From Gemmatimonadales bacterium (lineage in GTDB: Bacteria; Gemmatimonadota; Gemmatimonadetes; Gemmatimonadales; GWC2-71-9): DNA of 49,609 nucleotides. The notes under the pieces are model-generated. The model was not told where the DNA came from and did no database searches. It saw only the letters and a program-made list of their open reading frames with translations. Each line of letters begins with the position of its first letter. Position 1 is the stretch's first letter. Made by a program: the position numbers and the translations under genes. Shown piece by piece: positions 1 to 49,609 of the stretch. The DNA lies in assembly GCA_019637315.1 (NCBI GenBank), contig JAHBVU010000023.1:1-49609 (forward strand), in the 5' to 3' direction.

Positions 1-2
1 GT

Positions 3-383
3 GAATGGCTGCCCGGCTGGGTGGCGCGCGGCTGGAAGCGCAAAGCCGGTCCGATCGAGAATCTCGAGCTTTGGCGCTCGCTCCATTCGGCCCTGACGCT
101 GCACGACACGCAGCTGGTCTGGGTGCGGGGGCATGCGGGGCATCTCAAGAACGAATTCGTCAATGACCTGGCCATCCGGGCGGCCCGAGAGCAAATCGCC
201 ACCAAGGGCGCCGTCGAGTCGACCCTGCCCGAGTGGCTTGCTGCGCAACGCGAGAAAGGCCGCTACCTGGAGTCCGATCCGGACGCCTCGTACGCGGTGC
301 TGGAGCAGCGGGTGGCCGCGGGAGAACGGTTTGCCATGTCGTTGGACGAGCGCGCCGTGAGCGCGGCCGCAGGAGATCGGTGA
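3..383 (+). CDS. rnhA: Ribonuclease HI, 5'-truncated
   Basis: The frame is open from base 3, so the start and the first catalytic acidic residues lie outside the window. The visible part opens with EWLPGWVARGW and continues into WVRGHAGHLKN and VNDLA. These are the C-terminal RNase HI signatures carrying the catalytic His and the last catalytic Asp. RNase HI degrades the RNA strand of RNA-DNA hybrids in the cytoplasm. The protein runs about 60 residues beyond the usual end, with an acidic tail of no recognised function. Its TGA overlaps the ATG of the next gene (TGATG), which suggests translational coupling. Identity is secure; activity cannot be judged without the N-terminus. Confidence 0.85.
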   Translation, partial: EWLPGWVARGWKRKAGPIENLELWRSLHSALTLHDTQLVWVRGHAGHLKNEFVNDLAIRAAREQIATKGAVESTLPEWLAAQREKGRYLESDPDASYAVLEQRVAAGERFAMSLDERAVSAAAGDR

Positions 384-1231
384 TGCCCGACCTGGAACGC
401 TTCGTGAAGCGATTGCTGGAGACCCTCCGGGCCCGTCACCCCGCCGGCGCCCAGCGACCCTTCACCGTTGCCGAGCTGCGCGACGCCATCCTGCCGTATC
501 GGATGCATCGCTCGGCGCTCAAGCTGTCGAGCAACGAGGACTACGAGCTGCTGGTTCTCCGCCTGACCGCCGAGGAGGGCGGCTACGCGCGGACCACGCC
601 GCCGGATGCGGCAGAGCGGGCCCGTGAGGAGGTCGCGTCGCCGGTGCCGGACCTCGATCTGCTCGACCTGCTGGGAGACACCACACTCCAGCTGGCCCCG
701 GGCCTGACCGATCGACTCGCGGCCGCCGAGTCTGCGGAGCAAGCCCAGACGGCTGCTCGGGAGGCGCCGGTTACTGGGCTCGTGGCTCCGGTGGACTTCG
801 TCCGCTCGGCCGCCGAGGATGAAGTCCCGGTCGAACCTGCCGCCGATGCGGAGCGAGCTGAGCCCGCCAGTGCTGACTCGTCGGACCCCGCCGGCGACGA
901 GGAGGACGCCGAGAGCGACACTCTCGAGCTGTCTCTCGAAGGTCCCGTCGCGCCCGAGGCCACGGCTGCTGCGCCGGTTGCCGGCGTCAGGCCGCCACCC
1001 GAGCCGTTCGAGCCGCTGGCCGACAGCGTCTCAGTCGACGGCGTGACGGCCACCTCCTCCGGCGAACAGGTCTGCACCTCCTGTGAGACGGCCCTCCCGA
1101 CCGATCGACCGCTCGCGTTCTGTCCGTTCTGCGGTGAGCGCGTCGGGGTCCGCCGTTGCCGCCGCTGCGGCAGCGAGATGGAGCCGGAATGGCGATATTG
1201 CGGGGCATGTGGAGAGGCCCATGTCCGGTAA
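383..1231 (+). CDS. Zinc-ribbon protein of unknown function
   Basis: This 282-aa protein starts at the ATG overlapping the rnhA stop. An alternative start at 233 would lie deep inside rnhA and is rejected. Residues 1-85 form a compact, probably helical domain rich in Arg and Leu. The middle (about 85-225) is Ala/Pro/Glu-rich, of low complexity and probably disordered. The C-terminus has two zinc-ribbon modules with four CxxC pairs: CTSC, CPFC, CRRC and CGAC. Such double ribbons bind structural zinc and often serve in protein or nucleic-acid contacts. I recognise no catalytic domain. The stop lies inside the next coding sequence, so the two are probably co-translated. Confidence 0.7.
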   Translation: MPDLERFVKRLLETLRARHPAGAQRPFTVAELRDAILPYRMHRSALKLSSNEDYELLVLRLTAEEGGYARTTPPDAAERAREEVASPVPDLDLLDLLGDTTLQLAPGLTDRLAAAESAEQAQTAAREAPVTGLVAPVDFVRSAAEDEVPVEPAADAERAEPASADSSDPAGDEEDAESDTLELSLEGPVAPEATAAAPVAGVRPPPEPFEPLADSVSVDGVTATSSGEQVCTSCETALPTDRPLAFCPFCGERVGVRRCRRCGSEMEPEWRYCGACGEAHVR

Positions 1232-2114
1232 CCTGACCCCGGATCCGCGCGCCCCGGGCAACCGGGTTCCGGCAACCATCGATCGTGCCACGCTGGACAA
1301 GATCATTCAGCGGGCTGCCGAGTTGCAGACCGGCGAGCGAGAGGTGGGCGACCACCTCACGCCCGACGAAGTGCTGGCACTCGGCAAGGACGTCGGCATC
1401 CCGACCAAGTATCTCCAGCAGGCCATGCTGGAGCATCAGGCGGCAGCAACCGTGGCGCCCGATCAGTCGTTCACCGGTCGGCTGGTCGGTCCGGCCGACC
1501 TGCAGGCCCAGCGCGTGGTCCAAGGCGACTCCGCCGATGTGCTCGAGGCCTTGCTCCGCTGGATGGAAAAGAACGAGCTGATGGTGGTGCAGCGGCAGCA
1601 GGCGGGTTGGATCAGCTGGGAGCCGCTGCGCGGTATGCAAGCCGCGATTCGGCGGGGTGCGGCGTCGCTCGACACCAGCAAGCCCAAGTTCATGCTCTCG
1701 CGCGCCGAGGTCGTGGTGGCCACGGTGACCGGGCTGGAACGCGGCTACACCCATGTGACCCTGAGTGCCCGGCTGCGGTCGGTGCGGCGGGATCACGTCA
1801 TCGGTGCGTCGGTGGCGACCGGGTTGGGCATCGGCGGCACCGCGATCCTTGCGGCGCTGGGCGCGATGAGCCTGGTCGCGGCCCTGCCGGTCGGGCTTGG
1901 ACTCCTGATCAGCAGCGTCGTTGTACGCAGCTATCCGCCCATCGTGGAGCGGGTCCAGCTCGGCCTCGAGCGGGCCCTCGATTTCCTGGAGCGGGGCGGA
2001 GTCAAACCGGCGCACGAGCTGCCGAAGCGCGCCCCGGGAATCATGGACCTGCTGGCCAACGAGGTCAGGCGGGCATTGACGTCAGGTGAGCAACACAAGG
2101 ACAAACGGTCATGA
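1221..2114 (+). CDS. Predicted membrane protein of unknown function
   Basis: This 297-aa protein begins at ATG 1221, overlapping the previous gene by 11 bp; the frame stays open further upstream but only inside that gene. The N-terminal 70 residues (RATLDKIIQRAAELQTGE, then LTPDEVLALGKDVGIP) look helical and resemble small regulatory or cytosolic helical domains. Near residues 193-235 there is a long Gly/Ala/Val/Leu stretch that could form two membrane helices. A short basic tail follows. It has the look of a cytoplasmic domain tethered by a hairpin. The stop overlaps the ATG of the dehydrogenase gene (ATGA). Function unknown; the operon context suggests only co-expression. Confidence 0.65.
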   Translation: MSGNLTPDPRAPGNRVPATIDRATLDKIIQRAAELQTGEREVGDHLTPDEVLALGKDVGIPTKYLQQAMLEHQAAATVAPDQSFTGRLVGPADLQAQRVVQGDSADVLEALLRWMEKNELMVVQRQQAGWISWEPLRGMQAAIRRGAASLDTSKPKFMLSRAEVVVATVTGLERGYTHVTLSARLRSVRRDHVIGASVATGLGIGGTAILAALGAMSLVAALPVGLGLLISSVVVRSYPPIVERVQLGLERALDFLERGGVKPAHELPKRAPGIMDLLANEVRRALTSGEQHKDKRS

Positions 2115-3004
2115 GCGGTGTGAAGATCGAATCGGTCGGGGTGGTCGGCGGCGGCTTGATGGGCAGCGGGATTGCCCAGGTCTCGGCTGTTGCGGGCCTT
2201 CCGACCGTGATCCGGGATGTGGGCGAGGCGCAGCTCGCGAAGTCGCGCGCGGCCATCGAAGGGTCGCTTGCCAAGCTGGTCGAGAAAGGCAAAGTCTCGG
2301 CCGAGCAGCGCGACGGCGCTCTGGGCCGCCTTCGCTTCACCACCGATCTCGATGCCGTTGCCGGCAACGACCTCGTGATCGAGGCGATCTTCGAGGATCT
2401 CGAGGTCAAGAACGCGCTCTGGCGTGATCTCGACGGACGGGCGCCGGCCACGTCGATCTTCGCGACCAACACCTCGAGTCTCACGGTTGCGGCCATGGCG
2501 GCCGTTACCAAGCGTCCGACCCAGTTCGTCGGCCTTCACTTCTTCAGCCCGGTGCCGCTGATGGCGCTGGTCGAAGTCGTTCGGACGGTCACGACCTCGC
2601 CGGCTGTTTTCGATGCGGCGTTTGCCTGGGCCCGCCGGATCGGGAAAGAGCCGATTGCTGCGAAAGACAGCGCCGGCTTCGTCGTCAATCTGCTGCTGAT
2701 TCCCTACATGCTCGATGCGGTGCGGGCCCTGGAGCACGGCGTGGCGTCGGTCGAGGATCTCGACAAGGCCATGAAGCTCGGCTGCAACCACCCGATGGGT
2801 CCGCTGACCCTGGCCGACTTTACCGGGCTCGACGTCTGCTACAACGCGGCAGAGATTCTCTTCAAGGAGTTCCGCGAAACCCGCTATGCTCCGCCGCCGC
2901 TCCTCAAGCGCCTGGTGCTGCTCGGTCACCTCGGTCGTAAGACGGGGCGCGGCTTCTACGATTACTCCGTCAACCCGCCGGCGCCGGCGAACCTCGGTAT
3001 CTGA
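2111..3004 (+). CDS. hbd: 3-hydroxyacyl-CoA (3-hydroxybutyryl-CoA) dehydrogenase
   Basis: This 297-aa NAD(P)-dependent enzyme interconverts 3-hydroxyacyl-CoA and 3-oxoacyl-CoA in fatty-acid or butyrate/PHB metabolism. The N-terminal Rossmann fold shows VVGGGLMGSGIAQ at 11-23. NTSSL (120-124) and GLHFFSPVPLM (141-151, with probable catalytic His143) are family hallmarks, as is DSAGFVVN (186-193) at the start of the helical C-terminal dimerisation domain. HPMGPLTLADFTGLD and GRKTGRGFYDY complete the match. Length equals the usual stand-alone enzyme. Start and stop both overlap their neighbours (ATGA and TGATG), so it sits inside a coupled operon with apparently unrelated proteins. Substrate chain length cannot be told. 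Confidence 0.92.
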   Translation: MSGVKIESVGVVGGGLMGSGIAQVSAVAGLPTVIRDVGEAQLAKSRAAIEGSLAKLVEKGKVSAEQRDGALGRLRFTTDLDAVAGNDLVIEAIFEDLEVKNALWRDLDGRAPATSIFATNTSSLTVAAMAAVTKRPTQFVGLHFFSPVPLMALVEVVRTVTTSPAVFDAAFAWARRIGKEPIAAKDSAGFVVNLLLIPYMLDAVRALEHGVASVEDLDKAMKLGCNHPMGPLTLADFTGLDVCYNAAEILFKEFRETRYAPPPLLKRLVLLGHLGRKTGRGFYDYSVNPPAPANLGI

Positions 3005-3669
3005 TGCGGCCGAGGCTGGCGGTGGCGCTGCTGGTGGCGGCCGGGGTGGCAGTCGGTTGCCGCGCAACGACGGGGCGACCCTACTTCGATCCGTTTCCCG
3101 AGGCCGAGCATGTCGAGATCGGGTTCGGGTTGATCGACCGCACCGCGACCGTGATGCAGATTACCGACACGGTGCTCGCCTACCTGGAGGCGGACAGCAT
3201 TCCCTTTGCCAAGGTGCGCCGGTTCGACGGCTATCTCGAATCGGCCTGGCTCGATGCAGAAACGCTGCGTCCGGTCGGTCGCCGCCCGCTGGGCAGCAAC
3301 ACGGTCCGGGTCCGGGTCTGGATCAACCCAACCATGCCGGGCTACGCCCAGGTCGAGGCCGAGACGAGCTACAACACCATGGCCGATCCGTCGCGCCCGT
3401 CCCGCGAGCTCGAAGCGCCGGTCGACCTGATTCATCCGGTCAACCGCCGGGTTGGCGAAGTGCTCAAGCGGCTCAGCGCGCGGTACGGCGCGCCGACCGA
3501 CTCGGTCGCCACGCCGCCACCCGGCACGCCGTCTCCAGGCGCGCAGCCGCCCGCGCGGCCCGACACCGCTGCGCGCGATACCACCGCTCGGCCCGCACCG
3601 GCGCCGGACTCGGCAGGATCGGAGGCGACCCGTCGCCTCGCTCCGCTGACGTTGCATCCCCACGTCTGA
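3004..3669 (+). CDS. Hypothetical lipoprotein with Pro/Ala-rich tail
   Basis: This 221-aa protein has a signal peptide ending in a lipobox (VAVGC, Cys19), so it is predicted to be lipidated and membrane-anchored facing the periplasm. Residues 30-165 look folded, with alternating beta-type segments. From about 170 the chain is Pro/Ala/Thr/Asp-rich and repetitive (ARPDTAARDTTARPAPAPD), probably disordered. Its ATG overlaps the TGA of the dehydrogenase. The FAD-linked oxidase starts 7 bp after its stop, so it is probably transcribed with both. I recognise no family. Confidence 0.65.
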   Translation: MRPRLAVALLVAAGVAVGCRATTGRPYFDPFPEAEHVEIGFGLIDRTATVMQITDTVLAYLEADSIPFAKVRRFDGYLESAWLDAETLRPVGRRPLGSNTVRVRVWINPTMPGYAQVEAETSYNTMADPSRPSRELEAPVDLIHPVNRRVGEVLKRLSARYGAPTDSVATPPPGTPSPGAQPPARPDTAARDTTARPAPAPDSAGSEATRRLAPLTLHPHV

Positions 3670-3676
3670 CCTCAGC

Positions 3677-5323
3677 GTGGATACTCCGACCTTTACTGGC
3701 ATCTGGCGCACCGACGACCGCGCCCGGGCTGCCTACTCCGAGGGCGCCGGGATCTATCGCGTCATTCCCCACGCCGTTGCCGTGCCTTCGACGACGGCAG
3801 CGCTGATCGACCTGGTCCGCTGGGCCAGCGAGCACGGCGTGCCGCTGGTGCCGCGCGGCGCCGGGAGCGGAATGTCCGGCGGAAACGTTGGCTCCGGTGT
3901 TGCGCTCGACCTGACCGCGCTCGATGGCGCGCCGATCAGCGTCGATCCGGTCCGCTGCCTCGCGACCACCGGAGCGGCGGTGCGGCTCGGCGACCTGCGC
4001 GAAGCGGCGGCCCGGCATGGGCTGCGCATGCCGGTCGATCCTTCCAGCGAGCGCTGGGTCACCGCCGGCGGTGCGATCGGCACCAACGCCGCCGGTAGCC
4101 GGACGGTCAAGTACGGCCCGGTCCGCCGCTGGGTTCAGGGCCTCACGCTGGTCACGGCCGACGGTGATACTCTCGAGCTGGAGCGTGGCAACCCGGCCCC
4201 CCGGTGCGCGCTGGTCGAGCGGATCGATGGGATGCTGGCCGATACGCTCCGCCTGGCCCGCTGGCGGGTTGCCTCGAGCTTTCCCAAGGTGCGCAAGAAC
4301 ACCGCCGGGTATGGCCTCGACTCGTTTCTCGAGTCCGGCGACCTGCTCGACCTGATCATCGGCGCCGAAGGCACCCTGGGTATCGTCACCGAAGTCGTCT
4401 GGCGCCTCGAGCCGATTCCTCCGCATCGAGTCGGGCTCCGGGCGGCGTTGCGCGATCCTCGGCGGATTTCCCACACCATTCCGGCGCTGCTGGAGCTGGC
4501 GCCGAGCCGACTCGAGTTTCTCGACGGCACCTTCATTCGCTTTGTCGACGATGCGATTCGTGCGGTGCCCCGCGGTGACCGGCTGGCCGGCGCCGCCGCG
4601 ATCTTCATGGTCGAGTTCGAGGGCAGCGATGCCGCGACGCTCGCCGGCGATCTCGAGCGGGCGGTCGGCATCCTGCGGCCCGAGAGCCTCGAGGTCGCGG
4701 TGGGCGAAGATGACGCGGAGGTCGAGTCGCTCTGGTCGATTCGGCATGCGGCCAGTCCCAAGCTGGCCTCGCTCGGTGAGCAATTCCGGACCATGCAAGT
4801 CATCGAGGACGGCTGCGTTCCGGTAGCTCGCCTGGGCGAGTACCTCGAGGCGGTCGCGGCCATTGCGATCCGGCGCGAAGTACCGGTGGTGCTTTTTGGT
4901 CATGCCGGTGACGGCAACGTGCACGCCAACCTGCTGCCCGATGTGACCAAGGACGGCTGGGAGCAGCGGGTCCGCGCCGTCTACGACGACGTGATGCAGC
5001 TCGTGGTGGCGCTGGGCGGGAGCCCGAGCGGCGAGCACGGCGACGGCCGCCTCCGCGCCGGTCTGACCGAGCGCGTCTATGGCTTCGAGGTCAGCCAGAT
5101 CTTCCGGCAGATCAAGCGGGCCTTCGATCCGGTGGGTATCCTCAACCCGGGCATCAAGCTTGGCGACGGCATCGACCCGCTGCAATCGCTCAAAGTCGGC
5201 AGCTCCGCAGCTCCGATTCCCAGCGATGTCGAGGCGGGTTTGCGTCGCCTCGAACGGCAGGCGGGGTACTCCTGCTCCCGCCTGGCGCTGGCCGACGACC
5301 CGTTGGGCGTACCGTTGAGCTGA
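3677..5323 (+). CDS. FAD-binding oxidase, GlcD/D-lactate dehydrogenase type
   Basis: This 548-aa protein starts at GTG 3677. Residues about 30-215 form a PCMH-type FAD domain with PLVPRGAGSGMSGG, TAGGAIGTNAAGS, KNTAGYGL and IIGAEGTLGIVTEV. The C-terminal half is the FAD-linked oxidase cap, with GHAGDGNVHANL, SGEHGDGRLR and FDPVGILNPG. These carry the His/Asp/Glu residues used for substrate and metal binding in 2-hydroxyacid dehydrogenases. The likely reaction is oxidation of a D-2-hydroxyacid (lactate, glycolate or similar) with electrons passed to quinone or cytochrome. A 35-residue tail containing a lone Cys is extra. No Fe-S partner (GlcF) gene is adjacent, so the electron acceptor is open. 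Confidence 0.87.
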   Translation: MDTPTFTGIWRTDDRARAAYSEGAGIYRVIPHAVAVPSTTAALIDLVRWASEHGVPLVPRGAGSGMSGGNVGSGVALDLTALDGAPISVDPVRCLATTGAAVRLGDLREAAARHGLRMPVDPSSERWVTAGGAIGTNAAGSRTVKYGPVRRWVQGLTLVTADGDTLELERGNPAPRCALVERIDGMLADTLRLARWRVASSFPKVRKNTAGYGLDSFLESGDLLDLIIGAEGTLGIVTEVVWRLEPIPPHRVGLRAALRDPRRISHTIPALLELAPSRLEFLDGTFIRFVDDAIRAVPRGDRLAGAAAIFMVEFEGSDAATLAGDLERAVGILRPESLEVAVGEDDAEVESLWSIRHAASPKLASLGEQFRTMQVIEDGCVPVARLGEYLEAVAAIAIRREVPVVLFGHAGDGNVHANLLPDVTKDGWEQRVRAVYDDVMQLVVALGGSPSGEHGDGRLRAGLTERVYGFEVSQIFRQIKRAFDPVGILNPGIKLGDGIDPLQSLKVGSSAAPIPSDVEAGLRRLERQAGYSCSRLALADDPLGVPLS

Positions 5324-5355
5324 ATCCCGATCCCGTAAGAGCTTTCGTCACAATA

Positions 5356-5373
5356 CCGAGGGGCGAACCTCGG
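5356..5373 (+). terminator. Hairpin after the FAD oxidase gene
   Basis: CCGAGG and CCTCGG flank a 6-nt loop (GGCGAA), 32 nt after the oxidase stop. There is no U-run, so it is at best a weak or factor-dependent terminator. Confidence 0.35.
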
Positions 5374-5385
5374 GCTTGGCAGGGA

Positions 5386-5414
5386 TTGCGTCAAATCATG
5401 ACCGACTTTATCGT
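5386..5414 (+). promoter_or_regulatory. Possible sigma-70 promoter for the FecA-like receptor
   Basis: TTGCGT and TATCGT are separated by 17 bp. They lie in the AT-rich part of the intergenic region, about 100 bp before the chosen ATG at 5518. The Fur-like palindrome lies 20-37 bp downstream of the -10, where a bound repressor would block transcription. Both hexamers are imperfect. Confidence 0.35.
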
Positions 5415-5434
5415 ATATAGATTCTCGCAAGAGA

Positions 5435-5451
5435 ATGAAATCCGTTTTCAT
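5435..5451. promoter_or_regulatory. Fur-like palindrome upstream of TonB receptor
   Basis: A perfect inverted repeat (ATGAAA-N5-TTTCAT) sits in the only AT-rich stretch between the oxidase and receptor genes. Its base composition and half-site (GAATGAAA) resemble Fur boxes. An iron-uptake-type receptor starting 66 bp downstream makes iron-dependent repression a reasonable inference. Confidence 0.45.
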
Positions 5452-5517
5452 CTACAAAACCCTATTCGAGTGGCATGTCGGCAGACGCGCCATCGATTCC
5501 GCAGGAGCAGCAACGCA

Positions 5518-7743
5518 ATGATCAACCCTGGCAGGATCCGCGCGGGCGCCGTCGCCTTTGCATTCAGTCTGACCCTCGCCTCACAGGTACTCGCGCAGAG
5601 CGAGCCGGCCAAGAGCAGGGATACGACCAGAACCACAGACCTGCAGGACGTCGTCGTCATCGGAACCCGGGAGCAGGCGCGCCTCGCGACCGGCTCAGCC
5701 TATGTCATCCGGTCCGAAGAGCTGCGGCAGTTCGAGTTCACCAACGTGCACAGCATTCTGCGCAGCGTACCTGGCGTCTACCTCCGCGAAGAAGACGGCC
5801 TGGGCACCTTTCCTCGGATCGGCATTCGGGCCTCGTCCTCGGGGCGAAGCGATCGGATCTCGATTCTGGAAGACGGCATTCCCGCCGCCATGGCACCCTA
5901 CGCCAACACCTCGGCCTACTATTTCCCGGCCGTCGGTCGCATGAGCAGTGTCGAAGTGCTGAAGGGGCCTGAGATTCTGCGGTACGGGCCGCAGACGACC
6001 TCCGGCGCGATCAATCTGCTGTCGACCCCGATTCCCGAGAGCCCAACCGGGTTCGTCAACGTCGAACTCGGCGCCTGGGACACCCGCAAGGTCCACACCT
6101 GGGCCGGCGGAACCTTGGGCCAGTTCGGTTTCCTCGTCGAAGCCTATCCGCACCGCACCGACGGATTCCAGCGGATCGATCGATCGACCCGAACGGCCGG
6201 CAACGACATCGCGGACTATCTGCTCAAACTGCGATGGAAGAGTGACGCCGCCGCGTCGGTTCAGCAGCAGCTCGATCTCAAGCTCCTGCACGGCACGGAG
6301 TACGCCGACGTCTCCTATCTTGGCCTGACCGACGCCGACTTCCGTCGGAATCCGGATCGCCGCTATGGCTTGAGCGAGCTCGAGCGGATGAACCGCGGCA
6401 GGAAGTCGGCGAGTCTCCAGTATCGGATCGGCTTTGCACCCGGGATTACGCTGGTCACGACTGGTTACTACACCGATACCCACCGCGACTATACTCGGCT
6501 CAATCAGATCAACGGCGTCGGTATCGGCGGGTCCGGGGTGACCTCGCAGATCAACAACGGCGGCGCCAACGCCGCGCTGCTGCAAGGCATCCTCGACGGT
6601 ACCGCGAACACCACCCACGCCAACGGCGTGCGTTACGGCAACAACTACCAGAACTTCATTGCCAAAGGAGTTCAGCTCGAGGCCCGAACCGCCTTTACCA
6701 CGGGCACGGTTGCCCACGAGCTGGTCGGCGGCATCCGGCGGCACGAGGACGAAAGTCGCAACACGGCAACCGAAACCAATCTGATCTACGACCAGGTCAA
6801 CGGCAGCCTCGTGTTCCGCGGGGCGGCGACTGCCACGCCTAACGAGGGGTATGCCAAGGCAACCGCCTTCTGGTTGGCGGATCGGATTCGGATTGGCGAC
6901 CTCGCCCTGCTGCCGCTGCTGCGCCACGAGCGAATCAGCAGCCGCGCCGATGTTGCGGTTCCGACCAGCGCCAGGAATCGACTCGAGAAGACGACGCTCG
7001 GGCTCGGCGTCAACTACGAAATCGGCCCGCAATGGACGGTCCTGGCCGGTGTGCATCAGGGCTTTGCGCCTCCCGGATCGGGAGCCATCGAAGGCAGTCG
7101 CGGCGAGGAAAGCACCAACTTCGAAGGCGGCTTCCGCTTTCGACGGGCGGCGTACGGTCTCGACCTGATCGGCTTCTACAGCGATTACGACAACGCGCTG
7201 CGCAACTGCCTCGTCGCAAACCCCTGCGCAGATGGCGCGATCCTGGGCGTGCAGCAGGACGGTGCCAAGCAGGTGTATGGCGTCGAGCTGGGTTTCTCGG
7301 GTAACTTGGTCGACCGGAACGAATGGCGGCTCCCGGTCCGCTTGGCATATACCTACACCGAGGGCAAGTACACCCGCGGTGCCGATGTGGCCAACGGGGT
7401 GCAGCAGGGCGACGTGCTCGACTATACCCCGAAGCACATCGGCAGACTGGTTGCCGGTGTCGAACATAGCGCCGGCCTCGCCCTGAACCTGGGCCTCAAC
7501 TACGCGGGCAGCACCTGCACCACGACGACCTGCGAGCGGCCGGGAGTGGACAGTCGGTTCCTGGTGACCGAGTCACTGGTCACGCTCGATCTGTCGGCCT
7601 CGTATGCGTTGACGTCGTCGATCGATCTCTACGCCCGCGGGGAAAATCTGCTCGATGAGCGGCGTATCTCGCATCGGGGGTCCGATGGCGCTCGGGGAAA
7701 TCCGGGCCGCTACTTCGGCACCGGATTGCGGGTGCACTTCTAA
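5518..7743 (+). CDS. TonB-dependent receptor, FecA-like
   Basis: This 741-aa outer-membrane receptor for a high-affinity substrate, probably a ferric chelate, would be energised by TonB-ExbBD. I start at ATG 5518, which gives a clean signal peptide (AGAVAFAFSLTLASQVLAQ). An upstream TTG at 5386 would add 44 unsuited residues. The plug domain follows a TonB-box-like segment (DVVVIGTRE) and contains RSVPGVYLREEDGLG, RIGIRASSSGRSDRISILEDGIP and the alternation ending in EILRYGPQTTSGAINLL. This pattern matches FecA-type ferric-dicitrate receptors. A 22-strand barrel follows, ending in the normal terminal Phe (GLRVHF). No FecIR-type signalling genes are adjacent. The Fur-like site upstream supports iron; other siderophores are possible. 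Confidence 0.88.
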   Translation: MINPGRIRAGAVAFAFSLTLASQVLAQSEPAKSRDTTRTTDLQDVVVIGTREQARLATGSAYVIRSEELRQFEFTNVHSILRSVPGVYLREEDGLGTFPRIGIRASSSGRSDRISILEDGIPAAMAPYANTSAYYFPAVGRMSSVEVLKGPEILRYGPQTTSGAINLLSTPIPESPTGFVNVELGAWDTRKVHTWAGGTLGQFGFLVEAYPHRTDGFQRIDRSTRTAGNDIADYLLKLRWKSDAAASVQQQLDLKLLHGTEYADVSYLGLTDADFRRNPDRRYGLSELERMNRGRKSASLQYRIGFAPGITLVTTGYYTDTHRDYTRLNQINGVGIGGSGVTSQINNGGANAALLQGILDGTANTTHANGVRYGNNYQNFIAKGVQLEARTAFTTGTVAHELVGGIRRHEDESRNTATETNLIYDQVNGSLVFRGAATATPNEGYAKATAFWLADRIRIGDLALLPLLRHERISSRADVAVPTSARNRLEKTTLGLGVNYEIGPQWTVLAGVHQGFAPPGSGAIEGSRGEESTNFEGGFRFRRAAYGLDLIGFYSDYDNALRNCLVANPCADGAILGVQQDGAKQVYGVELGFSGNLVDRNEWRLPVRLAYTYTEGKYTRGADVANGVQQGDVLDYTPKHIGRLVAGVEHSAGLALNLGLNYAGSTCTTTTCERPGVDSRFLVTESLVTLDLSASYALTSSIDLYARGENLLDERRISHRGSDGARGNPGRYFGTGLRVHF

Positions 7744-7756
7744 GCGCAGCACAGCA

Positions 7757-7783
7757 CTCTCGCGCCCCGGTTGGGCGTGAGGG
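7757..7783 (+). terminator. Hairpin after the FecA-like receptor
   Basis: An 11-bp stem with two G-U pairs surrounds a 5-nt loop, starting 14 nt after the receptor stop. The core is CGCCC/GGGCG. No T-run follows, so termination is likely but not certain. Confidence 0.45.
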
Positions 7784-7854
7784 TGCCGCCCCCCTCGAGG
7801 CTCGGGAAGTCATCGCCCCTCCGCAGGGCTCATACCGGCTGTAGATTTGCCTTG

Positions 7855-7868
7855 CCCCGGGCCCGGGG
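7855..7868. repeat. Perfect 14-bp GC palindrome before the amidohydrolase gene
   Basis: CCCCGGGCCCGGGG is fully self-complementary and lies 59 bp before the chosen ATG at 7927. It could be an operator or a chance product of high GC. The rest of 7744-7926 shows no clear promoter. Confidence 0.3.
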
Positions 7869-7926
7869 AGATTGCGTCCCGTGCCGTTTGTCACCCGCCC
7901 TGCTGTCCCATGCGGAGCTTGAGCCG

Positions 7927-10900
7927 ATGCTCGCTTTGTTCGTCGCCCACGTGCTCGTTGCGACTCCTTCCGTCATCGTGGCGCAGGCTGCGGTGCAGGA
8001 CACGGCCCGCCGCCCCACGGCCGGTCTCCCGCTCCAGGCTGGAACCAGGACGTTCCGACTCAACACCGCGCGGGGCACCTGGATCTCCCTCGACATCACA
8101 CCCGACGGGCGCACCCTGGTTTTCGATCTCCTGGGTGATCTCTACACCCTGCCGATTGCCGGCGGTCGCGCCACCAGGCTGACCAGCGACCTGGCCTTCG
8201 ATGCGCAGCCAAGAATCAGTCCCGACGGCAAGCGCGTTGCCTTTGTCTCTGATCGCAGCGGGTCGGATCATGTCTGGATCATGTCGCTCGACGGTCGCGA
8301 TACTGTCCAGCTAACCCGGGGCAATCTTCAGGGCGTTGCCTCTCCCGAGTGGACCCCCGATGGCTCGGCCATCGTGGTGACGAGGTCCGGCGGCGGCCCC
8401 GGTCAGGCCAAGCTCTGGCTCCACCACGTCTCCGGTGGCAGCGGGGTGCAGCTGATTCGCGAGCCTGCGCAGCTATTCACGCTCGGCGCGGCATTCGGGC
8501 CGGACTCGCGCTACGTCTGGCACACCTTCCGCAACGGCGGCTTCAGCTACGACGCCCGCTTCCCGATCTATCAGATCGCGGTCTACGATCGTGAAGCAGG
8601 TACGCAGACCGTGATGACCAACCGCCAGGGATCGGCGTTTCGACCCACCCTGTCTCCTGACGGCAAGTGGCTGGCCTACGGCACCCGCTACAAGGCAGAG
8701 ACGGGCCTGCGACTGCGGGAGCTGGCCACCGGCAACGAACGCTGGCTGGCCTATCCGGTTCAGCGCGACGACCAGGAAGGGTCGTCGTCGCTCGATGTCT
8801 TGCCAGGCTTCACCTTCACGCCCGACTCACGCGATGTCATCGCTTCCTACGGCGGCGAGATCTGGCGGATACCGGTGGCCGGCGGCGCCGCGTCGAAGAT
8901 TCCGTTCCAGGTCGACGAGAACATCACGATTGGCCCCGAGGTCAAGTTTGCCTATCGGGTCGACAGTGGCGCCGTTCAGGTCCGGCAGATTCGCGACGCC
9001 GTGCCCTCACCGGACGGGACTCGCCTCGCCTTCTCGGCGCTCGGCCGGGTCTATGTGATGGACTATCCGAACGGCACGCCGAGACGTGTGTCGAACCTGG
9101 CGGAAGGAGAGCACTACCCGGTCTGGTCGCCTGACGGCGCGTCGCTCGCGTTTGTGACCTGGAACGATCGCGATGGCGGCCACGTCTACCGGGTGCCGGT
9201 GCGGGGCGCCGGCTCGGCTCAGCGGCTGACCCGGGTACCGGCTCGCTATGCGCAGCTGGCATGGTCGCCTGATGGGCAACGGATCGTAGCCGTGCGGGCG
9301 GCTGCCCGCGACATGCAGGAAACGCTCGAGCGCTTCGTGGCGGGTCTGGGTGCGGAGTTTGTCTGGATTCCCGCGACCGGTGGCGAGGTGTCGGTTATCG
9401 CGCCGACCGGTGGAAAGCAGGCTCCCCATTTCAGCAGTGCGCCCGAGCGGATCTACTCATACAGCGCGGCTGACGGCCTGGTATCGATGCGTTGGGACGG
9501 CACCGATCTCAAGGCGCATCTCAAGGTCACCGGATCGACCCCTCCGGGAGGGACGACGCCGCCCCCGGCCGGTCTGATCCTGATGTCGCCCTCGGGCGAC
9601 CGCGCCCTGGCCCAGGTCGGCAGCGACCTCTACGTGGTGACCGTGCCGATGGTTGGCGGTCAGGTGCCGACCGTGTCGGTTGCCGACCCGGCCAACGCGG
9701 CGTTTCCGGTCCGCAAGCTGACCGATATCGGCGGCGAGTTCCCGGTCTGGGAGGCCAACGGCAACGCAGTCCGCTGGTCGGTGGGCAATGCCCACCTCCG
9801 CTTCGATCTGACCCGGGCGCAAGCACTGGATGACAGCCTGCGGACGGCCCGGAACATTCCGGCTGACACGACCCGACGTGAGCGCCCGCGCTACCGTCCG
9901 GACGAAACCCGGGTCAGAATCACCGCACCGCGCGACGTGCCGCAGCAGCATCTCGTGCTGCGGGGTGCCCGGGTGGTGACCATGCGCGGCAACGAAGTCG
10001 TCGAGAACGCCGACATCGTGATTCGGAACGACCGGATCGTGTCGGTCGGCCCTCGGGGAAGCGTGCCGGCCGGGGCTCGCGTCATCGAGCTCAGCGGCAA
10101 GACGATCGTCCCGGGGTTCATCGATGCGCACGCGCACTTTCGTCACTCCCCCGGCGTTCACTTCGGTCAGATGTGGGCCTATCTCGCCAACCTGGCGTAC
10201 GGAGTGACCACGGCGCGTGACCCCCAGACCGCCACGACGGACGTGCTCACCTACAGCGACCTCGTGGAAACGGGTGCGATGATCGGGCCGCGGATCTACT
10301 CGACCGGACCCGGCGTATTTCTCGGTGAGGGAATTCGCAGCCTCGATCATGCCCGCGACGTGATGCGCCGCTACAGCCAGTACTACGATACCAAGACGCT
10401 CAAGATGTACATGAGCGGCAACCGGCAGCAGCGGCAGTGGATTATCATGGCGGCGCGGGAGCTCGAGCTGATGCCGACCACCGAAGGCGGCATCGACTAC
10501 GCCCTCGAGATCACCCACGCGCTCGATGGTTACTCCGGCATCGAGCATTCGCTGCCGGTGTACCCGATCTTCGAAGACGTGGTCGAGCTGTTCAAACACA
10601 GCGGCACCGTGAACGTGCCGACACTCGTGGTGGCCTACGGCGGTCCCTGGGCGGAGAACTACTACTACGCTACGGAGCGAGTGGCCGATGATCCCAAGCT
10701 GATGCGATTCCTCCCCGCGGCCGAACTCGATGCCCGGGCGCGGCGCCGTGGCGGCAACCCCGGTACGGCAGGCTGGGTGCACCCCGATGAGCACATCTTC
10801 GCCAAGCACGCCGAGTTTGCCAAGGCGCTGGTGGAGGCGGGGGGAAAGATCGGAGTTGGCGGGCATGGCCAGCTGCAGGGCCTGGCCTATCACTGGGAGC

Positions 10901-11217
10901 TCTGGTCGATCCAGGCGGGCGGGATGTCACGGCACGACGCCTTGCGAACGGCCACGATACTTGGTGCGCAAGCCATCGGGCTCGAGACGGATCTCGGCTC
11001 GCTGGAGCCCGGCAAGCTGGCCGACCTGGTGGTGCTCGATGCCAACCCGCTCGACGACATCCGACACTCGAAGGCAGTGTACCAGGTGATGCGCGGCGGC
11101 AAACTCTACGACGGTAACACCCTCGATCAAATCACCCCAACGGCGCGGCCGCTGCCGGCGCAATGGTGGCGGGAGTACGAGCCGGGGTCGGAGCCGGGAT
11201 ATCGCCGCAGTCGCTGA
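7927..11217 (+). CDS. Secreted WD40-like (PD40/TolB) - amidohydrolase fusion
   Basis: This 1096-aa protein starts at ATG 7927, giving a signal peptide (LALFVAHVLVATPSVIVAQ). The frame is open further upstream, but that would put a long basic stretch before the signal. Residues about 50-640 hold repeated TolB/PD40 beta-propeller blades with the recurring SPDG/TPDG motif. Residues about 670-1080 form a metal-dependent amidohydrolase: VPGFIDAHAHF (metal ligands H735, H737), KMYMSG (Lys826), GIEHS (His874) and GGHGQ (His980). GSLEPGKLADLVVLDANP closes the fold. Such fusions are thought to hydrolyse peptides or cyclic amides in the periplasm; the substrate is unknown. It stands alone as a single-gene unit. 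Confidence 0.88.
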   Translation: MLALFVAHVLVATPSVIVAQAAVQDTARRPTAGLPLQAGTRTFRLNTARGTWISLDITPDGRTLVFDLLGDLYTLPIAGGRATRLTSDLAFDAQPRISPDGKRVAFVSDRSGSDHVWIMSLDGRDTVQLTRGNLQGVASPEWTPDGSAIVVTRSGGGPGQAKLWLHHVSGGSGVQLIREPAQLFTLGAAFGPDSRYVWHTFRNGGFSYDARFPIYQIAVYDREAGTQTVMTNRQGSAFRPTLSPDGKWLAYGTRYKAETGLRLRELATGNERWLAYPVQRDDQEGSSSLDVLPGFTFTPDSRDVIASYGGEIWRIPVAGGAASKIPFQVDENITIGPEVKFAYRVDSGAVQVRQIRDAVPSPDGTRLAFSALGRVYVMDYPNGTPRRVSNLAEGEHYPVWSPDGASLAFVTWNDRDGGHVYRVPVRGAGSAQRLTRVPARYAQLAWSPDGQRIVAVRAAARDMQETLERFVAGLGAEFVWIPATGGEVSVIAPTGGKQAPHFSSAPERIYSYSAADGLVSMRWDGTDLKAHLKVTGSTPPGGTTPPPAGLILMSPSGDRALAQVGSDLYVVTVPMVGGQVPTVSVADPANAAFPVRKLTDIGGEFPVWEANGNAVRWSVGNAHLRFDLTRAQALDDSLRTARNIPADTTRRERPRYRPDETRVRITAPRDVPQQHLVLRGARVVTMRGNEVVENADIVIRNDRIVSVGPRGSVPAGARVIELSGKTIVPGFIDAHAHFRHSPGVHFGQMWAYLANLAYGVTTARDPQTATTDVLTYSDLVETGAMIGPRIYSTGPGVFLGEGIRSLDHARDVMRRYSQYYDTKTLKMYMSGNRQQRQWIIMAARELELMPTTEGGIDYALEITHALDGYSGIEHSLPVYPIFEDVVELFKHSGTVNVPTLVVAYGGPWAENYYYATERVADDPKLMRFLPAAELDARARRRGGNPGTAGWVHPDEHIFAKHAEFAKALVEAGGKIGVGGHGQLQGLAYHWELWSIQAGGMSRHDALRTATILGAQAIGLETDLGSLEPGKLADLVVLDANPLDDIRHSKAVYQVMRGGKLYDGNTLDQITPTARPLPAQWWREYEPGSEPGYRRSR

Positions 11218-11254
11218 GACGAATGCCCAGTCTAGCGGCCCAGCGGGGCTGGCG

Positions 11255-11680
11255 TCAGGACGGCCAGACCCGCAGCCCCAGTCGGGCCGCATTCGAGCGG
11301 ATTCGTGAGTCCAGCGTCACGAGTTCGAGTCGAGACTCCGCGCTGCGAAGCTCCATTGCGGTGGCCAGGTGAATCGCATCGAGCGTCCGAATCGGTTCCA
11401 CCGGGAATGGCTGACCAGAGCGTGCCAGCACCGATGGGCTGATCTCGTACCGTAACCAATGTGACGCCGCATGGTTCAGGGTTTCCCGAAGGGTCGCCGT
11501 ATCGGAGCCCGAGAGCACGCCGCCAGCCTGGAGACGGGCCAAGGCCCGCTCGCATTCAACCAGGGTGAGCCGCGAGGCAAAGATGACGCGCGCCTGGGAC
11601 AGTAAAGCTCGTACGGCGCTACCATCTGCCTCGCCGAGGAGCCAAGCGAGGACCGCGCTCGACTCGGCGTACAGGATCAT
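11255..11680 (-). CDS. vapC: VapC-type PIN-domain toxin
   Basis: This 141-aa PIN-domain protein would be a site-specific endoribonuclease inhibited by the adjacent antitoxin. The acidic metal-binding residues appear as E6 (MILYAESSAV), E42 (LVECERAL), D101 (TLDAIHLATA) and D124 (LVTLDSRI). The first position is Glu rather than the usual Asp, a conservative change seen in a VapC subgroup. Its ATG overlaps the antitoxin stop (ATGA), the standard layout. It is convergent with the amidohydrolase gene, with 37 bp between the stops. The gene is intact. Confidence 0.87.
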   Translation of the reverse strand: MILYAESSAVLAWLLGEADGSAVRALLSQARVIFASRLTLVECERALARLQAGGVLSGSDTATLRETLNHAASHWLRYEISPSVLARSGQPFPVEPIRTLDAIHLATAMELRSAESRLELVTLDSRIRSNAARLGLRVWPS

Positions 11681-11967
11681 CGCTCGCCGCGCAGCTCGTC
11701 GATGAGCTGGCGTGCCGTGCCTTCCGGCGCCCGCAGGGGCTGAATCGGATACGCTTCAGGCGTGTTCGGAAGTCCGACCGACACATGCTCGCGAATCAGC
11801 ATCGTCAGGGCAACGGGCAAGGCGCCGTCCAGACCGTCGGCGACGGGTTGCCGCAACTCGGCAATGACCTGCCCGCGATCGGTGATCAGGACCCGTTCCC
11901 CCCGTTTGACTGCGCGCAGGTACTCGCTGAGCCGGTTCTTCAGTTCTCGAACGCCGACGGCTTTCAT
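11677..11967 (-). CDS. vapB: VapB/Phd-type antitoxin
   Basis: This 96-aa protein starts at ATG 11967. A longer frame to 12159 would run into the next gene and cross the palindromic operator, so it is rejected. The N-terminal 45 residues (VGVRELKNRLSEYLRAVKRG, then VLITDRGQVIAEL) match the Phd/YefM-like DNA-binding antitoxin fold. The C-terminal half (EGTARQLIDELRG) should wrap the PIN toxin. It probably represses its own operon through the palindrome 7 bp upstream of its start. Confidence 0.87.
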   Translation of the reverse strand: MKAVGVRELKNRLSEYLRAVKRGERVLITDRGQVIAELRQPVADGLDGALPVALTMLIREHVSVGLPNTPEAYPIQPLRAPEGTARQLIDELRGER

Positions 11968-11974
11968 GCCATCA

Positions 11975-11986
11975 ATGTAGCTACAT
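11975..11986. promoter_or_regulatory. Palindromic operator of vapBC
   Basis: ATGTAGCTACAT is a perfect 12-bp palindrome lying 7 bp upstream of the antitoxin ATG. Phd/VapB antitoxins repress through short palindromes in just this place. A TATAGC hexamer lies just upstream (about 11997-12003, minus strand) and could be the -10 element. Confidence 0.6.
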
Positions 11987-12068
11987 GACGCCACATCGGC
12001 TATACCTCGATCGCGCGCCGTGTCTTGGGTGCCTCTTGCCGTTGGGCCGGTCACGACACCCGGGCACT

Positions 12069-13352
12069 TTAGCGGAAGGTGCCTGGGCTGAACTCGTAGA
12101 GAAGCTGGGGAGCCCCGACGTCCTCTTCGGGCGTCCAGAACCCCAACTGTTCGGCCCATCGGTCGCTGCGCAACTTGCGACCTCGGATCGTCAGGAAGCC
12201 GGCCGCCCGGTCCGTGATGACCCCCAGTCTGCGGAGGTCGGTCACGCCGCGGATCAGGGTTGAGCGCCGGCCGGCCACGATCCGCTCCGCAGCGACCCGA
12301 CCGATGCCAGGTACCCGGATCAGCTCCTGGTACGAGGCTCGGTCCACATCCAGCGGAAACAAGTCGGGCGAGGCGAGGGCCCAGCTCACCTTCGGGTCCC
12401 GGGCGAGCGGCAGGTTGCCGCGCTCGTCATAGACGATCTCGTCCGGCGCAAAGCCGTAGTCGCGAATCAGGTGGTCGGCCTGGTAGAGGCGCTGCTCTCG
12501 CAGGGCGGGGGTTGCCCTGGTTTCTTCCATCGGCGTTTCCCGAATCGGCCGAAACGCACTGAAATGACTGTGGTGCATTCCGCCCTTCGCGTACAGATCC
12601 GTGACCGTACTGATCAGGGTCCGATCGCTGTCGGGCGTGGCGCCGACCACGAACTGCACCGTCATCCCGGCGGTGGCCCCAGGGTGCAGCGGATCGCGCG
12701 GCCGCCCCGCTCGCTCAGCATCTTTGCTGCGGGTCACAACGCCTCGCGCCAGCTCGAGGGATGTCAGGGCAGTCGTGAGCCGTTTTTCCGGCGCGATCCG
12801 GGTCAGATGTTCTCCGCAAGGTGCTTCGAGGTTGACGGAAACCCGGTTCGCGAGCTGGGCCAGGCGCGCGACCTGCGCCGGCTCGCCGCCGGGGACGATC
12901 TTGGTGTGGACGTACCCCGTGAAACGGTGTCGCTCTCTCAGCAGCTCGAGCACCTTGATCAGCTCGTCCATCACGGCCACTGGCCGTCCCGGAATGCCCG
13001 TCGTAATGAACAGCCCGCTGCACCAGCCGCGCCGAACCGCGCCCAGAAAGATCCGCACCAGCTCCTCCGCCTTGAGCAGGGTGCGCGGCAGATTGCGGTC
13101 TCGTCGCATCGGGCAGTAGTGGCAGTTGAAGCTGCAGGCGTTCGTCATCAGGATGCGGAGCAGCGACGTGGTGTCACCGGTGCCCATGCGTACCGAGCGA
13201 ATGTTGAGCGGTCGCAGGGCCCCGGACTGCCCCGCGTTGCGGAGCCGCGGCGGCAGGGGACGAACGCCGCCTTCGCCGGGGCCGGCGCGGTCGTCGGCTG
13301 CCAGTGACATGAGTAGCGCGAGCTTGGCTTCGAGATCCGTGGGCTGCTTCAT
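12069..13352 (-). CDS. Radical SAM protein with helix-hairpin-helix (putative DNA modification/repair)
   Basis: This 427-aa protein starts at ATG 13352; a possible start at 13406 adds 18 poorly conserved residues. CSFNCHYC (Cys73, 77, 80) is the CxxxCxxC [4Fe-4S] motif of radical SAM enzymes, followed by a TIM-barrel region with LFITTGIPG and VSVNLEAP. A helix-hairpin-helix DNA-binding motif lies at about 345-360 (RVPGIGRVAAERIV). The arrangement matches the family described as a putative DNA modification/repair radical SAM protein, which is usually encoded beside a uracil-DNA-glycosylase-like partner. No such partner is adjacent here. It lies 101 bp upstream of vapBC on the same strand; a functional link is not implied. 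Confidence 0.85.
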   Translation of the reverse strand: MKQPTDLEAKLALLMSLAADDRAGPGEGGVRPLPPRLRNAGQSGALRPLNIRSVRMGTGDTTSLLRILMTNACSFNCHYCPMRRDRNLPRTLLKAEELVRIFLGAVRRGWCSGLFITTGIPGRPVAVMDELIKVLELLRERHRFTGYVHTKIVPGGEPAQVARLAQLANRVSVNLEAPCGEHLTRIAPEKRLTTALTSLELARGVVTRSKDAERAGRPRDPLHPGATAGMTVQFVVGATPDSDRTLISTVTDLYAKGGMHHSHFSAFRPIRETPMEETRATPALREQRLYQADHLIRDYGFAPDEIVYDERGNLPLARDPKVSWALASPDLFPLDVDRASYQELIRVPGIGRVAAERIVAGRRSTLIRGVTDLRRLGVITDRAAGFLTIRGRKLRSDRWAEQLGFWTPEEDVGAPQLLYEFSPGTFR

Positions 13353-13462
13353 TCGGACTCCGGCTGGGGTGCTCCTGAAGTTACCCGAACAAAAACCGAA
13401 GCTCAAGGTCGAGCGGTCTGCCGCGTACGCCTCAGCCCTGTTCCCGGCCTTCGAGCGATGCC

Positions 13463-13489
13463 GGCGACGGGGGGTATCCGCCCGTCGCC
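13463..13489 (-). terminator. Hairpin after aqpZ
   Basis: A 9-bp GC stem (GGCGACGGG/CCCGTCGCC) with a 9-nt loop begins 24 nt beyond the aquaporin stop and lies upstream of the radical SAM gene. No T-run follows, so it may be a factor-dependent terminator or a leader structure. Confidence 0.4.
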
Positions 13490-13513
13490 GTCTCGGGGAG
13501 AGCCTGCGCTGCG

Positions 13514-14200
13514 TCAGTCTTTGGTGGTGCCGATGAACTTGTAGATGGTGGCGCCCAGGATGCCGCCGACGATCGGGGCCAACCAGAAGAGCCAGAGCTG
13601 CTGGATTGCCCAGCCGCCGGCAAAGAGGGCAACACCAGTGCTGCGGGCCGGGTTGACCGAGGTGTTGGTGACCGGAATGCTGATCAGGTGAATCAGGGTC
13701 AGGCCGAGGCCGATCGCGATAGGTGCGAAGCCGCTCGGCGCCCGCGAATCCGTGGCGCCCAGAATGATGACCAGGAAGAGCGCCGTCAGCACGACTTCGA
13801 TGATAAGCGCCGCCTGCATCGAATACCCCCCGGGCGAGTGCTCACCGTAGCCGTTCGATGCGAAGCCACCGACTTCGAAGCCGGCCTTGCCGCTCGCGAT
13901 CAGGTAGAGCACTCCGCCGGCAACCACCGCGCCGACCACCTGCGCCACGATATACGGCAGCAGCTGGTTGGCAGGGAAGCGCCCCCCGGCCCAGAGCCCG
14001 ACCGACACCGCCGGATTGAAGTGGCCGCCCGAGATATGGCCGAGTGCGTAGGCGCCGGTGAGAACCGTGAGTCCGAAGGCAAGCGACACGCCGGCAAAGC
14101 CGATTCCGAGTCCCGGATACGCCGCCGCGAGTACCGCGCTGCCGCAACCACCGAAGACGAGCCAGAAGGTGCCCAGGAACTCCGCGCCATACTTGTTCAT
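13514..14200 (-). CDS. aqpZ: Aquaporin Z, water channel
   Basis: This 228-aa inner-membrane protein has six membrane helices and two half-helices carrying NPA boxes (GGHFNPAVS at 58-66 and SVNPARSTG at 181-189). The selectivity-filter residues expected for a strict water channel are present: Phe42, His171, Thr180 and Arg186, matching E. coli AqpZ with a small offset. It should therefore pass water and exclude glycerol. ATG 14200 is chosen because the protein then begins at the conserved [12 protein letters not shown] and a GAGGAG Shine-Dalgarno precedes it. It diverges from thyA across 220 bp. Confidence 0.95.
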
Positions 14201-14420
14201 AGATGACTCCTCGAAGTCGCGATGGATGCCCGCGCGATAGATGCGCTCCCACCGGCTCGGCCGAATAGATCCCGTCGCCGTCACAAAGGGCGGCGTTCCG
14301 GAACACGTCTTGTCGGCATGCAAAGGTCGGAAGGAATCGCTAAGATACCGTCGGCCGAAGACACCGCAACCCCGCTGTCGTAACGACCGCCACGTCGATT
14401 CGGATCGGTTAGGTTACTGC

Positions 14421-15215
14421 ATGCGCCAGTATCTGGATCTGCTCCGCCACGTCCTCGAACATGGTCGTTCCAAGAGCGACCGCACCGGCACCGGCACCCT
14501 GAGCGTCTTCGGGGAACAGGTGCGCTACGACCTGGCGCAGGGATTTCCGCTCCTGACGACCAAGAAGGTCCACACCAGGTCGATCATTTATGAGTTGCTC
14601 TGGTTTCTGCGCGGCGAAACCAATGTCGCGTACCTGAAGGAGAACGGCGTTTCGATCTGGAACGAATGGGCCGACTCAGAGGGAGAACTCGGTCCTATAT
14701 ATGGATATCAATGGCGATCCTGGCCGACCCGCGATGGCGGCACGGTCGATCAGATCGCCGGGGTGATCGAGGGGCTCAAGTCGAATCCCGACTCCCGGCG
14801 CCTCATCGTCAGCGCCTGGAACGTTGCCGACCTGCCGCGGATGGCCCTGGCGCCGTGTCACACGCTCTTCCAGTTCTACGTCGTCGACGGTCGCCTGTCC
14901 TGCCAGCTCTACCAGCGCAGCGCCGACATTTTTCTGGGCGTTCCGTTCAACATCGCTTCCTACGCACTGCTGACCATGATGGTCGCTCAGGTCACCGGGC
15001 TCGAGGCGGGCGAGTTCATTCATACCTTCGGCGACCTCCACCTCTACTCGAATCACATCGAGCAGGCCAAGCTGCAGCTCACCCGTGAGCCCAAGCCGCT
15101 GCCCACGATGCGGCTTCGGCCCGACGTGGCGTCGATCTTCGACTTCCAGTTCGAGGACTTCGAGCTGATCGGCTACCAGCCCGATCCGCATATCCCGGCG
15201 CCGGTGGCGGTCTGA
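14421..15215 (+). CDS. thyA: Thymidylate synthase
   Basis: This cytoplasmic enzyme makes dTMP from dUMP using methylene-tetrahydrofolate. At 264 aa it has exactly the length of E. coli ThyA. The nucleophile is Cys146 in [50 protein letters not shown] and [20 protein letters not shown] are all present. ATG 14421 begins the conserved [12 protein letters not shown]; an open frame further upstream is rejected. There is no clear Shine-Dalgarno. The dihydrofolate reductase gene starts 3 nt after its stop, pairing the enzyme that produces dihydrofolate with the one that recycles it. Confidence 0.97.
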
Positions 15216-15217
15216 GC

Positions 15218-15712
15218 ATGGTGGTGTCCCTGGTCGCCGCGATGGCCCAGAACCGCGTCATCGGTCGCGATGGCGGCCTGCCCTGGCACCTGCCCGACGA
15301 TCTCAAGCACTTCAAACGGCTCACCGTCGATCACACCATCATCATGGGTCGGAAGACGTTCGATGAGGTGCGTCGACCGCTGGCCAACCGACGGAACGTG
15401 GTGATCTCACGCGACCCCACCTTTCGTCCCGCCGGTGTGACGGTGGTGCCCAGCCTCGACGAGGCACTGGCACTCGGCGCTACCGAATCCGAGGTGTTCG
15501 TGATTGGCGGCGGTGCGATCTACCAGCTCGCGTTGCCGCGGGCCGACAGACTCTACCTCACCATCGTGCACGCCAACGTCGAGGGTGACACCCTGTTCCC
15601 CGACTTCGACGAGGCCGCCTGGGCCATCGAAGACGAGTCCTTCCATCCCTCCGACGATCGACACCAGTACAGCTTTACCTTCCGGACGTACCGCAGGCTT
15701 ACCAGTCCTTGA
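15218..15712 (+). CDS. folA: Dihydrofolate reductase
   Basis: This 164-aa enzyme reduces dihydrofolate to tetrahydrofolate with NADPH, regenerating the cofactor consumed by ThyA. It has LVAAMAQNRVIG at the N-terminus, LPWHLPDDLKHFKRLT with the catalytic acid Asp28, the NADPH site IIMGRKTF, and EVFVIGGGAIY. Length is standard for chromosomal DHFR. It lies 2 bp after the thyA stop and is presumably co-transcribed. Trp23 and Leu29 positions of the antifolate pocket look normal. Confidence 0.96.
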   Translation: MVVSLVAAMAQNRVIGRDGGLPWHLPDDLKHFKRLTVDHTIIMGRKTFDEVRRPLANRRNVVISRDPTFRPAGVTVVPSLDEALALGATESEVFVIGGGAIYQLALPRADRLYLTIVHANVEGDTLFPDFDEAAWAIEDESFHPSDDRHQYSFTFRTYRRLTSP

Positions 15713-15729
15713 GGTAAGGCATTTGACCT

Positions 15730-15735
15730 GGAGGT
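15730..15735 (+). promoter_or_regulatory. Strong ribosome binding site of the multicopper oxidase
   Basis: GGAGGT lies 3 nt before ATG 15739. It is one of the few canonical Shine-Dalgarno sites in the window and fixes the start of the oxidase. Confidence 0.6.
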
Positions 15736-15738
15736 AGC

Positions 15739-17598
15739 ATGATCCGTCCCGTGGGCCTGTTGCTCCTTGCGGTACTGGGGTGCTCCACCGGTCGCGTGAC
15801 CGACGTCCCGATCGAATTCAATGACAACCTTCGAGCCGCCGGCAAGCTGAGTGGTGGCCTCCTTTCTCTCCGTCTCGACGTGGCCCGCGGCTGGTGGAAT
15901 GCGGGTGACAGCACCGGAGGCGGCGCCCAGGTACTGGCATTTGGGGAAACCGGTTCGGCGCCGTCGATCCCGGGCCCGATGATTCGCGTCGTGGCGGGCA
16001 CCCGGATTCGCCTCGCGCTTCGCAATCGAGCGATCGATTCCGTCACCGTGCTCGGCCTGAGCGCCCCTTCCGGTGGGCAGATCGATCAGGTCGCGCTCGG
16101 TCCCGGCGAGGGGCGCACCGTCGAGTTCACCGCGAACGTGCCAGGCAACTTTTTCTATTGGGGCACCACGACCGGCAGCTCGCTGGAGAAGCGAACTGCG
16201 GAGGAAAGTCAGCTCTATGGTGCGCTGATCGTCGATTCGCTGGGCCGAGTTCGCGGCGAGGATGAGCGGGTCTTCGTGCTTGGCATCTGGGCAGTTCCGG
16301 TCGACTCGAGCGGTCCCGAGCCCTGGGTTCCCATCGACGTAATGGTGATCAACGGTCGCTCATGGCCCCACACTGAGCGCCTGACCATGGCGCGCGGCGA
16401 AGAGGCGCGCTGGATCTGGCTCAATTCGAGCGCCCAGTCCCACCCGATGCACCTGCATGGTCACTACTTCGATGTTACCAGTCGAGGCAGCTGGTCGGGC
16501 GCATCGGCAGCGCGAGGGCAAGGGCCAACCACCGTCGTCACCGAAACGCTGCAGCCCGGCGAGACGATGGCAATGCGCTGGACCCCGACGACGCCCGGCA
16601 ACTGGCTCTTTCATTGCCACTTTGCCTTTCACGTCTCTCACTACCTGTCCTTCGACAAGGTGCCCGACCTGACCGATGCCGAGACGATGGATGGCCACGA
16701 TCACTCCATCCACGGGATGCGAGGACTCGTGCTCGGCATCGTGGTGACTGGTGACAGCTCGGACTTGCCGAGGTCGGCAGCGCCGCCTCGACGACTGCGT
16801 CTGGAAGTTCACCGGCAGCAGTCGGCAGCTCAGCAGCCGATCCAGTACCAGTACCGCTGGTCGGGAGACGGCGTCCGGCCCCCGGCGCCCGGTGATTCGT
16901 TGCCGAGTCCACTGGTCGTGCTCGAACAGGACCAGCCGGTACGCGTCATGATCGTCAACCGGCTCCGCGCGCCGACGGCAGTGCACTGGCACGGCATCGA
17001 GCTCGAGAGTTACGTCGATGGCGCCCCCGGCTGGAGCGGCAAGGAGGGCGTTGTTGCCGGAGCGATCGCCCCGGGAGATTCATTCGTGGCGACCTTCGTT
17101 CCGCCGCGAGCGGGAACCTTCATCTATCACGCCCATTCGAACGAAGCTCACCAGATCGGTTCCGGCCTGTATGGTCCGCTGATCGTTGCCCCGCCCGGCG
17201 GGTACGATCCTGCGGTAGAACGGCTCGTCGTGGTCGGCGGCGAGCCCGGCTCGTTCACCGACGGGCGGGTCAACGGGGCCCGCGCCCCCGCACCAATGCG
17301 GATCACGCCGGGAACGCCGTACCGTTTCCGAATCATCAGCATCCATCCGGAAGTCAGCATCCGGGTCTCTCTGCGCCAAGCTGACAGCGTCGCCACCTGG
17401 CGGATCCTCGCCAAGGACGGCGCAGAGATCGACGCATCCCTTCGTGTCCCGACGGCCGCCGACCTCGTGATGGGCCCCGGCGAAACCGTCGACGTGGAAG
17501 TTCGGCTCGATCGAGCGAACCGCTACCGTCTGGTAACCTCCGGCTTGCCGGACCTCTGGACGATCGATCTGCCGCTGCAGGTTCGCTCGCGCGATTGA
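15739..17598 (+). CDS. Multicopper oxidase lipoprotein with permuted domain order
   Basis: This 619-aa protein has a lipobox (LAVLGC, Cys15), so it is predicted to be anchored to a membrane outside the cytoplasm. The copper motifs come in reverse of the usual order. HPMHLHGHYF (235-244) and HCHFAFHVSHYL (292-303), normally C-terminal, precede HWHG (416-419) and HAH (464-466), normally N-terminal. The first cupredoxin domain (about 40-170) resembles a motif-1/2 domain but has lost the histidines (WGTTTGSS, QLYGALIVD). All ligands for type 1, 2 and 3 copper are therefore present once. The type 1 axial position appears to be Leu303, as in high-potential laccases. It probably oxidises phenols or metal ions with O2. 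It follows folA by 26 bp. Confidence 0.85.
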   Translation: MIRPVGLLLLAVLGCSTGRVTDVPIEFNDNLRAAGKLSGGLLSLRLDVARGWWNAGDSTGGGAQVLAFGETGSAPSIPGPMIRVVAGTRIRLALRNRAIDSVTVLGLSAPSGGQIDQVALGPGEGRTVEFTANVPGNFFYWGTTTGSSLEKRTAEESQLYGALIVDSLGRVRGEDERVFVLGIWAVPVDSSGPEPWVPIDVMVINGRSWPHTERLTMARGEEARWIWLNSSAQSHPMHLHGHYFDVTSRGSWSGASAARGQGPTTVVTETLQPGETMAMRWTPTTPGNWLFHCHFAFHVSHYLSFDKVPDLTDAETMDGHDHSIHGMRGLVLGIVVTGDSSDLPRSAAPPRRLRLEVHRQQSAAQQPIQYQYRWSGDGVRPPAPGDSLPSPLVVLEQDQPVRVMIVNRLRAPTAVHWHGIELESYVDGAPGWSGKEGVVAGAIAPGDSFVATFVPPRAGTFIYHAHSNEAHQIGSGLYGPLIVAPPGGYDPAVERLVVVGGEPGSFTDGRVNGARAPAPMRITPGTPYRFRIISIHPEVSIRVSLRQADSVATWRILAKDGAEIDASLRVPTAADLVMGPGETVDVEVRLDRANRYRLVTSGLPDLWTIDLPLQVRSRD

Positions 17599-17702
17599 CC
17601 TGAGATTTCTGCCGCCAGACACGTCGATCGCCCCCGTTTGCTGCGGTCGACGCGACGCCCATCGCATCCAAAATCCGGAAAAAGCGCGCGAATGTGTCAT
17701 TC

Positions 17703-17725
17703 AGGTCGATCAATCTCGACTTTTT
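17703..17725 (+). terminator. Rho-independent terminator after the multicopper oxidase
   Basis: AGGTCGA and TCGACTT can pair as a 7-bp stem (one G-U) around TCAATC, leading into TTTTT. It lies about 105 nt after the oxidase stop and 120 nt before the ATP-grasp operon, so it probably separates the two units. The remainder of 17599-17844 is AT-rich and likely carries the operon promoter (for example TTGACG at 17748). Confidence 0.55.
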
Positions 17726-17844
17726 GGCAAAAAATGTATTGTGCGTTTTGACGTGATTTCTTAGCTTAGTTAGGAGTAGTTGCCGATACCGACGCTCGAT
17801 GCGGATTCCATTGCATGCTGAGCGCACCTTTTCAAGGAGATCAT

Positions 17845-18972
17845 TTGGCGGTCCGAATAGGGTTCGCATACAATCTCAAGCCGAATCTCCCCACGTCGCC
17901 ATCGGGTGCGGACAACGCACCAGACTCTGTCGTCTCCGCTCCATCCCCCGCCGCTCCCGCCCTCAATCGCTCGCTTCGCTCTGACCTTCCCCAACCGGAT
18001 CTCTATGCCGAGTGGGATGAGGCTGAGACAATCGATGCGGTCGAGCGGGCGCTGTCGGGCATCGGCAAGGTGATTCGGCTCGAGGCGGACGCGGATTTTC
18101 CCCGCCGCCTGCTCGATGCTCGGCCGGATTTCGTGTTCAACATCGCGGAAGGGCTCTACGGCGTGAATCGCGAGGCGCACGTCCCGGCGATTTGCGAGTT
18201 TCTGGGCGTTCCGTATCACGCATCGGATCCACTCACCCTGAGTTTGTCGCTCCACAAAGGGCGGGCGAAGGAAGTCTTTGCCTACCACGGCGTGCCGACA
18301 GCACCGTTCATCGTTGCCAACTCGCGGGCGGATGCGCGCAACGTGACGCTGCCGTTTCCGCTCTTTGCCAAGCCGGCCCTCGAGGGGTCGAGCAAGGGGA
18401 TCACGGCGCGGAGTCTCTGCACCAACCGGGCAAAGCTGGTCTCGGTCGTCGGTGAACTGCTCGAGGTCTACCAGCAGCCGGTCCTGATCGAGGCGTATCT
18501 GCCTGGGCAGGAGTTTACGGTGGCCATTGTTGGCAATGGCCGCGAGGCACGTTGCCTCCCCCTCGTCGGGATGCGCTTCGACGAGCTGCCGCTCGGCGCG
18601 CCGCCGATCTACGGTTACGAAGCAAAGTGGCTTTGGGATACGCCGGACCGTCCCTTGGCGATGTTCGACTGCCCGGCCCGGATCGACAAGGACCTCGCGC
18701 GAGAAGTCCGCAGTGCTGCACTTGCCGCTTATCGCGTCATGGGGTGCCGCGACTGGGCCCGGGTCGATGTGCGCTGCGATGCATCGGGTCGCCCGAATGT
18801 GGTCGAAGTCAATCCGCTGCCTGGGATTCTCCCGAATCCGCAGGACAACTCCTGCTTTCCGAAAGCGGCGCGCGCGGCCGGCATGTCGTACGACACGCTG
18901 ATCCAGACGGTAGCCGATATCGCGTGGCGCCGAATCAGCGGCAAGTCACTTCTCGTCAAGGCTGCAGCATGA
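17845..18972 (+). CDS. ATP-grasp ligase, D-Ala-D-Ala ligase-like (first of pair)
   Basis: This ligase of 375 aa should activate a carboxylate as acyl-phosphate and join it to an amine. I choose TTG 17845 because AGGAG lies 5 nt upstream and the core starts at once (AVRIGFAYNLKPN). ATG 17815 would add 10 residues. Family features are the N-domain with FVFNIAEGLYGVNREAHVP, the ATP-grasp core with PLFAKPALEGSSKGI and VLIEAYLPGQEFTVAI, and the metal/phosphate site VVEVNPLPGILPN. A D-Ala-D-Ala ligase usually has EVNTLPG. The last sentence of the protein, KSLLVKAAA, resembles the tail of its partner (ESIYVKAIA), suggesting shared ancestry. The stop overlaps the start of the next ligase gene (ATGA). 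The substrate is unknown. Confidence 0.83.
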   Translation: MAVRIGFAYNLKPNLPTSPSGADNAPDSVVSAPSPAAPALNRSLRSDLPQPDLYAEWDEAETIDAVERALSGIGKVIRLEADADFPRRLLDARPDFVFNIAEGLYGVNREAHVPAICEFLGVPYHASDPLTLSLSLHKGRAKEVFAYHGVPTAPFIVANSRADARNVTLPFPLFAKPALEGSSKGITARSLCTNRAKLVSVVGELLEVYQQPVLIEAYLPGQEFTVAIVGNGREARCLPLVGMRFDELPLGAPPIYGYEAKWLWDTPDRPLAMFDCPARIDKDLAREVRSAALAAYRVMGCRDWARVDVRCDASGRPNVVEVNPLPGILPNPQDNSCFPKAARAAGMSYDTLIQTVADIAWRRISGKSLLVKAAA

Positions 18973-19976
18973 GGATTGGCATCACGCACGATGCCGGCGG
19001 CGGCGACTGGGATCCGAAGGACGTGGCCTCGGTCCTCGAGAACGTTCGCGCAGTGCGGCGGGCGCTCCGGGCCGGCGGGCATGAAACGACGGTCATTCCG
19101 GTCAAGCTCGGCGACGTGCGCTGGCTGCAGCGGGCCCAGCGATGTGATGCCATTTTCAATCTGATCGAAGGTGTCAACGGGATTGCCCGGTATGAGGACT
19201 ACGCCGTTGCGGCGCTCGATCTCGCCCGGATTCCGTATACGGGCTGCACCTCGTGGACCGTCACGATTGCCCACCGGAAACACATCGCCAACACGCTCTT
19301 TGCAGCCCACGGCGTGCCGGTGCCTCCCTTCGTTCACGCCAAGCGCGATACCGTGCCGACCGGCCTCAAGTTCCCGGTCATCGTCAAACCATCGGGTGAG
19401 GATGCGAGCGTCGGGATCGATTCCGGCTCCGTCTGCACCACGCGCAAGGCGCTGAAGGAACGTCTGGCCAAGGTCAAAGGACTCTGGGACGACACGCTGG
19501 TCCAGGAGTATGTGCCGGGTCGCGAGGTCAACGTCGGCTTCGTCGGCTCCGAAATGCTGCCGCTGTCCGAGATCGATTTCGCCAAGATGCCGCGCGGCAG
19601 CTGGCCGATCGTGACCTATGCTGCCAAGTGGGACGAGGGCAGCCCGGAAGACATCGGGACCGTGCCGATCTGTCCGGCCCCGTTGTCTCCAGAGTTGGCC
19701 AAGCGGGTCGAGGCCGTTGCCCGGCTTGCCTGGCAGGTGATCGGGCAGGAGTCAGGTTACGGACGCGTCGACATTCGGATTGCACCGGACGGGCAGCCCT
19801 ATGTGCTCGAGGTCAACCCGAATCCGGACATCTCGACCAATGCGGGTCTCGCGCGGATGGCGCGGGCCCGGGGTTGGGACTACGAAACCCTGATTCAGAA
19901 GGTGGTTGACGAGGCGCTCGAACGGTCGGCGCGCCGCCGGCAGGCGGAGTCGATCTACGTCAAAGCCATCGCATGA
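18969..19976 (+). CDS. ATP-grasp ligase, D-Ala-D-Ala ligase-like (second of pair)
   Basis: This 335-aa protein starts at ATG 18969, coupled to the first ligase. An open frame reaching back to 18552 lies inside that gene and is ignored. It shows CDAIFNLIEGVNG in the N-domain, FPVIVKPSGEDASVGI and LVQEYVPGREVNVGFV in the core, and YVLEVNPNPDIS at the catalytic metal site. It is clearly homologous to the first enzyme but diverged throughout, notably in the loop after EVNP, so the two probably act on different substrates or in successive steps. The stop overlaps the acetyltransferase start (ATGA). No peptidoglycan genes are nearby, which argues against an ordinary ddl role. Confidence 0.85.
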   Translation: MRIGITHDAGGGDWDPKDVASVLENVRAVRRALRAGGHETTVIPVKLGDVRWLQRAQRCDAIFNLIEGVNGIARYEDYAVAALDLARIPYTGCTSWTVTIAHRKHIANTLFAAHGVPVPPFVHAKRDTVPTGLKFPVIVKPSGEDASVGIDSGSVCTTRKALKERLAKVKGLWDDTLVQEYVPGREVNVGFVGSEMLPLSEIDFAKMPRGSWPIVTYAAKWDEGSPEDIGTVPICPAPLSPELAKRVEAVARLAWQVIGQESGYGRVDIRIAPDGQPYVLEVNPNPDISTNAGLARMARARGWDYETLIQKVVDEALERSARRRQAESIYVKAIA

Positions 19977-20479
19977 TGGTGACGGACCGGCTCTCGCGGA
20001 TTCGCCTCCTCGAGCCCGGTGACCGTGAGCGGGTCGAAGCAATGACCCGGGCAACGGGCTTCTTCTTCGATCATGAGATCGAGATCGCCCTCGAGGTGTT
20101 CGACGCCGCGACGGGTGCGGGGCCTGATGGGGCCGTCGATTCGGACTACGAGACCGCCGGTGTCGAGTCTGATGGGTCGCTCGCCGCCTGGGCATGCTGG
20201 GGCCCGGTGCCTGAGTCGCCCGAGACGTTCGACCTCTACTGGATCGTGGTCGACCCGATGGCGCAGGGTATCGGCTGCGGCACGGCGCTGTTGCAGGAGA
20301 TGGACCGCCGCATCGCGGGGCGGGCAATGCAGGTGCTGGTCGAAACGAGCGGGCGGCCCGACTATGCGCGGACGCGGGCCTTTTATGAACGACATGGGTA
20401 TCGGCAGGTCGCGCGGGTCCCGGATCACTTTGCACCCGGAGATGACCTCGTGCAGTATGCCCGGGACGTCCGCAGGTGA
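19973..20479 (+). CDS. GNAT family N-acetyltransferase
   Basis: This 168-aa cytoplasmic protein has the GNAT fold: RIRLLEPGDRERVEAM at the start, a central FDLYWIVVDPMAQGIGCGTALL with the acetyl-CoA pyrophosphate loop (QGIGCG), and TRAFYERHGYRQVARV near the end. It lies between two ligases and an aminomutase, with its ATG overlapping the preceding stop. It probably acetylates an amino group on the product of the pathway. In archaea and some bacteria a lysine 2,3-aminomutase is paired with an acetyltransferase that makes N-epsilon-acetyl-beta-lysine, a compatible solute; this protein could play that part. Two adjacent ATGs (19973, 19976) are equally possible starts. Confidence 0.82.
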   Translation: MMVTDRLSRIRLLEPGDRERVEAMTRATGFFFDHEIEIALEVFDAATGAGPDGAVDSDYETAGVESDGSLAAWACWGPVPESPETFDLYWIVVDPMAQGIGCGTALLQEMDRRIAGRAMQVLVETSGRPDYARTRAFYERHGYRQVARVPDHFAPGDDLVQYARDVRR

Positions 20480-20490
20480 GGAGACACTGA

Positions 20491-21654
20491 ATGGCAACGT
20501 GGCAGGAGAATCTCAAAACGCGGTCGATCGCAAGCCTCGACAAGCTGGCCGAGCGGTTCGGGTCAGAGCACGTCGAGCAGATCGAACGGCTCAAGCAGGC
20601 GGTCGACAACTTCGAGTTCCGGATTTCTCCGGCCATGGTCGACCTGATCCAGGAACCCGGCGATCCGATCTGGCGTCAGTACGTGCCGACGATGGCCGAG
20701 CTCGATGTGCAGGACGGCATCGTCGACTCGCTCAATGAGGACGCCGACAGCCCGGTTCCGAACATCACGCACCGCTACCCGGATCGCGCGCTGTTCCTGG
20801 TTTCGCCGGTCTGCGCCAGCTATTGCCGCTTCTGCACTCGGCGCCGGAAGGTGGGCGACCCCGAGAAGATTCCACTGACGCAGTTCGAGAGCGCCTTCCA
20901 GTATCTCGAGCAGCACACCGAGATCCGCGATGTCATTATGTCCGGCGGCGATCCGCTGATGCTCTCGGAGCGGCGGCTCGAGGCAATCCTGACTCGGCTC
21001 CGGGCCATTCCGCATCTCGAAATCATTCGGATCGGGAGCCGGATTCCCTGCCACATGCCGGAGCGGATTACCCCGGAACTCTGCAGCACGCTGCACAAGT
21101 TCCACCCCCTCTTCATCAATACGCACTTCAACCATCCCGACGAGCTGACTCCAGCCGCGATCCGCGGGCTCGGCATGCTCGCCGACGCCGGCATTCCGCT
21201 CGGCTGCCAGACCGTGCTGCTCAAGGGGGTCAATGACACGCCCGAGGTGATGGTGCGCCTGATGCAGAAGCTGCTGGCTGCGCGGGTTCGGCCCTACTAC
21301 ATCTACATGGCCGACCAGGTGGCCGGGGGCGAGCACTTCCGGACCTCGGTGGAAACCGGGCTCCGGATCATGAAGGCACTTCGCGGCTGGACCAGTGGTC
21401 TTGCCAGCCCGCACTTCGTGATCGATGCCCCGGGCGGCGGCGGCAAGATTCCGCTGCTCCCCAACTATGTCGAGGATTTTGCCCAGGACGAAATCGTGCT
21501 CCGCAACTTCCGCGGCGATCGCTTCGTCTACAAGCAGCCGGAACATGCGGCTGTCCCGGTTCGGAAGATCGATCCCGAGTACCTCTTCAACCCGGACTTC
21601 GATCTGCCGCGACCGATCAAGGCCAAAACGACCCGGAAGCGCAAGTCGGCCTGA
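20491..21654 (+). CDS. kamA: Lysine 2,3-aminomutase (KamA family radical SAM/PLP enzyme)
   Basis: This 387-aa enzyme should move the alpha-amino group of L-lysine to C3, giving L-beta-lysine. The radical SAM motif is CASYCRFC (Cys108, 112, 115). The PLP lysine is Lys319 in DAPGGGGKIPLLPNY. YYIYMADQVAGGEHFRT contains Asp275, and Asp312 precedes the PLP loop; these match the two aspartates that bind the lysine epsilon-amino group in clostridial LAM. Their retention argues for lysine rather than glutamate, and the full length argues against EpmB. The gene starts 11 bp after the acetyltransferase and ends 14 nt before a strong terminator, so it is the last gene of its operon. Confidence 0.9.
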   Translation: MATWQENLKTRSIASLDKLAERFGSEHVEQIERLKQAVDNFEFRISPAMVDLIQEPGDPIWRQYVPTMAELDVQDGIVDSLNEDADSPVPNITHRYPDRALFLVSPVCASYCRFCTRRRKVGDPEKIPLTQFESAFQYLEQHTEIRDVIMSGGDPLMLSERRLEAILTRLRAIPHLEIIRIGSRIPCHMPERITPELCSTLHKFHPLFINTHFNHPDELTPAAIRGLGMLADAGIPLGCQTVLLKGVNDTPEVMVRLMQKLLAARVRPYYIYMADQVAGGEHFRTSVETGLRIMKALRGWTSGLASPHFVIDAPGGGGKIPLLPNYVEDFAQDEIVLRNFRGDRFVYKQPEHAAVPVRKIDPEYLFNPDFDLPRPIKAKTTRKRKSA

Positions 21655-21668
21655 GCCTGCCGTGACCC

Positions 21669-21713
21669 GCGGCGGTCCTCGGCCTGGTGCCGGGGGCCGC
21701 CGCATATTTTTTT
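21669..21713 (+). terminator. Strong rho-independent terminator after kamA
   Basis: GCGGCGG pairs with CCGCCGC, extended by further GC pairs inward, and is followed by a run of seven T. It marks the end of the ATP-grasp/GNAT/KamA operon and separates it from the ornithine cyclodeaminase family gene. Confidence 0.85.
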
Positions 21714-21742
21714 GCCCTGACGTCAATTCCACAGGATAGATA

Positions 21743-22726
21743 ATGCAGATCAGACTTCTCAACGCGGGCGCCGTCCGCGAGCTGCTGCCGATGGGCGCGT
21801 GCATCGATGCGATGCGCCAGGCCATGAGTCTCGTTGCCACCGGCGACACGATTCAGCCGATTCGTCAGGCCATGTTCATTCCGAGCCAGAAGGGGCTCCT
21901 GAGCATGATGCCCGGCTACACCGCCAAACCAGAATGGCTCGGCATCAAGGTGATGTCGGTCTTTCCGGGGAACTTCGGCACCAACTTCGGGTCGCATCAG
22001 GGTTTCGTGATGCTGTTCGAGACCGAGCACGGCGCTCCCAAGGCGATTCTCGATGGCCGCGAGATTACCGCGATCCGTACCGCCGCCGCGACGGCCGTGG
22101 CCACCGATGCGCTGGCCCGGAAGGACGTCAAGACGCTGGCCATCTTCGGCTACGGCGAGCAGGCGCATACCCACCTCGAGGCGGTGACCCAGGTCCGCAG
22201 GTTCGAGCGGGCCCTGGTCTGGGGTCGTGACTTCGAGCGGACCCGAGCCTTCTGCGCCGAGCAGGCGAAGCACCACAGCCTGGAAATCGTGCCGGTCAAG
22301 ACGGCGGAGGAAGCAGCGGTAGGTGCGGACGTGCTGTGCACCACGACCGCGGCCAAAGAGCCCTACTACGAAGCGGCTTGGCTCCGACCGGGCCAGCACC
22401 TCAACGTGGTGGGCTCGAGTGTGCCGACGACCGCGGAAATCGACGTCGAGACCGTGGCGCGGACCCATCTGTACGTCGACTTCAAGGACAGCGCCCTGGC
22501 GCTCGGCGGCGATATCCGGCGCGCCAAGGCAGCTGGCGCCATTACCGACGACCACATTCGTGGCACCATCGGCGACGTGCTGACGGGTAAGGTGGCCGGG
22601 CGTTCCAGCGACGAGGAGATCACCCTCTTCAAGTCACTCGGCATGGTGGCTGAGGATCTCGTCTCGGCCGATCACATCCTGCACGAGGCTGAGCGGCGTG
22701 GTGTGGGGCAGGTGGTCGACTGGTAG
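21743..22726 (+). CDS. Ornithine cyclodeaminase / mu-crystallin family protein
   Basis: This 327-aa NAD(P)-binding protein has the family hallmarks: SMMPGYTAKPEWLGIKVMSVFPGN, the catalytic-region motif GREITAIRTAAATAVATD, a Rossmann loop IFGYGEQAHTHLEAV, and LNVVGSSVPTTAEID. Members deaminate and cyclise ornithine to proline, or reduce imines of alanine, lysine-derived piperideine carboxylate and opine-like compounds. Its position just after the beta-lysine operon makes an amino-acid or imine substrate plausible. However, a strong terminator separates them, so it probably has its own promoter. The AT-rich TTTTTTTGCC-to-ATAGATA stretch before the start may hold that promoter. Confidence 0.87.
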   Translation: MQIRLLNAGAVRELLPMGACIDAMRQAMSLVATGDTIQPIRQAMFIPSQKGLLSMMPGYTAKPEWLGIKVMSVFPGNFGTNFGSHQGFVMLFETEHGAPKAILDGREITAIRTAAATAVATDALARKDVKTLAIFGYGEQAHTHLEAVTQVRRFERALVWGRDFERTRAFCAEQAKHHSLEIVPVKTAEEAAVGADVLCTTTAAKEPYYEAAWLRPGQHLNVVGSSVPTTAEIDVETVARTHLYVDFKDSALALGGDIRRAKAAGAITDDHIRGTIGDVLTGKVAGRSSDEEITLFKSLGMVAEDLVSADHILHEAERRGVGQVVDW

Positions 22727-22768
22727 CTCGAGGTCTGCTGCGACGGATCCGTAAGCAAATCGAGGTGC

Positions 22769-22797
22769 GGCGCCCGGGCTGAGTCAGTCCGGGCGCC
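22769..22797. terminator. Bidirectional terminator between convergent genes
   Basis: A perfect 9-bp stem (GGCGCCCGG/CCGGGCGCC) surrounds an 11-nt loop that itself contains CTGA-G-TCAG. It lies between the stops of the cyclodeaminase family gene and the M23 peptidase gene, and can serve both. Confidence 0.65.
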
Positions 22798-22807
22798 CTT
22801 GCGTTGA

Positions 22808-23977
22808 CTACCGTCGCGGAGCTGCAGGAATAGAGATCACCATGTTCTCGAGCGGTATTTCCCCCCGGACATCGCGGGCCGGCTGCGCGGCGTTCGGCGT
22901 CCAAGGCTGCCCGGCCACCGCGCTCCCCATGGATGGGATCCGACCCAGCAGGCGGAACTCCTCGAACACGAAGGGCAATCCTTCTCCGAAGAGCACCTCC
23001 GCAGCAGCCGAGATCTGGAAATGCAGGTGCGGGCCGCCACTGTTACCCGAATTGCCGATCAGGCCGAGGAACTGACCGCGGGTAACTCGGTCGCCGGGTT
23101 TGACCTGGATCGAGCCGGCCTTGATGTGACTGTAGCTGGCGTAGTGGCCGTTGCCGGTTCGAATCGAGACCAGGTTGCCCGGAGCCGTGATTGCGTCGAT
23201 GGCGGTCGCCATCCGTCCGGACAGGGGCACATTGTCGCCGATGCCGTCCCGAACCAGCACGACCTCACCATCGGTCGCGGATAATATCGAGTCGGCATAG
23301 CCGTACCACGATTCGTTGCGGGTCGAGTCGGCGCCGAACATGCGGCCATCGGGCCCGAGCTTGGCATAGTCGATCGCGAACCGTTGCGGTACGCGGGTGG
23401 CCCCGCCAACCGTGACCAGGCCGGTCCGATGTCCGGACGTGTTGGACGGGCCGCGCAACGTAACCCACGGCCCGCCGCGCACCGGTGAGGCAATCCGCTC
23501 GGCCTTTTCGTCGGGCAGCGGCACGCCCGGCAGCACCAGCGTATCGCGAGCCGTGCCAGCTTCGGAGGAGAACACCAGCCGATGTACCAGGGTGGTGCCG
23601 GTGGAGGCGGCCTCTTTCGGCGAGAGCCAGACGAAGACGACGCCCCGCCGTCCGGCGGGAATCGTCGCGCTTGCTGCGCGAGGTCCGGGCGGGCCGGTGA
23701 CGAGAAACCGGGCTGACAGGGCGGCATCGGCCCAGCGATCGAGTACCGCACCAGAGCTGTTCTCGATTCCGACCTCATTGAGAACGAGGGGGGTGGCGCC
23801 CTGATTGGTCAGGTGCAGTTCGTAGACCCAATGGGTCCGGCCGAGTGCGGTAACCGCGGCGGGAAGGAGGGGCACGACGGCGTCGACTGGCGTCCTTGTA
23901 ACTTGTTGTGCTACAATTATTTGCGGAACGATTATCAGGCCGGTCAGGATCCCGGAACGACCAGGGAATGCGCCCAT
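22808..23977 (-). CDS. M23 family metallopeptidase (LytM-like), secreted
   Basis: This 389-aa protein has a hydrophobic N-terminal signal (ILTGLIIVPQIIVAQ). Residues 40-150 look like an Ig-like beta domain. The C-terminal M23 domain has a GHYASYSHI segment (His278, His284), GDRVTRGQFLGLIGNSGNSGG, and the zinc motif PHLHFQI (His317, His319). The first zinc ligands are atypical: Asp203 sits in QRFAIDY, and the partner histidine may be His183 in SGHRTG, 20 residues earlier instead of the usual three or four. It probably cleaves peptide cross-links in the cell wall or other periplasmic peptides. It diverges from the regulator/ABC operon over a shared operator. Confidence 0.83.
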   Translation of the reverse strand: MGAFPGRSGILTGLIIVPQIIVAQQVTRTPVDAVVPLLPAAVTALGRTHWVYELHLTNQGATPLVLNEVGIENSSGAVLDRWADAALSARFLVTGPPGPRAASATIPAGRRGVVFVWLSPKEAASTGTTLVHRLVFSSEAGTARDTLVLPGVPLPDEKAERIASPVRGGPWVTLRGPSNTSGHRTGLVTVGGATRVPQRFAIDYAKLGPDGRMFGADSTRNESWYGYADSILSATDGEVVLVRDGIGDNVPLSGRMATAIDAITAPGNLVSIRTGNGHYASYSHIKAGSIQVKPGDRVTRGQFLGLIGNSGNSGGPHLHFQISAAAEVLFGEGLPFVFEEFRLLGRIPSMGSAVAGQPWTPNAAQPARDVRGEIPLENMVISIPAAPRR

Positions 23978-24005
23978 ATGCTCGGAGAAGCTCGCGTCAG
24001 AAGTC

Positions 24006-24035
24006 TTGACAAGAGTACTACAGTACTAGTACACT
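24006..24035 (+). promoter_or_regulatory. Promoter of the GntR-ABC operon (leaderless)
   Basis: TTGACA (24006-24011) and TACACT (24030-24035) are 18 bp apart. The GTG start at 24042 is 7 nt beyond the -10, where transcription should begin, and no Shine-Dalgarno precedes it. The mRNA is therefore probably leaderless. Confidence 0.55.
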
Positions 24036-24041
24036 AGTCAA
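24012..24041 (-). promoter_or_regulatory. Promoter of the M23 peptidase gene, face to face with the operon promoter
   Basis: Read on the minus strand, TTGACT (24041-24036) and TACTCT (24017-24012) are also 18 bp apart. The start of transcription would fall near 24005, about 28 nt before the peptidase ATG. The two promoters occupy the same DNA and should exclude each other. Confidence 0.45.
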
Positions 24042-24461
24042 GTGTTCACTCCACCGAATCCTTCATCCGGTGTGCCGGTGTACCTGCAGCTGATCGAGCA
24101 GGTCAAGCACGCTGTTGCCACCGGCCTCCTCGCTCCCGGCGATCAACTCCCCGGCATGCGCCGAGTGGCTGAGGACCTGGTGATCAATCCGAATACGGTG
24201 GCCAAGGCCTACCGCGAGCTCGAACACGCCGGCTGGATCGAGCTGCGGCATGGTGCGGGTGCCTTCGTAGCACAGACCCCGGTTCAGCGTGATCGGGTTG
24301 TCCTGCTCTCGGAGGCCAGCGAACAGGTCCGAGCCCTGGTCGACCAGCTGCGCAGCTCCGGCGTGACGGACGCCGAGTTGCGGCGGATCCTCGAGAGTGA
24401 GCTCAATCGCCAGAGTCCCCATCATCCGGCGGTCCATCCATCGGGCGACCATCGTGAGTGA
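24042..24461 (+). CDS. GntR family regulator, YtrA-like
   Basis: This 139-aa protein has an N-terminal winged helix-turn-helix of GntR type: GVPVYLQLIEQVKHAVATG, GDQLPGMRRVAEDLVINPNT, VAKAYRELEHAGWIELRHG. It lacks a large effector domain; only a short helical tail (VRALVDQLRSSGVTDAELRR) follows, as in the YtrA subfamily. Such regulators dimerise and repress ABC transporter operons involved in cell-envelope or antibiotic stress. GTG 24042 fits the promoter spacing and starts the conserved region. The stop lies inside the next gene (8-bp overlap). It should bind the 38-bp dyad over its own start. The inducer is unknown. Confidence 0.88.
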   Translation: MFTPPNPSSGVPVYLQLIEQVKHAVATGLLAPGDQLPGMRRVAEDLVINPNTVAKAYRELEHAGWIELRHGAGAFVAQTPVQRDRVVLLSEASEQVRALVDQLRSSGVTDAELRRILESELNRQSPHHPAVHPSGDHRE

Positions 24462-25368
24462 CGCCGACACGGTGGTGCTGCGCGATCTCACCAAGCGTCA
24501 CGGCCCGATCCAGGCTCTCGACGGATTGTCCCTGACGGTGCCTCGCGGCAGCGTGACCGGCTTGCTCGGTCCCAACGGTGCGGGCAAAACCACGGCACTC
24601 AAACTGTTGCTCGGGATGGCCCGACCGGACGGGGGCACGGGTCATGTCTTCGGGCATCGGATCGACGTCGAGGCTGAGAGCGTCCGGATTCGGCAGCGGA
24701 CCGGGTACGTCAGTGAAACCAAGGATCTCTACCCGCACTTTTCGGTCGATCAGATGATCCGCCTGACCCGGGGACTGTATCCCTCGTGGCGGCCTGATCT
24801 CGAACGGCAGCTGCGGGGCAGTTTTGCCCTGCGTCCCGACGCCAAGGTGTCCACCCTCTCCAAGGGTATGCGCACCAAGCTGTCGCTGCTGCTTGCCTGC
24901 TGTCGAGGCGCCGACCTGCTGGTGCTGGATGAGCCGACTGACGGCCTCGACCCGGTGGCTGCGGAACTGGTGCTCGAGACACTGATCGGTCTGGTGGCGC
25001 AGGACGGTCTGACCGTACTGGTATCGTCGCATCAGTTGGCGGAGGTCGAGCGGGTGGCCGACCGGGTCGTCATCGTCGATCGCGGCCAGGCGCGCCTCGA
25101 AGCGGGGCTCGATGACCTGCGAATGCGGGTCCGCCGAGTGCGCATCGTGCTCGACGGCGAGAGCTCGGCCGTTGCCGGGCTCCGCTCGGAACCCGGGGTG
25201 CTCGCGGTCGATCAGTCGGGGCGGGTGGTAACGCTGCTCGTCGATGGCAGCGCGGAGCTGGTGATCGATCGGGCCCGCCGCTACGCCGGGGCGGCCTCGA
25301 TCGAAACCCTCCCGGTGACCCTCCGCGACCTGTTTCTCGGCCTGACCCGGAGGGCCGATGTGGCGTAA
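24454..25368 (+). CDS. ABC transporter ATP-binding protein, YtrB-like
   Basis: This 304-aa cytoplasmic ATPase starts at GTG 24454, overlapping the regulator stop; a longer frame from 24397 would lie in the regulator. Walker A is GPNGAGKTT (39-47), the signature is LSKGM (135-139) in place of LSGGQ, and Walker B with catalytic Glu is DLLVLDE (154-160), followed by the D-loop GLD and the H-loop SSHQ. LSKGM is typical of YtrB-like and bacitracin/lantibiotic-type exporters. The C-terminal 100 residues form an accessory domain. It works with the permease encoded next. It may export, or detach from the membrane, a peptide antibiotic or lipid intermediate. Confidence 0.9.
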   Translation: MSDADTVVLRDLTKRHGPIQALDGLSLTVPRGSVTGLLGPNGAGKTTALKLLLGMARPDGGTGHVFGHRIDVEAESVRIRQRTGYVSETKDLYPHFSVDQMIRLTRGLYPSWRPDLERQLRGSFALRPDAKVSTLSKGMRTKLSLLLACCRGADLLVLDEPTDGLDPVAAELVLETLIGLVAQDGLTVLVSSHQLAEVERVADRVVIVDRGQARLEAGLDDLRMRVRRVRIVLDGESSAVAGLRSEPGVLAVDQSGRVVTLLVDGSAELVIDRARRYAGAASIETLPVTLRDLFLGLTRRADVA

Positions 25369-26011
25369 AGCCTGGGTCGAGACGCGCTGGTGGATCGTCC
25401 TGATGCTCGTGCTCGACATCGGGATCGCGTCGCTTCTACTGGACAGCCCGGCGGAGGCCTGGCACGGGCTGCTCGGTGGCGCGGTTCCACTCGGAGCGGT
25501 CGTCAACGCGATCATCGTAGCGGGCACCGGCCTCGGGACTCGAACCTCCTACCGACCGCTGGTGGCGATCGACCCGTCCATGCTGTTCACGCTCTCCTTG
25601 CCGATTACCCGCCGTCGCCTGGTACTGACCAGGGTGGCGGTCGGATTGCTTGGCATGACGGCGCTGGTCGGTTTGACCTTGCTGGCCTATCGGCTCTTTG
25701 CCCCTGGTGTTGGCGCAACGGTGCCTGCTGGTGCGTACCTGGGCTATGGTATGGCGGTCTGGTCGGTTGCGGCTGTCGGGTTTGGACTGTCCACCCTGTG
25801 CTCGGCCTGGCTGGACCAGCTCTGGCAGGTCTACGCTACCATGGGGGTGATGTTCGCGGCGCTGTTTGGCTGGCCGGCCGTCCAGATCTGGCAGCCGGTG
25901 CTGAACGGCAAGGCGGGCGGACCAACGGCCCTTGGTGCCGTGATCGCGCTGGTGCTGGCGGGCCTGCTGATCGAAGGCGCGGTGCGGTCCGTCCAGCGGC
26001 GAGATCTCTGA
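25358..26011 (+). CDS. ABC transporter permease, six-helix type
   Basis: This 217-aa inner-membrane protein has six hydrophobic segments: near 12-28, 40-57, 90-110, 124-145, 155-173 and 190-208. SLPITRRRLVLTRVAVG is the cytoplasmic coupling motif typical of ABC-2 permeases that pair with YtrB-like ATPases. Its ATG overlaps the end of the ATPase gene by 11 bp. It closes the three-gene unit (regulator, ATPase, permease). Substrate unknown. The gene stops 34 bp before the convergent AraC-like gene, with no obvious hairpin between. Confidence 0.82.
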   Translation: MWRKAWVETRWWIVLMLVLDIGIASLLLDSPAEAWHGLLGGAVPLGAVVNAIIVAGTGLGTRTSYRPLVAIDPSMLFTLSLPITRRRLVLTRVAVGLLGMTALVGLTLLAYRLFAPGVGATVPAGAYLGYGMAVWSVAAVGFGLSTLCSAWLDQLWQVYATMGVMFAALFGWPAVQIWQPVLNGKAGGPTALGAVIALVLAGLLIEGAVRSVQRRDL

Positions 26012-26045
26012 CGGCGGAGCCGCGGAGGTCCGTCCGTCGATCTCC

Positions 26046-26801
26046 TCAGGCGCTCATCGCCATGGCGCGGTGGAGTGGCGCCAGGCCAGGCTGGGGTGTG
26101 ACCAGCTGGAACCCGCCCCGCCTGAGCGTCAGCTCCATGATCCACTCCCACCCAACCAGACTCCGGTAGGTCTTGAGCGAAACCCCGAGATAGCGGGATA
26201 CCCAGCTGCGCATCGTCCGCGCCTCGGTGCCGGCAAACTGCGCCTGCCGCTCGACCGACCAGTTGTGAGGCTGTCCCTTTATGCGCACCAGGCGCTCGAT
26301 GCAGGTCCAGTCGTATCGCCCCAGGTCGCCGAGCTGGTGCAGCTGGTAGCGCAGAGTCCGGTCGGGTGTCGACGACGGGATGCCATGGGCCGGGCCCCAG
26401 ATCTGGCTCAAGGTCTGGCCGAGCCGGACGGAACCGGTGCGTCGGACGGCATAGCTCGCCAGAAACGAGGGTGTCGGAGCCGGCCGACCGCGTGCCGCCG
26501 CGAGCAGCACCGCGGGCGGGATCGGCGCCATCGGTTCGGTCACGGTCAGGAAGGCGGGCTGTCCCGGTAAGGCGAACAGGTGCTGGAGCAGGCCAGCCGA
26601 GATGGAAGCCGGCGCCAGGACGAGGCAGGGTACCGCCCACGGCGTCCGTTCGAGGACGTCGACCAGTGAAGGGCCCCGGCTGCCGGCGTGGCCCGTCGCG
26701 ATCCTGACCACGGCAATCGATCCCGGTGCGGCCGGCTTGCCCAGCAAGGGAACATCGTCGGCGTACGGCGGCTCGAGATACGTCAGTTCGTGCGTAAACA
26801 T
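26046..26801 (-). CDS. AraC-like transcriptional regulator
   Basis: This 251-aa protein ends in an AraC-type double helix-turn-helix, of which ERQAQFAGTEARTMRSWV and SRYLGVSLKTYRSLVGWE are clear. The N-terminal 150 residues do not resemble the cupin domain of classic AraC; the predicted strands and helices with PCLVLAPASISAGLL look more like a response-receiver or ligand domain of unknown kind. ATG 26801 is used; a TTG at 26816 would add five residues and sits before GGGGGAG. It stands alone, convergent with the ABC operon and 114 bp downstream of none of its own-strand partners. Target genes unknown. Confidence 0.75.
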   Translation of the reverse strand: MFTHELTYLEPPYADDVPLLGKPAAPGSIAVVRIATGHAGSRGPSLVDVLERTPWAVPCLVLAPASISAGLLQHLFALPGQPAFLTVTEPMAPIPPAVLLAAARGRPAPTPSFLASYAVRRTGSVRLGQTLSQIWGPAHGIPSSTPDRTLRYQLHQLGDLGRYDWTCIERLVRIKGQPHNWSVERQAQFAGTEARTMRSWVSRYLGVSLKTYRSLVGWEWIMELTLRRGGFQLVTPQPGLAPLHRAMAMSA

Positions 26802-26845
26802 GGCTCCCCCAAGCAAGCACGAGAGGAGAGTATTCAGCGGCGCGG

Positions 26846-26865
26846 ATTCGGCAAGAGGGCCGAAT
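26846..26865 (-). terminator. Hairpin after the solute-binding protein gene
   Basis: ATTCGGC and GCCGAAT form a perfect 7-bp stem with a 6-nt loop, 50 nt beyond the stop of the binding-protein gene and before the AraC-like gene. No T-run follows. Confidence 0.4.
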
Positions 26866-26915
26866 GGCCCTACGGGATCATGCCGGTCGATTTTAGTGAT
26901 GTCGATCGATCGTTT

Positions 26916-28544
26916 TCAGGGGCCTTTGGTCCAGCTGGCAACGCGATGCAGCCAGGAGTACGGATCGATCGTGATGTCGCGGAGTCGACCGGATGCGATC
27001 ATCACATTGGTCGGGGTGTAGAGGAAGACTGCGGGGGCGTCGAGGTTGAGCGTGTCCATCGCCTCCCGCCAGAGTGCGCGACTCGCGCCTGGCGTTGCCG
27101 CGGCGAGCGCCCGCGCGACGAGCCCATCGAACGCCGGGTTCTGGTAGCGCCCGTGGTTGAGGCGACCGATGCCGGCGGCGGTCCACTGGTCGACCAGCCC
27201 GGTCGGTTTGGGCTCGTCGAGCCAGGCGCCGATCATCGCTTCGAATCGCCCGGTGGCGAGCCGTTCCTGGAAGATGGGAAAGTCGACGGCCGTGATGGTT
27301 GCCCTGACCCCCGCCTGTCGCCACATCTGCTGGATGCCTTCGGCAAGCTGGCGTCGGGCCGAACTGGTGGAGGGAACCAGGATGTCGATCGTGAGAGGCT
27401 GACGGCTCCGCCGCCGCATTCCGTCCGCCCCACGCGTCCAGCCGGCCCCATCCAAGAGCGCGCCGGCTCGTTCGAGGTCGTAGCCCAGGGTGCGAATGCT
27501 GTCGTTCCAGATCCAGGCCGCGCGCGAGAGTGGCCCGGGAGGGACCACGGCATCGTCGCCGATGACCGCTGCAACCAGGGCTCGGCGGTCGATCGCGTGT
27601 GTCAGAGCCTGGCGAACGCCTCGATCCGTGAGCACCGGGTGAGCCCGTCCCGCGGGGTCAGCCAGTCGAAAGCCCAGGAAGCCGTACACCGCCGAAGGAT
27701 ATGCCACCAGTTGCAGGCTCGTGGCGGCTCGGGCGCGCTGCCGTGCGGAGGGACTGGTCACGGTCTCGAGCAGATCGGCTTCACCCGACAAGGTCAGGTT
27801 GAGGGCGGCCTCCTGATCGGCCGCATAGCGCCAGGCAATTCTCCGAAAGCTGGTACCGCGGACCCGCTCGAGAATCAGGGACTGGCCCCGTCGCCACTCA
27901 GCCAGCCGATAGGCGCCGGATCCGATCAGTCGACTCAGGCTGGAGTCGCCTGCCCAGCTGCCTGTCGGCAGCGAACCCCACAGGTGTCGGGGTAGCACGC
28001 GGATGGTAGTGGCAGCGTCGTAGAGCTGGTCCGGTGACGGGCGGGGAAACCGGACCAGGACACCGCGCGGGCCGTCTGACGATACCTGCGCATCCATGAG
28101 CGCGATTCCCGGTGCGCCCAGGCTCGTGTCCGTATACGCGGCAAACGAGAAGACCACGTCCTCGGCGGTGACTGGTGTGCCGTCATGCCATTTGGCGTTC
28201 GGGCGCAGTGAGAACCGCCAGGTTACCGAGTCGACTCGGCTCCAGCTGGCAGCCAGGCCGGGCTCGAGGGCGGTCGAGTCGTAGGGAGATCCACCGACGC
28301 TGAGCGAGGCGAGCGGTTCGTAGATGAGATCGGAGACATCCCGGCCGGCGGCATCCGCGACCAGCGGCGGCAGCAGGGTCGTCGGTTCGCCGGTCGCGGC
28401 AATCACGAGGTCCTGATCGTCGCCGCGCGCGCGGCAGGCCGTCAGTGCGACAACGACGGCGAGCGACAGCATGACGCGGTATCGGGCAGGACCCGGGGCG
28501 GGGCGGCGCTCGATGGTCTCGAGTCGTGCAGCGGTGTGGTTCAT
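26916..28544 (-). CDS. ABC solute-binding lipoprotein, peptide family (SBP family 5)
   Basis: This 542-aa protein starts at ATG 28544 and has a lipobox (VVALTAC, Cys37) after a long basic n-region. A start at M25 (28472) would give a more usual signal length and is a fair alternative. Family features include LVIAATGEPTTLLPPL at the start of the mature part, WHDGTPVTAEDVVFSF, GSGAYRLAEW, VRQALTHAIDRRALV and a C-terminal FDGLVARA. These proteins capture peptides, nickel or sugars for Dpp/Opp/Nik-type importers. No permease or ATPase genes are adjacent, so it is an orphan that must borrow a transporter or act otherwise. It follows the ThrE-type gene on the same strand after 49 bp. Confidence 0.87.
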   Translation of the reverse strand: MNHTAARLETIERRPAPGPARYRVMLSLAVVVALTACRARGDDQDLVIAATGEPTTLLPPLVADAAGRDVSDLIYEPLASLSVGGSPYDSTALEPGLAASWSRVDSVTWRFSLRPNAKWHDGTPVTAEDVVFSFAAYTDTSLGAPGIALMDAQVSSDGPRGVLVRFPRPSPDQLYDAATTIRVLPRHLWGSLPTGSWAGDSSLSRLIGSGAYRLAEWRRGQSLILERVRGTSFRRIAWRYAADQEAALNLTLSGEADLLETVTSPSARQRARAATSLQLVAYPSAVYGFLGFRLADPAGRAHPVLTDRGVRQALTHAIDRRALVAAVIGDDAVVPPGPLSRAAWIWNDSIRTLGYDLERAGALLDGAGWTRGADGMRRRSRQPLTIDILVPSTSSARRQLAEGIQQMWRQAGVRATITAVDFPIFQERLATGRFEAMIGAWLDEPKPTGLVDQWTAAGIGRLNHGRYQNPAFDGLVARALAAATPGASRALWREAMDTLNLDAPAVFLYTPTNVMIASGRLRDITIDPYSWLHRVASWTKGP

Positions 28545-28593
28545 ACCCCCGAGTATCGGATTGCCCGACCGTACCATGAGGAATGCCGGCCCG

Positions 28594-29859
28594 TTACGCA
28601 AATCGTTCTTCAGGATAGATCGCCGCCGAGGTCAGCAGACCGGCCACCAGCGACACGGCGGTCAGCACCATGCTGAACGCTGTGTCGATGCCCGCCACGA
28701 TCTGACTGTCGAGCAGCGCAGAGATGCTGCGGAATCCGATGCTTCCGGGTACCAGCGTCAGGAGTCCGGGTACCATCGTAATCGCTGCGGGCCGCCGGGT
28801 GATCCGATAGAACAGGTTGCTCCCCAGTCCCACAGCCAGGGCGCCCAGGAAGACACCCATTTCCGGTCCGAGGATCGACCCGCCCAGCCTCGTCGAAACG
28901 AAGGCGAGCACCGCCGACAACAGGATCCAGCCGATGTCGCCCCGGTCGGCGCGCAGCAGCAGGGAGAATGCAATCGCGATGACGCCCAGGGCCAGCCAGT
29001 TGACCAGGACCGGCATCGCACCAGGCACCACGGCCGCAACCGGACCGACCGCCAGCACCGCCACCTTGTGGCCGAGCGCAACCCCGAACCCGATGCCGAT
29101 GAACGTCATGAACGCGCCCGCCATCCGGGTCGTCCCGGCGGTGAGATGCGAGGTGGCCAGCTCGGTAATGGCCGTGGTCAGGGTCAGGCCGGGAATCAGT
29201 ACGATCAACCCGGCCAGCGTGGCGAGCCAGACCGAGTAGCCGCCAATCAGCGCACCAAGCAGCGTCATGGCCGCCGAGCAGAGGAAGGCGGCCAGGAACT
29301 CGTAAACCCGTGCGACATTCGGCAGGCGGGCCGCCGTGGTTGCCAGGGCCCCGATTCCGAGGCCGCCCAGCGCCGCCATCCCCATCTCCGGCCAAGCGCC
29401 GCCCAGGAATCGGGCGGCCGCCGCGGAGGCGAGTCCGTGGCCGATGATCATGGTCAAGGGCTTTGGGTCGGGCACGACCGAGACGGCCATCAGCTGCTTC
29501 ATGCCTTCGGCTACCGCGACCTCACCTGACAGCACACCCCGCGCGACGGCCGTGACTCGGGCCAGCTGCCCCAGGTTTTGTGGCCGGGGTGCTGTGCGCA
29601 TCATATAGGTCGACTGGGTGATGCCCGAACCGAACGAGGCAAAGATCGAGGTCGGCGTCACGAAGTACTGACCGGTGAGCCCCAGCCGATCGCTCATCGC
29701 AGTCAGGGCTTCTTCCAGCCGGTGTGTCGAATATCCGGCGTCCTGCAGCGCCAGGGCCAGGTCCATGATGAACGGAATCCGGGCATCGGCATTGATTCGG
29801 TACTCGCCGGTGCTGAGACGGTGCTCGCCTGTTCTGACGCGAAATTCGCCGGTGGCCAT
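28594..29859 (-). CDS. ThrE-type threonine/serine exporter family protein
   Basis: This 421-aa inner-membrane protein combines the two domains found in ThrE. The N-terminal part has IPFIMDLALALQDAGYSTHRLEEAL and VTPTSIFASFG. The C-terminal part is a second five-helix bundle with GPEMGVFLGALAVGLGSNL and TMVPGLLTLVPGSIGFRS. About ten membrane helices are expected. Characterised relatives export threonine and serine using the proton gradient. The N-terminus bears a curious triple repeat, TGEFRV-RTGEHRL-STGEYRI. The first codons may be an extension, but no later Met fits the family start. It diverges from the small CxxC protein and may share a regulatory region with it. Confidence 0.87.
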   Translation of the reverse strand: MATGEFRVRTGEHRLSTGEYRINADARIPFIMDLALALQDAGYSTHRLEEALTAMSDRLGLTGQYFVTPTSIFASFGSGITQSTYMMRTAPRPQNLGQLARVTAVARGVLSGEVAVAEGMKQLMAVSVVPDPKPLTMIIGHGLASAAAARFLGGAWPEMGMAALGGLGIGALATTAARLPNVARVYEFLAAFLCSAAMTLLGALIGGYSVWLATLAGLIVLIPGLTLTTAITELATSHLTAGTTRMAGAFMTFIGIGFGVALGHKVAVLAVGPVAAVVPGAMPVLVNWLALGVIAIAFSLLLRADRGDIGWILLSAVLAFVSTRLGGSILGPEMGVFLGALAVGLGSNLFYRITRRPAAITMVPGLLTLVPGSIGFRSISALLDSQIVAGIDTAFSMVLTAVSLVAGLLTSAAIYPEERFA

Positions 29860-29884
29860 GGGCGGAAACTAATCACGCCCCTCG

Positions 29885-29913
29885 TTGATTTTCCTGTATC
29901 AGTGGGGTATCGT
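29885..29913 (+). promoter_or_regulatory. Promoter of the small CxxC protein gene (possibly leaderless)
   Basis: TTGATT (29885-29890) and TATCGT (29908-29913) are 17 bp apart, and ATG 29921 follows the -10 by 7 nt. No Shine-Dalgarno is visible. GTATC occurs twice, 11 bp apart (29896 and 29907), which could be a regulator site overlapping the promoter. Confidence 0.45.
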
Positions 29914-29920
29914 CATTTTC

Positions 29921-30283
29921 ATGCGGTTCTGCCTCAACCCCGTCGCGCGGCTTCGCCAGTTCACCAGTCCGGTGGCGGCTGCCCTGCTCCTGTTCTTCGG
30001 AACGGGGCTGGCGGTTTCGGCGTGGCATCTCGCCCGGGGCGTGGATCAGGAACGTATGTCCGTGGCAGCGGCGGATCTGCCGACGGCACCGGTCGGGGGC
30101 CACCTCGACGACGGGTGTGCCCTCTGTTCGACTCCGGTGCAGCCGACCTTTGCGGTCGTTCTGCTGCCCCTGGCTCACGAAGCTGCGTCCAGCCGCGTTG
30201 TTCCACTCGAAGAGACCCATCTGCCTACCTCGCCGATTTTGCTCGGCGCCAGCGGGCCCCGCGCACCACCAGCCGTTTCCTGA
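29921..30283 (+). CDS. Small predicted membrane-anchored protein with HxDDxCxxC motif
   Basis: This 120-aa protein starts at ATG 29921; a TTG at 29885 lies in the -35 region and is rejected. One hydrophobic helix (about 18-36) should anchor it, leaving the rest outside the cytoplasm. The exposed part contains HLDDGCALC (61-69), a plausible metal site like that in DUF2946-type proteins often coded beside metal receptors. The C-terminus is Pro/Ala-rich. It precedes the ZnuD-like receptor gene by 127 bp on the same strand. Function unknown; a part in metal binding or sensing is inferred from motif and place. Confidence 0.6.
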   Translation: MRFCLNPVARLRQFTSPVAAALLLFFGTGLAVSAWHLARGVDQERMSVAAADLPTAPVGGHLDDGCALCSTPVQPTFAVVLLPLAHEAASSRVVPLEETHLPTSPILLGASGPRAPPAVS

Positions 30284-30410
30284 TTCCAGAATGAGATAGC
30301 TTCGGCCGCTACGGTCGGAGCCCTGACGTCTCGACGTTGGACACGTCGTTTTGCGTTGAGATGCTGTAGCCGCGGTTGCTGCAGCTGCTGGTGTCCAGAG
30401 GAAGCTGGGA

Positions 30411-32696
30411 ATGGTTGTAACTCGGTGGTTGATCGTCGGCAGCCTGCTGCTCGTTGGCAGCGGTGACTTAGTCTCTCAGACCCCGAATACCGGGGCCTTG
30501 AGGGGCACGGTTGTCGCGGCTGGTGGTGGGGGCCTGCAGGCGGCGTTGGTCCGACTGCTCGATCGGCACCTGAGCGAAACGACCCATGCGGACGGGTCGT
30601 TCATCCTGCCGGCGGTGCCGGTTGGTACGCAAAGGGTGGCGATCACGGCGATCGGCTATCAGGCGTTCTTCACCACCGTCACCATCACGCCCGGTGATAC
30701 GGTCCGGCTCGATGTCACGCTGTCGCCGGCGGTCCTGCGGCTTGAAGAGATCGTCACCACGGGTACCATCGCCCCCCGAGCCCGCAGTGAAGTGGTCAGC
30801 CCGACGTCCGTGGTGGCGGGTGCAGCGCTCGATCGCCAGCTCGATGCCACGGTGGCCGGGTCGCTCCGGCATGAACCGGGGGTGGCCGCGACCGGCCTCG
30901 GTCCGGCCACTTCGCAGCCGGTGATTCGCGGCTTGAGTGGTGATCGTGTCGTCATGCTGCAGGACGGGATCCGACCCGGCGACCTTGCCTCGACCTCAGC
31001 CGATCATGCGGTGACGGTCGACCCGCTGACTGCTCAGCGGATCGAAGTCGTTCGAGGGCCGATGTCGCTGCTCTACGGCTCGAGCGCGCTTGGCGGCGTC
31101 GTCAACGTGATTCGAGAAGATGTGCCCGCTTCGCGCCCCGATGCGATTCACGGTGCCATTTCGGCGCAGGCCAGCTCGGTCAATCGGGGCGCCACGCTGG
31201 GCGGCTACGCGGTGTCCAGCCTGGGCCCGCTGGTGGTCCGAGGCGAGGGAACCGTGCGCGGCGCCGGAGATACCCGGACGCCCAAGGGTCGCCTCATCAA
31301 CACTGGTGTCACCACCGTTGATCTTTCCGGCGGTGCATCCTACGTGGCGCCGACCGGGTATGCCGGTGTGTCGTACCGCTACTTCGACAACGACTATGGT
31401 ATTCCAGGTGGCTTCGTTGGCGGACACCCGGAAGGCGTCAACGTCGCGATGCAGCGCCACACCATCCGCTCGACGATCGATCTGCATCCGACCGACGGCC
31501 GCCTGGAAAGTATCCGTGCCAACATCGGCGGCACCTTCTATCGCCACACCGAGTACGAGTCGAACGGCTCTGTCGGGACCCGCTTCCGCCAGTCATTCCT
31601 GAACGGCACGCTGACCGCGCGCCACCGCGGGGTGCTGGGGGCAACCAGCGGTGCGGTCGGAATCGGCGGACACTATCGGTTCATTCGAACTGGCGGCACA
31701 CTGCGCACACCGGCCACGGCAGACTATTCGCTGTCGGCGTTTGCCGTGCAGGAGTACGGCGACGGACCGCTACGGCTGCAGGGCGGGCTCCGATTCGACT
31801 TTGCGCATTACGATCCGCGCCAGCGCTCCGTCTTTCAGATCGAAGGGGAGCAGGTCGAGGCGGTGTCGCGGTCCTTTGGCGCCTTCTCGGGGTCGGTTGG
31901 CGCCATCTACGACCTGGGCGGCGGACTGGCCATCGGCGGGAGCGTGGCCCGCGCGTATCGGACGCCGGATTTCAACGAGCTCTACTCCAACGGTCCGCAC
32001 CTGGCGGCCAACTCCTACGACGTCGGTGATCCGCGCCTGGTCGAGGAAACCGGGCTCGGACTCGACGGCTTCGTGCGACTCGACCGGGCCTCGGTTCGGG
32101 TCGAAGTCGCCGCGTTTCGCAACCAGCTCGACAACTACATCTTCCCGTCGAGCCGAGGTCGTGCGGTCATCGGGCGACAAGGCGGTCGCCCGCTCTTTCA
32201 GTTCACCAACGAGGCTGCGGTCTTTCAGGGCTTCGAAGGGTCCTTCAGCCTCGGATTGTCCCGTCGGCTGGTCTTCGAAACGACGATGTCGTATGTCGCG
32301 GCCAGGTTCACCTCCGATCGCGCTCCGATTCCGATCATCAGCCTCGATCCGCCCGACACGTCGTTCGTGGCAGCGTCAGGATATCCGCCGCTGATCCCCC
32401 CGTTCTTCGGGAATGCGGAACTGCGCTATGAGCGGCCGCAGTATTTCGCGGGCGTTGGCGCACGGTGGACGGCGCGCCAGTCGCGCCTGGGTGACTTCGA
32501 AAGCGAAACGGCCGGCGCCGTGGTCGGCGAGCTTCATGCGGGCGTGCGCCTGCTGATCGGCGGTCAGTTTCACACCCTGACGCTGCGGGTCGACAACCTG
32601 ACCAATGCGGAGTACTACGACCACCTGTCGCGCATCAAAGAGATCGAGCCCCAACCGGGGCGCAACGTCAGTCTGTTGTATCGCTTCACGTTTTGA
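30411..32696 (+). CDS. TonB-dependent receptor, ZnuD-like
   Basis: This 761-aa outer-membrane receptor starts with a signal peptide (WLIVGSLLLVGSGDLVSQ). Residues about 28-110 form a carboxypeptidase-regulatory-like beta domain (GALRGTVVAAGGGGLQAALV), common in Bacteroidota and Gemmatimonadota receptors. The plug carries RHEPGVAATGLGPATSQPVIRG and DHAVTVDPLTAQRIEVVRGP. The latter matches the Ser/Asp-His-Ala-Val hallmark of ZnuD-type zinc receptors. A beta-barrel follows, ending with Phe. It probably imports zinc or a related metal across the outer membrane. The CxxC protein upstream and the Asp/His-rich lipoprotein downstream support metal traffic. Region 30284-30410 shows no riboswitch that I recognise. 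Confidence 0.83.
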   Translation: MVVTRWLIVGSLLLVGSGDLVSQTPNTGALRGTVVAAGGGGLQAALVRLLDRHLSETTHADGSFILPAVPVGTQRVAITAIGYQAFFTTVTITPGDTVRLDVTLSPAVLRLEEIVTTGTIAPRARSEVVSPTSVVAGAALDRQLDATVAGSLRHEPGVAATGLGPATSQPVIRGLSGDRVVMLQDGIRPGDLASTSADHAVTVDPLTAQRIEVVRGPMSLLYGSSALGGVVNVIREDVPASRPDAIHGAISAQASSVNRGATLGGYAVSSLGPLVVRGEGTVRGAGDTRTPKGRLINTGVTTVDLSGGASYVAPTGYAGVSYRYFDNDYGIPGGFVGGHPEGVNVAMQRHTIRSTIDLHPTDGRLESIRANIGGTFYRHTEYESNGSVGTRFRQSFLNGTLTARHRGVLGATSGAVGIGGHYRFIRTGGTLRTPATADYSLSAFAVQEYGDGPLRLQGGLRFDFAHYDPRQRSVFQIEGEQVEAVSRSFGAFSGSVGAIYDLGGGLAIGGSVARAYRTPDFNELYSNGPHLAANSYDVGDPRLVEETGLGLDGFVRLDRASVRVEVAAFRNQLDNYIFPSSRGRAVIGRQGGRPLFQFTNEAAVFQGFEGSFSLGLSRRLVFETTMSYVAARFTSDRAPIPIISLDPPDTSFVAASGYPPLIPPFFGNAELRYERPQYFAGVGARWTARQSRLGDFESETAGAVVGELHAGVRLLIGGQFHTLTLRVDNLTNAEYYDHLSRIKEIEPQPGRNVSLLYRFTF

Positions 32697-32760
32697 AACC
32701 TGAGTACTCACGGATCTGTTCCGAACGGGGCGGATCATTCGATCCTGAAGGAGGCGTATC

Positions 32761-33198
32761 ATGGGAATAGGGTTGTTGGTTCGTCGCGGCCTTGCCGCGA
32801 GTGCGTTGGTCGGGTTGGCGTTTGTCGCCGGCTGCGGAAATGACGACGATCATGATCACGAACCCGAAGTGGAAACCATGCGGGTCGTCATCGGCGGCAC
32901 CACGGTCAACTTCACCGGGGCGACTTGTACACCATCCGTCAACTCCGTCACCATCCCGACCACCGGCGCGACGGTCACCGCGACCTTCCTGGACCACGAT
33001 GGTGACCTGCTCACCTTGGATGCCAACGAGTTCCGCCTCAATGTCGAGCCGGCAGGCCGCTTCACCAGGTCTGGCGCCTTTGGCGGGACGCTGAGTGGCG
33101 GAACCCCGGGCACGGCCAGCATCAGCTTTGCCCTGTTCCACATCGAGGAGCAGCACACGGATTTCGGGCCCTGCTCCGTTTCCGTCGTGGTTCAGTAG
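32761..33198 (+). CDS. Asp/His-rich lipoprotein
   Basis: This 145-aa protein has a signal peptide with lipobox (LAFVAGC, Cys25). Just after the anchor Cys comes NDDDHDHEPE, a dense carboxylate/imidazole cluster suited to zinc or copper. The rest is a beta-rich domain with two more cysteines (GATCTPS and GPCSVS) that could form a disulfide outside the cytoplasm. It lies 64 bp after the ZnuD-like receptor gene, preceded by AAGGAGG. A terminator follows its stop. It may hold metal at the outer membrane for the receptor. No named family recognised. Confidence 0.72.
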   Translation: MGIGLLVRRGLAASALVGLAFVAGCGNDDDHDHEPEVETMRVVIGGTTVNFTGATCTPSVNSVTIPTTGATVTATFLDHDGDLLTLDANEFRLNVEPAGRFTRSGAFGGTLSGGTPGTASISFALFHIEEQHTDFGPCSVSVVVQ

Positions 33199-33222
33199 TC
33201 AGGAGCCCAGACGGCAGTTCGG

Positions 33223-33257
33223 AACCGGCGGGGGCTTCTCTCGAGCCCCCGCCGGTT
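33223..33257 (+). terminator. Strong hairpin terminator after the metal locus
   Basis: A perfect 14-bp stem (AACCGGCGGGGGCT and its complement) has a 7-nt loop and ends in TTTCA. It separates the lipoprotein from the SDR gene and probably ends the receptor transcript. Confidence 0.75.
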
Positions 33258-33270
33258 TCACATTTCGAGG

Positions 33271-33978
33271 ATGACCTCTCCCGTCGCTCTCGTCACCGGT
33301 GCCACAGAAGGCATTGGACGCGCCATCGCCGAAGCCCTCTGCCAGGGCGGCTACTCCGTGGCCATTACGGCTCGAACCGAATCCCGGCTCCGGGAGGTCC
33401 TGGCCGAGCTGACGGCCGATGGTCACCGGGCGACGGGGTTTGCGGCCGATGTTTCCGACCCTGCCGCCGTTGCCCGTCTGGTCGAACACACCGAGCGTGA
33501 ACTCGGCCCGGTCGACGTGCTCGTCAACAATGCCGGGATCGGCATCCTGGGTCCCATCGACGACTTCTCGCTGGAGGAGTGGGATCGGACCTTTGCCGTC
33601 AACGTGCGGAGTCTGTTTCTGCTGTGTAAAGCGGTGTTGCCCGGCATGCGCGCCAAGCAGCAGGGCGATATCGTCAACGTGGCGAGCCTTGCCGGAAAGA
33701 ACGGCCTCTCCAATGGCGCGGCGTACAGCGCGTCCAAGCACGCCGTGGTCGGCTTCAGTCGGTCGCTGATGGCTGAAGTGCGGAAGGATGGGATCAGGGT
33801 GGTGACGGTCTGCCCTGGCAGTGTCGATACCGCGCTGCTCCGGGATCAGAACACCCTCAAGCCCAACTTCGATCGGATCCTGCGCCCTGCGGATGTGGCG
33901 GCGGCGGTGGTCGATGCGTTGCAGTTGCCGCGCCGCGCCCTGATCAACGAAATCGAGATCCGCCCCGCCAATCCCTGA
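33271..33978 (+). CDS. Short-chain dehydrogenase/reductase
   Basis: This 235-aa cytoplasmic oxidoreductase has the classical SDR set: TGATEGIG (10-17) for the dinucleotide, NNAG (86-89), Ser139, and Tyr152-x3-Lys156 in YSASK. Asn111 completes the tetrad. The second strand ends in ARTESRL, with Arg residues that favour NADP. ADVAAAVVDALQLP near the end is common in 3-oxoacyl-ACP-reductase-like members. The substrate cannot be assigned. It is a single gene between a terminator and a convergent GAF-like gene. Confidence 0.9.
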   Translation: MTSPVALVTGATEGIGRAIAEALCQGGYSVAITARTESRLREVLAELTADGHRATGFAADVSDPAAVARLVEHTERELGPVDVLVNNAGIGILGPIDDFSLEEWDRTFAVNVRSLFLLCKAVLPGMRAKQQGDIVNVASLAGKNGLSNGAAYSASKHAVVGFSRSLMAEVRKDGIRVVTVCPGSVDTALLRDQNTLKPNFDRILRPADVAAAVVDALQLPRRALINEIEIRPANP

Positions 33979-33987
33979 CCGTACCGC

Positions 33988-35475
33988 TCAGCTCCGCCGG
34001 GTCAGGGTCGAATAGCGGGTGGTCGTGCCGCGTCGGATCAGTTCGAGGTGTGGAGCGGCCACCGCCGCGAACTGCTGTGCCACGGCGGCGGCATTGCGCG
34101 CTCCGGTAAAGCGGTCAGCTTCGAGTACCAGTGCGCCAATGACCCGCCCGGCCACGCGCAGCGCAACGGCGAGTCCTTCACGATCGGTTCCCTGTATCAG
34201 GGTCCACGGACGCTCGTCTTCGAGCACGCTGCGTGCTCCCGATTCCGCAATCTGACGAACCGGCAGGTCGGGCAGCGGGCGGATCACGTCCGGGCTGAGT
34301 TCGACGTACTCGGTCTCCGCGATCCGGAGCTCGAACCGCAGACCCTCGTGGGGGATCAACTCCGCCACCTCGACCGCGAACTTGTGCAGGGCCTCGCCAA
34401 GGTGTGCCGTGGCCGCCAGCGCCTCCGCCGCGCGCAGCACTGGCAGTGACGGGGCCTGAAGGACCTCGAGCTGACCGCGGAGGCCCTGGGCTTCGGACTC
34501 GAGCCGGAAGGCTGCGACTCGCGGCGCCACGATGCGAGCGGCCTGGAGGGCCAGGGCTTCGTCCCGATCGCGGTAGAGCGACTGAGCGGCATGCCCCAGC
34601 ACGATCATGCCGATGACCTCACCGCCGAGCGATAGCCGCGCGCCCAGCACCGAGCCGATCCGACTGGGGCCGCCGCTGCCGCCCGGCAGCGAGAGCCCCG
34701 GCGCTTCGGCCGCCAGGTTCGCAATCGAGCCGGCCGGAGCCGACCCCATGCACTCGCTGAGCAAGGCGACCACGTCCTGCCAGGTGTTCGTGGGAGAACC
34801 CCAGCGGCGGCGTCCGCCCGTCCCGGACAGGGGCACCGCCGTCTTGGCGCCGTTGGCAAAGGCCAGGATCTCGAGTCGATCGTGGGGCAGGTGGGGGTGC
34901 AGCAGACCGGACAGTCGGCGGACCAGTTCCGGTCCGGTCGGGGCATCGCCGGCGAGGCCGAGCAGCGCGGAGACGAGGTCGTCCTCGACCGGCGCGACCG
35001 GCTCCACAGGCGCGACCATGGTCGCGCCAAGCGCAGCAAGCGACGATGCCAGTCGATCGGCCAGCTGGCGGAGCAGGCGGGCTGCGGGCGCCCCGTAGCT
35101 GCCGGCGTCGAAGGTGCCCACCAGGATCAGCCCGACATCGCGCCCGCCGGAGCGGACCGGCACCGCCGCCGCACTGGCGTACTTGGCCCGCCTGAGCGTG
35201 CTCTCGAGTTCAAACAGCTGATCCTGGGTCAAATGCGGGTCGGGCAACGGTACGGCCAGTCGGTCCTGCGCCAGCGCGTCAGGTCCGAGCAGAATGGCTC
35301 CACCGCGCTCGGGAAAGACCCAGAGTCCAAAGAGCTGATGCGGGATCTCGGCGGCCACGAGATTGGACAGCGCCATGTGCCACGACGCGACCGCCACCGG
35401 GTCCGGGGTGCCGGCAGTCAGGTCGAGGACGGGAACCAGGAGAGTTCCCGCGGAGGGGGTCGGATCGTTGCTCAT
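33988..35475 (-). CDS. GAF-like multidomain protein of unknown function
   Basis: This 495-aa soluble protein starts at ATG 35475; the open frame up to 35586 enters the promoter region and is ignored. Three segments look like GAF-type sensor domains: about 20-160 (VPVRSGGRDVGLILVGTF), 170-310 (GARLSLGGEVIGMIVLGH) and 345-480 (VALRVAGRVIGALVLEAD). Each ends with the beta-strand pair typical of GAF folds, and coiled-coil linkers join them. No output domain (kinase, GGDEF, HTH) is present. It could be a signal-sensing scaffold; partner genes are not nearby. A TACAAT -10 element lies upstream. Confidence 0.6.
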   Translation of the reverse strand: MSNDPTPSAGTLLVPVLDLTAGTPDPVAVASWHMALSNLVAAEIPHQLFGLWVFPERGGAILLGPDALAQDRLAVPLPDPHLTQDQLFELESTLRRAKYASAAAVPVRSGGRDVGLILVGTFDAGSYGAPAARLLRQLADRLASSLAALGATMVAPVEPVAPVEDDLVSALLGLAGDAPTGPELVRRLSGLLHPHLPHDRLEILAFANGAKTAVPLSGTGGRRRWGSPTNTWQDVVALLSECMGSAPAGSIANLAAEAPGLSLPGGSGGPSRIGSVLGARLSLGGEVIGMIVLGHAAQSLYRDRDEALALQAARIVAPRVAAFRLESEAQGLRGQLEVLQAPSLPVLRAAEALAATAHLGEALHKFAVEVAELIPHEGLRFELRIAETEYVELSPDVIRPLPDLPVRQIAESGARSVLEDERPWTLIQGTDREGLAVALRVAGRVIGALVLEADRFTGARNAAAVAQQFAAVAAPHLELIRRGTTTRYSTLTRRS

Positions 35476-35517
35476 GGCCGTTTGCGGGTGCTGCAGGACC
35501 CATGCCTCATGGCCCGG

Positions 35518-35523
35518 ATTGTA
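35518..35523 (-). promoter_or_regulatory. Possible -10 element of the GAF-like gene
   Basis: TACAAT on the minus strand, 43 nt before the ATG, lies in an AT-rich stretch (35515-35560) shared with the divergent HMA gene. The -35 (TAAACT at 17 bp) is weak. Confidence 0.3.
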
Positions 35524-35633
35524 ACATGTTGCTGCAAAATAGTTTAGGGTAGTGGTACACGGTGGACTCGGGGGCGTCTGCAGCATCCTGCCGTGGCTTG
35601 CCCGGGACAGGTATCCGTGATTTTCTTTGCTGG

Positions 35634-35846
35634 ATGACGCTACTGACGCTGCATATCGAAGGCATGTCCTGCGGTCACTGCCTCAACGCGGTCAATCGCA
35701 GTCTGGCAGATCAGGCTGGGGTCGTCACCAAGTCGGTGGGAATTGGCCGTGCCGAGGTCGAGTTCGACCCGGCGGTAACCAGCGAGGCGGCCATCGTGGC
35801 CGCGGTGAAGGAAGCCGGTTATCCGGCCACGCCGGTGCCGGCCTGA
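35634..35846 (+). CDS. Heavy-metal-associated (HMA) domain protein, CopZ-like
   Basis: This 70-aa single-domain protein has the ferredoxin-like HMA fold with GMSCGHCLNAV, in which two cysteines bind Cu(I) or another soft metal. The second half (VEFDPAVTSEAAIVAAVKEAGY) is typical. I start at ATG 35634 so that the chain begins MTLLTLHIEGMSCGHC; an upstream ATG at 35562 would add an unrelated 24 residues. It would carry copper in the cytoplasm to a P-type ATPase or regulator, but neither is in this window. Confidence 0.88.
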   Translation: MTLLTLHIEGMSCGHCLNAVNRSLADQAGVVTKSVGIGRAEVEFDPAVTSEAAIVAAVKEAGYPATPVPA

Positions 35847-35854
35847 AGGTGCCT

Positions 35855-35891
35855 TCGAAGCGGCGCTCGGGTTGCTCGAGCGCCGCTTCGA
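35855..35891. terminator. Bidirectional terminator between HMA and DoxX genes
   Basis: A perfect 15-bp stem starting TCGAAGCGGCGC surrounds a 7-nt loop (GGTTGCT). It lies 8 bp after the HMA stop and 11 bp from the DoxX stop, so it can end both convergent transcripts. Confidence 0.75.
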
Positions 35892-35902
35892 TTACAGGAT
35901 TG

Positions 35903-36331
35903 TCACGACGTCGCCTGTCCTCGCGACATCCTGGCATCCAGGCTGTGCGGGCCGGCGCCTCGCGCCGCGAAGAAGAGCCAGATAAAGCAAAACAACATGG
36001 CCAGCTCGCCGCGGTTGGCCCACCACCAAATACTGTTGCTGCCAAAGCCCCAGTGGATCCAGAAATAGGCCACCGCCATCTGTCCTGAGGCGATGAAGGC
36101 CGTCGGACGGGTGAACAACCCCGCCGCGATCAGCAGGCCTCCCGCCAGTTCGATAACCCCGGCAATGCCATAGCGACTCATCAGCTCCGCAGTGCCGCCG
36201 TCGGGCCCGACGCCGCCGAACCAGCCCAGCAATTTCTGCGCACCATGCGAAGCGAAAGCCAGCCCTGCCACAACCCGAAGGGCAGTGAGGCTGGCGGCTG
36301 TGAAGGCAGGAGGTGAGGCGGTCATTGGCAT
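35903..36331 (-). CDS. DoxX family membrane protein
   Basis: This 142-aa inner-membrane protein has four hydrophobic helices. LRVVAGLAFASHGAQKLLGWFGG at the start, GVIELAGGLLIAAGLFTRPTAF in the middle and WWWANRGELAMLFCFIWLFF near the end are typical of DoxX. Relatives have been linked to quinone or thiosulfate oxidation and to oxidative stress complexes, but the activity of most is unknown. Two start codons (36331 and 36325) are possible. It follows the TPR gene by 9 bp, at the end of the sdh unit. Confidence 0.87.
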   Translation of the reverse strand: MPMTASPPAFTAASLTALRVVAGLAFASHGAQKLLGWFGGVGPDGGTAELMSRYGIAGVIELAGGLLIAAGLFTRPTAFIASGQMAVAYFWIHWGFGSNSIWWWANRGELAMLFCFIWLFFAARGAGPHSLDARMSRGQATS

Positions 36332-36340
36332 GATCTCCCA

Positions 36341-36844
36341 TCAATCGTCGAGCATGACTTCAGCCGGTTCGTCGGACCGGGAGGCGAGCTCGGGGTGGGC
36401 ATTCAGAATCCGGGCGCAGCTGTTCCAGCGGATCACGGCGTCGTCGTTTCCGGCCGGCCGGAGCCGCTCGGCCTTCTCGTACCAGTCCATGGCCTCGCGG
36501 TACCAGTCGGCAGCCAGGCTCGCCGCAGTGAGACTCGGACTCATCCGTTGGGCATGGCCTCGGCGTTCGCAGATGATGCCGGCGTAGTAGGCGCGCTCGT
36601 ACTCGCTCGTCAGTTGGGGCAGGACCTCGCGGGCACGCCCCAGACCGCCGGCAATGCCCTGCGCAATCAGGTCGGTCCGAGCCAGCAGCAGCATCACCAG
36701 GGCTTTCTGATTGCTCGGCTCGATGGCAAGGACGTCGAGACAGATGCTTTCCGCGGCATCGGGCTCGCTCAGCAGACGATATCGCTCCGCTTTTGCCAAC
36801 GCGGCGCCGACCCCGCCCGGCGTCATCGGTTTGAGTTCGATCAT
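36341..36844 (-). CDS. TPR-like protein of unknown function
   Basis: This 167-aa soluble protein is mostly helical, with TPR-like pairs (AERYRLLSEPDAAESICLDV, VLAIEPSNQKALVMLLLART, WYREAMDWYEKAERLRPAG). TPR proteins mediate protein-protein contacts. It lies 11 bp after sdhB and 9 bp before the DoxX gene and is probably co-transcribed with the dehydrogenase. An assembly or regulatory role for complex II is conceivable but not shown. The final MLDD residues are acidic. Confidence 0.7.
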   Translation of the reverse strand: MIELKPMTPGGVGAALAKAERYRLLSEPDAAESICLDVLAIEPSNQKALVMLLLARTDLIAQGIAGGLGRAREVLPQLTSEYERAYYAGIICERRGHAQRMSPSLTAASLAADWYREAMDWYEKAERLRPAGNDDAVIRWNSCARILNAHPELASRSDEPAEVMLDD

Positions 36845-36855
36845 CAGAGCCTCCT

Positions 36856-37611
36856 TCAGCTGGACGCGTCCTTCCCCCGGAACAGCCCGATCAGTTTGGC
36901 GATCGGGTCGAACGCCTCGTCGATGACCCGCTCTTTGAGCGGAATGATCGCGTTATCGGTGATCTTGATTTCCTCTGGACAGACCTTGGTACAGCACTTG
37001 GTGATGTTGCAGTACCCGATCCCATGCAGGGTGCGCAGGGCCTCGAGACGGTCTCCGGTGTCGATCGGGTTCATTTCGAGGCCGGCCGTGTATAGCAGGA
37101 AACGCGGCCCGATGAACTCGTCGTGCAGCTGGTGATCTCGGAGCACGTGGCAGACATCCTGGCACAGGAAGCACTCGATGCATTTCCGGAACTCCTGCGG
37201 CCGGTCGACATCCTCCTGCCACATCCGCCAGGTGCCGTCGGGCGCATCCGGTGCGCGCGGCGCCAACCTGGGGATTTTCTTCTTGACCTCGAAGTTCCAG
37301 CTTACATCCGTCACGAGATCCCGCAAGTGCGGAAAGGCGCGGATCGGCTCGACGGTCACCGGTTCGCTCAAGTCGAGCTGATCCAGGCGTGTCATACACA
37401 TCAGCTTGGGCTGGCCGTTGATTTCAGCGGAACAGGAGCCGCACTTGCCCGCCTTGCAGTTCCAGCGGCAGGCCAGGTCGGTTGCCTGATCGGCCTGGAT
37501 CTGGTGGACCGCGTCGAGCACCACCATCCCGCCGGACACCTCGGTGGTATAGTCCACCAATTCGCCGGTGCCGGATTCTCCTCGCCAGATCGAAAACGTT
37601 GCCGTTGCCAT
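36856..37611 (-). CDS. sdhB: Succinate dehydrogenase iron-sulfur subunit
   Basis: This 251-aa subunit passes electrons from the flavoprotein to the membrane anchor. Cys48, 52, 57, 60 and 72 surround the [2Fe-2S] region (CRWNCKAGKCGSC); the usual four ligands are among these. CIECFLCQDVC and CNITKCCTKVCPE carry the [4Fe-4S] and [3Fe-4S] clusters. The length and motif style resemble the non-classical SdhB of Actinobacteria and related groups rather than E. coli. It lies between sdhA (41 bp upstream) and the TPR gene. Confidence 0.95.
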   Translation of the reverse strand: MATATFSIWRGESGTGELVDYTTEVSGGMVVLDAVHQIQADQATDLACRWNCKAGKCGSCSAEINGQPKLMCMTRLDQLDLSEPVTVEPIRAFPHLRDLVTDVSWNFEVKKKIPRLAPRAPDAPDGTWRMWQEDVDRPQEFRKCIECFLCQDVCHVLRDHQLHDEFIGPRFLLYTAGLEMNPIDTGDRLEALRTLHGIGYCNITKCCTKVCPEEIKITDNAIIPLKERVIDEAFDPIAKLIGLFRGKDASS

Positions 37612-37652
37612 ACCTGTGGCTTCCTCTCTCGCCGTTCGGGCGGAGCTCGGGG

Positions 37653-39461
37653 CTACTTGTAGGTCTCGACCAGCTCTGCCAGCTCAGCAGGCATCGGGGC
37701 GACCGGTCGCCGCTCCAGGCTCATGCCCCCGTCCGCGGCCTGCGTGATGACATGGTTGAGCTTGCCGAACTCGGCCTGCTTCTCGGGGAAGTCGTCCCGG
37801 AAATGGCCGCCTCGGCTTTCTTTCCGGGCCAGCGCGGACAGGACGATCGCTTCCGACACGGTCAGCAGATTCTTGAGGTCGATCGCGGTATGCCACCCAG
37901 GGTTGTAGGCCCGCCCGCCCGGCACGCCGACCGCGGCCGCCCGATCCTTGAGCCGCGCCAGCTCGTCCACGGCGCGGAGCATTTCCTCCTCGCGCCGAAC
38001 GATTCCCACGAGGGACTGCATCATGACCTGAAGGTCCTGCTGTACTTTGTACGGACTCTCGCCCGTGCTGCGGTCGAACGGCGCCAGGGCCTCGCGGATC
38101 CGCTCCTCGACCTCGCCGGCATCCGGAGCAACCGAAGCCTGTTCCCGGGCATAGCGCGCCGCGTACTCGCCCGCCCGCTTGCCGAAGACCAGCAGGTCGG
38201 AGAGCGAGTTACCGCCGAGCCGGTTGGCGCCGTGGAGACCGGCGGCTGCTTCTCCGGCGGCAAAAAGGCCGGGCACCGTGGTCATCTGGCTGTCGCCGTC
38301 GACCAGCACGCCGCCCATGACGTAGTGGGTCGTCGGGCCGATTTCCATCGGCTCCCTGGTAATGTCGATGCCGGCCAGCTGCTTGAACTGGTGGTACATG
38401 CTGGGCAGCTTCTTCCGAATATGCTCGGCCGCGTTAGGCAGGCGCTCCTTGATCCACTGGATGTCGAGGAAGACGCCGCCGTGCGGGCTGCCGCGACCTT
38501 CCCGCACCTCCCGGACGATGCAGCGCGCCACATGGTCGCGGGTCAGGAGTTCGGGCGGGCGGCGAGCGTTCTTGTCGCCCTGGGTATAGCGCCACCCCTC
38601 CTCGGGCGTGTCGGCCGTCTGGGCGTGGTAGTTCTCCGGGATGTCGTCGAACATGAACCGCTTGCCCTGGTTGTTGAGCAGCACCCCGCCTTCGCCGCGC
38701 ACGCCTTCGGTCACGAGAATGCCCTTGACCGAGGGCGGCCAGATCATCCCGGTCGGATGGAACTGCACGAACTCCATGTCGAGCAAGGCCGCGCCGGCCT
38801 GGTAGGCAAGGGCCTGACCATCACCGCTGTACTCCCAGCTGTTGCTCGTGATCTGGTAGGCCCGCCCGACACCCCCCGTCGCGAGGACGACGGCGGGCGC
38901 CCGATAGAGACGGAACTCGCCCTGCTGGCGGTCGTAGCCTAACGCACCCGCAATTCGCCCCTGCTGGCGGAACAGGCTCACGATGGTGACTTCCATCTGC
39001 ACGTCGATACCCTGATGGATGCCGTGGTCCTGCAAGGTGCGGATCATCTCGAGACCGGTTCGGTCGCCCACGTGGGCCAGACGCGGATACCGGTGGCCTC
39101 CGAAATTACGCTGCAGGATACGCCCGTCCTTGGTGCGATCGAAGAGCGCCCCCCATGCCTCCAACTCGCGGACCCGGGCCGGTGCTTCCTTGGCATGCAG
39201 TTCGGCCATCCGCCAGTTGTTGACGTACTGGCCGCCGCGCAGGGTGTCGGTAAAGTGGACCTGCCAGTTGTCGCGGTCGTCCACGTTGCCCATTGCCGCG
39301 GCCATGCCGCCTTCGGCCATGACCGTGTGTGCCTTGCCGAGCAGCGACTTGCAGATCAGGCCAACCGAAACCCCGGCGCCGGCGGCCTCGATCGCGGCGC
39401 GGAGTCCCGCGCCCCCGGCCCCGATGACCAGCACGTCATGATCGAAAGTCTGATAGGACAT
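37653..39461 (-). CDS. sdhA: Succinate dehydrogenase flavoprotein subunit
   Basis: This 602-aa catalytic subunit oxidises succinate to fumarate in the TCA cycle. FAD binds at VLVIGAGGAGLRAAIEA near the N-terminus. His45 in KAHTVMAEGG is in position for the covalent flavin link. QFHPTGM, TEGVRGEGG and HGANRLGGNSLSDLLVFG are the substrate-site and family signatures. The stop is 41 bp before sdhB, and the start abuts the stop of sdhC. Gene order sdhC-sdhA-sdhB with a single anchor subunit is the non-classical arrangement. It could in principle run as a fumarate reductase. Confidence 0.96.
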   Translation of the reverse strand: MSYQTFDHDVLVIGAGGAGLRAAIEAAGAGVSVGLICKSLLGKAHTVMAEGGMAAAMGNVDDRDNWQVHFTDTLRGGQYVNNWRMAELHAKEAPARVRELEAWGALFDRTKDGRILQRNFGGHRYPRLAHVGDRTGLEMIRTLQDHGIHQGIDVQMEVTIVSLFRQQGRIAGALGYDRQQGEFRLYRAPAVVLATGGVGRAYQITSNSWEYSGDGQALAYQAGAALLDMEFVQFHPTGMIWPPSVKGILVTEGVRGEGGVLLNNQGKRFMFDDIPENYHAQTADTPEEGWRYTQGDKNARRPPELLTRDHVARCIVREVREGRGSPHGGVFLDIQWIKERLPNAAEHIRKKLPSMYHQFKQLAGIDITREPMEIGPTTHYVMGGVLVDGDSQMTTVPGLFAAGEAAAGLHGANRLGGNSLSDLLVFGKRAGEYAARYAREQASVAPDAGEVEERIREALAPFDRSTGESPYKVQQDLQVMMQSLVGIVRREEEMLRAVDELARLKDRAAAVGVPGGRAYNPGWHTAIDLKNLLTVSEAIVLSALARKESRGGHFRDDFPEKQAEFGKLNHVITQAADGGMSLERRPVAPMPAELAELVETYK

Positions 39462-40262
39462 TCAGAGAATCCGGTAGTCGGTCCAGATGCCCATCGAGCA
39501 GAGCCGGATGTAGAGGTCCGAAAACGCCACGGTGATCAGGCTGACCCAGGCCCAGCGGTGATGGGCCCGGTTGAAGCAGGAGACACAGGCATACGGGGTC
39601 TTGAAGAGGGGTCGCCTGGAAAACTGGCGCTGGAAGCCACCCACGACGTGACGGAGCGAGTGGCATCCGAGGGTATACCCACCGAGGGCGATCACGTTGA
39701 CAACCAGGATCAGGCTGCCGATCCCGATGCCGAAGCTGTTGCCGCCTGATCCGTCGGCGAACCAGAAGCCTTTCACGGCATCGTAGCTCAAGAGGCCGAG
39801 AAAGATCAGGGCAATGATCATGAAGTAGCGGTGGATGTTCTGGAGAATCAGCGGAAAGCTGCGCTCACCCCAATAGGTTTTTCGCGGCTCACCGACCGTG
39901 CACGCCGGCGGATCGGCCCAGAAGGCCTTGTAGTAGGAACCGCGGTAGTAGTAGCAGGTGAGGCGAAACAGGCCGGGAAACGGAAGGATGATCAGCGCGG
40001 GCGAAAACGGCAGCCATGCTGGCCACCACCCCGGCTTGGGCCCGAACCATGAATGCGGCGAGTCGCCGAATACCTCCGGTGCGTAGAAGGGCGAGAGATA
40101 CGGACCGTGAGTGTAGTGCGCGTTCTGGAAAGCGGCCCACGTCGCGTAGATGACGAAGGCCGTCAGAACCACAAGAACGATGAGCGGCTCGACCCACCAG
40201 CGGTCGCGTCGCAAGGTCTCCCCGAACCGGCGTCTCGGCAGGGGAATGGTGGCCAATCCCAT
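39462..40262 (-). CDS. sdhC: Succinate dehydrogenase membrane anchor (single-subunit type)
   Basis: This 266-aa inner-membrane protein has about five hydrophobic segments (near 24-44, 85-108, 143-162, 180-202, 240-258) and several conserved-looking histidines (HRYFMI, CHSLRHVVGG, RAHHRW) suitable for heme or quinone. It is longer than classical SdhC/SdhD subunits and would replace both. A periplasmic loop is rich in aromatic residues and Pro (WFGPKPGWWPAWLPF). The ATG at 40262 is clear. It is the first gene of the sdhCAB unit; its stop is at once followed by sdhA. GGACAGA occurs twice 18 bp apart just upstream. Confidence 0.85.
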   Translation of the reverse strand: MGLATIPLPRRRFGETLRRDRWWVEPLIVLVVLTAFVIYATWAAFQNAHYTHGPYLSPFYAPEVFGDSPHSWFGPKPGWWPAWLPFSPALIILPFPGLFRLTCYYYRGSYYKAFWADPPACTVGEPRKTYWGERSFPLILQNIHRYFMIIALIFLGLLSYDAVKGFWFADGSGGNSFGIGIGSLILVVNVIALGGYTLGCHSLRHVVGGFQRQFSRRPLFKTPYACVSCFNRAHHRWAWVSLITVAFSDLYIRLCSMGIWTDYRIL

Positions 40263-40498
40263 TGCGATTCAGTTCCCGGACAGATGGTGCAAACTGGACA
40301 GACTGGGGCACGTCGGTGTGTTCACTGAGGATACCTCCAACCGGCGCGTGAGGCTAGAGGAGCGGGCAGGCTGTTGTGGGGGTGGTCCGCATCAGCCCAG
40401 GAAGGGCTGGCCGTGGAGCCGGCAGATGGGTTACGATTGCCTCGCGTCAAGCCGATTCCAGGCGTCGGCTCACCATTTCAGCGGGGTTGTGGGCCGCC

Positions 40499-41335
40499 AT
40501 GTCGATCTCGGTGTTTGCCGTCGTCCTCGCCGCCGCCGCCCTGAACGCGACCTGGAATGCCGTCGTCAAAGGCGCCCCCGATAAACAGCTGACCACGGCA
40601 CTCGTGACCGTCGCGGCTGCGCTCATCGCGGTGGTTGTCCTGCCATTTCTGCCGATTCCGGCCCGAGCGAGCTGGCCGTTCCTGGGCGCGTCCGTATTCT
40701 TCCAGGTTGCTTTCTTCGTGCTGGTTGCGCGCACCTATCAGATTGCGGACATGAGCCTGGCCTACCCGCTGATGCGGGGTCTGGCACCTCTCGTGGTCAC
40801 GTGTGTGACGGTTATCGGACTGGGGGAGTCGCTCTCGATCGCTGCCGGGCTCGGCATCGCCCTGATCTGTGCCGGCGTCCTCGGCATGACGGGCGGGGTG
40901 CGGCGCGGGGGCGACGCACGAGGCGTCTGGCTCGCCCTGTTCAACGCCGTCGTGATCGCCGGTTACACCCTGATCGACGGAGCCGGGGTGAGGCGGTCCG
41001 AGACTCCTGCTGCGTATACGCTGTGGCTCTGTCTGTTGACGGGAGTTCCGTTCGCGGCCTGGGCGCTGCTCACTCGTCGTGCGGTGTTCGCCGCGTACGC
41101 CGCCCGCCACTGGCAGCTCGGCGTGATCGGTGGAGTCGGAACGCTTGCCTCGTATGGGCTTGCTCTCTGGGCAATGACACGCGCTTCCGTTCCCGTCGTC
41201 GCCGCCCTGCGCGAGAGCTCGATCCTGTTCGCAATGATGATCTCTGTGTGGGTGCTCAAGGAACCTGTCGGGTCGGCCCGTATCGCAGCGGCGTGCCTCA
41301 TCGCCATTGGGTCGATGGCGCTCCGATTCGGGTAG
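40499..41335 (+). CDS. EamA/DMT family transporter
   Basis: This 278-aa inner-membrane protein has ten predicted helices in two EamA repeats, the standard drug/metabolite transporter design. ALNATWNAVVKG opens the first repeat and VPVVAALRESSILFAMMISVWVLKEP closes the second. I start at ATG 40499; an open frame to 40376 adds a basic stretch that does not suit the family. Members export amino acids, metabolites or drugs. It diverges from sdhC over 236 bp, where a small hairpin (CAGCCC-AGGAA-GGGCTG, 40393-40409) is the only structure seen. Confidence 0.87.
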   Translation: MSISVFAVVLAAAALNATWNAVVKGAPDKQLTTALVTVAAALIAVVVLPFLPIPARASWPFLGASVFFQVAFFVLVARTYQIADMSLAYPLMRGLAPLVVTCVTVIGLGESLSIAAGLGIALICAGVLGMTGGVRRGGDARGVWLALFNAVVIAGYTLIDGAGVRRSETPAAYTLWLCLLTGVPFAAWALLTRRAVFAAYAARHWQLGVIGGVGTLASYGLALWAMTRASVPVVAALRESSILFAMMISVWVLKEPVGSARIAAACLIAIGSMALRFG

Positions 41336-41398
41336 GTGTGTCTCCTGCCCGCGACCGCCGGGAGGGTCCAGCGCTGGCAGACGTATATTTGGGGCAGC

Positions 41399-41689
41399 AT
41401 GGCAGATTCTCACGCTGGCGAAGGGGCAACGCCCCGTACCTGGGCCGGGTTGACCCTCGGTCTGGTCGGCCGAGCCCTGATCAATCCACGGCTCGCGTTC
41501 GACTTGATTCGGATGGGTTGGGCCTTTCGCCGCCGCTCCTGGTGGCGCGTCGCACCATTCCTGCCGGTGCCTGATCCGGCCTACCTCCGGTGGCGGATGT
41601 ATACCGCCTACGGCAGCGAGGACGCCGTCCCCCCGATCGATGATATCATCCGCTTTGCGCGCTGGCGCCGGGAGACCATGCGGCTGTGA
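41399..41689 (+). CDS. Small conserved-looking protein coupled to NDH-2
   Basis: This 96-aa protein starts at ATG 41399 and contains GRALINPRLAFDLIRMGWAF, PVPDPAYLRWRMYTAYG and IIRFARWRRETMRL. It is basic and aromatic-rich, with one weakly amphipathic segment that may lie on the membrane. The last bases overlap the GTG of the NADH dehydrogenase gene (GTGA), so the two should be made together. I do not recognise a named family. The context suggests a partner or localisation factor for NDH-2. Confidence 0.65.
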   Translation: MADSHAGEGATPRTWAGLTLGLVGRALINPRLAFDLIRMGWAFRRRSWWRVAPFLPVPDPAYLRWRMYTAYGSEDAVPPIDDIIRFARWRRETMRL

Positions 41690-42969
41690 GTCGGCCGCGT
41701 GTCGTGGTGCTCGGTGGCGGGTTCGCTGGCCTCTACCTTGCCAAGGAACTGGCGGGGCGGCCGGTCGACGTGACGCTGATCGATCGCACCAATCACCACC
41801 TGTTCCAGCCGATGCTGTACCAGATCGCGACGGCGGCACTCTCCCCCGGCGACATTGCCTCGCCGATCCGGTCGATTCTCCGCCGCGCCGGAAACATCGA
41901 GGTCCTGCTCGGTGAGGCTTCTGCCATCGATCGGGCGGCACGAGCGGTCACCCTCGCCGACGGCAGCATCATCCCGTTCGACTACCTGGCCATCGCAACC
42001 GGCGCTCGCCACTCGTACTTCGGGCGCCCGGAATGGGAAGCGCTTGCTCCGGGCATCAAGGACCTGGACGACGCCCTCGAAGTGCGTCGCCGGATCCTCC
42101 TGGCCTTCGAGCGGGCCGAACGTGAAGCCGATCCAGTTGCTCGGCAGAAGCAGCTCACCTTCGTGGTGGTCGGCGGCGGACCGACCGGTGTGGAACTGGC
42201 CGGTACACTGGCGGAAATCCGTCGCTTCGCCTTGCGCCGCGATTTCCGGCGAATCGATCCTCGCGACGCCACCGTGATGCTGCTTGAAGGCGGGCCTCGC
42301 CTGCTGCCCTCGTACCCGGAGGCCTTGAGCCAGAAGGCCAAGGAAACCCTCCGCGAGATGGGGGTCGATGTGCGCACCGAGACGTTCGTCACCGCCATCG
42401 AGCCCGGTTTCGTGACCGCCGCTGACTGGCGGATCCCGGCCGAGACAGTGCTCTGGGCCGCCGGCAATCAAGCCAGCCCCATCCTCCAGGATCTGGATGT
42501 GCCGCTCGATCGGCAGGGGCGGGTGGTCGTCGAAGCGGATTGCAGCATCCCCGGCGATGCGAACGTCTTCGTTCTCGGTGATGCCGCTGCGCACCTGCAC
42601 GGCAGGGCTCCGGTGCCCGCCGTGTGTCCGGCGGCGATCCAGATGGGCCAGTACGCCGGGCGCACCATTCTTGCGGACCTGGCCAACAAGCCGAGGGCCC
42701 CGTTTCGGTACTGGGACAAGGGGCAACTCGCCGTGATCGGGCGGGGCAGGGCCGTGGCGGACATCGGGCGATTCAAAACCGACGGGTTCGTCGCGTGGCT
42801 GCTCTGGATCTTCGTCCACATCTTCTTCCTGATCGGCTTCCGGAATCGGGTCCTGGTCCTCTTCGAGTGGGCCTGGTCGTTCATCACCTTCCAGCGCGGC
42901 GCCCGCCTGATCACCGGTGTCTGGCAACCGGGGGCCCTCCTGGAACGCCCGAAGCGGGACGGCTCGTGA
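41686..42969 (+). CDS. ndh: Type II NADH dehydrogenase (NDH-2)
   Basis: This 427-aa single-subunit flavoprotein moves electrons from NADH to quinone without pumping protons. VVLGGGFAGLYLA (7-19) binds FAD and VVGGGPTGVELAG (about 160-172) binds NADH. NHHLFQPMLYQIATAALSPGDIA and ADIGRFKTDGFVAWLLWIFVHI are strong family markers. The last 60 residues are hydrophobic or amphipathic and attach the enzyme to the inner membrane. GTG 41686 is the coupled start. Its stop overlaps the start of queG (GTGA). Confidence 0.94.
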   Translation: MSRPRVVVLGGGFAGLYLAKELAGRPVDVTLIDRTNHHLFQPMLYQIATAALSPGDIASPIRSILRRAGNIEVLLGEASAIDRAARAVTLADGSIIPFDYLAIATGARHSYFGRPEWEALAPGIKDLDDALEVRRRILLAFERAEREADPVARQKQLTFVVVGGGPTGVELAGTLAEIRRFALRRDFRRIDPRDATVMLLEGGPRLLPSYPEALSQKAKETLREMGVDVRTETFVTAIEPGFVTAADWRIPAETVLWAAGNQASPILQDLDVPLDRQGRVVVEADCSIPGDANVFVLGDAAAHLHGRAPVPAVCPAAIQMGQYAGRTILADLANKPRAPFRYWDKGQLAVIGRGRAVADIGRFKTDGFVAWLLWIFVHIFFLIGFRNRVLVLFEWAWSFITFQRGARLITGVWQPGALLERPKRDGS

Positions 42970-43892
42970 GTCTGCGCAGCGACCTTGCCCAGGAAGCCGA
43001 GCGACTCGGTTTCGTGGCGTGTGGCGTTGCCACGCTCGATCCCAATACGCACGGTCAGCTGTTCGATGCGTGGCTGGCAAAGGGCTACGGCGGCACCATG
43101 CGATACCTCAACCGCCAGGCCAAGAAACGCAAGCGACCGGCCGAGATCGTGCCCGGGGCAGTTCGGGCGGTCGTCGTGCTCGAGAACTACTACCTCGAGG
43201 ATCCGCCGGCGCACAGCAGGCAGGTCCGGATTGCCCGCTACGCTCGAGGACGGGACTATCACCGTCACTTCCGGGCCCGGATCGATCAACTCGGTGCCTG
43301 GCTGACGACACGCGGAGCCACTATCGCCCATTCGTATGCCGACAGCGGGCCCGTGCCCGAGCGCGAACTTGCCGTGCGGGCCGGGCTCGGCTGGATCGGC
43401 AAGAACGCGATGCTGCTGCGGCCTGGCGTCGGATCCTTCTTCTTCATTGGCTCGCTGCTGACGGACCTGCCGCTCGAGCCGGACCCGCCGTTCGCGACCG
43501 ATCACTGCGGCAGTTGTACCCGATGCCTCGAAGCCTGTCCGACCGACGCATTCGCAGAGCCCGGCGTGCTCGACGCCAACAAGTGCATCGCCTACCTGAC
43601 GATCGAGTACAAAGCTGAGATCCCGGAACCCCTCGTCGACCAGCTCGCAGGATGGGCCTTCGGTTGCGACATCTGCAACGAGGTCTGCCCCTGGAACGTT
43701 CGGTTCGCGACCCCGACCGATGATCCGGCCTATCAGGATCGAGGCGCAATAGCGACCGATGATCCGGCCTTCTTCGAGCGGATGGACGAAGCAGAGTTCA
43801 CAGCACGGTTCGGTGACACCCCGCTCGAGCGCCCCGGCCTTGTCCGGATGCGCCGAAATTACGCCAACGCCTTTCGTTCGATATCCTCATGA
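42966..43892 (+). CDS. queG: Epoxyqueuosine reductase
   Basis: This 308-aa cobalamin-dependent enzyme carries out the last step of queuosine synthesis in tRNA. The catalytic Asp is in YADSGPVPERELAVRAGLGW (Asp126). Two [4Fe-4S] clusters are supplied by CGSCTRCLEACPT (Cys181, 184, 187, 191) and GCDICNEVCPWN (Cys234, 237, 241), with Cys207 completing the set. The length fits the short form lacking the HEAT-repeat extension. GTG 42966 overlaps the ndh stop; an open frame from 42624 lies within ndh and is ignored. The stop overlaps the VOC gene (ATGA). Confidence 0.94.
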   Translation: MSLRSDLAQEAERLGFVACGVATLDPNTHGQLFDAWLAKGYGGTMRYLNRQAKKRKRPAEIVPGAVRAVVVLENYYLEDPPAHSRQVRIARYARGRDYHRHFRARIDQLGAWLTTRGATIAHSYADSGPVPERELAVRAGLGWIGKNAMLLRPGVGSFFFIGSLLTDLPLEPDPPFATDHCGSCTRCLEACPTDAFAEPGVLDANKCIAYLTIEYKAEIPEPLVDQLAGWAFGCDICNEVCPWNVRFATPTDDPAYQDRGAIATDDPAFFERMDEAEFTARFGDTPLERPGLVRMRRNYANAFRSISS

Positions 43893-44266
43893 TTCAGCGC
43901 ATGCACTCGATCGCGGTCTTCGTCAACGATCTGGAACCCGCCCTGACCTTTTATCGCGATGTGCTCAAGCTCCCGGTGCACAAGGCGGGCTCGTTTGGTG
44001 CGGAGTTCCTCGAGGTGCCGCCGCACTTGAGCGTCCATCCGGCCAACCATCCGGACGCCAAGAAGCTCGTCGGGCGACACACCGGCGTTACGCTGGAGGT
44101 GGAAGGTTTGCTGCATTTCTGCGGCGACCTGCACGCCAAGGGGGTCAAGTTCCTGACGGAGCCGACCCAGATGGCATGGGGCATCATGGCGATGGTCAGC
44201 GACCCGGAAGGCAACGTCTTTGCCCTCTGGGAGAACAAGTCGCCGGAGGAGCAGGAGCCCGGCTGA
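43889..44266 (+). CDS. VOC (glyoxalase/bleomycin-resistance) family protein
   Basis: This 125-aa small protein has the paired beta-alpha-beta-beta-beta modules of the VOC superfamily: MHSIAVFVNDLEPALTFYRDVLKL at the start and MAMVSDPEGNVFALWE at the end. His6 and Glu in the last strand could bind a metal. Activities in this family range from isomerase to dioxygenase and drug binding, and cannot be fixed from sequence alone. Its ATG overlaps the queG stop. It is the last gene before a bidirectional terminator. Confidence 0.88.
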   Translation: MIQRMHSIAVFVNDLEPALTFYRDVLKLPVHKAGSFGAEFLEVPPHLSVHPANHPDAKKLVGRHTGVTLEVEGLLHFCGDLHAKGVKFLTEPTQMAWGIMAMVSDPEGNVFALWENKSPEEQEPG

Positions 44267-44323
44267 CGGACAGATCCGCATCGTGGTATCGAGTCGGTCG
44301 CGACGCCACGACGTGATCATGCA

Positions 44324-44363
44324 ACGACGGGCCTCGGACGCAGCTGCGCCCGAGGCCCGTCGT
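44324..44363. terminator. Bidirectional terminator between VOC and serine hydrolase genes
   Basis: A perfect 14-bp stem (starting ACGACGGGCCTCGG) is continued in the loop by GCAGCTGC. It lies between the stops of two convergent genes. Confidence 0.7.
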
Positions 44364-44378
44364 GCTGTACCGCTTGCG

Positions 44379-45488
44379 TCAGGGCGTCAGATTGCGCTGC
44401 TCGAGCGGCACGCCCAGCGCCGCATGAACCAGTTGGCGAAGCAGTTCGCCGCTCCGGGCACTGCCGGAGTTGGAGATCACCGTCACAGAAAGCTCGGCGC
44501 TCGGAATCCAGGTGTTGGCCGTGATGAATCCCGGAATGCCACCGCCGTGGGATATGGCCTTTCGACCGGCTATCGAGTCGATTGCGAGGCCAAACCCATA
44601 CTGCCGCCGGCCCTCACTCGCGGCGCCCTCGGCCGTCGTCATCTGCCGATACGACTCGGCCGACACGACTTTCCCGTTGTGCAGCGCCTGGTTCCAGCGA
44701 ATCAGGTCGCTGGCCGTCGAACACATCGCCCCGGCCGCGTGGGGCTGTGACATCGACAGGAATGGTGAGTTGACCCAGCCGCCCTCCTTTTTCTGCTCGT
44801 AGCCCTGGCCGCGGTTCGGAATGATGTCCTGCGTCAGGCAGTTTCGGGTATCGCTCAATCCCAACGGCTTCGAAAATCGCTCTTCGAGATCCTCGCCCCA
44901 GGTGCGACCCGTGACCTTCTCGATCAACATGCCCAGGATCACGTAGCCGCTGTTGTTGTATGCGTACTTCGTGCCGATGGGAAAGTCGAGCGGCTTCGCC
45001 GCGGTCAGGGCCACGATCGTGTCGGTCGGCATGTCCTCGCCCCAGCGTGACCGCCAGGCCTGACCCAGGGCCGTGTAGCTCGGAATGCCGGAGGTGTGAT
45101 TGAGGAGCTGCCGTACCGTGGCCGGCTTCCAGGCCTCTGGCAGGGTCGGGAGGTGCTTCCCGATCGGATCGTCCAGCTTGACCTTGCCTTGTTCCACCAG
45201 CTGCATCACGGCAGCCGCCGTGAACTGCTTGGTTACCGATCCGATCCGGTAGACAGACTTGGCAGTTGCGGGAAGCTGGTTCTCCAGGTCGGCCATTCCA
45301 TAGCCGCCTAGTAGCAGGGTGTCCTTGCCCCGTACCACTGATACCACGACGCTCGGGGCGCCCCCTGAGGCAACGAAGGCCCGGGACAGGGAATCAGCCA
45401 GTCGTTGAGCTGTGGCCGGTGCCGGCAGAGTCTGCGCGCTGGCGCTGGCCGCAATGCCGAGGGTCAGACAGAGGGTAAGGCGAAACAT
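44379..45488 (-). CDS. Serine hydrolase, class C beta-lactamase-like fold
   Basis: This 369-aa protein has a cleavable signal peptide (FRLTLCLTLGIAASASAQ), so it acts outside the cytoplasm. The three active-site motifs are Ser84-x2-Lys87 (SVTK), Tyr177-x-Asn179 (YNN) and His314-Gly-Gly. HGG instead of KTG is usual in esterase and D-aminopeptidase members and makes real beta-lactamase action less likely. It may hydrolyse D-amino-acid peptides or esters. GGAG lies 8 nt before the ATG. No regulator of AmpR type is nearby. Confidence 0.9.
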   Translation of the reverse strand: MFRLTLCLTLGIAASASAQTLPAPATAQRLADSLSRAFVASGGAPSVVVSVVRGKDTLLLGGYGMADLENQLPATAKSVYRIGSVTKQFTAAAVMQLVEQGKVKLDDPIGKHLPTLPEAWKPATVRQLLNHTSGIPSYTALGQAWRSRWGEDMPTDTIVALTAAKPLDFPIGTKYAYNNSGYVILGMLIEKVTGRTWGEDLEERFSKPLGLSDTRNCLTQDIIPNRGQGYEQKKEGGWVNSPFLSMSQPHAAGAMCSTASDLIRWNQALHNGKVVSAESYRQMTTAEGAASEGRRQYGFGLAIDSIAGRKAISHGGGIPGFITANTWIPSAELSVTVISNSGSARSGELLRQLVHAALGVPLEQRNLTP

Positions 45489-45523
45489 CGACGGTTCTCC
45501 GCAAGCGAGGGGGCAGCGACGGC

Positions 45524-46015
45524 CTAACGGAGTTCACCGCTGCCCGGTTTCATCGACTCATGTACCGCTACAATCTTCCAGCGCCCGTCCTCGTGCGCCA
45601 GTACTTCCGTCCGCGCGACCACCTCGCGCCAGGCCTGCCCCGAAGTATCCGCCTTCTCGCAATCGAGCACCGCCGTCACGACGGCAGCATTTCGGCTCAG
45701 GACATCGACTCGAAACGGTTCGGGCCAGCGGCAGTCCACCTTTGTGTATGTGGCATAGCGAGGAGGCGCGCCGTGCAGGATCGCAGGCCAGTCGCCGATC
45801 TCGCCGTTGCCGACGTACGCCGTGTTGGGGCCGTAGTACGCCAGCACGGAATCGACATCCCGAGTCCGCATCGCAACGATCATTGCCTCCGAAACTGCGC
45901 GGACCGTATCCGCGATCGCCGCGCGTGCGGCGGGGTCGAGCGGGGGCGGGGATGATGAACCGGCGCCGCAGCCAGCAAGGCCGAGGACGAGGCTGAGGGA
46001 GTGAAGAGGTTTCAT
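45524..46015 (-). CDS. NTF2/SnoaL-like lipoprotein (DUF4440 type)
   Basis: This 163-aa protein has a short signal peptide with lipobox (LGLAGC, Cys16). The mature part (VSEAMIVAMRTRDVDSVLAYYG to DGRWKIVAVHESM) is a cone-shaped NTF2-like fold similar to DUF4440 and SnoaL-like proteins. The reaction or ligand is unknown. A perfect hairpin directly abuts its ATG, with no room for a normal Shine-Dalgarno. It lies between the serine hydrolase (35 bp downstream) and the susD gene. Confidence 0.78.
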   Translation of the reverse strand: MKPLHSLSLVLGLAGCGAGSSSPPPLDPAARAAIADTVRAVSEAMIVAMRTRDVDSVLAYYGPNTAYVGNGEIGDWPAILHGAPPRYATYTKVDCRWPEPFRVDVLSRNAAVVTAVLDCEKADTSGQAWREVVARTEVLAHEDGRWKIVAVHESMKPGSGELR

Positions 46016-46036
46016 GCGGACGAGGATATCGTCCGC
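46016..46036 (-). promoter_or_regulatory. Hairpin/operator abutting the NTF2-like gene start
   Basis: GCGGACGA and TCGTCCGC pair perfectly (8 bp) around a 5-nt spacer, ending on the base before the ATG at 46015. It could be a repressor site in DNA or, if transcribed, a structure that closes the start region. Confidence 0.45.
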
Positions 46037-46074
46037 GCTGAACGAGGGGAAGGTCCTTCGGATGAAGCCGGTGA

Positions 46075-46104
46075 CGGGCGGAACCGCAGATCCGATTCCG
46101 CCCG
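46075..46104 (-). terminator. Hairpin after the SusD-like gene
   Basis: A 9-bp stem (CGGGCGGAA/TTCCGCCCG) with a 12-nt loop starts 11 nt beyond the SusD stop. No T-run follows. It is the likely end of the SusC-SusD transcript. Confidence 0.5.
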
Positions 46105-46115
46105 GTGCAGCAGGA

Positions 46116-47405
46116 CTAGCCGCGAGCGAGGTTGGGGTTGTTGCGGCGTTCGATGTCAGGCAGGGGAAAACAGGTCATCGTGCCGTAGCTCCCTCCCTGC
46201 CTGAATGGTGTTCCGGCGGGCGGCAGGAACGGCAGATTGAGTCGGATCAGGTCGCCCAGACGGTGCGACTCGAGGAAGAGCTCGCGCCGCCGCTCTTCGA
46301 GCAGGGCCGATCGGACCGCCTCGAGCGATTGACTCCCGGAGTAGGCTGGCAGGCTCGCCGCGCCGCGAAGTTCGTCGATGATGGCAATTGCCCCGATCGG
46401 GTCGTTTGCCGCCAGTCGGGCCTCACCGACGATCAGGCGGGCCTCGGCCCACCGTGCGATCGGCATCGGGCTCGAGGGCGTGGCGTACTTGTTCGGGTAG
46501 ACGAGCTGGTTGCCGTTCAGCGTCGTGAGGCCGCTGTAGGTGAGGGATACCCGGGGATCAGGGGTACCGTTGGTCGAAAGGTGCCAGTAGAAGGAGTCGA
46601 CCGCTGCGCGGCTCTCGATTCGAATCCACTGATGCAGCTGGTTGGTCGATCGCCAGTTGACCCCGGCAAATCGGGCGTTGCGGACGAACCCTGCGGGAAT
46701 CGTGGCGGCGTCAGCCGCTGCGTCATTCGGTCGACCCAGGTTGAGACGGGTTCGGGCCCGCCCCAGGCGGGCGAAGTTCGCGAGCGCCGGGTCATTCGCC
46801 GCCGTGGCTTCCGCAATCGCAGCGGTGAACCTGGCTTCGGCGACTGCCCAGGCCGCTGCACGAGACAGTTCAGGCCCGGCGTCGATTGCGAGCGAGCACA
46901 TCCCTTCGCCGAGAAGGAGAATGCTGTAAGCTTCGTAGGCCGAGGTCTGCGCTAGCAGAACCGCACGCTGCGGTACCTCGGCGTCTGACCACCCTGTCAA
47001 TAGCTCATGGGCGCGTTTGTTACCGAATCGGGCCGTGGATAGGGACGCATAGACGCCGATCTGCCCCCCTGCACCGGAAGAGCACTGCGCGGTGGCGTAG
47101 GTCCCGCCAAGCGCCGTGAAAGTCCGGCGCTCGTAGTCGAAGCTGTTGTTGTCGCCCCAGGCGACCTCGTCGGCCACCAGACCGCCAGCCAGCGTGTAAT
47201 TGGAAAAGGCACAATCGAAGTCGTTGATGGCGCTGCGGACCAGCAGCGCGGCATTGGCGGGTGTTTCGAGGTCCGACGCGAGGACCTGATCCACACTGGT
47301 GACTTCGAGCAGGCCGTCGAAAATGGAACAGGCTGACAACGTAGCGGTCAGCAGACAGAGCGCAGCTCCCCGACGGGACGCGGCGCGGAATCGTCGTGAT
47401 GGCAT
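46116..47405 (-). CDS. SusD/RagB-like outer-membrane lipoprotein
   Basis: This 429-aa protein has a lipobox (ATLSAC, Cys26) and is predicted to sit on the outer face of the outer membrane as the lid of the SusC channel. Helical TPR-like pairs typical of SusD are seen (RAVLLAQTSAYEAYSILLLGE, EARFTAAIAEA, WAEARLIVGEARLAANDP), and LLEERRRELFLESHRLGDLIRL is the family's C-terminal hallmark. I use ATG 47405, which has GGAG 6 nt upstream. A start at 47450 overlapping the SusC stop (TGATG) is possible but lacks a Shine-Dalgarno. The substrate, a glycan or peptide, cannot be told from sequence. Confidence 0.87.
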   Translation of the reverse strand: MPSRRFRAASRRGAALCLLTATLSACSIFDGLLEVTSVDQVLASDLETPANAALLVRSAINDFDCAFSNYTLAGGLVADEVAWGDNNSFDYERRTFTALGGTYATAQCSSGAGGQIGVYASLSTARFGNKRAHELLTGWSDAEVPQRAVLLAQTSAYEAYSILLLGEGMCSLAIDAGPELSRAAAWAVAEARFTAAIAEATAANDPALANFARLGRARTRLNLGRPNDAAADAATIPAGFVRNARFAGVNWRSTNQLHQWIRIESRAAVDSFYWHLSTNGTPDPRVSLTYSGLTTLNGNQLVYPNKYATPSSPMPIARWAEARLIVGEARLAANDPIGAIAIIDELRGAASLPAYSGSQSLEAVRSALLEERRRELFLESHRLGDLIRLNLPFLPPAGTPFRQGGSYGTMTCFPLPDIERRNNPNLARG

Positions 47406-47449
47406 GGGATCTCCGGGCGACATCGTGTATGCGTCGTATCGTGTGGTCA

Positions 47450-49609
47450 TCAGAAGGAGAGTCGGACCGCGCCGACGATTCTGGTCAGCGGAGGCGTGTT
47501 GCCATAGCTGGTGGCGCCGAAAACATCCCCCACTGAGATGCTGGTCTCCGGATCGATACCGGTAAAATTCGTCCAGGTTGCCACGTTGTACGCGGAAAGC
47601 GTAACAGATCCGCGCGCAGCGCCCAGGCTACGCACCCAGCCCTCCGGCAACGTGTAATTGGCCGAGACTTCACGCAGCTTGGTATAACTGGCGTCGGACA
47701 AGGCATAGTTGAGGGAACTCCGCGTCTGCGCCCCGGCAACCTCTGATGTCGTGAAGGCGCTCTCCTCATGCAGCTGTCGACAAGTGCTGCTCTCGGCGCA
47801 CCGTCCCGACATGTCGCCATCGATCATCCACCGGCCGCGGCTGACTTCCACCATGGCCGTCAAGCGAAGCCGGTTGAACAGCGTCAACGTGGGTGCCAGT
47901 GACCCGGTCGTGGTTGGCAAACTCCGCTGATGGAACACGGCAGGTGCGGAGGCGCAGGCTACCCCGCCGCCGCTTCCGTTGTCGCAAAGAACGTTGATGG
48001 CCTGTCCGGTAGCGTTGAGGTCAGCCGAGATGATCTTGGGGCCGAACCACGACGCAATGGGATATCCGACTTGGTGCCGCAAGTTGCCGAGCGAGATAAA
48101 CCCATTGGGATTACCCACTTCGAGGACTTCATCGTTGTTGTGGGCGATGTTGGCAAGCAGCTCCAGCGCCGCGGGACGGGACTCGATCAGCAAGGTACTA
48201 ACCTGCAGTTCGAAACCGCGGTTGCGAATCTTGCCAAGGTTGGCCAATCGGGTGCCCGGGAAGCCGGCGGATGGTGCGAGCTCCTGGGCCACGATCGCGT
48301 CGCGGGTTGTCTTGTGGTACCAGGTGAAGTCGACCCCGACGCGCTCATTGAGGAGCCCCAACTCGAAACCTGCTTCGAGCTCGACGCCGCGTTCGGGCTT
48401 GAGATCCGGATTGCCAACCGCCGACGGTGTTACCGCCGGATTGCCGTCGCCGCCGGTGGTGGGCAGGTAGCGACGGAGCGCGGCGAAGGCCGCCGGCTGC
48501 TGACCGGACTGTCCGTAGCTGGCGCGAAGGCGGAGCGTGTTGAACAGGTTGGATGGGCCGAAAGGCTCGTCACTCACCACCCATGCCAGGCCGATCTTGG
48601 GGTATACGGCGGCGTTGAAGTCCGAACCGAAAGCGCTGTTGTCGTCGGCACGGATCCCGGCGGTCAGGAAAAGGCGACGCTGCCAGCTGAGCTGCTGCTG
48701 CAGGAAGGTTCCCACCGTAGTGTTGTTGATCACCCCGTCTTCGCTGACGGAGGTTCGGGCAGTCGACGAGAGGGCCTCGAGGCCGCCGGTCGGGAAGGCA
48801 TCGCCCCGTGCGGTCTTCCGGCTCTCGATCCGGCGGTACAGCTGCAGGCCGACGGAGGTTTGCGACTCAATCGACCCGAGTTGAGCGGTTGCGGTGCTGG
48901 CGAAGTCGACCGTTGCCGTCCGCGCGCTGCGATCCTGGATGGTCTTGCTGCCGGCGCCGAGCCCGCCGCCAAAGACCGCCAGCAGCCGATCGTTCATTCG
49001 GGGAATCAGGTTGATGTTGTTCTCACTGATCCGGTCGATTCCCAGGTTGAGGCGCTGGCTGAGCCAGCCCGTCGGCCGATGCTCGAGCTGGAGTCCACCC
49101 GTCACGCGGTCGAGCCCCTGCGAGAAGAAGAACGCCTCCTGCCAGTCGCGAGGGGCGCCGAAGGTCCATCCGCCGCTCGGACTGTCGGCCAGAAGGGGCC
49201 GGCCATGAATCAGCGACCAGACCGGACCTCCGAACCCGCCGTCGGCGGGGAAGTTCGTCAACCCGGTCAAGTAGCCGACATTGGCTGTGACGCGGAGAGA
49301 CGGCATTGGTGCCGTAGTCAGGTTGAGCCGTCCGCCAGTTCGCCGCATGTCGTTGGTCGGGTCGATGCCTTCCTGTTGCTCGAAGTTGCCGCTCAGGAAG
49401 TACTGGAGCGCATCGGTACCCCCGCTGACATTGAGGCCGTATGTCTGACTGTGACCGGTCCGAAACGGCGACCGCCCGGCTGCCTCTTCCCGCTCGACGA
49501 AGTTGAGGGAGAACGGCTGCCCGGCCGGATTGGTTGCCCAGCTGGGGCCGATCCGTTCCGCCGGGTTGGCAAACCAGCTGGCCCCTTGCGTCGTGATGAC
49601 GTCCCAGGC
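47450..49609 (-). CDS. SusC/RagA-type TonB-dependent receptor, 5'-truncated
   Basis: The frame is open from the window edge (719 residues visible), so the signal peptide, plug domain and start are missing. The visible part is beta-barrel with SusC/RagA features: GHSQTYGLNVSGGTDALQYFLSGNFEQQ, RLRASYGQSGQQP, NPDLKPERGVELEAG and VGYPIASWFG. The C-terminus ends GAVRLSF with the usual terminal Phe. A long inserted loop carries a Cys-rich stretch (CAESSTCRQ), perhaps a disulfide. Together with the SusD-like protein it should form a pedal-bin transporter for oligosaccharides or peptides. The first Met at 49348 is internal and not the start. Confidence 0.9.
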   Translation of the reverse strand, partial: AWDVITTQGASWFANPAERIGPSWATNPAGQPFSLNFVEREEAAGRSPFRTGHSQTYGLNVSGGTDALQYFLSGNFEQQEGIDPTNDMRRTGGRLNLTTAPMPSLRVTANVGYLTGLTNFPADGGFGGPVWSLIHGRPLLADSPSGGWTFGAPRDWQEAFFFSQGLDRVTGGLQLEHRPTGWLSQRLNLGIDRISENNINLIPRMNDRLLAVFGGGLGAGSKTIQDRSARTATVDFASTATAQLGSIESQTSVGLQLYRRIESRKTARGDAFPTGGLEALSSTARTSVSEDGVINNTTVGTFLQQQLSWQRRLFLTAGIRADDNSAFGSDFNAAVYPKIGLAWVVSDEPFGPSNLFNTLRLRASYGQSGQQPAAFAALRRYLPTTGGDGNPAVTPSAVGNPDLKPERGVELEAGFELGLLNERVGVDFTWYHKTTRDAIVAQELAPSAGFPGTRLANLGKIRNRGFELQVSTLLIESRPAALELLANIAHNNDEVLEVGNPNGFISLGNLRHQVGYPIASWFGPKIISADLNATGQAINVLCDNGSGGGVACASAPAVFHQRSLPTTTGSLAPTLTLFNRLRLTAMVEVSRGRWMIDGDMSGRCAESSTCRQLHEESAFTTSEVAGAQTRSSLNYALSDASYTKLREVSANYTLPEGWVRSLGAARGSVTLSAYNVATWTNFTGIDPETSISVGDVFGATSYGNTPPLTRIVGAVRLSF

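Follow-up and report, generated by a model that had tools for sequence, protein, structure and literature searches.

The 49,609-nucleotide stretch from a Gemmatimonadales bacterium analysed here (the window) contains two genes for ligases resembling D-alanine–D-alanine ligase (Ddl), an acetyltransferase gene and a lysine aminomutase gene packed one behind the other. Their association raises the question of what is made when an enzyme of beta-lysine formation is combined with twin ligases and a GNAT. The best reading, to which we assign a probability of roughly 0.6, is that the operon directs the biosynthesis of a small N-acetylated, beta-lysine-based di- or tripeptide-like metabolite.

Organization and conservation of the operon

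NCBIfam and Pfam searches agreed on two D-Ala-D-Ala-ligase-like ATP-grasp proteins, one GNAT and one KamA-family radical SAM protein. The genes for LigA (17845..18972, forward strand) and LigB (18969..19976, forward) encode the first and second Ddl-fold ATP-grasp ligases, both with the Pfam domain Dala_Dala_lig_C (PF07478, E 3e-34 and 2e-25, respectively). They are followed on the same strand by the gene for a GNAT acetyltransferase (19973..20479; Pfam GNAT), which is predicted to add an acetyl cap, and by kamA (20491..21654), the product of which is a radical-SAM lysine 2,3-aminomutase with LAM_C and Radical_SAM domains. A TTG codon at 17845, preceded by AAGGAG, is the best start for LigA, since the closest orthologues begin at the same residue, with MAVRIG. 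The LigA/LigB and LigB/GNAT junctions are ATGA overlaps and an 11-bp gap separates the GNAT gene from kamA. An intrinsic terminator at the operon end (21669..21710, forward) consists of a GC-rich stem (21669-21703; 15 pairs, 13 of them GC) and a T-tract, the stem being followed by ATATTTTTTT. Its folding energy is -34.8 kcal/mol (z = -2.0). Shuffled versions of this GC-rich region contained a mean of 3.1 terminator-like sites and, therefore, the case for the terminator rests on its position after the last gene and on the T-tract. The first-pass annotation had described four open reading frames in a tight single operon, and their positions, the overlaps, the gap and the terminator were all confirmed. 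An OCD-family gene (21743-22726) was rejected as a fifth member because it lies beyond the terminator and conservation in relatives was lacking.

Gene order was examined at 166 loci from two overlapping collections, in which some genomes are present twice. The order LigA-LigB-GNAT-KamA was found at 103 of them and KamA-LigA-LigB-GNAT at nine, while 42 further loci showed only part of the former order, many of them truncated where the stored stretch stops. The ligase-first order occurs in Gemmatimonadota, Acidobacteriota, the KSB1 group and Kiritimatiellota/Verrucomicrobiota, and the four-gene order is kept across at least four bacterial phyla. Maps of about 30 Gemmatimonadota regions showed all four genes on one strand. 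With a threshold of E below 1e-80, a LigA orthologue was detected in 65 of 200 Gemmatimonadota genomes, usually with LigB adjoining, and an operon-type KamA was present in 55 of these 65 genomes compared with 1 of the 135 that have no LigA (Fisher p = 1.2e-37). The recurrence of the order and this co-occurrence place the arrangement far beyond chance. Ten of the LigA-carrying genomes had no such KamA. In three of them (L048-L050) the absence is probably an assembly artefact, because 100-base N gaps adjoin the KamA site. LigA-LigB-GNAT genes with neither an adjoining KamA nor an assembly gap were present at three loci (L033, L038 and L058). These count against the pathway proposed below, since such genomes may do without beta-lysine or obtain it from another source.

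The first-pass annotation had proposed to look for conservation of the neighbourhood beyond close relatives, and the four-gene neighbourhood spans several phyla. Among the matches listed when named genomes were scanned for a LigA motif, most were from Gemmatimonadota and the others from Lentisphaerae/Kiritimatiellaeota, candidate division KSB1, Holophagales and Aminicenantes. In samples of the phyla to which the Kiritimatiellaeota, Holophagales and KSB1 records belong, orthologue-level LigA was found in 5 of 145, 22 of 247 and 26 of 82 genomes, respectively.

Properties of the four enzymes

The source genome (3.9 Mb, 95% complete) holds a single KamA, that of the operon. Its best-scoring model was AblA (430.1 bits, versus 381 for the Glu-aminomutase and 225.9 for the EpmB models), and it aligned with the C. 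subterminale lysine 2,3-aminomutase 2a5h (E 3e-108). An alignment of 78 proteins, including the window KamA and 64 relatives from carrier genomes, showed that the cluster cysteines (CxxxCxxC), Arg134, Asp293, Asp330 and the PLP lysine, Lys337, are kept in the window protein and in all 64 relatives. In lysine 2,3-aminomutase, Asp293 and Asp330 are established as the residues that bind the side-chain amine of lysine, and Arg134 is the substrate-carboxylate residue. Since the three are kept, beta-lysine is the predicted product of KamA. The aspartate pair is not kept in EpmB (Asp, Glu), in a divergent Bradyrhizobium KamA (Arg, Ile) or in a Rhizobium KamA (Asp, Cys). The earlier assignment of the enzyme to the lysine type agrees with these residues and with AblA as the best model, and from the sequences we strongly infer that beta-lysine is an intermediate. 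In the KamA tree, all proteins from loci with the ligase-first order formed a single clade (100/97), whereas those from the KamA-first order were spread over several other clades, which implies either repeated assembly of the same four functions or an exchange of KamA.

The predicted structures of LigA (pLDDT 85.6; best structural match DdlB, Z 31.8) and LigB (pLDDT 92.7; best match Z 32.3) share the Ddl fold over the whole chain, and the best 50 rows for each model in the structure search were Ddl and Van enzymes. No LysX- or carnosine-synthase-like ligase was among these rows, although such relatives may rank lower. The scores against the Ddl model TIGR01205, 135.3 bits for LigA and 118.3 bits for LigB, are about half the cut-off of 245.65. 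Ddl, LigA and LigB formed three separate groups in the ligase tree with strong support (100/100 for Ddl). Both proteins resemble Ddl and the Van (D-Ala-D-Lac/D-Ser) ligases in that the ATP and Mg2+ residues are kept, but they differ at positions that in Ddl contact the substrates. His63 of Ddl is replaced by Glu in LigA and LigB. Tyr216 is Trp in the window LigA and LigB, and Glu, Lys, Arg or Gly in a second LigA type that belongs to the KamA-first order. Nearly all LigB proteins have Ala in place of Ser150, within an EDA motif where Ddl has EGS, and Ala-Gly in place of Ser281-Leu282, an AG motif where Ddl has SL. LigA of the window type carries an insertion before Asn-Ser-Cys in the second-substrate loop, with Ser-Cys at the Ser281-Leu282 site. 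With the ATP and Mg2+ residues retained and the substrate residues altered, LigA and LigB are probably active ligases that use substrates other than those of Ddl.

The GNAT family profile had one outstanding solved match, PDB 2r7h (E 3e-53), which presumably derives from Desulfovibrio, and the window GNAT falls in the same GNAT family. The name "putative D-alanine N-acetyltransferase" given to 2r7h is the depositors' label only, for a putative function. Plasmid homologues of the GNAT in Aquisphaera, Deinococcus and Nostoc were found in unrelated gene contexts.

Proposed pathway and role of the product

The first reaction would very probably be the conversion of L-lysine into beta-lysine (3,6-diaminohexanoate) by KamA. 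LigA would then form an acyl phosphate and join beta-lysine to a partner, either an amino acid or another carboxylate, a second residue would be added by LigB, and the GNAT would cap a free amine of the substrate or product of LigB with acetyl. Our confidence is moderate for sequential ligation by LigA and then LigB, and likewise moderate for the acetyl cap. What results would most likely resemble a di- or tripeptide and be unable to enter proteins. The first-pass annotation had suggested that beta-lysine is joined to further groups, which remains the best reading, with gene order, co-occurrence, KamA residues, gene fusions, the minimal KamA-LigA loci, a KamA and ATP-grasp pair in a phage-like contig and the histone-deacetylase-family insertions (all described below) in its favour. 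It has been stated for other families that peptide ligases encoded together act one after the other, and that a GNAT encoded with them may cap what they make (PMC4431377).

The operon also resembles the N-acetylglutaminylglutamine amide pathway (AsnO and Ngg, TIGR03103). An ATP-grasp ligase and a GNAT are joined there too, also as one polypeptide, and the product is a capped dipeptide. The differences are that here the ligase is of the Ddl type, the GNAT is C-terminal in the fusions and an aminomutase would supply a beta-amino acid. No AsnO-like gene was seen among the clustered neighbours, TIGR03103 was not among the families shown for the window LigB or GNAT, and a LigB-GNAT fusion from another locus (L245) scored 19.4 bits against its cut-off of 569. 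The operon works like a hybrid of the Abl and capped-dipeptide pathways and is a member of neither by membership tests.

As to the role of the product, our leading guess is a compatible or stress solute, a tentative view that follows the examples of acetyl-beta-lysine and N-acetylglutaminylglutamine amide; alternatively, the compound could serve as a signal or specialised metabolite. Two points favour a solute: beta-amino acids are already known to act as such (PMC1224877), and the presence of the operon is broad, not sporadic. On the other side, no transporter or osmosensor was linked to the operon, and Rfam detected no Na+ riboswitch, either in the window or in the eight related loci examined.

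The four genes are tightly linked in at least four phyla, all of them poorly cultured yet abundant in soil and the subsurface, so a common metabolite has probably been overlooked. Many uncultured bacteria of these habitats are likely to produce a small peptide-like compound, which may protect against stress. We see about an even chance that Gemmatimonadota, Acidobacteriota, the KSB1 group and Kiritimatiellota share a previously undescribed and widespread class of peptide metabolites with a beta-amino acid, put together by the aminomutase, the twin Ddl-fold ligases and the GNAT. The core of KamA and LigA stands alone in some genomes, and a related pair of KamA and one ATP-grasp gene is present in a phage-like contig (L080). 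No description of the operon was found in the literature searched; the 2009 amidoligase survey by Iyer and co-workers (doi 10.1039/b917682a) may mention such a neighbourhood. The four enzymes are small and can be tested in vitro. Confirmation of the product would add to the known solutes or natural products with a beta-amino acid, beyond acetyl-beta-lysine, and would correct the current naming of such ligases as D-alanine--D-alanine ligases.

Alternative explanations

An unlikely alternative is that the cells secrete the product as a specialised metabolite, for example an antibiotic, a siderophore or a signal peptide. Beta-lysine would then be one of its building blocks, as in the streptothricins, but assembly would be by ATP-grasp enzymes. 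A pair of such enzymes and a capping GNAT are typical for the biosynthesis of small peptide natural products (PMC4431377). A related ATP-grasp gene of Thioflavicoccus accompanies KamA and genes of the diaminopropionate/diaminobutyrate type, and in Bradyrhizobium another lies with the divergent KamA and a gamma-glutamyltransferase, although this KamA lacks the lysine-binding Asp pair. Among the clustered neighbours of the operon no exporter or resistance gene stands out, and a presence as broad as 65 of 200 Gemmatimonadota genomes, or 26 of 82 in the phylum of the KSB1 record, is unusual for an antibiotic cluster.

It is considerably less probable that only N-acetyl-beta-lysine is made, by a variant of AblAB, and that the ligases belong to another pathway and happen to be co-transcribed. 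As in the AblA/AblB system, a lysine 2,3-aminomutase and an acetyltransferase share one operon, the KamA being LAM-like and the GNAT adjacent. The window KamA, however, does not reach the AblA equivalog cut-off (525.4 bits) and belongs to a clade of its own, two Ddl-fold ligases are added and the GNAT is of another family. The first-pass annotation had drawn an analogy between this GNAT and AblB, which did not hold: the window protein had no match to the AblB model TIGR03827 up to E 0.1, 5 of 25 relatives had weak matches (best E 0.008), and the nearest solved relative is 2r7h. At three loci (L239, L240 and L245) the GNAT is fused to LigB, as the C-terminal part of one polypeptide, and not to KamA, while KamA and LigA adjoin. 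Across loci the most constant partner of KamA is LigA rather than the GNAT. Two loci (L226 and L242) contain LigA and KamA only, and KamA-LigA alone is the minimal module.

A role of the ligases in making a cell-wall building block, either a D-Ala-D-X variant or a beta-lysine cross-bridge, is more doubtful still. The closest solved folds of both ligases, within the best 50 rows per model, are Ddl and Van enzymes. Nonetheless, a separate true Ddl is encoded elsewhere in the source genome (279.9 bits, above the cut-off that LigA and LigB miss), the pocket residues differ from those of Ddl, and the clustered neighbours include no conspicuous mur or van genes. Identity with cell-wall Ddl was thus rejected on the low scores, the separate clades, the altered substrate pockets and the Ddl found elsewhere. 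The earlier view that the two Ddl-fold ligases are distinct and do not serve the cell wall was upheld, as was the separation from true Ddl that it had proposed to check. Least probable of all, and rejected for EF-P, is a protein-modifying role in which KamA serves the beta-lysylation of elongation factor P (EF-P) or of some other protein, with the ligases attaching beta-lysine to protein: the genome encodes EF-P and some ATP-grasp ligases modify proteins, but that pathway includes no GNAT step, no EpmA scored over the cut-off in the 95% complete genome (the best match being a 508-aa lysyl-tRNA synthetase), Asp330 is Glu in the EpmB compared, and KamA does not group with EpmB, a point raised in the first-pass annotation, either by score (225.9 bits, cut-off 369.3) or in the tree.

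The preferred reading, an acetylated beta-lysine peptide, can be set beside two loci (L306 and L307) in which a histone-deacetylase-domain gene sits between those of LigB and the GNAT. Members of the histone-deacetylase superfamily deacetylate acetyl-lysine and acetylpolyamines. The insertion points to an acetylated amine, which would fit an N-acetylated compound either as the product or as something recycled. The histone-deacetylase-family protein of L306 has an additional weak N-terminal GNAT match.

Assembly gaps at a missing KamA and additional ligase relatives

Three genomes in which KamA, the lysine 2,3-aminomutase of the operon, is missing contain 100-base N gaps adjoining the site where its gene would be expected (L048 6383-6482, L049 9092-9191 and L050 9259-9358). 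At the last of these loci, a KamA-like N-terminus precedes the gap.

In the window, an ornithine-cyclodeaminase/mu-crystallin family gene (21743-22726) lies immediately past the terminator on the same strand as the operon; relatives do not conserve it alongside the operon. The same genome encodes an additional Ddl-fold ATP-grasp paralogue (G000:C7:58177-58911; L249 1222-2259), which belongs to neither LigA, LigB nor Ddl. A distant Gemmatimonadota genome includes a 650-residue open reading frame containing a LigA-like ATP-grasp (L062 3607-5559), probably a fusion with another, unassigned partner.

KamA and ATP-grasp genes on plasmids

A Bradyrhizobium plasmid (L076 4084-8849) clusters a divergent KamA, in which Arg and Ile occupy the lysine-binding sites, with a gamma-glutamyltransferase, a 7TM protein and an ATP-grasp; other rhizobial plasmids also carry ATP-grasp relatives. 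The cluster on a Thioflavicoccus plasmid (L077 4515-9996) is composed of a diaminobutyrate transaminase, SbnA, an ornithine-cyclodeaminase-like gene and an ATP-grasp, with KamA on the opposite strand, and is likely to specify a diamino-acid conjugate pathway.

KamA in phages and phage-like contigs

In the phage-like IMG/VR contig 3300037011_000258 (L080 4733-6954), a KamA of the lysine 2,3-aminomutase type is directly followed by a LigA-like ATP-grasp. Next to this pair lie another ATP-grasp, a gene resembling carboxypeptidases and one for a DNA polymerase. A related phage contig (L079) includes the ATP-grasp without KamA.

KamA is also encoded by large phages of Vibrio and Pseudomonas putida (L263 5824-6972 and L264 5845-7050), and the KamA alignment showed that both proteins retain the lysine-binding Asp pair. 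Topoisomerase genes adjoin KamA in both phages, as do 7-cyano-7-deazaguanine synthase genes in the Vibrio phage. Nucleic-acid modification is a possible role for these phage enzymes.
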